Shown one piece after another: positions 1 through 32,299 of a stretch of DNA of 32,299 bases. The DNA is taken from the NCBI GenBank assembly GCA_003142935.1, contig PLOG01000219.1:8036-40334 (forward strand). The letters are read 5' to 3'. Every line of letters begins with the position of its first letter. Within the stretch, counting starts at the first letter, position 1. The notes beneath the pieces are model-generated. The model had not been told where the DNA came from. It made no database searches and was given only the letters and a program-made list of their open reading frames with translations. The position numbers were made by a program, and so were the translations under genes. This DNA comes from Acidobacteriaceae bacterium (GTDB lineage: Bacteria; Acidobacteriota; Terriglobia; Terriglobales; Acidobacteriaceae).

Positions 1-1233
1 GCCAAGCCGGAGACCGCACAGACGGTTTCCGCCTTGGAAGCTAGTGCGGTTCGGGAACAACTGGAGCGATTGCTCGCGCATTCGCTTTTTGCCAATAGCA
101 AGCGTTATCCAGTCTTCCTGGCCCATGTGGTTGAGCAGACGCTTCGGGGTAACATGGCCGAGTTGAAGGAACGGATCATCGGCTTCGAGATCTTCGGCCG
201 TTCCCCCACCTTCGATCCGAATATCCATCCCGTGGTCCGCGTTACCGCCGGTGAGGTGCGCAAGCGGCTTTCCCATTACTACCATGACTCCGCCCATGAT
301 GGGGAATGGGTGATCGAGCTTCCCCTCGGCTCCTATGTCCCCGTCTTCCGCGCCCCGGAGCCTGCTTTCACTCCGTTGGACACGACCCCAGAATCACCTG
401 CACGAGACTCCGTATCAACGTTGCAAGCGGTCGCGCGGCGACGGCGGTGGCTGATGCCAGCGCTGGTGGTGACGGCTGCCGCGGCAGGTCTGGGCATTGG
501 ATTGTGGTTGCACCATTTTCAGCCGCCCACGGCCATGGATCGCTTTTGGGCCCCCATGACCGACGGCCCCGCTACGGTCACCTACTGCCTCGGAGAACCG
601 GCCAAAATGCTCGACGAGGAATCGATCCACACCCTCGACGCTCCTAAGGACAGTTCCAAACCGGTGCCGCTGTACTTCAATCTGCACTTTTCCGGTCACT
701 TGGCCTTGGCAGATGTCATCACTCTCACCCGCACAGTCGCTGCTCTCGAAACCCGGCACAAGGCTTTCCGCGTCGCACCGGCCTCGGAGGTTAGCTTCGC
801 CCAGCTTCGCGAGGGCCCTGCTGTGCTGATTGCCGGCTTCGATAACATCTGGACACTTCGCATCACGCAGGGCTTGCGCTTCGGCTTCGAAACGAAAAAT
901 GGAGTGGCCCGGATCGTCGACCGGAAGAGTTCCAACAAGGTGAGCTGGGCTGAGGACTGGAGCGTGCCTTATGAGAAGCGCTCACGTGATTACGCCATTG
1001 TGGCTCGCATCCACGACAGCATCACAGGGCAGCCGGTCATTATTGCAGCTGGTATCTCCGAGGAGGGTACGGAATCCGCCGGCGAGATACTTTACAACCC
1101 TGTTTATCTTGACTCGCTGCTGCAGAAAGCTCCGCCTAACTGGGAGCATATGAACATGGAAGCAGTGATCGAGACGCAGGTGATCGACGGGCATCAAGGT
1201 CCACCGCACGTACTCACCGTCGAGAGTTGGTAA
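1..1233 (+). CDS. Membrane-anchored regulator-like protein with Acidobacteria-type N-terminal domain (5' partial)
   Basis: The reading frame is open from base 1, so the true start is probably upstream; the first in-window start is a TTG at 34. Numbering from there, residues 6-105 form a domain with the signatures SKRYPVFL, LKERIIGFEIFGR, HPVVRVTAGEVRKRL and IELPLGSYVPVF. Almost the same order of motifs occurs in the regulator at 27340-29340, so the two are paralogous at the N terminus. A single hydrophobic segment (about 139-160) follows four arginines, which suggests a cytoplasmic N domain and a periplasmic C domain of about 240 residues. I do not recognise that C domain; unlike the paralogue it has no TolB-like or TPR region. 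The N domain resembles those fused to TolB/TPR modules in CadC-like acidobacterial proteins. A DNA-binding or signalling role is inferred, not shown. Confidence 0.75.
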   Translation, partial: AKPETAQTVSALEASAVREQLERLLAHSLFANSKRYPVFLAHVVEQTLRGNMAELKERIIGFEIFGRSPTFDPNIHPVVRVTAGEVRKRLSHYYHDSAHDGEWVIELPLGSYVPVFRAPEPAFTPLDTTPESPARDSVSTLQAVARRRRWLMPALVVTAAAAGLGIGLWLHHFQPPTAMDRFWAPMTDGPATVTYCLGEPAKMLDEESIHTLDAPKDSSKPVPLYFNLHFSGHLALADVITLTRTVAALETRHKAFRVAPASEVSFAQLREGPAVLIAGFDNIWTLRITQGLRFGFETKNGVARIVDRKSSNKVSWAEDWSVPYEKRSRDYAIVARIHDSITGQPVIIAAGISEEGTESAGEILYNPVYLDSLLQKAPPNWEHMNMEAVIETQVIDGHQGPPHVLTVESW

Positions 1234-1498
1234 GTGCCGGATGGAATTAGGCACATCCACTCTCCAATGTTTATGGCGGTTGTGAGCCGTTAAGGTCTTC
1301 TGTAGTTACATTTTTTGAGTGCTCACTCCAGAACTGCGATGGATCGTGGGCACAGCTAATCTAATCCGGCGCCATGCAAGACGCGGCTGACCGCAGCCCG
1401 GATCAGCTTGAAGTCGCAGACGAAACGAATATGTTTACTTGTTTGGAGTCTATCGTTGCCGAAGCCACGAGGAGTGGAAGAAATACGAGGAGAACGAA

Positions 1499-3298
1499 AT
1501 GCATCGGACCAAATCCATCACAATTTGCGCCATAGCCCTGATTCTCGGAGCCATGGCCCTGCCTGCGGGAGGCCAATACACGCCCGCCAAACATGCTCCT
1601 CAAGCCACCACAGCCGCCGCCAGGGACTGGTGGAAAAACGCCGTCATCTATGAGATCTACCCGCGCAGTTTTCAGGACTCGAACGGCGACGGCATCGGCG
1701 ACCTGAATGGCATCACCCAGCGCATGGACTACCTGAAAGAACTGGGCGTGGACGCCATTTGGTTGACGCCTGTCTACCCATCACCGCAGGCCGACTTCGG
1801 CTATGACATCTCCGACTACAAGAACATCGATCCGCAATATGGCACGCTGGCCGACTTTGACCGGCTGGTGGCCGAGGCCGGGAAGCGGCATATTCGTATC
1901 GTGATGGACATGGTGATGAACCACACGTCGGATCAGCACAAATGGTTTATAGAGTCGCGCTCGTCGCGCACCAATCCCTATCGCGACTGGTATATGTGGC
2001 GCGACGGCAAGGGCGAGACAGCGACGAGCAAAGGCGCGCCACCTAATAACTGGCAGTCGGAGTTTGGTCACTCGGCGTGGCAGTGGGACGAAAAGACGCG
2101 CCAGTACTACTATCACAAGTTTTATCTCCAGCAGGCGGACCTTAACTGGAACAATCCAAAAGTCCATCAAGCCTTCAAAGACATTATCGGATTCTGGTTG
2201 CAGCGCGGCGTGGGAGGCCTCCGCTTCGACGCCATCACTACTCTCTTCGAGGACCCGAGTGACACCGACGAAAACGTCCTCCTAGACAAGAGCGGCAATC
2301 CCATCCTCGACGCCTTCGGCGAACCCACGGTTGACGGCCTGAAGACCGAATTCCTCCCCGGTGTACACGCGGTCATGCAGGAGATGCGCGCCACAATGGA
2401 CACATTCAACGCCGCCAGCTTTCCCGGCACGCGGGTGGTGATCGGCGAAACCTACGTGGCGAACATCGCCGCGCTGGCCGAGGAGTATGGGAGCGCGCAG
2501 AGGCCAGAGTTTCACCTGCCCATGGACACACAACTGGGCATGCTCGACACCCTGAATGTGGCCCAATTCCGCGCCCGGCTCCTCGACGCCGAGACGGGCC
2601 TCAACGGCAACACACCGCTTTTCGTCTTCGACAATCACGACAGGCCGCGTCTGGACATGCGCTACGGCGATGGCGTGCACAACTCGGATATTCAGCGCGT
2701 CATCTCCACGGTTCTGTTCGCCAGTCGCGGGGCCGCGCTGTTCTATTACGGCGACGAGATCGGCATGAAGACAACCCCGCCCACCCGCAAGGAAGACGTG
2801 AAGGATCCAGTGGGCGTGACCGGCTGGCCCAAGGAAAAGGGCCGCGACGGTGAGCGTACGCCCATGCAGTGGAATGCGAGCGCAAACGCGGGCTTCACCC
2901 CTGCCGGCGTCAAGCCCTGGCTGCCCGTTCCGCCCACCTCCGCCACAGTCAACGTGCAGGCTGAGGAGGCCGATCCTAACTCGCTTCTGGCTTGGTACAA
3001 AGCCCTGATTCACTTGAAGAAGACCAATCCAGCATTCGCTGATGGAACTGACATCATGCTGGACCCTGAGAATACCAAGGTGCTGAGCTGGATGCGGCAA
3101 CGTGACGGCGCGCCTCAGGTGGTGGTGGCAGTGAATTTCACCGCCGATCCGCAAACCGTGAATCTATCGGCAAGAGAGGCGGGCCTCAAGGCAGCCCACC
3201 TTAAAACACTGCTGAAAAGCCCTGGCGGCGCCGACCCGGCATCGACCGAGGCCATCGAATTGGCTCCGTTCGGAGTTTATATCGGAGAAGTGCAGTAA
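1499..3298 (+). CDS. Exported GH13 alpha-amylase family alpha-glucosidase
   Basis: A 599-residue secreted glycoside hydrolase family 13 enzyme, expected to cleave alpha-glucosidic bonds in oligosaccharides. The start at 1499 is chosen because AGGAG lies 6 bases upstream and it gives a clean signal peptide (hydrophobic stretch, then PAGGQ near residue 26). The (beta/alpha)8 barrel starts near residue 43 with WKNAVIYEIYPRSF. The catalytic motifs are all present: DMVMNH (about 137-142), GLRFDA with nucleophile D244, VIGETY with acid/base E317, and FDNHD with D381. The IYPRSF and long-B-domain layout fits oligo-1,6-glucosidase or alpha-glucosidase subfamilies better than endo-amylases. A C-terminal beta domain ends at LAPFGVYIGEVQ. 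The CRTAC1 protein follows after 173 bp. Exact linkage specificity cannot be read from sequence. Confidence 0.93.
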   Translation: MHRTKSITICAIALILGAMALPAGGQYTPAKHAPQATTAAARDWWKNAVIYEIYPRSFQDSNGDGIGDLNGITQRMDYLKELGVDAIWLTPVYPSPQADFGYDISDYKNIDPQYGTLADFDRLVAEAGKRHIRIVMDMVMNHTSDQHKWFIESRSSRTNPYRDWYMWRDGKGETATSKGAPPNNWQSEFGHSAWQWDEKTRQYYYHKFYLQQADLNWNNPKVHQAFKDIIGFWLQRGVGGLRFDAITTLFEDPSDTDENVLLDKSGNPILDAFGEPTVDGLKTEFLPGVHAVMQEMRATMDTFNAASFPGTRVVIGETYVANIAALAEEYGSAQRPEFHLPMDTQLGMLDTLNVAQFRARLLDAETGLNGNTPLFVFDNHDRPRLDMRYGDGVHNSDIQRVISTVLFASRGAALFYYGDEIGMKTTPPTRKEDVKDPVGVTGWPKEKGRDGERTPMQWNASANAGFTPAGVKPWLPVPPTSATVNVQAEEADPNSLLAWYKALIHLKKTNPAFADGTDIMLDPENTKVLSWMRQRDGAPQVVVAVNFTADPQTVNLSAREAGLKAAHLKTLLKSPGGADPASTEAIELAPFGVYIGEVQ

Positions 3299-3471
3299 CG
3301 GCTGAATTGTAGGTGATCATTAATCGCGCGGCGGCGATCCCACTTTCCGGGATTGCCGCGAGCGTTCGAATGCCGTGCGGTGCGAGTTTACTTTGGTCGC
3401 TGGAAGGCCGCCTGCATTTTCATCGGGCTAGAGGATATACTCGCCTTTCGGAGCGCGGATCAAGGCAAACC

Positions 3472-5397
3472 ATGCCCCAAGGAGCGTCTGCATTGCCGTC
3501 TACACGTCGCGGATTCCTGAAATCGTTGTCGAGGACGGCGCTGGTCTTGCCGCTTGAAGAGGTATTGAAACTCGCGAGGCCAGCCTTTGGACTTGAGGGA
3601 CGCTCCCCGCAGGAAGGGCAGTCGCACAATACGATGGGCAGCGAGCGGCAAGGATATGAAGCGCAGGCCCGCCCCGCACCGAAGGGTCTGCCTTCGCCAG
3701 TGACCGGGACACCGCTGGGAGTGCAGTTTGTCGATGTGGCCAGGCAAGCCGGACTCAACGTAAAGACCATCTACGGTGGTGAACACCGCAACAAGTACCT
3801 GCTCGAAACCACTGGTTGCGGCGCAGCCTTCTTCGACTACGACCAGGATGATTGGGTAGACATTTTCCTCGTCAACGGCTGGCGGCTCGAAGGCTTTCCT
3901 AAGAATCAGGAGCCAGTGTGCCACTTGTTCAAGAACAACCGCGACGGAACCTTTACCGACGTGACTGAAAAGGCAGGACTGGCTCGCTCCGGCTGGGGTC
4001 AGGCCTGCTGCGTGGGCGACTATAACAACGACGGCTGGAACGACCTCTTCGTCAGCTATTACGGCCAGAACGCGCTCTTCCGCAATAATGGCAACGGGAC
4101 ATTTACCGACGTGACCAAAGAGGCAGGCCTTTTGCAATCCCGGCTCCGCTGGAACTCTGGCTGCTCCTTTCTGGACTACGACAAGGACGGCCATCTCGAC
4201 CTCTTTGTAGGCAATTACATCGACTTCGACGTGAAGACGGCGCCCACGCCGGAGGACGCCAATTGCACGTACAAAGGGATTCAGGTAGCCTGCGGGCCGC
4301 CGGGGTTGGAGGGCGGCAAGAACCTGCTCTACCACAACAACGGCGACGGCACCTTTACCGACGTAAGTGAAAAATCCGGGATGTGGAGCGCGGTGGGAAG
4401 CTATGCGTTGAGCGCAGCCGTGGCCGACCTGGACAACAATGGCTGGTCTGACATCTATGTGGCGAACGACTCGACCACCGCTACCTATTACCAGAACCAG
4501 AAGGACGGCACCTTCAAGGACGGGGCGATCGAGGCGGGTGTGGCTTATTCGCCCGACGGCAAGCCGCAGGCCGGGATGGGCGTCTCGGTCGGGGACTACA
4601 ACCGGGATGGATTGCTGGATATTGTGAAGACGAATTTTGCCGGCGATACCGATTCCTTGTTCATGAATCTGGGAGACGGCTCGTTCGATGACCGCACCTA
4701 CCAGGCGGGACTGGGAATGAATACGCGGCTGATGGGCTGGGGCGTGAGCTTCGTCGATATCGACAACGATGGCTGGCTCGATATCCTGATCGCCAACGGG
4801 CACGTCTATCCCGAGGTGGACGGAACACAAGTCGATGCCGCCTACGCCGAGCGCAAGTACCTCTACCGCAATCTGCGCAATGGCCAGTTTGAAGACGTAA
4901 GCCTGATTGGCGGCAGCGGCATCATGGCCGCGGTTCCAGCCAGGGGCTTCGCGGTGGGCGATTACGACAACGATGGCTGCCTCGATATGGTGGTGAACTG
5001 CGTAAATGCCCCACCTCAGTTGCTCCATTGCGAATCGGCACTGAAGCGCAGTTGGATCAAGATTCGCGTCGTGGGGACCAAGAGCAACCGCACCGGAATC
5101 GGCGCGCGGCTGAAGGTAGTGGCCCGGACCGGCACTCCTGCCCTCAGCGCCAAGCCCGATGCCACGTTGGTTCAGATCGACGAGGTCCACTCCTGCAACG
5201 GCTACTACTCGGCCAGCGACCTCCGCACCCACTTCGGCCTGGGCGATGCAACCAAAGTCGACTTGGTGGAGATTCGCTGGCCCTCCGGTGCCGTGGACAC
5301 ACTGAAAGACCTGGATGTGAACAGGCTTTATGTGATCGAGGAGGGTGGCAAAATCCTCAAAGTTGACACTTTTACCGCAACGAAAGTGAAGGCCTGA
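3472..5397 (+). CDS. CRTAC1 family protein: Tat signal, FG-GAP/VCBS repeats, ASPIC/UnbV domain
   Basis: A 641-residue exported protein with a predicted beta-propeller. The start at 3472 is preferred over the upstream in-frame GTG (3313): AAGG lies 6 bases upstream and it places a canonical twin-arginine motif, TRRGFLK, at residues 11-17, so folded export by Tat is expected. At least seven calcium-loop repeats of the type DYDxDGxxDxxV are visible (for example DYDQDDWVDIF, DYNNDGWNDLF, DYDKDGHLDLF, DLDNNGWSDIY, DYNRDGLLDIV, DIDNDGWLDIL, DYDNDGCLDMV). The C-terminal 90 residues match the ASPIC/UnbV type (GIGARLKV, HSCNGYYSAS, HFGLGDA, VEIRWPSG). Such proteins are frequent near TonB-dependent receptors in Acidobacteriota; the biochemical role is unknown. 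The metal-loop repeats suggest calcium binding. Confidence 0.93.
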   Translation: MPQGASALPSTRRGFLKSLSRTALVLPLEEVLKLARPAFGLEGRSPQEGQSHNTMGSERQGYEAQARPAPKGLPSPVTGTPLGVQFVDVARQAGLNVKTIYGGEHRNKYLLETTGCGAAFFDYDQDDWVDIFLVNGWRLEGFPKNQEPVCHLFKNNRDGTFTDVTEKAGLARSGWGQACCVGDYNNDGWNDLFVSYYGQNALFRNNGNGTFTDVTKEAGLLQSRLRWNSGCSFLDYDKDGHLDLFVGNYIDFDVKTAPTPEDANCTYKGIQVACGPPGLEGGKNLLYHNNGDGTFTDVSEKSGMWSAVGSYALSAAVADLDNNGWSDIYVANDSTTATYYQNQKDGTFKDGAIEAGVAYSPDGKPQAGMGVSVGDYNRDGLLDIVKTNFAGDTDSLFMNLGDGSFDDRTYQAGLGMNTRLMGWGVSFVDIDNDGWLDILIANGHVYPEVDGTQVDAAYAERKYLYRNLRNGQFEDVSLIGGSGIMAAVPARGFAVGDYDNDGCLDMVVNCVNAPPQLLHCESALKRSWIKIRVVGTKSNRTGIGARLKVVARTGTPALSAKPDATLVQIDEVHSCNGYYSASDLRTHFGLGDATKVDLVEIRWPSGAVDTLKDLDVNRLYVIEEGGKILKVDTFTATKVKA

Positions 5398-5632
5398 GCT
5401 GCCCTCCACGGAGCAGGAGTGAGATGCGAAGCTGATGGGCAGTTCAATACGTTTCAGCTGAACTTTTCAATGGGTAAAACGGGGTTGTTTCTCATGAAGT
5501 ATTTGAGTAAGTTGCTGATATTAAAAGGTTACTATTACTAAATGACGGCGGGAAGAAGCTGCGTCCGAGAGATTGAATGATCAAATACATACAGGAATCG
5601 ATACATTGTATTTAACACTGAAGGCCTTCCTT

Positions 5633-5669
5633 TTTTTCTGTTGACAATGCCTCATGCTTGGAATATTGT
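5633..5669 (+). promoter_or_regulatory. Candidate promoter upstream of the first TonB-dependent receptor
   Basis: TTGACA at 5641-5646 is followed, after exactly 17 bases, by TATTGT at 5664-5669, a good sigma-70 -35 and a moderate -10. It would give a leader of about 195 bases before the receptor gene at 5870. The upstream half belongs to a 19-base sequence (5633-5651) that recurs exactly at 13529-13547. The rest of the 472-bp gap (5398-5869) is AT-richer than the flanking genes, and I see no coding potential in it. Confidence 0.45.
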
Positions 5670-5869
5670 CTTGAGCTGTTCCGGTTTATGCAATTTTATG
5701 TGCTCCTGGTTTTTCCACTCAGGGAGCGGCGACTTCGGATTTTAGCGACCCTGCCATTGCGGCGGGTGAGTCTTTCGTGCCGACCGAGAGTAGCGAGCTT
5801 TCTTGTCGGCAGATACATCACAAGTGAAAAGTGAAAAAACTAAGCATTTTCATGAGACCAGGAGACCAA

Positions 5870-8800
5870 ATGAACAAGACTCTACGTACAGCACTCGTGC
5901 TGGCGCTTTTTGTCTGCGTGGGTTTGCTGCTCTATATGCCGGCCAGTGCGCAGTCGGTCTACGGATCGATTTTCGGCACTGTGACCGATTCGACCGGGGC
6001 GGCCGTCGCAGGCGCCACGATCACGGTAACGGACGAGGCCAAGGGCACCGTCGTTACTGCCACCTCCAACGGCTCGGGCGACTATAGCGTTCCCCACCTT
6101 ATCCCCGACGTTTACGACCTCAAGGTCACGCTCAAGGGCTTCAAGGCCTTCGAGACCAAGGGCATTCAGGTCGAGGCCGACACGGCGCCCCGCATTGACC
6201 CCATCATGCAGGTCGGCGGCGGCAATGAATCCGTCGAAGTAAACGCCGAATCGCAGCCGGAGTTGAAGACCGACCGCGCCGACGTCTCCACCGTTTTCGA
6301 CCAGCAGCAAGTTTCCAGCCTCCCGGTTGGCGACCAGAACTTTACCAACCTGCAACTGTTGCTGCCGGGCGCCCAGATTCTGGGCTGGTCCCACGCGGCC
6401 GATGAAAATCCCCAAGGTTCCAAACAGATTCAGGTTGACGGCCAGGCCTTCGGCGGAACCGCCTTCGAGCTGGACGGCACCGACAACCAGGATCCGATTC
6501 TGGGCATCATCGTCATCAATCCTGCAATGGATGCGGTGACTGAGACCAAGATCACCACGCAGAACTTCGACGCCGAGTTGGGCAAGGCCGTCTCCGCGGT
6601 GGTTACCGCCCAGACCCGTTCGGGCACCAACCAGTTCCACGGAAGCGCTTATGACTTCCGCACCGGCAATGCGAACCAGGCACGCGATCCCTACTCCTCG
6701 GAGACGCGGGGCAAGTACGACCCCGTTGCAAACCCCAACGGTCTTCCGGCCGGCTTGAAGAACCGCTTGGGCGGGTCCATCGGCGGACCGATTCTGAAGA
6801 ACAAGGCGTTCTTCTTCGGCAACTATGAGGCGCAGCGCCAGAAGGTCGGAACATCGGCCTCCGACACTCTGCCCACCAACCTGCTGACTCAGACCGCCCT
6901 AGGCAAAGAAGTAGGCCCAAGCGGAATCGCCGGCGCTGACTTCAGCGAGTATGCGACACAGCTCGGCGCTGCAGGCATCATTTACCAGGCCAATGGCACG
7001 GCGTACCCACACAACGTGATTCCGACGGCCCAGCTTTCAACACCGGCGCTGAACCTGCTATCGGCTCTCGCGCCGTACACCACGAACATCAAGCCTGGCG
7101 GCACTGGCAATTTGAACGGCCTGGACAAGAACTTCAACGAGACCGGCACGGGCCTGTTCAACAGCAACCAGTGGACAGAGCGCGTGGATTACTCCCTCAG
7201 CGAAAAGATGCACGCCTTTGAGCGCTTCTCGCGCTTCTGGGACACATTGTCAGGCACGGTGATGTTCGGCGCAGCCGGCGGTCCGGGCTTCGGCATCGGC
7301 GGCTACGGCGGCACCTCGCAGGGCTCCGACGACAGTCTGGCCTCGGGCATGGATATTGCCATCAGCCCCAAGCTGCTTACCGACTTCCGCCTCGGCTATC
7401 TGCGCTACAACATCATCGACTCCAAGTATGACGGGACCACCGCTTACGCGACTACCCTGGGCATGCCGGGACTCAACGTTTCCACCTATCCCGGCTCCGG
7501 CGGCGCGCCTGGGTTCTTCATGCAGACTTTGCCCGGCGGGACCCAACAACCCCAATATGGCGGCGCTCTGAACATCAACCGCTGCAACTGCCCTCTGGAT
7601 GAGCGCGAAGACCAGGGCCAGATCGTCAATAACTGGACGATGGTCTGGGGCAACCACACCTTCAAGGCCGGCGCCGATCTGCGCTATGGCCGCAACCTCC
7701 GCGTTCCCTCCGATACGGATCGCGCCGGAGATTTGAACTTTGGCAACGGCCCGACTTCGGCCCTCGCGGGAACCACGGGCGGTCTGGGTTTCGCCTCATT
7801 CCTTCTGGGCGATGTCTCTAATGCCCCCGGCACCGGAGCTGAAACCGGCACCTTCGGCCGCTACGTCGGCAACGTCACTGAGGGCAACGCCAAGGAATTC
7901 CAAAAGCGGACCTTCTTTTACGCAGAAGACGCCTGGCGCGTCACCCACAACCTGACCGTCAACCTGGGCCTGCGCTGGGAGTTGTACTTCCCGGAGACCG
8001 TCAATGGGCCGGGCAATGGCGCATTGATGAACATGAACGACGGCTATCTGCATGTGGCCGGCATCGGCGGCATCCCCAGCGACATGGGCTGGTCCGCGAA
8101 GTTGTCGAAGCAGTTTGCGCCTCGCATCAGCGCCACCTACCAGCTTGGCCCGAAGACCGTCATTCGCGCCGGCTACGGACGCAGCTTTGACATCGGCGTC
8201 TTTGGCTCCGTCTTCGGCCACACCGTTACCCAGAACCTGCCGGTTCTGGCCAACCAGGAAGTCAACGCGACCCAGACTTACGGAACCGCCTTCAATCTGG
8301 CGGTGGGACCTCCACCGAACGTCTTCCCAGTGGTTCCCAAGGATGGCCTGTTGCCTAATCCGGGACATCTCGTCACAAGCAAGGTACGTCCCAACCCGAT
8401 GAATTTCCCGACGATCGATGCCTGGAACCTGAGCGTGCAGCGCGCCCTCACTCCAACACTCACACTGACCGTGGCCTATGTCGGCAACAAGGGAACGCAT
8501 ACGCTGGGCGACGGCGACAGCCGCAACACCAATCCCAACGAAGCGGCCATCAACCTGCCGGCATCCTATAATGGCTACAACGGCCAGGCGCTGCACTATG
8601 ATCCCAGCGTGGCCGCTCCCGGCAGCACGACTAACCCTACTGGTATCGCGGCCAACGGCGGCACCTCCACGCAGAACTTCCTGCAGCGCTACTACTTCGG
8701 CTCTCTACCAGCCTGCACGGACAGCAATTACGTCACCCCCGTCGGCGAGTCTAATATATCGTCCGGCATGTGCGGTTGGGACCAAGCCATCTTCTACCAG

Positions 8801-9613
8801 GGCGACAACCAGAACACCGAATACGACGCCCTGCAAGTCACGCTAGCCCAGACTTTCTCCAAGGGGCTTGCGGTCACCGTCAACTATAACTGGGCCGCCG
8901 CGTTCGACGAGAACACGACCTACTGGACCTGGAACCACGCCGTAACCCGCGAGCCCGACAGCAACGTCCGCAGGCAGGCACTGACCATGTACGGCAGCTA
9001 CGACTTGCCCTTCGGCAAGGGCAAGCAGTATCTGACCGCAGCGAACCGGTTGGAAGACCTGATTATTGGCGGTTACCAGGTGAGCACGGTGCTGAACTGG
9101 TCGGGCGGCTTGCCGTTCGGGGTCTCCTACAACAACACCAGCAAAAACGTTCCTGGCAGCGCGCCGAACTACCCGAGCGCTTCCGGAAAAATGAAAACCA
9201 GCCTCGGCGGCTTCAATGCTGCAGCTAAAAAGCGCAAGTTCTACGATCAGCAGATTCCTTGCGCGGACACTGCCGTTTGCACATCTCCCACGGCAACGGG
9301 TGACCTCACCGACCCGATCGATGCTGCAGCCGGAACCGGAATCTTCGTGAACCCCGGTCTGGACAACATCGGCAACGTAGGCTACAACACCTACCGCGGC
9401 CCTGGGTTCTTCAACGACGACTTCGGGATCACCAAAGCGTTCACCGTCTGGGACCACGTCGTCACCAAGTTCCGCATGGATGCGTTCAACGTATTCAACC
9501 ACATCAATCCAGGCAACCCCGGCAGCGACATCGAGTCGGAAGGCGACATCACCGGCCAGGGACCTGGCGGCAATTCTCGCTACCTGGAATTCTCACTTCG
9601 CGTTCAGTTCTAA
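5870..9613 (+). CDS. TonB-dependent receptor with N-terminal carboxypeptidase-regulatory-like domain (Oar-like)
   Basis: A 1247-residue outer-membrane protein, probably a transporter for large or complex substrates. The start at 5870 has AGGAG 5 bases upstream; an in-frame GTG at 5831 has no such site. A signal peptide ends at ASAQ (about residue 28). Residues 30-115 form a carboxypeptidase-regulatory/Cna-B-like domain (SIFGTVTDSTGAAVAGATI). A plug-like region follows, with ELKTDRADVSTVFDQQQV, LPVGDQNFTNLQLLLPG, VDGQAFGGTAFELDGTDNQD and GTNQFHGSAYDFRTGNANQARDP. The remainder is a beta barrel, ending LEFSLRVQF with the terminal Phe expected of a Bam-recognised barrel. This architecture is strongly expanded in Acidobacteriota. 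It sits between the CRTAC1 protein and two TPR proteins. No TonB box is obvious, and the substrate is unknown; the upstream GH13 enzyme hints at glucans. Confidence 0.92.
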   Translation: MNKTLRTALVLALFVCVGLLLYMPASAQSVYGSIFGTVTDSTGAAVAGATITVTDEAKGTVVTATSNGSGDYSVPHLIPDVYDLKVTLKGFKAFETKGIQVEADTAPRIDPIMQVGGGNESVEVNAESQPELKTDRADVSTVFDQQQVSSLPVGDQNFTNLQLLLPGAQILGWSHAADENPQGSKQIQVDGQAFGGTAFELDGTDNQDPILGIIVINPAMDAVTETKITTQNFDAELGKAVSAVVTAQTRSGTNQFHGSAYDFRTGNANQARDPYSSETRGKYDPVANPNGLPAGLKNRLGGSIGGPILKNKAFFFGNYEAQRQKVGTSASDTLPTNLLTQTALGKEVGPSGIAGADFSEYATQLGAAGIIYQANGTAYPHNVIPTAQLSTPALNLLSALAPYTTNIKPGGTGNLNGLDKNFNETGTGLFNSNQWTERVDYSLSEKMHAFERFSRFWDTLSGTVMFGAAGGPGFGIGGYGGTSQGSDDSLASGMDIAISPKLLTDFRLGYLRYNIIDSKYDGTTAYATTLGMPGLNVSTYPGSGGAPGFFMQTLPGGTQQPQYGGALNINRCNCPLDEREDQGQIVNNWTMVWGNHTFKAGADLRYGRNLRVPSDTDRAGDLNFGNGPTSALAGTTGGLGFASFLLGDVSNAPGTGAETGTFGRYVGNVTEGNAKEFQKRTFFYAEDAWRVTHNLTVNLGLRWELYFPETVNGPGNGALMNMNDGYLHVAGIGGIPSDMGWSAKLSKQFAPRISATYQLGPKTVIRAGYGRSFDIGVFGSVFGHTVTQNLPVLANQEVNATQTYGTAFNLAVGPPPNVFPVVPKDGLLPNPGHLVTSKVRPNPMNFPTIDAWNLSVQRALTPTLTLTVAYVGNKGTHTLGDGDSRNTNPNEAAINLPASYNGYNGQALHYDPSVAAPGSTTNPTGIAANGGTSTQNFLQRYYFGSLPACTDSNYVTPVGESNISSGMCGWDQAIFYQGDNQNTEYDALQVTLAQTFSKGLAVTVNYNWAAAFDENTTYWTWNHAVTREPDSNVRRQALTMYGSYDLPFGKGKQYLTAANRLEDLIIGGYQVSTVLNWSGGLPFGVSYNNTSKNVPGSAPNYPSASGKMKTSLGGFNAAAKKRKFYDQQIPCADTAVCTSPTATGDLTDPIDAAAGTGIFVNPGLDNIGNVGYNTYRGPGFFNDDFGITKAFTVWDHVVTKFRMDAFNVFNHINPGNPGSDIESEGDITGQGPGGNSRYLEFSLRVQF

Positions 9614-9638
9614 CTCGCGAAGGAACTGCAACCTCAAC

Positions 9639-9664
9639 ACGAGGGGAGCTTCGGCTCCCCTCGT
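9639..9664 (+). terminator. Rho-independent terminator with TTCG tetraloop
   Basis: A perfect 11-bp stem (ACGAGGGGAGC / GCTCCCCTCGT) closes on TTCG, an exceptionally stable loop, 25 bases after the receptor stop codon. It is followed by TCTTTC, a weak U-tract. It should separate the receptor from the TPR genes that begin at 9744. Confidence 0.8.
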
Positions 9665-9743
9665 TCTTTCACCCCCAACATCTATCGTCGAAGCCTGGAA
9701 AAGATTGCGCTTCACGAACTAAACTAAAAGCCAGGATTCTAAA

Positions 9744-10796
9744 ATGCAGCGCACATTCACTACCGCATTTCTTGCCGTACTCTTAGCACTGGCCGCCCCT
9801 GCTCAGGCTCCGCAAAATGACACCACGCCGGCCGGCGAAGCGGCGGCGCCCGCGCCCACGCCATTTGAAGTTGCCAAGGATCTGGCTGCCAAGGGACGCC
9901 TGGACAAGGCGCTGGCGCAGCTTGATCTACTGGCAGCCAAGACCCCCGAGGAGGCTGGTGTGGAACGGCTGCGCGGCATCATACTTTACCAACAAGAGCA
10001 GCTCCCGGAGGCTATTGCAGCCTTCACTAAAGCTGCTGATCAAGATCCGAACGATCGCGAGTCGATCGAGATGCGCGGTGTGAGTCTCTTTCGCCTGGGC
10101 CGGGCTCCCGAGGCCCTTCCCTTTCTTGAAAAGGCCCACACCGCCGTGGAACGGGCCAACATCGACCCGCAGTATGTACTTGGCCTCTGCTATGAAAACG
10201 TGGGGCGCTTCGACGACGCGCGCCACGCCTTTGCCGCGCAATACGGCTTCGCCCCCGACTCTGCTGAAGCGTATCTCCTCGCCGGCCGGCTTTTTCTCCG
10301 CGGTGAGTTCGCGGACGAGGCTACTGTCCAGGCCCGCAAGGCCCTCGAGATGAACCCTACGTTGCCGCTGGCTCACCAACTCCTGGGTGAAGTGGCGCTG
10401 GCCAAGGGTGACGTGGCCGGCGCTATCCTCGAACTCGAGGCCGAACGCAAGCTCAACCCACTCGACGGAATCCTTTATGACCGGCTGGGGGACGCCTATC
10501 TGCGCAGCGGGCAGTATGCTGACGCCCAGCAGGCTTTGAATCGCGCGATCCTGCTGGAACCCAGCTCGACCGCACCTTACATCCTGCTGGGACAAACCTT
10601 ACTCAAGCTCCAGCAGCCCATCCAGGCACTGCATTACCTTGACCGGGCCGCGAAGATGGACCCATCCAACTACATCACGTATAACCTGCTCGGCCAGGCC
10701 TACAGAGCGACCGGACAGATGGCAGAGGCCAACCGCGCATTCAAGATGTGTGTGGACCTGCAACACAGCGACACACACCGGCCGGCGGGAAGGTAG
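9744..10796 (+). CDS. Exported TPR-repeat protein
   Basis: A 350-residue protein with a hydrophobic N terminus (FLAVLLALAAPAQA) typical of a signal peptide, so periplasmic. The start has AGGA 7 bases upstream. After an Ala/Pro-rich linker it is built almost entirely of tetratricopeptide repeats, recognised by recurring A-x3-Y/F-x2-A-x8-P patterns: LPEAIAAFTKAADQDP, APEALPFLEKAH, LPLAHQLLGEVALAKGD, YADAQQALNRAILLEP and IQALHYLDRAAKMDP. TPR arrays are protein-protein scaffolds; the partner is unknown. It ends 3 bases before the next TPR gene, so the two are almost certainly co-transcribed and perhaps translationally coupled. Position after the receptor suggests periplasmic support of uptake, which is inference. 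Confidence 0.88.
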   Translation: MQRTFTTAFLAVLLALAAPAQAPQNDTTPAGEAAAPAPTPFEVAKDLAAKGRLDKALAQLDLLAAKTPEEAGVERLRGIILYQQEQLPEAIAAFTKAADQDPNDRESIEMRGVSLFRLGRAPEALPFLEKAHTAVERANIDPQYVLGLCYENVGRFDDARHAFAAQYGFAPDSAEAYLLAGRLFLRGEFADEATVQARKALEMNPTLPLAHQLLGEVALAKGDVAGAILELEAERKLNPLDGILYDRLGDAYLRSGQYADAQQALNRAILLEPSSTAPYILLGQTLLKLQQPIQALHYLDRAAKMDPSNYITYNLLGQAYRATGQMAEANRAFKMCVDLQHSDTHRPAGR

Positions 10797-10799
10797 ACC

Positions 10800-12665
10800 A
10801 TGCGCAAGCACCACCGTCTTCTAATCGCCGTCCTCGTCAGCCTCCTGGCCTCTTGGTCGCTCTCGGTCACGGCACAGGCGCCGAGGCTGCGGAAGACTGG
10901 CAAACTGAAGCGCGCCGATGCGGCTTTCCGCGCTGGTCATGACGCCCTGCAGTCGGGAAACCTGGAGTTGGCGCGCGCGAAATTCGCTGAGGCTTCCCAT
11001 CTTGCTCCGCAAATTCCCGAAGCTCATGAGGCTTTGGGTGCGGTTCTGGTCGAGTTGGGCAATCCGGCGGAGGCCGTGCAAGAACTCGAAGCCGCTGGCA
11101 AGTTGAAGCCCGGCGACCAGGAGATTGAAGCCAATCTGGCTCTGGCATATGCGAATGCCGATTTACCCGAAAAGGCGATTCCGCATTTCAGCGCAGCGTT
11201 CAATCTTTCCCAGCAGTCCGGCCAGCCGCCGACCGGGGCAGCCTTCTGCGAGGCGTACGCCCGGGCACTGGCGGCCACAGGTAAGTTGACTGAGGCCATC
11301 GAGATGTTTCAGGCCGCAAACAAACAAGGTGGAGCGAGGGCGGACACCTTGGATGCCATTGGTTCGCTCTACGCGCAGTTACGTAACTGGGATGAGGCGC
11401 GGCCCCAGTTCGAGCTTGCCCTGACGACTGACAGTTCATACGTACTGGCGCGCATCCACCTCGGCATTGTGCTCCTCCAGCAGCGCGATTACCCGGCTGC
11501 TCTCTCGTCTCTGGAGAAAGCGGTCAAGCAGGAGCCGGCGAATGCGCTGGCCCAGTTCGAGTATGGACGGACGCTGGAGGCTGTGGACCAGGATGGTGCC
11601 GCCGTACCTTACTTGCAAGAGGCGGTCAGGCTCAATCCCGAGTTAGACGGCGCGCCAAATGAGCTAGCCATGGTGTTGCAACGGCTAGGCCGCCAGCAGG
11701 AGGCGGTTCCGTGGTTTCAGAAAGTCATTGAGCGCGAGCCGCACAACGTCAGCGCCTTGACCAACCTGGGTTTGGCTCTCACCATGACCGGTAAGGCGAA
11801 GGAGTCGCTCGCGATTTTCCACCAGGCGCTGGCGGAGACGACCAAAGATGCGTTCATCTACAAGGACATGGGCGTGGCGCATGTGCAGCTTTCCGCCTTC
11901 GACGAGGCCATTGCCGACTTTCAAGCGGCGATGGTGATCGATCCCAGTGACGCCCAGATCCACTATGACCTCGGCTTGGCCTACAAATTCAAAGATCGCG
12001 TCAACGACGCCATCGCCGAACTGACACGCGCCGGAGAATTGGATCCTACTCTACAGGATCCGCCGTACACGCTGGGTATTCTCTATATGCAGATCGGCAA
12101 GCTGGACCTGGCTGCGGTTGAGCTCAAAAAGGCAGTTGCTCTGCGCCCCGACAATGGTGACGCCTGGGCGATTCTGGGCAGTACGCTCAAGCAGGACTCG
12201 CGGTTCGACGAGGCCAGGGATGCGCTGGAAAGGGCGATCCCACTCTTGCCTGGTCAGCCCGGTCCGCGCGTCACATTGGCGGCTGTGCTGGCCGACCAGG
12301 CCAGCACAGCCGCCACAGCTGCCGATGCCAGTGAGGCGGCCGGAGAGCAGCAGCAGGCCGACCAGCAGCGCAGCCAGGCAAAGAAACTGCGCAGCCAAGC
12401 TGCCGAATATCGCCGCCAGGCTGCAGTACTCAGCCGCGCGGCGGTCAATCGACAGAAGGCGTCATTCGCCCTCAACGCCGGCAATCAACTGCTGTTGCGC
12501 GGTCAAATTGCCGATGCGGTTGCCCGCTACCAGGAATCCATCGCTGCCGATCCAACTTTTGCCGACGCTCACAGCCAGCTTGCGATCGCTTATGAGCGGC
12601 AGGGACGAAATAACGAAGCCACAACTGAACGGATCAAGGCAAAGGATCTTCAGATAGCCAAATAA
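10800..12665 (+). CDS. Exported large TPR-repeat protein
   Basis: A 621-residue protein with an N-terminal signal sequence (LLIAVLVSLLASWSL, then TAQA). A dozen or more TPR units span about residues 35-490 (for example YPAALSSLEKAVKQEP, QEAVPWFQKVIEREP, FDEAIADFQAAMVIDP, FDEARDALERAIPLLP). They are interrupted at about 500-555 by an Ala/Gln/Arg-rich stretch likely to be coiled coil (SEAAGEQQQADQQRSQAKK). A final TPR pair follows (IADAVARYQESIAADP). The start at 10800 follows the previous stop by 3 bases, with GGGAAGG just upstream overlapping the end of the previous gene. It is a scaffold-type periplasmic protein of unknown partner, and a probable tandem relative of the 350-residue TPR protein before it. 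Confidence 0.88.
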   Translation: MRKHHRLLIAVLVSLLASWSLSVTAQAPRLRKTGKLKRADAAFRAGHDALQSGNLELARAKFAEASHLAPQIPEAHEALGAVLVELGNPAEAVQELEAAGKLKPGDQEIEANLALAYANADLPEKAIPHFSAAFNLSQQSGQPPTGAAFCEAYARALAATGKLTEAIEMFQAANKQGGARADTLDAIGSLYAQLRNWDEARPQFELALTTDSSYVLARIHLGIVLLQQRDYPAALSSLEKAVKQEPANALAQFEYGRTLEAVDQDGAAVPYLQEAVRLNPELDGAPNELAMVLQRLGRQQEAVPWFQKVIEREPHNVSALTNLGLALTMTGKAKESLAIFHQALAETTKDAFIYKDMGVAHVQLSAFDEAIADFQAAMVIDPSDAQIHYDLGLAYKFKDRVNDAIAELTRAGELDPTLQDPPYTLGILYMQIGKLDLAAVELKKAVALRPDNGDAWAILGSTLKQDSRFDEARDALERAIPLLPGQPGPRVTLAAVLADQASTAATAADASEAAGEQQQADQQRSQAKKLRSQAAEYRRQAAVLSRAAVNRQKASFALNAGNQLLLRGQIADAVARYQESIAADPTFADAHSQLAIAYERQGRNNEATTERIKAKDLQIAK

Positions 12666-12830
12666 GATGGTCTTTCAAGGGAGGACTCTGGGATGCATAG
12701 AGATACATATCCATGGCAAGCACCTGCGGGGTGCATGAGATCAAAATTACTTGCTCAGATGCTCGGATTAAGATGCGTTTACCGTTTGAAGAGATATCGC
12801 TCCGCGATTTTGGGCGACCGGACATTATGG

Positions 12831-12836
12831 TATAGT
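12831..12836 (+). promoter_or_regulatory. Possible -10 element just before the small secreted protein gene
   Basis: TATAGT lies 9 bases upstream of the ATG at 12846, which would place transcription initiation within a few bases of the start codon. No good -35 is seen at 17 bases, and there is no strong Shine-Dalgarno (only GGTGG). Confidence 0.2.
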
Positions 12837-12845
12837 GGTGGCCTG

Positions 12846-13502
12846 ATGAAAGCCTATCTGCTAACCGCTCTTCTTGTTCTTTGTGGAGCCACGCTTCTGG
12901 CCCAGGCGCCGGCTGATGCGCCTGCAACTGCGGCGCCCCGTACTTACTCCAACGACGTGGGCTTTAGTTACAGCTTCCCAGCCGACTGGGATGTGGTGGA
13001 CATGAGTGCGACACTTCCGGCAGCGCAGCAGCAGGCGCAGCAGAGCGCCACCACCGAAGATGAAAAGCGGGGTGCTGCTTGCACCCAGATCGCCCTGAGC
13101 GCGCGCCATGGAAGTCCAGCTTCCACGGTGGTCGCCGTAGTGTTGCCCTTTTCCTGCCTGGGAGCGGAGATGACCGACAAGGATCTTCCTGGCATGGGCT
13201 CGGGAGCCATGGAGGGAATCCAACAGAACTTCGACATTGCCGAACCAGTCTACGGCGTCTATTCGCTCGGCAGCCATAGCGTATGGATCGAACGTGCCAA
13301 GGGCACTCTTAAAGGCCACTCCGAGGTCCAGTACACGGTGGAGACCGTTTGCAGCATTATGAAAAGGGGCGCAGTCTGCTGGATGGCTATAGCCGCCGAC
13401 GATGCCGCGCTACAGACCTTCGAACAAGGCGCGGTCACGTTGGGAAGCGAAGCCCCTACCCCACTTGTTCCGGCTGACGCCTTTGTGAAGAAGCCGTCCT
13501 AG
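12846..13502 (+). CDS. Small secreted protein of unknown function
   Basis: A 218-residue protein. The start at 12846 is chosen because it gives a standard signal peptide (MKAYLLTALLVLCGATLLAQ); an upstream in-frame ATG at 12693 adds 51 residues that look non-coding. The mature part begins with a short Ala/Pro-rich linker and then DVGFSYSFPADWDVVDM, which resembles the first strands of PsbP/DUF1795-like domains (resemblance only). The segment QQQAQQSATTEDEKRG is low-complexity and polar. Four cysteines (in GAACTQ, FSCLG, ETVCS, AVCWM) could form disulfides in the periplasm. It follows the TPR pair after 180 bp, but a promoter of its own cannot be excluded. I do not recognise a function. Confidence 0.78.
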   Translation: MKAYLLTALLVLCGATLLAQAPADAPATAAPRTYSNDVGFSYSFPADWDVVDMSATLPAAQQQAQQSATTEDEKRGAACTQIALSARHGSPASTVVAVVLPFSCLGAEMTDKDLPGMGSGAMEGIQQNFDIAEPVYGVYSLGSHSVWIERAKGTLKGHSEVQYTVETVCSIMKRGAVCWMAIAADDAALQTFEQGAVTLGSEAPTPLVPADAFVKKPS

Positions 13503-13528
13503 TATCCCTGGCAGCCCATAACTGGGGA

Positions 13529-13547
13529 TTTTTCTGTTGACAATGCC
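13529..13547 (+). repeat. Second copy of the 19-base promoter-like sequence
   Basis: TTTTTCTGTTGACAATGCC here is identical to 5633-5651 upstream of the TonB-dependent receptor. It includes a full TTGACA (13537-13542), but no -10 hexamer lies at 16-18 bases. No intact gene follows; an IS3 remnant starts about 180 bp downstream. Confidence 0.6.
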
Positions 13548-13729
13548 GTTTAGAATTAGGGTCCAACAAGGTCCAAAACTGGGTGAATTTAATTGGCTTT
13601 TGCCACCTTGGCATGAGCTAAAGGCATTGAAATCAATGTGACTTAGCATTTGTCAGTTGGGCTCATAGCCCAGAGCTTCTCTGTGGAAGTGGAGAGTTCG
13701 GCAGGACAATGGAATACGAAATAGATTGC

Positions 13730-14070
13730 GCATCTTCCGCATCAGCGTCCGGACATGCCTGCGCCGACCTCCAGCCCCTGTTGCCAGAGCAGATCGCGCA
13801 GTATCCGGTTGCGGGCAAACGGGTAATTCATGTGAAGCTCATCAATGCGCCGCATCAGCCAGAGGTCCGGCTCAGAGACCGGCCGCGGCTGATAATAGAC
13901 GCTGCTGCTGCTGATCTCAAGCACTTCAGCCTGTTTCTGGATGGGAAGATCGTGCTCCGGGTCGATCATCGCTTTACGCTCAGCAACCCCGCCTTGGTGA
14001 GCGCCCCTTCTAAAAAATCGTTCTCCAGCGTCAGCTCGCTGGGCACTAATTCCTCCCGACGCCCCGACGA
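13730..14070 (-). pseudogene. IS3-family insertion sequence remnant (orfA end, orfB start), frameshifted
   Basis: Reading the minus strand, the last residues of an orfA product (SELTLENDFLEGALTKAGLL, then SVKR) run into an orfB start codon at 13969. OrfB opens with MIDPEHDLPIQKQAEVLEIS, followed by SSSVYYQPRPVSEPDLWLMR, RIDELHMNYPFA and RILRDLLWQQGLEVG. This is the HTH/linker region of IS3-group OrfB. A missing base near 13755 shifts the frame, and the matching continuation (RHVRTLMRKM) is readable in the next frame. Homology then stops; the integrase core with its DDE residues is absent. No terminal inverted repeats were found. It is a decayed fragment immediately downstream of the fucose transporter gene. 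Confidence 0.75.
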
Positions 14071-14263
14071 GGTCGCGGAGCAGTAGAGGGCCACTTCGCC
14101 TTCTTGGATGGTCGGTAAGGCCGAGCGGCAGCTGCGTTAAGGCAGCACTGACGGTCTCCACTTCACTCCAGCCTTGAGCCGGCTGCTTATCTATCAGAGC
14201 AAATCCTTTCAGGAAGGCCAAGCAGTAAATTGCTGACTTGCTGGTTTGCTGACTCGCTACCCC

Positions 14264-15586
14264 TTATCCCAACGCCTCGCCCACCTTCGCTTCGGCGAAC
14301 AGCCACGCATACAGAGCAACACCGATATAACAGACCACCGGAACAAGGTAGGCAGCCTGCAGCGGAAGCATCCCCATCAACTTCGTCAGCGCCGCACCGC
14401 CCAAAAGCGCCATTACCAGGAATGATCCGGCGGTCTTGGTCTTCTCGCCCATGCCCTTCAGACCCAGCGCAAAGATGGTCGGGAACATGATCGACATGAA
14501 CAGGCTCGTCGTGAGCAGGCAACCCACGCCAATCCAGCTGGGATGGACGACGGCAACCAGGCACAAGGCGACATTGATCACAGAATAGACCACCAGCATC
14601 AGCCGCGCGTGGAAGTGCCGCATCAGCCAGGCAGAGCTGAACCGCCCAACGGCAAACGCCGCCAGCGTGCCTGTCAGCATGTAGCCTGCGGCCTTGTCGC
14701 CTACGCCCGTGGCCGATTCCACATAGGGAACGAAGTAACTCCACGTGCCTACCTGCGCGCCCACGTAGAGAAACTGCGCCAGCACCGCGAAGACAAAGTG
14801 CGGTTGCCAGAGTCGTACATGCATGCCGCCTGTGGCCGCGCTCTCCGAAACATCTTCGCTCCCCAGATCAGGAAACTTGGTCATCAGGATCAGCAACGCC
14901 CAGAGAAATGCGAAGCAGCCCAGAACCACATACGGCGTCACCACGCGCAGCGTCTCGGAATGCAGATACGCCTGGTAGGTTCCAGCCGCCTGCATGGCTG
15001 CCACTTGCGCATCGCTCAGCTTCACGCCGGAGAAGATAAACACCGTCCCGATCAGGCCCGCACTGATCGACCCCAACGGATTGAACGCCTGCGACAGATT
15101 CAGCCGCCGCTCGCTCGACCCTGCCGGTCCCAGTTGCGCAATGAATGAATTCGACCCCGTCTCAAGAAACGACAATCCGCTCGCGATGACAAATTGCGCC
15201 ACAAGAAAGAACCAATAAAGCCCCGCCTGCGCCGCCGGATAAAATAAGAGGCATCCGCTGCCCAGAAGGCAAAGCCCGGTCACAATGCCCATCTTGTAGC
15301 CGAACCGCCGCATCAACTGCCCCGCAGGAATGGCCAGCAAAAAGTAGCCGAGGTAAAACCAGATCTGCACTCCTGCCGCGCTCGACCGGTTGATATTGAA
15401 CGACTTCATGAATTGCCGGATCAGTATGTCATTCAGATTGTTCGGAATCGCCCACAGAAAGAACAGCGCCGTGACCACCAGAAACGGCAACAGCCGCCCC
15501 GTAGGAATCAACAGGGTTTCAATGTCTTCGTTATTGTTCAGCGAGGGCGACTTGCCTTGCCCAACCGGCCCGACGGAGATGCTCAA
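14264..15586 (-). CDS. fucP: FucP-like sugar:H+ symporter (MFS)
   Basis: About 440 residues, inner-membrane, predicted 12 transmembrane helices. FucP-type signatures are clear: FFLWAIPNNLNDILIRQFMK near the N terminus, FYLGYFLLAIPAGQLMRRFG, and FLETGSNSFIAQLG with LSQAFNPLGS. These belong to the FHS family of L-fucose/glucose/galactose proton symporters. The suggested start is a TTG at 15586 because GGGAG lies about 7 bases upstream; an ATG at 15619 is possible but has no ribosome site. It is the last gene of the minus-strand locus. A 182-bp gap with a short hairpin (15704-15724) separates it from the fucosidase gene. L-fucose is the likely substrate given the neighbouring GH29 and mutarotase genes. 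Confidence 0.88.
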   Translation of the reverse strand: MSISVGPVGQGKSPSLNNNEDIETLLIPTGRLLPFLVVTALFFLWAIPNNLNDILIRQFMKSFNINRSSAAGVQIWFYLGYFLLAIPAGQLMRRFGYKMGIVTGLCLLGSGCLLFYPAAQAGLYWFFLVAQFVIASGLSFLETGSNSFIAQLGPAGSSERRLNLSQAFNPLGSISAGLIGTVFIFSGVKLSDAQVAAMQAAGTYQAYLHSETLRVVTPYVVLGCFAFLWALLILMTKFPDLGSEDVSESAATGGMHVRLWQPHFVFAVLAQFLYVGAQVGTWSYFVPYVESATGVGDKAAGYMLTGTLAAFAVGRFSSAWLMRHFHARLMLVVYSVINVALCLVAVVHPSWIGVGCLLTTSLFMSIMFPTIFALGLKGMGEKTKTAGSFLVMALLGGAALTKLMGMLPLQAAYLVPVVCYIGVALYAWLFAEAKVGEALG

Positions 15587-15768
15587 GGTGAATTCTCCCT
15601 TCTGGAGCATGAGATACAACGAGGCGCCATGGCCTCATAAAGTACGGTTAGATTTGTTCCACGCGCGCAGCAGCCTTCGCCAAAACTCCCGAGAAAGAGA
15701 AACCAGCCGCGAAAAAGCCGGCTGCGCGCCCGCGCCAGCGAAACCGCAGGCCAGAGCCGATGCTCCTG

Positions 15769-17298
15769 CTACGCCAAATCGACCTTTAGCGTGATGCCAA
15801 TGTCAGAGATCTTCTCGGGAGGCATCTGGACCTTCAATGCTGCGTCGTCCTGCTTCCAGTTCAGATTGCCCTTGTGCCCGAGCAGTTCCACCTGGAGGAT
15901 CTTGCCAGGCTGCTGCGGACTGGCGAGGCCAAGAGCCTGCACCACAGCCTCCTTCTCAGGCCAGCCCATGACAAACGCGTAAAGCGTGCTGCCCTTCGTT
16001 GTGAAGCGCACATCTTCGGCGGTGAGGTCATTCTGCTTGTCTTCGTTGAAGTTTCCGGTCACGATTTTCACTTGTGTGGAAGGGCCTTCGCCGTAGATCT
16101 TCCAGGGGCGCATCGCGTAGATGCCTTCACTGTTGATTTGCATCCACTCGGTGATGCCTTGCAGCACCTCCATCTCTTCGAAGTCCAGTTGGCCTGAATT
16201 GGGCAGCGGAAAATTCAGCAGCAGGTTGCCATTCTTGCTCACGATGTCGGTGAGCAGATCGATCACCTTCTTGGGTGTCTTGTATTGCTGGCCGCGCTTG
16301 TAATGCCATTGGCCGATGCAGGTATCGGTTTGCCACGGGTTCTTTGCGATCAGGTCGGAGACGCCGCGTTCATGGTCCAGCAGGCAGGTGCCGATGGCGC
16401 AATCCGTCTCCGTCTTGCTGGTGTAGATCGCCTCCGTCTGGCCGCCGTGCAACTGCGCGCTCACGTTGTAGAGGTGCGCCACCATCTTCAGTCCGTATTC
16501 CTCGAAGGGAAGGTGGCCGTCGGTGTAAAGCAGGTCGGGCTGATACTTGTCGATTAGGTCGGTCATGCGATCGAGATAATGACGCTTCCACGATTCGGGA
16601 ATATCGTCATCGTTCCAATCGAGCTTGTCGATTACCCTGGCGCAATCGGTATCGTGATATAAGTCCGCATACTGAGGATCGGCGCCGTCGTATGGAACGC
16701 CGGCCAGAGGACCGGTCTTGTCGGCGCCGTGGCTCACGGCGAACCACTTATAACTGATCCAAAGATGCTCGCTGACTCCGAAGCGCAAACCGTTCTTCCG
16801 CGCCGCATCCCGCCATAGGCCGACAATGTCCTTCTTCGGGCCCATGTTTACCGCGTTCCACCGCGTGTACTTCGAGTTCCACAGGTCGAAGTTATCGTGG
16901 TGGACGCCCATGCTGACGAAGTACTTAGCGCCCGCCTTCTTGTACAGGCTCATCAGGTGTTCCGGGTCCCACTTAGCGGCCTTCCAGATATCGACCAGGT
17001 CCTTGTAGCCGACTTTGGAGGGATGCCCATACGTTTCCACATGGTACCGGTATTGGTCCGATCCCTGCATGTACATGTTGCGGGCGTACCAGTCGCCGTC
17101 TTCGATGGCCGATTGCGGCCCCCAGTGCGCCCAGATACCGAACTTCGCGTCGCGAAACCAGTTTGGAACCTCGTAGGATCTGAGAGACTCCCGGGTTCCG
17201 AGGAAGCCGTTTGCCTGGGCCTTTAGATACTTTGAGAGAGCAAGGGCGGAACATGCACCGCCCAACGACTTAAGCAAATCGCGCCTGTTCAATGCCAT
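15769..17298 (-). CDS. Tat-exported alpha-L-fucosidase (GH29)
   Basis: A 509-residue hydrolase that releases terminal L-fucose from glycans. The start at 17298 is preferred to the upstream in-frame start because AAAGGA precedes it and a twin-arginine signal (NRRDLLKSL) then sits at residues 4-12. GH29 motifs: WFRDAKFGIWAHWG (about 47-60), SMGVHHDNFDLW with paired His at 133-134, RFGVSEHLW, and DLLYTDG with the predicted nucleophile D260. The C-terminal domain is typical (VKIVTGNF, TLYAFVMGWP). The general acid/base is not conserved enough in this family to assign by eye. It lies between the mutarotase-like gene (83 bp upstream) and the FucP transporter, consistent with periplasmic release followed by import. 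Confidence 0.93.
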   Translation of the reverse strand: MALNRRDLLKSLGGACSALALSKYLKAQANGFLGTRESLRSYEVPNWFRDAKFGIWAHWGPQSAIEDGDWYARNMYMQGSDQYRYHVETYGHPSKVGYKDLVDIWKAAKWDPEHLMSLYKKAGAKYFVSMGVHHDNFDLWNSKYTRWNAVNMGPKKDIVGLWRDAARKNGLRFGVSEHLWISYKWFAVSHGADKTGPLAGVPYDGADPQYADLYHDTDCARVIDKLDWNDDDIPESWKRHYLDRMTDLIDKYQPDLLYTDGHLPFEEYGLKMVAHLYNVSAQLHGGQTEAIYTSKTETDCAIGTCLLDHERGVSDLIAKNPWQTDTCIGQWHYKRGQQYKTPKKVIDLLTDIVSKNGNLLLNFPLPNSGQLDFEEMEVLQGITEWMQINSEGIYAMRPWKIYGEGPSTQVKIVTGNFNEDKQNDLTAEDVRFTTKGSTLYAFVMGWPEKEAVVQALGLASPQQPGKILQVELLGHKGNLNWKQDDAALKVQMPPEKISDIGITLKVDLA

Positions 17299-17381
17299 GG
17301 CAGTGGGTATCCTTTCGCGGGTAGGTTCGCATCTGGAAGCAAGGGATGCAATCTTCCCTGCTTGCGCCAAGGTTGCTTGTT

Positions 17382-17891
17382 CTATCTCGAATCCGAAACC
17401 AGTATCGCCTGGCGGAGCCGCTCTTCTGCCTCGGCGTTCCAGTAGCCGCAGTCGAGTTCGAAGAAGACGGAGGTGTACGGAATCGTCATATCGGTCTTGA
17501 TGACGAGAATGCGGAAGACCTGCGCCGACTGGTCCAGCTTGTGAAGGATCTGCTCGTGCGGAAGACAGGTTACGCTGGCGCCTTGCAGAGCGTCATCCAG
17601 TTGCTGCCGGTACTCGGCGACGCCCGGCGCGTCGATCTCCTCCACAAAGCCAAGCTCCCGGTCCGCATAGATGTTGGCCCGGATGTGCCGGGAGGCACTG
17701 ATGGCGTCCCTAACCGTTTGCACGACATGAATCTGATCCGCATCCGCGACAATGGTCTCAATGCCAGGCTTCGACTGTGCCGGATACGCCGCGTCGGCAA
17801 CCACAATCCAGTTGCGATGCCCGAAGAGCGGCTGCAACTCATTGAGTCTGCGTTCCCAATCGGTTTGTGTCGAGGGTGTAACGTCGCTCAT
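17382..17891 (-). CDS. RbsD/FucU-family sugar mutarotase, divergent
   Basis: A 169-residue protein; the start at 17891 has GAGGA 9 bases upstream and lies 20 bp after the dehydrogenase stop. The family hallmarks are visible: GHRNWIVVADAAYP (candidate His25 and Asp33) and, near the C terminus, IPYTSVFFELDCGYW in the position of the PYANxxL motif. RbsD/FucU enzymes interconvert sugar anomers (ribose pyranase, L-fucose mutarotase). It is about 30 residues longer than typical FucU and is much more divergent than the 129-residue paralogue at 20343-20732. With a fucosidase and FucP beside it, L-fucose is the likely substrate. The divergence leaves open a different sugar or a non-catalytic role. Confidence 0.75.
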   Translation of the reverse strand: MSDVTPSTQTDWERRLNELQPLFGHRNWIVVADAAYPAQSKPGIETIVADADQIHVVQTVRDAISASRHIRANIYADRELGFVEEIDAPGVAEYRQQLDDALQGASVTCLPHEQILHKLDQSAQVFRILVIKTDMTIPYTSVFFELDCGYWNAEAEERLRQAILVSDSR

Positions 17892-17911
17892 CGTATTCCG
17901 TCCTCGCGGTT

Positions 17912-18976
17912 TCAGACCAGCTCTTCGTCCTGGCAGACGGCCACCTTGCCGCACTTGCCGGAAGCCATCAGCGCATAGGCGTCGCTGGCGCGTTCCAGCG
18001 GGAACCTGTGGGTGATAATGTCGGCGGGATGAAGATTCCATCGCACCAGCCGCTCCACCAGCTCTTCCATCAGCCAGGTCGAGGTGACCCAGGAGCCGTA
18101 AATCGTCTTCTGATCGTGAATGATGTCGGGCGAAGGATTGAATTCGACCGTTCCGCCTTCGCCGAGAAACACGATCTTTCCCCATTTGCGCGTGGCGCGG
18201 ATGGCCGTTGCGCGAGCGGCATGGTGAGCCGAGCAGTCCACCGCGCGTTCCACGCCATAACCATTTGTAAGCCTTTTCACCTCGGCGATGTTTTCGGGTC
18301 CCGCGGTCAGAACCGTGTCGCAGAGGCCCAGGTCGATGGCGATCTTCATCCGCTCCGGAACCACGTCGATGCCGATGATCTGCCTTGCGCCCAGATTGCG
18401 GCAGAGTGCACCCGTGGCCAGTCCCACCGGTCCCAGGCCGGTAATCAACACGGCGTGATTGCCGTCGATTCCGATCTTCTCCAGCCCCTCATAGGCGGTG
18501 CCGAATCCGCATGCAACCTGCGCGCCATCGCCGTAAGAGAGTTCGTCGGGCAGGGCGATGAGGTCCTTCTCCTCGGCGATCATGTACTCGGCCATGCCGC
18601 CGTCGCGCTGCCATCCGTAGGCGCGGCGGTACTTCTCGCTGGTACAGGAGATCATGTAGCCGCGGCGGCAGTCGTTGCAGACTCCGCAGCCGGAGATGTG
18701 GTAGACGATCACGCGATCGCCGACTTTGAAGCGGCGGCAGTCCGGGCCGGCAACGACGATCTGGCCCGAAGGCTCGTGGCCGGCGATGAAGCCCTGATAC
18801 CCTTCAGTGCCTTTGCCGAGATGCTCGTGGTAGATGCAGCGAATGTCGGAGCCGCAGATCGTCGACGCCTTCACGCGCAACAGAACTTCCCCGTGGCCCG
18901 GCTCCGGCACAGGCACCGTGCGCATTTCAACGGTCGAGTCCCCCGGTAAGAACACTGCGGTCATCGTGGCTTTCAT
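17912..18976 (-). CDS. Zinc-dependent medium-chain alcohol/sugar dehydrogenase
   Basis: 354 residues; start at 18976 with AGGAG upstream. It is a GroES-like plus Rossmann-fold MDR enzyme. Catalytic zinc ligands are visible at C41 (TICGSD) and H67-E68 (AGHEPSG). The structural zinc site is the four-cysteine cluster GCGVCNDC with C97, C100, C103 and C111. The nucleotide-binding glycines are ITGLGPVGLATG (about residue 178). NAD preference is suggested by the Asp in IGIDVVPER. Family members oxidise polyols, threonine or aldoses. Here, in a fucose locus with no isomerase or kinase, oxidation of L-fucose or its reduced form is plausible but unproven. It is 52 bp after the aldo/keto reductase gene and 20 bp before the mutarotase-like gene, so operonic. 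Confidence 0.88.
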   Translation of the reverse strand: MKATMTAVFLPGDSTVEMRTVPVPEPGHGEVLLRVKASTICGSDIRCIYHEHLGKGTEGYQGFIAGHEPSGQIVVAGPDCRRFKVGDRVIVYHISGCGVCNDCRRGYMISCTSEKYRRAYGWQRDGGMAEYMIAEEKDLIALPDELSYGDGAQVACGFGTAYEGLEKIGIDGNHAVLITGLGPVGLATGALCRNLGARQIIGIDVVPERMKIAIDLGLCDTVLTAGPENIAEVKRLTNGYGVERAVDCSAHHAARATAIRATRKWGKIVFLGEGGTVEFNPSPDIIHDQKTIYGSWVTSTWLMEELVERLVRWNLHPADIITHRFPLERASDAYALMASGKCGKVAVCQDEELV

Positions 18977-19028
18977 TTTGGATTGCTCCTGATCGATGTT
19001 AGGCGGTGCTCGAAAAGCCTCACGCGGT

Positions 19029-20051
19029 TTAGGGTGGCGTGATCTCTCCGTTTATGTCCCAAAGATCTTCCCAGGTCTGGCCCTCTTTCCAGAGAAAGAC
19101 CTGGCCCTTGATGAGGCGACAGTTGCGGTCAATGGCGGCGATGGAGCGCATCTCCTCATCGGTGAGGGGATCGCCCACGACGCCCAAGAGATTGGCCCGG
19201 TAGTTGTGGACGGAGAAAGGAAGCGGAACCTGTCCGCGCTGCACTGCCCACTTGATGCAAACCACGGCGGGATGAATGCCGTGGCGCTCAGCGATGCGAA
19301 GGATGACGGGGTCTTCGGTGGGCGAGGTGTCTTCGGGGGTGCGGTCGCGCTCGGGGCGGCCCGGCGAGCCGATGGGACAATAGCCGACCGGAATCATGCC
19401 GTTGGCGAGCACGAAGTGGAACAACTCCGGCTGCTGGAAGTGCGGGTGCAACTCCATCTCGTTGACGGCGGGTTTGATGCGGGCGTCGCGCAGAACAAGC
19501 TTGAGCTTGGGGATGGTCATGTTCGAGGTGCCGATGTGGCGCACCAGGCCCAAGTCGACCAATTGCTCCATCTTGCGCCAGGTGCGCATGTAGTTTTCGT
19601 GGATGTAGGGCTTGGCGTCAGGCGAGCGCGAGGCAACGTCGCAGCCGGGCGGATGGAAGTTGGGGAACGGCCAATGGACGAGGTAGAGGTCGAGGTAGTC
19701 AAGGCGCAGGTCGGCGAGCGACTTGCGGCAGGAGGCGATCACGTCGTCCTCGCTGTGCTTGTCGTTCCACAGCTTCGAGGTGATCCAGAGGTCCTCGCGC
19801 TTGATTCCGCCGCGGAGAATCTCCTGGAACGACGCGCCGATCTCGGCCTCGTTGCCGTAGACCGAAGCGCAATCGAAGTGCCGATAACCGACGGCGGCGG
19901 CGCCTTTGACGGCGGCCGCGACTTGGGCGGCGGAGACGCGATCGGAGCCGTAGGTACCCAGGCCGATGGCGGGCATAGTGGCGCCGGCGGAAAGAGTTCG
20001 TTTCGGAATGGCTGCGGGATCCACGGGAGCGACAGCGGCGGGATTCGACAT
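19029..20051 (-). CDS. Aldo/keto reductase
   Basis: 340 residues; the start at 20051 has AAGGA about 9 bases upstream. The catalytic tetrad is complete: D60 and Y65 (HFDCASVYGNE), K93 (TSKLWND) and H126 (LYLVHWPF). Other AKR signatures include GTSNMTIPKL, NEMELHPHFQQ and the late KWAVQRG plus SVHNYRANL nucleotide-binding region. It is an NAD(P)H-dependent oxidoreductase for aldehydes or aldoses. Some bacterial L-fucose dehydrogenases are aldo/keto reductases, so C1 oxidation of L-fucose is one reasonable role; reduction to a polyol that the next gene's dehydrogenase then oxidises is another. A candidate LacI-type operator lies 27 bp upstream of the start. First gene of the catabolic part of the locus. 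Confidence 0.88.
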   Translation of the reverse strand: MSNPAAVAPVDPAAIPKRTLSAGATMPAIGLGTYGSDRVSAAQVAAAVKGAAAVGYRHFDCASVYGNEAEIGASFQEILRGGIKREDLWITSKLWNDKHSEDDVIASCRKSLADLRLDYLDLYLVHWPFPNFHPPGCDVASRSPDAKPYIHENYMRTWRKMEQLVDLGLVRHIGTSNMTIPKLKLVLRDARIKPAVNEMELHPHFQQPELFHFVLANGMIPVGYCPIGSPGRPERDRTPEDTSPTEDPVILRIAERHGIHPAVVCIKWAVQRGQVPLPFSVHNYRANLLGVVGDPLTDEEMRSIAAIDRNCRLIKGQVFLWKEGQTWEDLWDINGEITPP

Positions 20052-20077
20052 GCGCGATCTTCCTTGCGAGAGAATAG

Positions 20078-20091
20078 AGTTATCGCTAACT
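20078..20091 (-). promoter_or_regulatory. Candidate LacI-family operator upstream of the aldo/keto reductase
   Basis: AGTTATCGCTAACT is an inverted repeat AGTTA/TAACT around TCGC, the even-spaced palindrome with central CG typical of LacI-family sites. It lies 27-40 bases before the start codon, where it would block elongation or initiation. The half-site GTTATCGC recurs, in reverse orientation, in 20293-20306. Confidence 0.4.
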
Positions 20092-20292
20092 TCAAGGAAG
20101 AATACATCAGCCAACAGTGGGTGTCAAATCGCTTTGTTCTTTCGGCCGATTTGGTACTGGCTGGCGGCGTGAATGGGCCTTGCCGGGCAGCTGGCGGGCC
20201 TCGGCTAGGTGGAGACACCAGTGAGGACAGTTCGAAAACCCGGCTTTGAGCCTGTACGAGATCGAATTGCGTTATCCAGCCTTCTAAGCGTG

Positions 20293-20306
20293 CGATAACG
20301 GTATCG
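20293..20306 (-). promoter_or_regulatory. Second candidate operator palindrome between the mutarotase and aldo/keto reductase genes
   Basis: CGATAACGGTATCG is palindromic at 12 of 14 positions with a central CG and contains, on the minus strand, GTTATCG as in the site at 20078. It lies in the 291-bp gap 20052-20342, in which I see no gene. Confidence 0.3.
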
Positions 20307-20342
20307 TCAATTTCGCGCGTGCAAAAGTATTCAGGGGAAAGC

Positions 20343-20732
20343 CTAGCCGGACTCTAGCACTAGGTTCGCATATTGAATGGTGTCACCGGTCCGGATGATC
20401 CCGATGGCATGCGGCACTCGTTTCTTGAAGTCGATGTGAGGCTCGAATTCGAGAGCGACGCCATCCAAAGCATGCTTGAATTGCAGGATCGTCTCAGCGC
20501 TATTTACCTCGTTGAACTCCTCAGCCATGAAAGCTCGGGCCACACTGAAGTTGCTGCGAATGGCTGCCAATACATCGAGAACTCGAGGCATGTCATCGAC
20601 CAGGGAAATATCCACCGTCTCGATATCCTTCCAAAAGGGAAACCCACGGTCAGCAATGACCAGAGTATTGGTGTGGCGGACAAGGCTAAGCAACGAGTTG
20701 ATTTTTGGGTTCAGGATTCCTGATTTCAGCAT
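20343..20732 (-). CDS. RbsD/FucU-family mutarotase (D-ribose pyranase / L-fucose mutarotase type)
   Basis: 129 residues, the usual length for RbsD. The start at 20732 has GGGAG about 9 bases upstream; a start 3 codons earlier is possible. Conserved features: MLKSGILNPKINSLL at the N terminus, VRHTNTLVIADRGFP with catalytic-type His20 and Asp28, a VDISLVDDMPRVLDVL segment, and IQYANLVLESG at the C terminus. Such enzymes are oligomeric and speed interconversion of pyranose and furanose forms or anomers of ribose or fucose. It sits between the LacI regulator and the catabolic genes, so it probably belongs to the same regulon. It is closer to classical RbsD than the second family member at 17382-17891. 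Confidence 0.88.
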   Translation of the reverse strand: MLKSGILNPKINSLLSLVRHTNTLVIADRGFPFWKDIETVDISLVDDMPRVLDVLAAIRSNFSVARAFMAEEFNEVNSAETILQFKHALDGVALEFEPHIDFKKRVPHAIGIIRTGDTIQYANLVLESG

Positions 20733-20833
20733 GCAGCGCAATCTCCCGAAGGCGTTTTCAATTGAATTCTACTCGTGGGCTCTTGTTTGAAGTGGATAAT
20801 CGCCACGCTCTAGCTTCCACCGGGAAGGATTTG

Positions 20834-21141
20834 TCACAGGTTTCGCATCAGATCCTGGATCTCCCTGACCGGCTTGACATCGATAGCCAGGATCACATCC
20901 CCAGCCAGCAACCCGGCTTTGCCCGCTTCGCTACGCTTGGCACGCGAAAAAGAATCACTCCGGTTTCGCCCGGAGTTCCAGCGGTGGATCGCTCATCCAG
21001 CCCGATGATCTTGCGCGCCCTTGCATCGGCCCAAAGAACGACCTGCCGCCTCCGGCCTTCGCTGAATGCCCCGGCTACGGCGCGATACGTTGACAGCAGT
21101 TCAGGCAGTCTGGCATTGGCCGGCAGGAGCCCGAGATTCAT
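20834..21141 (-). pseudogene. Frameshifted PDZ-domain remnant coupled to lacI-type gene
   Basis: The ATG at 21141 overlaps the LacI stop codon as ATGA. The first frame reads about 68 sensible residues (LPELLSTYRAVAGAFSEGRR, RKIIGLDERSTAGTPGE, TGVILF) and then loses sense, ending at 20893. One frame over, from about 20955 to the TGA at 20834, the minus strand encodes SEAGKAGLLAGDVILAIDVK and PVREIQDLMRNL, an unmistakable PDZ ligand-loop and helix pattern. A one-base change at the run of five T near 20947 would join them into about 102 residues. The upstream part is unrecognised and looks like the tail of a larger protein. Either a sequencing or assembly slip or genuine decay; intact function is doubtful. 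Confidence 0.6.
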
Positions 21142-22211
21142 GGATGCCCGTTCGTACCTGGCATCGCATTCAATGGCGCGGTTACCTGTTCGATCACCGC
21201 TTTCCTGTCGGTCGAAGCCCGCACCACAAGTTGAGGCTGAATGATGATTGTTTTATTTCGCGGATGAGTCTTTGATTCCAGTAACGACAAGGTCAAACGT
21301 CCAGCTCGCTCGCCGATCATGTCGGTCTGTTGGTCGATGCTCGATAGAGGAATGCGGAGTTCAGTATCATAATGGAGATTCCCAGATCCGATGACAGCGA
21401 TATCCCCCGGCACACTTAAGCCTGCATCGAGAATGGCATGAATCGCCCCAATTGCCATGGGGTCGTTATAGCAAAATACTCCATCAGGACGAGGATTCAG
21501 GGCAAGTAGGCGGTGCATCAAGTCAGCCCCGCTTTCCCTGCTTTGCACGTCCACCAACCGGGGCCTGGACACATAACTTGAAAGAGACTTCAACTTATGC
21601 TTGGCCAAGGCATTTTGATACCCCTTAAGACGCCCGACGCCTGGGCTATTGTCAGGCCCACGTAAGTGAGCAATCCTCTTGCACCCTATTTCAATGAGAT
21701 GTTCCGTGGCCAATAACCCGATCGCCTCGTCGTCGGCTCCGACATAGTTAGCGTCCAGCTCCGGGAAATTGCGGTCTATCAAAACCAATGGCAGCCCTTG
21801 CCTTTGGATACGCTCGAATACAGATGGGTTGGTGGATGAGGAGGCAATGACGAGAGCATCCAACCGGCGGCCCAAGAGTCGGTTGATCTCATTCTTTTCC
21901 AGCTCGGCATCCTCTTCCGAGGTCGAAATTGTGAGGCAGTAATCCTTCTTCAGAAGCGCCCTTGAAAGTGATTTTGCTACTTGGGCAAAGAACGGGTGCA
22001 ACAGGTCGGGGACCACAAGACCAACCAGATATGTCTTTCCGGTGACCAAGCCACGTGCAGTTAGATTCGGGGTGTAGTCAAGTTCCTTAACACGATCCAG
22101 AACTCGCTTCCGGGTCGCTTCGCCTATGTCCTCGTGGTTCCTAAGCACCTTCGAAACTGTGACCACGGACACCCCGAGGTCACGCGCGATGTCTTTCATC
22201 GTCGTGAGCAT
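21138..22211 (-). CDS. LacI-family transcriptional regulator
   Basis: 357 residues. The N-terminal helix-turn-helix is textbook LacI: MKDIARDLGVSVVTVSKVL, then GEATRKRVLDRVKELDYTPN with hinge-helix residues NLTARGL. The sugar-binding periplasmic-binding-like core follows (VGLVVPDLLHPFFAQVAKSL, RRLDALVIASS, RIAHLRGP, GVFCYNDPMAIGAI, DIAVIGSG, SSIDQQTDMIGERAGRLTL). The start at 22211 is tentative; the second Met at 22199 is the usual family start, and neither has a Shine-Dalgarno. It heads the minus-strand sugar locus and probably represses the fucosidase, transporter and dehydrogenase genes, with a fucose-derived metabolite as inducer (inferred from context). Confidence 0.92.
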   Translation of the reverse strand: MLTTMKDIARDLGVSVVTVSKVLRNHEDIGEATRKRVLDRVKELDYTPNLTARGLVTGKTYLVGLVVPDLLHPFFAQVAKSLSRALLKKDYCLTISTSEEDAELEKNEINRLLGRRLDALVIASSSTNPSVFERIQRQGLPLVLIDRNFPELDANYVGADDEAIGLLATEHLIEIGCKRIAHLRGPDNSPGVGRLKGYQNALAKHKLKSLSSYVSRPRLVDVQSRESGADLMHRLLALNPRPDGVFCYNDPMAIGAIHAILDAGLSVPGDIAVIGSGNLHYDTELRIPLSSIDQQTDMIGERAGRLTLSLLESKTHPRNKTIIIQPQLVVRASTDRKAVIEQVTAPLNAMPGTNGHP

Positions 22212-22221
22212 AAATTTTCAT

Positions 22222-22250
22222 ATTATCATAGTCACAGTAAAGTATGTGAT
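22222..22250 (-). promoter_or_regulatory. Candidate promoter of the LacI-type gene
   Basis: On the minus strand ATCACA (22250-22245) is followed after 17 bases by GATAAT (22227-22222). This would start transcription only a few bases before the ATG at 22211, giving a very short leader and matching the lack of a ribosome site. Confidence 0.35.
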
Positions 22251-22256
22251 ACCTGA

Positions 22257-22481
22257 ATCGTTAACTCAGGGCAATCGCATTTGGATTTTTCACTCACGGA
22301 TTGCTGGTCATGAAGTCGATTCGGGCGGCATAGGCGGAGCTAGCGCTGCCGAAAACCATTGCCATGAGGGCAATGTGAAGACAAAATGACACCGGAAGAT
22401 GCCAGAAACAGACGAACTCGGACTTTCTGGCCGATTCGGATGTCAAGAGAATTCCAAATGCGATTGCCCTGATCGTTAACT
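22257..22481. mobile_element. 205-bp MITE-like element with 19-bp inverted repeats and 10-bp target duplication
   Basis: CAGGGCAATCGCATTTGGA at 22267-22285 is repeated as its exact reverse complement at 22453-22471. The direct repeat ATCGTTAACT abuts both outer ends (22257-22266 and 22472-22481). The element is therefore 22267-22471, 205 bp, with perfect termini and a perfect 10-bp duplication, which is the signature of DDE transposition. It carries no transposase; a minus-strand frame inside has no convincing similarity. The 10-bp duplication fits IS4-like or related families better than IS5 or IS3. It landed 46 bp upstream of the LacI-type gene, just beyond its candidate promoter. Confidence 0.85.
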
Positions 22482-22574
22482 GCTGCCAATTTCGCCGGAT
22501 TGGTGAATGTGTAATATTTACGGGTAAGGTTCCGCTGGACAGTGCTGAGTTCGCAGTATCCATCACGCAGCGAT

Positions 22575-23631
22575 CTACTCTGAATCCAAGTGAATATCGG
22601 AGCGCCTGTATTGGTCCAGGATTTTCTTCAGTTTGGGGTCCAATAGGAAAGACGAGAAAAATCCTGGAATGGCCGCACGCAAGGCGTTTGCGGCAACCAG
22701 TTCTGATGGCGGGAGGGCAGGATTCATGGTCCGGAGCCAGCTTCTGAAGCAGAGCCAGACTTCAGCGGTGTAGTTCAGCGAAAGGTGCTGAAGCAATCCC
22801 TGAGCGATACATCCCAACTGAACATGGACGTGGAAGGCCGCGATCTTGCGGCGGATCGCGGCGCGGTAAGCGTCGCTGGTTCGATGTAGATACTGGTCAC
22901 CATCGCCGCGCTTGAGCGGCTTCATTCCGCACATCCAGAAGTGGTAGGCATAGGCGCCGAGGACGTGAACGGCTTGACGGAACCCGAGCTCGATTCTGAA
23001 CCGGTAACCGTAGAGCATGAGGATATCGAGAGGGGCAAGGGTGAGGTCGGTGGAAAGCAGGAAGATGGTTCCGCGCTGGGGATGGCGGACGATGACGAAG
23101 CGCACCAGACGTGCCGCCGGGCGCCAGATCAAATCCAGGCAACGGTAGCGCAGAGTGACGTTGTTTTCGCCATAGACAGGACTGGGGGCTGAGGTGAACG
23201 CGGCATCGTCCTGAGCGAGTTCCTTGAGGCGGACCTTTTCCCCATAGATTCTTGGCCTGCCCCGTCGACGATGCTCGGGCATGGGCACAGGCAGGTAAGC
23301 GACGGCGTTGCTCTTGGCGCGAGTTACAAGGTGATGTCCGTTGGCGAGTAACTGATGGATGAACTTGCCGCTGGCATAATAGGCGTCTGCCACTAGCAGA
23401 ACACTGCGCGCCAAGACGTTGGCGATGGAAAACAGCAGTACCGCCAGCTTGTCGAGCAGGGTTCTGGAATCGCGGTTGGAGAAGACCAGCCCTTCGTGAA
23501 TCCGCGAGGTCAGTGGTACGGCGGCCACATGTCCGGAAGGGCCTTGGACCAGCAGAGAAATGGCCTGAAACGAATGGCCCATGATGTATTCCGGTTTGGA
23601 ATTGCTGGCCGATTGCTGGTGCAAGTTCTTA
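22575..23631 (-). pseudogene. IS4-like DDE transposase, C-terminal part (split by an IS5 insertion)
   Basis: About 350 residues that complete the N-terminal fragment at 24524-24846. Visible DDE-fold motifs are VLLVADAYYASG (second catalytic Asp) and YGYRFRIELGFRQAV, the Y-x2-R-x3-E signature with the catalytic Glu. Basic HRRRGRPRIYGEKV lies between them. The sequence resumes exactly at the IS5 target TTA: fusing the two halves after removing 892 bp plus one TTA restores the reading frame (AVKNLHQQSASN), giving about 458 codons. Without excision the C-terminal part has only an internal TTG start and lacks the first catalytic Asp, so it is inactive. I could not find the inverted repeats of this older element. 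Confidence 0.8.
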
Positions 23632-23639
23632 GAGCCTGT

Positions 23640-24122
23640 TTACGATCTCCTGAGCAGTAATCTGAGGAAGGCCAAGTGGATCATCTGCAAGCTGGTATTC
23701 AGTTTTCGTTCGCAGTTCTTCCATAGCCGGCGGCACTTTTCCAGCCACGCGAAGGACCGTTCTACAATCCAGCGTTTCGGCAGCACGACAAACGTATGCA
23801 GTTCATTGCGCTTGACGACTTGAACCGTGGCCTTCAGCTGCTCCATAACGCTGTCTGCGAACGGTTGGCCCGTGTAACCGCCGTCAACCAGCACGCTCTC
23901 CACCAACTCCAGATTCGACTTGCACCGCTCGATAGCCTGCACAGCGCAGTTGCGGTCCGTCACCTCGGCCGTGGTTACGGCGACAGCATGTGGCATTCCC
24001 TGCGTGTCCACCGCGATATGCCGCTTGATGCCGGAGATCTTTTTGCCCGCGTCGTAGCCCTTCTGCTCGGCGCTGTCGGTGTTCTTCACGCTTTGCGCAT
24101 CAACGATCAAAAAGCTGGTCAT
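23640..24122 (-). CDS. IS5-family transposase, second frame (OrfB)
   Basis: 160 residues from the internal ATG at 24122; the frame is open upstream as far as the run of eight A near 24172, so the natural product is probably a fusion with OrfA. It carries the DDE catalytic core: FLIVDAQSVKNT (first Asp), SVLVDGGYTGQ (second Asp) and RWIVERSFAWLEKCRR with the Glu and following basic residue. GYDAGKKISGIKRHIAVDT is the typical IS5 strand region. The stop codon lies inside the terminal inverted repeat. Confidence 0.9.
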   Translation of the reverse strand: MTSFLIVDAQSVKNTDSAEQKGYDAGKKISGIKRHIAVDTQGMPHAVAVTTAEVTDRNCAVQAIERCKSNLELVESVLVDGGYTGQPFADSVMEQLKATVQVVKRNELHTFVVLPKRWIVERSFAWLEKCRRLWKNCERKLNTSLQMIHLAFLRLLLRRS

Positions 24123-24435
24123 GGCGTTGCGCCCCAGTTTCTCGCGGGCCTCGCCAACGGATTTTTTTTAAGGCTCGCTCCAGAGCGCTCGTTCCGTCCT
24201 GATCGGTTGCGCTCCACTTGGCAAAATACGAGTACACCGTGACCCAGTTGGGAAACCTGTCCGGGAGCATACGCCACTGGCAACCGCTCTTGAGCAGGTA
24301 GAGCACTGCGTTGAAGACCTCATGCAAATCCACCGTGCGCGGCTTGGTGCGCTTGCGCACGCCTTCCAGCAAGGGACGGATCAACTCAAACTGCTCCCGG
24401 CTGATATCGCTTGGATACGGCTTTCTTGGCTCCAT
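24100..24435 (-). CDS. IS5-family transposase, first frame (OrfA)
   Basis: 111 residues containing the N-terminal DUF4096-like domain of IS5 transposases: PYPSDISREQFELIRPLLEG, VFNAVLYLLKSGCQWRMLP and FPNWVTVYSYFAKW. After ALKK the frame passes the A8 tract (minus strand, about 24165-24172) and ends in 19 residues with no family likeness. Loss of one A in the message would place the ribosome in the OrfB frame (ALKKSVGEAREKLGRNAMTS). Overlap with OrfB is 23 bases from the OrfB ATG. Confidence 0.88.
   Translation of the reverse strand: MEPRKPYPSDISREQFELIRPLLEGVRKRTKPRTVDLHEVFNAVLYLLKSGCQWRMLPDRFPNWVTVYSYFAKWSATDQDGTSALERALKKIRWRGPRETGAQRHDQLFDR
24165..24172 (-). promoter_or_regulatory. Slippage site (A8) between the IS5 transposase frames
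   Basis: Eight A in the message, preceded by CCTT. One A fewer in the transcript, or a +1 shift, fuses OrfA to OrfB; the -1 frame reaches a TGA about 40 bases on. Position and type match the programmed slippage or frameshifting known in IS5/IS427 elements. Confidence 0.55.
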
Positions 24436-24523
24436 TTCTCAGATTTACCGTACTGAGGGAGAAGCTGCATATATCTACCGTGATGACCACGGCAGATCAG
24501 GACCAAAGATCGTAAACAGGCTC

Positions 24524-24846
24524 TTAACGGCGGGCATCAGCTTGCCCTCCTTGGGCGCCTTGATGCCGTCGGCCAGGCAGACCACGCGGGAGCCGGCACA
24601 AACGGGCTTGAACAGCGTCAGGCACAATTTCACCCAGCAGGCGGTGAGCTTGTCCAAATCAAGTCCCTTGCTGTGAAACAGATGCAGGAAGCGGTGGTAA
24701 GCCTCGGGACGCAAGCCGAGAACACGGACATAGCTGCTAACCCCGGCCAGATCCAGGCGGCAACAGAGGCCAATCAGGGGCAGGACCAACCACAGGAAGG
24801 TGCGTGATCTGTGGCAAGCAGGCCGCAGTGATCGAACAGCGTTCAT
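24524..24846 (-). pseudogene. IS4-like DDE transposase, N-terminal part (split by an IS5 insertion)
   Basis: From an ATG at 24846, about 107 residues: RSRTFLWLVLPLIGLCCRLD, VSSYVRVLGLRPEAYHRFLH, LDLDKLTACWVKLCLTLF and VVCLADGIKAPKEGKLMPAV, the last carrying the first catalytic Asp (ADG). The frame is cut by the IS5 element after PAVK and then reads 16 foreign residues. It belongs with the C-terminal part at 22575-23631. The start codon is only 28 bases from the large palindrome at 24875-24924. Confidence 0.8.
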
Positions 24847-24874
24847 CTAGGGAACCCAAAGAGTCATGTAGGCA

Positions 24875-24924
24875 ACCTCGATTGTGTCTGACAGCACTAT
24901 AGTGCTATCAGACACAATCGAGGT
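24875..24924. repeat. 50-bp near-perfect palindrome between divergent mobile-element genes
   Basis: Two 25-base arms meet at 24899/24900 with no loop. The right arm runs TAGTGCTATCAGACACAATC then GAGGT, and 24 of 25 positions pair. The only mismatch is C/A, which becomes a G-U wobble in minus-strand RNA. It lies 28 bases from the ATG of the IS4-like transposase (minus) and 13 bases from the ATG of the small protein at 24938 (plus). A TATACT -10-like hexamer (24924-24929) abuts the right arm. It could be a shared operator, an anti-readthrough hairpin, or two fused element ends. Confidence 0.9.
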
Positions 24925-24937
24925 ATACTTTTCTCCG

Positions 24938-25282
24938 ATGAATACCAAAAGGGAATCTGAAATCGAACGTCAAATCGAGAAGCTGAAGCGGGACCTTGCT
25001 GGACTCGGGCAACTGCGGCCAGGTAGCCTTTCCAAGCAGTACACGGTATGCGGCCATCCAGGATGTCGCTGTACAGCAACACCGCCGCAAAAGCACGGCC
25101 CCTATTACCAACTAAGCTTTACCCGAAAGGGCAGGAGCAGTTCCAAGTTCGTCCGCAAGGAAGACCTGCCGGCAATCCGCAAGCAGTTGAAGAACTACGA
25201 GCGTATGAAGTTGCTGGTTAACCAATGGATCGATCTGGCCACCGAACTATCAAACCTCCAGATCAAGCAAAATCGAGACTGA
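24938..25282 (+). CDS. Small coiled-coil/Cys-motif protein, transposon-associated type (DUF6788-like)
   Basis: 114 residues from the ATG at 24938; an in-frame GTG at 24884 would start inside the palindrome and is rejected. Residues 1-25 are a charged predicted coiled coil (ESEIERQIEKLKRDLAGL). Then come PGSLSKQYTVCGHPGCRC, whose three cysteines and a His could bind zinc, KHGPYYQLSFTRKGRSSSKF, and a C-terminal amphipathic helix (IRKQLKNYERMKLLVNQWID). From memory this matches small proteins now called DUF6788 that occur beside transposases; unchecked. It is divergent from the IS4-like transposase and may be an accessory or regulator of that element. No strong Shine-Dalgarno is seen. Function unknown. 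Confidence 0.72.
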   Translation: MNTKRESEIERQIEKLKRDLAGLGQLRPGSLSKQYTVCGHPGCRCTATPPQKHGPYYQLSFTRKGRSSSKFVRKEDLPAIRKQLKNYERMKLLVNQWIDLATELSNLQIKQNRD

Positions 25283-26979
25283 ACGGGCCGGAGAACTTGG
25301 CACTCTCCAGGTTCCGGTCTGCTGTATTTAAATCGCGTCAAGGCCAGTGCGTTTCAAAGCAAATTCACCCTGTTCCAGCCCCCTTTCTTGCACGCGGAGG
25401 CCAAGACCAGTTCAGAGGCGATCCGAGCAGCCGCCACCTCTATATGGTCGATGAATCCAGCCTGGCCAGCACCCGCCAGATGCAAGCATTTATGGAGAAG
25501 ATTGGGCCGCTAGATCGGGTACTCCTTATCGGCGACACGCGCCAGCATCAGAGCGTTGATGCTGGCAAACCCTTCGAGCAGATGCAGCAGGCCGGGATGC
25601 AAACTTCACAACTTGACCAGATCATGCGCCAGAAAGACCCGGAACTGCTTCGCGCGGTCGAACACCTGTCGAAGAACGAGACCGTAATCGGCCTCACGCT
25701 CTTGCAACAGCAGGGCCGCGTCACTGAGATACTCGACAATGTCCAGCGCATCGAGGCCATTGCGAAGGACTATGTCGCCAAGCCTGAGAACACGCTGGTC
25801 GTCTCGCCCGACAACGCCAGCCGCCAGGAAATCAACAATGCGATCCGCACTGAATTGCAGGCATCCGGCGTCGTCTCCAAAGAGAGTCACAGCATGAACG
25901 TGCTCACGCCGCGATCTGATATGACCAGCGTTGATCGAAGCTGGGCAGCGCGATACCAGCCAGACGACGTTCTCCATTACACGCGGGGCAGCAAGGAACA
26001 CAGTATTGAAAAGGGCAGCTATGCAACCGTCATCTCCGCCAATCACAAAAAGAACCAGATCACCGTCCAGAAGCCAGACGGCCAGCAGGCCACCTATGAC
26101 CCAAAGCGATTGCAAGGCATTGCGGCTTACCGCGAGATTGACCGCGATTTTGCTCAGGGAGACCGCATCCAGTTCACTGCCAACAACCGCGAGCTTGCCG
26201 TTTCAAACCGCGACATGGGAACCATCGAACGCATAGACGCCAATCAGATCAGATTACAAATGGACGGCGCAAAAGAGCGCACCGTCGCGTTCGACGCCGC
26301 GCAAATGCGGCATTTCGATCATGGCTACGCCGTGACCTTGCACAGTTCCCAGGGGCTTACAGCAGACCGGGTATTGGTGAATATGGACACGAAGGTCCAC
26401 CCGGAACTCATCAATACGCGCTTCGCCTACGTCTCCGTATCCCGCGCTTCCGAGGACGTGAGAATTTACACCAACGACGCCGCTGTCCTGAGTGAGCGCC
26501 TCAGTACCGACGTAACAAAGACCTCAGCCGTAGACCTTCACAAAGCCCAGATCGAACCGACCCGCAACCCGCAAACCCAGACAAAGGAGCCACCGATGAC
26601 CAACAGCAGAGAGCACTCCCAAGAGGAACTTCGCCGCCAGATACTTGCCGAGACGATTATTCACGCTCCCGAAAACATCAGCACTACCACCGACATCGAG
26701 CATCGGCACAATGCTCCGATCCAAACAGCCCTGCCAAACGAAGCGTCAGATTACGAGTGGAAGCGCGAGACCGGCGAGGTTCAGAGCTACCAGCACACCA
26801 ACGCGGGAAGCTGGCTGCACATCGACCCTCAAGGCCAGTTCTACGACCGCCAGGCGCAGCCGATTACGCGAGAGACCGCCCTTGAGCAAGCAGGCCAATC
26901 CTCGGCTCATTCATTGGGCGACAATGCGCAAGTGCAGCCCCACAGTAAAGACACTACCGACCTCGGCCTGAGTCTGTGA
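25225..26979 (+). pseudogene. MobF-type conjugative relaxase/helicase (TraI/TrwC), 5'-truncated
   Basis: The open frame has 584 residues, but similarity starts only near residue 54 (25384, FLARGGQDQFRGDP); the first 53 residues are junction sequence overlapping the previous gene. Superfamily 1 helicase motifs follow: LYMVDESSLAS (Walker B, about 72-82), GDTRQHQSVDAGKPF (motif III, about 103-117), YAVTLHSSQG (motif V region, 367-376) and YVSVSRASEDVRIYT (motif VI, 402-416). The relaxase domain with its catalytic Tyr and three-His metal site, and the Walker A motif, are missing, so neither nicking nor ATP-driven unwinding is possible. The C terminus from about 453 is a low-similarity polar tail that seems complete. 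It marks a degraded conjugative plasmid or ICE. Confidence 0.82.
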
Positions 26980-27339
26980 ACCGCCTCAATTGCCGACAGC
27001 CTCTCTCACGAGAAGTGCAAGTTGCCGATGCGTTTGCATCTTCCCAAGCAGTTTTTCGTTGGGTTCATTTCTAGCGGGGAGTCGCCGCGCGGAAACCTGT
27101 TCCGAATCTCAAGTTGCTTGCAGCTAACATTGTTGTCAGCGCAAAGGTGGATCGTACGTCATTGAAAACGGCAGGCCATTCTCTCCCGAGCTTCAACAAT
27201 TTGCCGCCGACCCGGCCGAACGTCTTTACCCGGTCACAGACACGGATTTTGCTCAACGGTGATAGTTGAGGCCCAATGCTGTTCTTTGGAATGGGGGGCG
27301 CAAGGCTGTTATTTGTGCGTCTTATTCAATCGAGAATAT
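26980..27339. other. Gene-free stretch with short unrecognised coding fragments
   Basis: 360 bp between the relaxase remnant and the TPR regulator. A plus-strand frame ending with a TGA near 27262 reads about 44 residues (KGGSYVIENGRPFSPELQQF, then AADPAERLYPVTDTDFAQR) with protein-like composition, and a minus-strand frame reads EPNEKLLGKMQTHRQLALLV then REAVGN before a TGA near 26990. Neither has a start site or a family I recognise. They may be tails of genes cut when the mobile region formed. Confidence 0.3.
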
Positions 27340-29340
27340 CTATAGCGGTAAGCCAACGCGCCGCATCAGATCATTAAAGCGCGGATCAGAACGCAAAGGA
27401 TCGAGGCAGGGATCGATCTTGAGGTTGGTGAGTCCCTCGCTATGCGCTTTATAGGATTTTTCCAGCCATGTAAACGCCTCGTTCTTCTTGCCCAGGCCGG
27501 CATAGACGAACGCTATTTCGTATTCCCCTACGCCGTCTTTGCGCACATGCTCTTCCAATCGCGCAATGGTCTTGCGCGCCGCATCTGTCTGGCCCGCGCG
27601 GGCATACGCATTGCCTAAGTGGCCTATAACATGTGGCGAATCACCCGACTTCCGAAATTCACTGATAGATTTCGCGTACATACCCTTCTCCGCGTAAATA
27701 TCGCCCAAGAGAAAGGTTTCGTCAGGAAGATTGATATTCAGCGCATGGGCTCTTCGGATCATCGAAAGCGCTTGATCATACTGACGAGAAAAGTAATAGG
27801 TGAATCCCGCATTCCTGAAGGAACGGGCGGAAATTGGATCGAGTTCCACCCCTCGCTCCACTTCTGCCATGGCGTCGGGCAGCTTTCCGATTCGTTCCAA
27901 GTAAACCGCGTATCTTTCATGGACCGACGCGGAACTTGGATTGATCTCCTGCGCCCTGGAGAATTCCCTAGCGGCAGTGTCCCAGTCCCAGTTCAAATTC
28001 ATGGCGGCGTTCGCAAGTTCCGCATGACCCTCGGGCAGAGAGTCGTCCAACTCGATCGCCTTGGAGGCTTCGTTCTTCTGTTTAAGAAATGCCTCGGCAT
28101 AAGCAACATCGCCACCTTCACCCATGCGGCCGTAGCAACTGGCCAATGCGGCATGTGCCTGCGCATAGTTGGGGTCCGCATCAATTGCTTTTTGAAAGTA
28201 ATCGATGGCGCCCTTGTAATCATTCGCATTCAAACGGAACATACCCTGCAAGTACAGATCTTCAGCATCCGTATTGACTGGCCGCGCACGGGCGAAGCGA
28301 GCTTTCTGCTCGGGCCTCTCATTGATGCTGACCTCGTCCGCAATTGCTTGCGCCAACTCTCCCTGCAAGGCCAAAATGTTGGACTGGTCGCGGACATAAG
28401 TATGGGACCAGATGGGATGATCGGTTCTGGCATCGATCAACTCAACGGTAATGCGCACATGGTTGCCCTGGTGCCTTACCGACCCCTCCACGACTCCTTC
28501 GACAGACAGTTCATGGGCAATCTCGGGCAGCTTTTTCTTCGTGCCCTTGTAACTCATTGCCGATGTCATAGAAATGACGCGTAGCGTGGAAACCTGGCCG
28601 AGGTCGGCGATCAACTCTTCTGTCATGCCGTCGGCGAAGTAGTCTTGTCCCGGATCGCCAGAGAGATTTTCGAGCGGAAGAATCGCGATAGAGCGAATCT
28701 CCGGCGATGTATTTGAATCACGATGCCACTTTTTGAAGCCGGTGTAACCGGCCATGGCGATGAGAACTAATGCAAGCACGACGCTGGCCAGGATGCGCGG
28801 TGAGTGAAGCGATTTCTTCCTGGGGAGATGAGGCGCCTCGTCGACTTTCGCTTCAGTTCTTTCGTCGGACAGTTCGCTACTCGCAGCGGCGGTTTGCTCC
28901 ACCGGAGTTGAAGGAGCAGTTTCGGGTTGCGGTGCCGCCGCTGTTGCCAAAACCGCGAAGTTGAACTTCGGCACATAGTGACCGCTCGGAAGTTCGATAC
29001 GGACGGTGTGCTTTCCTTCGGTTTCAGCGTAGTACTGTACCAGCTTCTTGCGAACTTCCCCGGCTTTGACGCGGACCACCGGATCGTTTCCCGTATCGTA
29101 ATCGACCGGGCGCCCGAACATCTCGGCCCCAATCATCCGCTCTCGCAGGGAATCGATTTGGCCTTCCAGAGTATGTTCAACGATCAGCTGGAGAAAATCC
29201 TGGGCTCGCTTGCTGCCCGCAAACGGCGGACTCGCTAATACCTCATTCAGGTGATGTCGCACCTGAATGATTCGCTCGGGGCAGAGTCCATCCTTTTCCT
29301 GAGTTGGCTGGACAGTCTCCATGCCCCCTTGATATCCCAT
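27340..29340 (-). CDS. Membrane-anchored CadC-like regulator: N-terminal domain, TM helix, TolB-like domain, TPR repeats
   Basis: 666 residues from the ATG at 29340 (METVQ at 29322 is an alternative, but its AAGGGGG is too close). Residues 20-125 form the same domain as the gene at 1-1233: FAGSKRAQDFLQLIVEHTLE, RERMIGAEMFGRPVDYD, NDPVVRVKAGEVRKKLVQYY and IELPSGHYVPKF. A single TM helix lies at about 181-201. Residues 216-335 are a TolB-like/FlgO-like domain (IAILPLENLSGDPGQDYFAD, GMTEELIADL, HELSVEGVVEGSVR). TPR units fill the C terminus (YKGAIDYFQKAIDADPNYAQ, LPDAMAEVERGVELDP). The layout is that of a one-component sensor with cytoplasmic N domain and periplasmic TolB/TPR sensor. It is divergent from a TonB-dependent receptor, which suggests it controls that gene. 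Confidence 0.85.
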   Translation of the reverse strand: MGYQGGMETVQPTQEKDGLCPERIIQVRHHLNEVLASPPFAGSKRAQDFLQLIVEHTLEGQIDSLRERMIGAEMFGRPVDYDTGNDPVVRVKAGEVRKKLVQYYAETEGKHTVRIELPSGHYVPKFNFAVLATAAAPQPETAPSTPVEQTAAASSELSDERTEAKVDEAPHLPRKKSLHSPRILASVVLALVLIAMAGYTGFKKWHRDSNTSPEIRSIAILPLENLSGDPGQDYFADGMTEELIADLGQVSTLRVISMTSAMSYKGTKKKLPEIAHELSVEGVVEGSVRHQGNHVRITVELIDARTDHPIWSHTYVRDQSNILALQGELAQAIADEVSINERPEQKARFARARPVNTDAEDLYLQGMFRLNANDYKGAIDYFQKAIDADPNYAQAHAALASCYGRMGEGGDVAYAEAFLKQKNEASKAIELDDSLPEGHAELANAAMNLNWDWDTAAREFSRAQEINPSSASVHERYAVYLERIGKLPDAMAEVERGVELDPISARSFRNAGFTYYFSRQYDQALSMIRRAHALNINLPDETFLLGDIYAEKGMYAKSISEFRKSGDSPHVIGHLGNAYARAGQTDAARKTIARLEEHVRKDGVGEYEIAFVYAGLGKKNEAFTWLEKSYKAHSEGLTNLKIDPCLDPLRSDPRFNDLMRRVGLPL

Positions 29341-29524
29341 GCGAATCAATGTAGCACAGAGGACGTATCTTCGAGCGGCGATGGGCTGCGGTAAACCCCT
29401 AAAGCATTGAAATATAAGGCAAATCATCAACATACACCCCAGCATACCGTTACATACATTGCACGACCACAGCGCGAGTGCTGGAATGGACACGCTGTTT
29501 GGATCGGACGAGTGGCGAGGTAGA

Positions 29525-29543
29525 CCGGGAAACGTTTTCCCGG
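29525..29543. promoter_or_regulatory. Operator-like palindrome in the divergent regulator/receptor intergenic region
   Basis: CCGGGAAACGTTTTCCCGG pairs at 8 of 9 positions around a central base; the core GGGAAACGTTTTCCC has the AT-flanked central CG of LacI-family operators. It lies 185 bp upstream of the regulator start and 235 bp upstream of the receptor start. The rest of the 437-bp gap (29341-29777) shows no gene. Confidence 0.45.
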
Positions 29544-29777
29544 CTAGCCTGCTTTGGGAAATAGCAACTCGGTTCTCTCGCAGAGGTTCCGAACAAAGTG
29601 GACGGTTGCGAGGGGGAACTCCAAACACGCAGTAGGATTTGCCATGAGAAAACCCAGGCAAATTCTCGGTTCGGAGGCGGGCAACCTGGACAGATAATCG
29701 AGGAAGTGTCTTTCCAGTCTGAACTCGCATTCTCACACTGCTGTATGAACCGCAGAAACTCTAGGAGGGAAGAAAGT

Positions 29778-32299
29778 ATGAGACGCAAAATCAACATTAT
29801 GCTGTTGACGCTTCTGTGCATCTTCGGGTCTTCGATGATGCTGGCACAGTCAACAACAGGAACTATCCAGGGCCAAGTGACAGACCCGTCTAATGCGGCG
29901 ATCGTAAGCGCGCCAATCACCGCGACCAACACACTGACAGGAGAAACCCATTCTACAACCACGAACAGCCAAGGCCAGTACGTCATTCCTAACCTACCCG
30001 TTGGTGTGTATCGTGTCGAGTCGCAAGCGACCGGCTTCAAACACACCGTGCGCGATGGAGTCACCCTCTCGGTGAACCAGGAAGCACGTGTCGATCTTGC
30101 TCTAGAACTCGGCAAATCCAGTGAATCAGTCGAAGTCCATGCCGATACCGTGCAGGTGAACACATATACCCCCGAGTTGGGAGAACTGGTTAACCAGAAG
30201 GACGTGGAAGATCTTCCGCTCAACGGAAGAAACGTCTACAACCTGCTCGTAGCGCTGCCCGGCGTTTCCAATATCAACGCTGAAGTAGTGCCCAGCCGCG
30301 ACAACAGCACCTTTGTGATCAATGCCGGCCGCCAAACCACAAACTCCTGCTTCATCGATGGTGGCTTCAACAACGACATTTGGCGCAATCAGTGCAGTAC
30401 GCCACCGAACCCCGACGCCGTTCAGGAATTCCGGCTGCTGAGCTCCAACTCCGATGTCGAGTTCGGCCGTATGCCGGGCGCCTTCATGAACATCATCACT
30501 AAATCCGGCACCAACTCCTTTCATGGGTCCGCCTATGAGTTTTTGCGCAACAATGACCTCGATGCAAAGACCTATTTCAACTCGTCGGTTACGCGCCTTG
30601 ACCAGAATCAGTTTGGTTTCACCGCAGGCGGACCTGTATTGAAGAACAGAGTTTTTATGTTTGGGTCGTGGGAAAAACTCAAACAAATCAACCCTGCCTT
30701 CATCAATGAAATTCCGGTTCCAACCGCGGCAGAGCGTACGGGAATATTTACCTCGGCAGGACGGGCGCCCAACACACCGGAACCGATTGATCCAAACACT
30801 GGAAATCCTTTCCCGGGCGATAATATCTTCTCCGATGTAACGCTGGGCACAGGAGACGCGGTTGGCAAGGCGATCGTCAATGCCATTCCTGCGGGCACCA
30901 ACTCGGACGGAACCTATAACGCAATAGCGAACGCCAATGCGGATGTATGGCAATACCTGCTGAAGGGCGATTACCAATTCACCAAGAACCAGAGGTTCAC
31001 TGTGAGCTGGTTCAAGATGAATTCAGCGCAGAACAACCCGTTTGCCTATTACAACGAGTTTCCTGGATTCGGCGAACGTGTTGATGGGGCAATTCAACAC
31101 AACTTTGTTGTCAACCATACGTGGACGCACAACAACATCTACAATGAAGCGCGCTTTAACATGATGCGCCGCACCACTCCCTGGAACATCATCGACGGCA
31201 AGACTCTTGCCGAATACGGCAGCGACGTTGTCCAGGGCGCTCTGACGGATGATCCGAAACCGGTTCCTTTCCGGATGTCAGTCTCTGGAAGATTCAACAC
31301 CGGTTGCTGGGATGCGGCTGGTCACGATCACTCCATCGGCGGATCAGACACTGTCAGCTGGATCAAAGGCAAGCACAACATCAAGCTCGGTTCCTTCGTC
31401 ATGTGGGGCTTCTACGCCGAGACTGGAGCCAGCAACGGCGATGGTACGATCCAAGAGAACGGCGGTCTCACCGGCAACCCTCTGGCGGACTTGATGCTAG
31501 GATATTCCACAAACTTCTCCCAGGATAGCGGCGATCACCCGGATGAAAGCGCCAAGTACTGGCACAACTATGCGCAGGATACATGGCAGATCACCCCTCG
31601 CCTCACAATTACCGCTGGGGTGCGCTATGAAATCACCACGCCCCTGGTGTGGACGGTGAACTACATCTCTTCGTTTGAAAAGAATGTTCAGTCTACCACT
31701 TATCCCAACGCTCCCAAAGGCCTTCTGTTCTATGGTGACAAGGGAGTAACGCGCGCGGGCAGGCCAGACGACTGGAAGAATCTTGCACCGAGAGTGGGTC
31801 TCGCCTTTGATCCATTCGGCAACGGCAAGACTTCGATTCGCGTCGGATATGGCCTCTACTACCTGGCCGCCTACGGAGACGGCATCCGCGCTCCGCAGCC
31901 ATTTGTCCTTACTACCGGCATCAACGCCGATACGAGCCTCGTCAATCCCTATCTCGTCGCCCCCTATAACGGAGTCAATCCCTTCCCGTTCACACCTCCC
32001 ACTGGAGCTGCAGCTACGTTTCTCTTGCCGCAGGATCCGGTTGTCTTTGCCAACAATGCGGCAACACCGTATCTCAACCAGTTCAATCTGACCGTGCAAC
32101 GCCAAGTGACCAACAACATGAGCTTGCAGGTTGGCTATGTCGGCACCCTCTCGCGCAAGATGAGCGGCAACGTCGACGAGAACAACCCCATCTATGAAAA
32201 CGTTCCGGCTTCGCCTTGCTGCGGTGCGACCGCTGGCGCGGCGCCTACGTCGGCCAATGTCGATGCTCGCCGTCCCTATATGCCCGGAACGTTCCAAGC
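29778..32299 (+). CDS. TonB-dependent receptor with N-terminal carboxypeptidase-regulatory-like domain (3' partial)
   Basis: The frame is open from the ATG at 29778 (AGGAGGGA 7 bases upstream) to the last base of the window, at least 840 residues. Signal peptide: MRRKINIMLLTLLCIFGSSM, ending near MLAQ. Residues about 24-110 are the carboxypeptidase-regulatory/Cna-B-like domain (GTIQGQVTDPSNAAIVSAPI). The plug region contains LPLNGRNVYNLLVALPGV, FVINAGRQTTNSCFIDGG, PDAVQEFRLLSSNSDVEFGR and ITKSGTNSFHGSAYEFLRNN, a closer match to the canonical acidobacterial motif than the receptor at 5870. Barrel strands follow (FGFTAGGPVLKNRVFMFGSW, ARFNMMRRTTP, GVRYEITTPLVW, QVGYVGTLSRKM). It is divergent from the TolB/TPR regulator. 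Substrate unknown. Confidence 0.92.
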   Translation, partial: MRRKINIMLLTLLCIFGSSMMLAQSTTGTIQGQVTDPSNAAIVSAPITATNTLTGETHSTTTNSQGQYVIPNLPVGVYRVESQATGFKHTVRDGVTLSVNQEARVDLALELGKSSESVEVHADTVQVNTYTPELGELVNQKDVEDLPLNGRNVYNLLVALPGVSNINAEVVPSRDNSTFVINAGRQTTNSCFIDGGFNNDIWRNQCSTPPNPDAVQEFRLLSSNSDVEFGRMPGAFMNIITKSGTNSFHGSAYEFLRNNDLDAKTYFNSSVTRLDQNQFGFTAGGPVLKNRVFMFGSWEKLKQINPAFINEIPVPTAAERTGIFTSAGRAPNTPEPIDPNTGNPFPGDNIFSDVTLGTGDAVGKAIVNAIPAGTNSDGTYNAIANANADVWQYLLKGDYQFTKNQRFTVSWFKMNSAQNNPFAYYNEFPGFGERVDGAIQHNFVVNHTWTHNNIYNEARFNMMRRTTPWNIIDGKTLAEYGSDVVQGALTDDPKPVPFRMSVSGRFNTGCWDAAGHDHSIGGSDTVSWIKGKHNIKLGSFVMWGFYAETGASNGDGTIQENGGLTGNPLADLMLGYSTNFSQDSGDHPDESAKYWHNYAQDTWQITPRLTITAGVRYEITTPLVWTVNYISSFEKNVQSTTYPNAPKGLLFYGDKGVTRAGRPDDWKNLAPRVGLAFDPFGNGKTSIRVGYGLYYLAAYGDGIRAPQPFVLTTGINADTSLVNPYLVAPYNGVNPFPFTPPTGAAATFLLPQDPVVFANNAATPYLNQFNLTVQRQVTNNMSLQVGYVGTLSRKMSGNVDENNPIYENVPASPCCGATAGAAPTSANVDARRPYMPGTFQ

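Follow-up and report, generated by a model that had tools for sequence, protein, structure and literature searches.

The window analysed here is a 32,299-nt stretch on contig C219 of the genome assembly of a soil bacterium of the Acidobacteriaceae (assembly G000, 5.2 Mb in 219 contigs, 97% complete and 4% contaminated). On its minus strand, at 21138-22211, lies a gene for a LacI-family regulator of 357 amino acids, identified with PF00356 and PF13377. The start codon of this gene is separated by 55 bp (22212-22266, read on the same strand) from a 205-bp element at 22267-22471, of which the regulator gene is not a part. On the far side of the element, two pieces of an IS701-like transposase gene follow (22575-23624 and 24475-24846). 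Both score below the model cut-off, and they are separated by an IS5-family element whose 18-bp ends (23631-23648 and 24507-24524) are perfect. Beside this IS701 remnant stands a 50-bp palindrome (24875-24924) with 25-bp arms that are 96% complementary and have no spacer.

Direct reading and a repeat search of the window agree on the anatomy of the 205-bp element. The left terminal inverted repeat, CAGGGCAATCGCATTTGGA (19 bp, 22267-22285, plus strand), is matched at 19/19 positions by its exact complement on the right (22453-22471, minus strand). Immediately outside the two ends the 10-bp direct repeat ATCGTTAACT is perfect at 10/10 positions, with its left copy at 22257-22266, inside the 55 bp mentioned above, and its right copy at 22472-22481. 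The inverted match of the ends reaches 26 nt at 92% identity and includes one base of the duplication. A previous sequence-only reading of this locus had described the ends, the duplication, the location upstream of a LacI-type gene and the absence of a transposase, and on each of these points it was accurate. The core of 167 bp (22286-22452) is devoid of coding signal. No open frame of at least 100 aa is found inside the element, where the longest open stretch spans 58 codons. The same frame stays open for 68 codons in the most closely related copy, which is described below, but a coding core was rejected because the two 205-bp copies differ at 60 core positions, which are spread over the first, second and third codon positions as 19, 25 and 16 and thus show no codon-position bias.

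The insertion can be polarised. Two other versions of the lacI upstream region, 94% identical in the sister genome G436 and 89% identical on contig C27 of the same assembly, contain the 55-bp interval but not the element, and in both of them the two flanks adjoin directly, with the target present once (ATCGTTGACT in G436, ATCGTTAACT on C27). Consequently, the window gained 215 bp, and the empty-site allele that the sequence-only reading had proposed as a check does exist. Since the assembly is 4% contaminated, the C27 copy may represent a paralogue or a contig of foreign origin, a question on which the empty site of G436 does not depend. Together with C27 (L310, ~89% identical), contig C121 (L312, ~72%) shows that the assembly contains further versions of the lacI-type locus, which are paralogues or contamination. 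A promoter-like site matching 9 of 12 consensus positions is located at 22250-22222, between the insertion and the lacI-type gene, and two such sites were found in that region against 0.6 expected, counting consensus matches only. An influence of the element on the lacI-type gene, raised by the sequence-only reading, is hypothetical.

Copies of the 19-bp end are frequent in the host genome, as the sequence-only reading had anticipated. At three or fewer mismatches there are 51 matches (27+24), compared with 0+0 in the reversed control, and the occurrence of the end is thus not a matter of chance. Most of these matches (34/51) form 17 short paired elements of 88-400 bp. One core group comprises elements of 245-246 bp that are pairwise 93-100% alike, and in the forms of 398 and 400 bp (L048 and L053) the 246-bp element is interrupted at a single point by ~150 bp of additional sequence, resembling the insertion of a second element into the first. 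Another group, of 277-343 bp and with an 88-bp short form, is characterized by GGGCTTCAGCCC palindromes; such palindromes, or GGGGCTTTAGCCCC-like ones, were seen in L038, L039, L040, L058, L060 and L063, and close to one end of L040 there is in addition a short tandem repeat of ~22 bp. The core in the window is unlike the other host cores and is present as a single copy. At least three different cores therefore share one end within a single assembly. Of the 17 unpaired ends, 16 were compared (C185:13871 was left out), and 11 of them continue into the same core groups whereas five do not. Given the 4% contamination of the assembly, the window copy and the elements on its other contigs may, but need not, reside in one cell.

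The flanks of these short elements show a recurring duplication length. Ten-bp duplications are exact in 6/17 host pairs, within one mismatch in 8/17 and within two mismatches in 10/17, whereas left and right flanks taken from different host elements gave a 10-bp repeat at two or fewer mismatches in 0/272 combinations. The other seven pairs have no 10-bp duplication at that threshold, although two of them (L040 and L050) come within one mismatch when a displacement of 1 nt is allowed at one of the junctions. In fetched regions of related genomes, 20 short pairs showed exact duplications in six cases, in 11 with at most one mismatch and in 12 with at most two, against 5/380 in a mixed-flank control that included near-duplicate flanks. 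As to a target motif, the duplication sequences of the short elements appeared varied by eye.

Which transposase these ends belong to can be read from larger elements. Members of the ISAs1 family have CAGGG-type ends and duplications of about 8-10 bp. Elements of 1215-1228 bp carry 17-18 of the 19 letters of CAGGGCAATCGCATTTGAA as their ends, and several of them exceed the 70-bit cut-off of the ISAs1 transposase model NF033564. One of them, from a member of the Pseudomonadales (L179), is 1228 bp long, has a 10/10 duplication and an intact frame of 370 aa, and scores 350 bits. In G020, the copy on C119 (1218 bp, duplication 9/10, 389 bits) has a frame broken by one TGA, and that on C101, likewise above the cut-off, has a broken frame and no duplication. 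A related element in G025 differs by two mismatches per end and scores 383 bits, and a 1219-bp element on G405:C99 has a 10/10 duplication, a longest open frame of 281 aa and an ISAs1-like appearance by eye. The window element and the ISAs1 family are thus alike in 17-19 of 19 end letters and in a 10-bp duplication (9-10/10). They differ in that the ISAs1 elements are ~1.2 kb long, with a transposase gene and different cores, whereas the window element has 205 bp and the family's type of end and duplication but not its transposase. It consequently does not count as an IS, although it carries ends of the ISAs1 type.

The distribution of end and transposase points in the same direction. In a sample of 60 genomes, consisting of the host and its relatives, the end at one mismatch or less was found in ten and an ISAs1 protein match in ten, with seven genomes common to both (Fisher p = 3e-5, uncorrected for kinship). 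The overlap persists when the sample is restricted to the genus, with 36 genomes (p = 4e-4, likewise uncorrected), and when only matches above the NF033564 cut-off are considered, which occur in 8/60 genomes, six of them also carrying the end (p = 1e-4, again with kinship uncorrected). The ISAs1 protein matches of G016 and G036 are weak, and in G019 and G031 the end is present with no transposase detected. Moreover, the ISAs1 copies of G022, G032 and G030 have other ends, with 4-5 mismatches, and the co-occurrence is for that reason not specific to a branch of the family.

The host assembly itself, at 97% completeness and in 219 contigs, yielded no intact ISAs1 transposase by PF13808, by a 189-aa ISAs1 protein or by NF033564. 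The larger transposase-bearing copy that the sequence-only reading had named as a check was accordingly found in relatives, where it named the ISAs1 family, but not in the host. The 189-aa query gave zero matches. PF13808 gave one sub-threshold match, to a 458-aa frame on C54, which was rejected as the parent transposase since it appears to belong to another IS family, perhaps an IS1380-like one. NF033564 gave a single 34-bit fragment on C108 that belongs to another ISAs1 branch. It lies in a 253-bp remnant (L321:1217-1469) with CAGGGCCGACGC-like ends, in which one transposase fragment is clear (E 8e-7) and another is doubtful (E 0.42), and was rejected as the parent as well. The helper is missing from the host, lost or unassembled.

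The closest kin of the window element was found in G022, Terracidiphilus sp. MAG_BO34 (JARLGF010000057.1), which has an element with the same 19-bp ends, the same length of 205 bp and the same core orientation. Without gaps, 107/167 core positions are identical (64%, or 36% divergence), and the gapped alignment score of 54 is far outside the distribution of 2000 shuffles (mean -25, sd 5, maximum -2.5). In contrast to the single core of the window, this element is repeated. It was matched at 99-100% on at least 13 contigs (13 of 30 candidates scored), once in full and 12 times cut by contig ends, although contigs cannot be equated with insertions here, since at least two pairs of them are halves of one insertion. 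Across the broken contigs, flanks of the short element match at 10/10 bp between C46 and C159 and between C47 and C158. The two ends of the ISAs1 element of G022 lie on C101 and C152 and on C54, C55 and C77, with a 10/10 match between the flanks on C152 and C55. Helper ends and small element are hence both repeated in one genome. A survey of 399 genomes evenly drawn from the class, in which at most two candidates were scored, found no further full-length copy of the window core among the matches listed, where the host's own was the only one and the other five positive genomes gave matches of 22-34 bp. As the window core is single in its host, amplification of that core is visible in G022 only.

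Taken together, the exact anatomy, the multicopy ends, the ISAs1 partners, the empty sites and the kin in G022 lead us to conclude that the window element is almost certainly a non-autonomous ISAs1-type MITE mobilised in trans. It corresponds to a type I MITE in being short and without a transposase, in having the ends of an autonomous element and a fixed duplication, and in occurring in multiple copies and with an empty site. According to this model, an ISAs1-family DDE transposase produced elsewhere would bind both 19-bp ends and move or copy the 205-bp segment. Joining to a new site would proceed through 10-bp staggered cuts, host repair of which would generate the 10-bp direct repeat. The insertion in question lies in the intergenic region 55 bp upstream of the lacI-type gene. 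Mobilisation in trans, which the sequence-only reading had considered necessary, is consistent with the ISAs1-bearing elements with nearly the same ends in relatives; the action of such an enzyme on the window copy is what we infer from them, and the helper would formerly have been present in this cell line. The same reading had called the movement recent. Perfect ends and a perfect duplication favor this view, but the limits are wide: assuming that the ends were identical at insertion, the 29 identical pairs (19 of the end and 10 of the duplication) bound divergence at ~5% (95%), the 10 duplication pairs alone bound it at ~14%, and the core of the closest relative is 36% divergent. Recent movement is therefore a fair description, loosely bounded.

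Two explanations that would do without ISAs1 appear highly improbable. The IS701/IS4-like transposase gene at 22575-24846 adjoins the element and could be thought to own or move it, and it does resemble IS701 transposases (129 bits, under the model cut-off of 170). Around that gene, however, the only CAGGGCAATCGCATTT ends at up to five mismatches are the element's own two (L069), and in several genomes the same end bounds ISAs1 elements. In G436 both the element and the stretch ~22511-25314 are absent from the site, and the 10-bp duplication flanks nothing but the element, which makes the element and the IS701-like stretch separate insertions. It is equally hard to believe that the 205 bp are a fixed, immobile regulatory inverted repeat of the lacI-type gene, such as a cruciform or an attenuator. 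The location upstream of a regulator gene would suit such a role, and the strand of the element folds far better than shuffled sequences (z -8.8), although mostly owing to its ends; the core alone folds better than 200/200 shuffles on the plus strand (z -3.6) and gives z -2.6 on the minus strand. Against a fixed function, the two versions of the lacI promoter region that most resemble that of the window both lack the element, and the same ends occur at many other loci with 10-bp duplications.

A third possibility concerns the origin of the element within the ISAs1-type MITE reading, namely that it arose from an ISAs1 element by simple internal deletion. Deletion derivatives seem to exist in this family, as suggested by the 253-bp remnant on C108 of the host assembly. 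We nevertheless consider this origin unlikely, as the core has no visible similarity to a transposase, the letters held in common with ISAs1 ends stop near position 19-22, and several different cores have the same ends.

As an ISAs1-type MITE, the window element is a clean but ordinary case. A search of the literature on MITEs of Acidobacteria, ISAs1 MITEs and duplications, Terracidiphilus IS elements and the letters of the end returned no description of these elements. ISfinder, most subscription papers and supplements were outside its scope, so that a registered ISAs1 element or MITE with the same end may exist. Within the parts of the articles that were available, they are not described in PMC3281130, PMC5756416, PMC11578231, PMC3542288, PMC8841776, PMC5771137 or PMC5900883. 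The type I element MITEPye1 of Paracoccus yeei is, from the available part of its report, comparable in being short, with IS-family ends, direct repeats and no transposase, but differs in its IS family, IS1182, whose elements presumably mobilise it (PMC11578231). The present data thus add a MITE with documented ends, duplication, empty sites and partner family to a group without described MITEs in the literature searched.

The end itself is not restricted to Acidobacteria. Exact CAGGGCAATCGCATTTGRA occurs in at least 116 stretches of GTDB genomes, 80 of them listed, whereas we estimate that ~4 would be expected by chance in 257 billion bases. Among the matches listed are Magnetococcales, Nitrospirae, Angelobacter, Bradyrhizobium, Chloroflexi and Porphyromonas levii. 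These listed loci include 24 short pairs (one end being counted twice, and some genomes being already among the relatives above), with exact duplications in 12, at most one mismatch in 14 and at most two in 15, against 3/552 in the control. By record title, the 12 pairs with exact duplications come from Acidobacteria, Proteobacteria, Nitrospirae and Chloroflexi. The P. levii ends are those of an ISAs1 element: of the 17 listed, 10 run into the C-terminus of a transposase, and flanks match at 10/10 bp in four contig pairs (L339/L346, L342/L336, L327/L331 and L333/L345).

It can be speculated that CAGGGCAATCGCATTTGRA has been preserved almost unchanged in at least five phyla (by record title Acidobacteria, Proteobacteria, Nitrospirae, Chloroflexi and, through Porphyromonas, Bacteroidota) as a common handle. 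Lineage-specific cores could have acquired this handle, could be moved by any ISAs1 element that arrives and could outlive their helper, and some of them might by now serve as regulatory DNA. We put this forward as a tentative idea, more likely to fail than to hold. Finding the same end in distant phyla makes the interchangeability of ISAs1 transposases testable. One candidate for a regulatory descendant is the 77-bp inverted repeat upstream of the K-antigen capsule operon of P. gingivalis, the arms of which, in the available part of the report, start at their outermost positions with 19/19 and 18/19 letters of CAGGGCAATCGCATTTGAA (PMC3969353). This repeat differs from the window element in its long arms, which are alike at 69/77 positions, and the same part of that report does not term it mobile. 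The MITEs tabulated for P. gingivalis in the portion available of PMC4596501 carry other ends. If the link to the capsule repeat is true, a known regulatory repeat gains an origin. Among 12 genomes of the genus of P. levii, two have the end at one mismatch or less.
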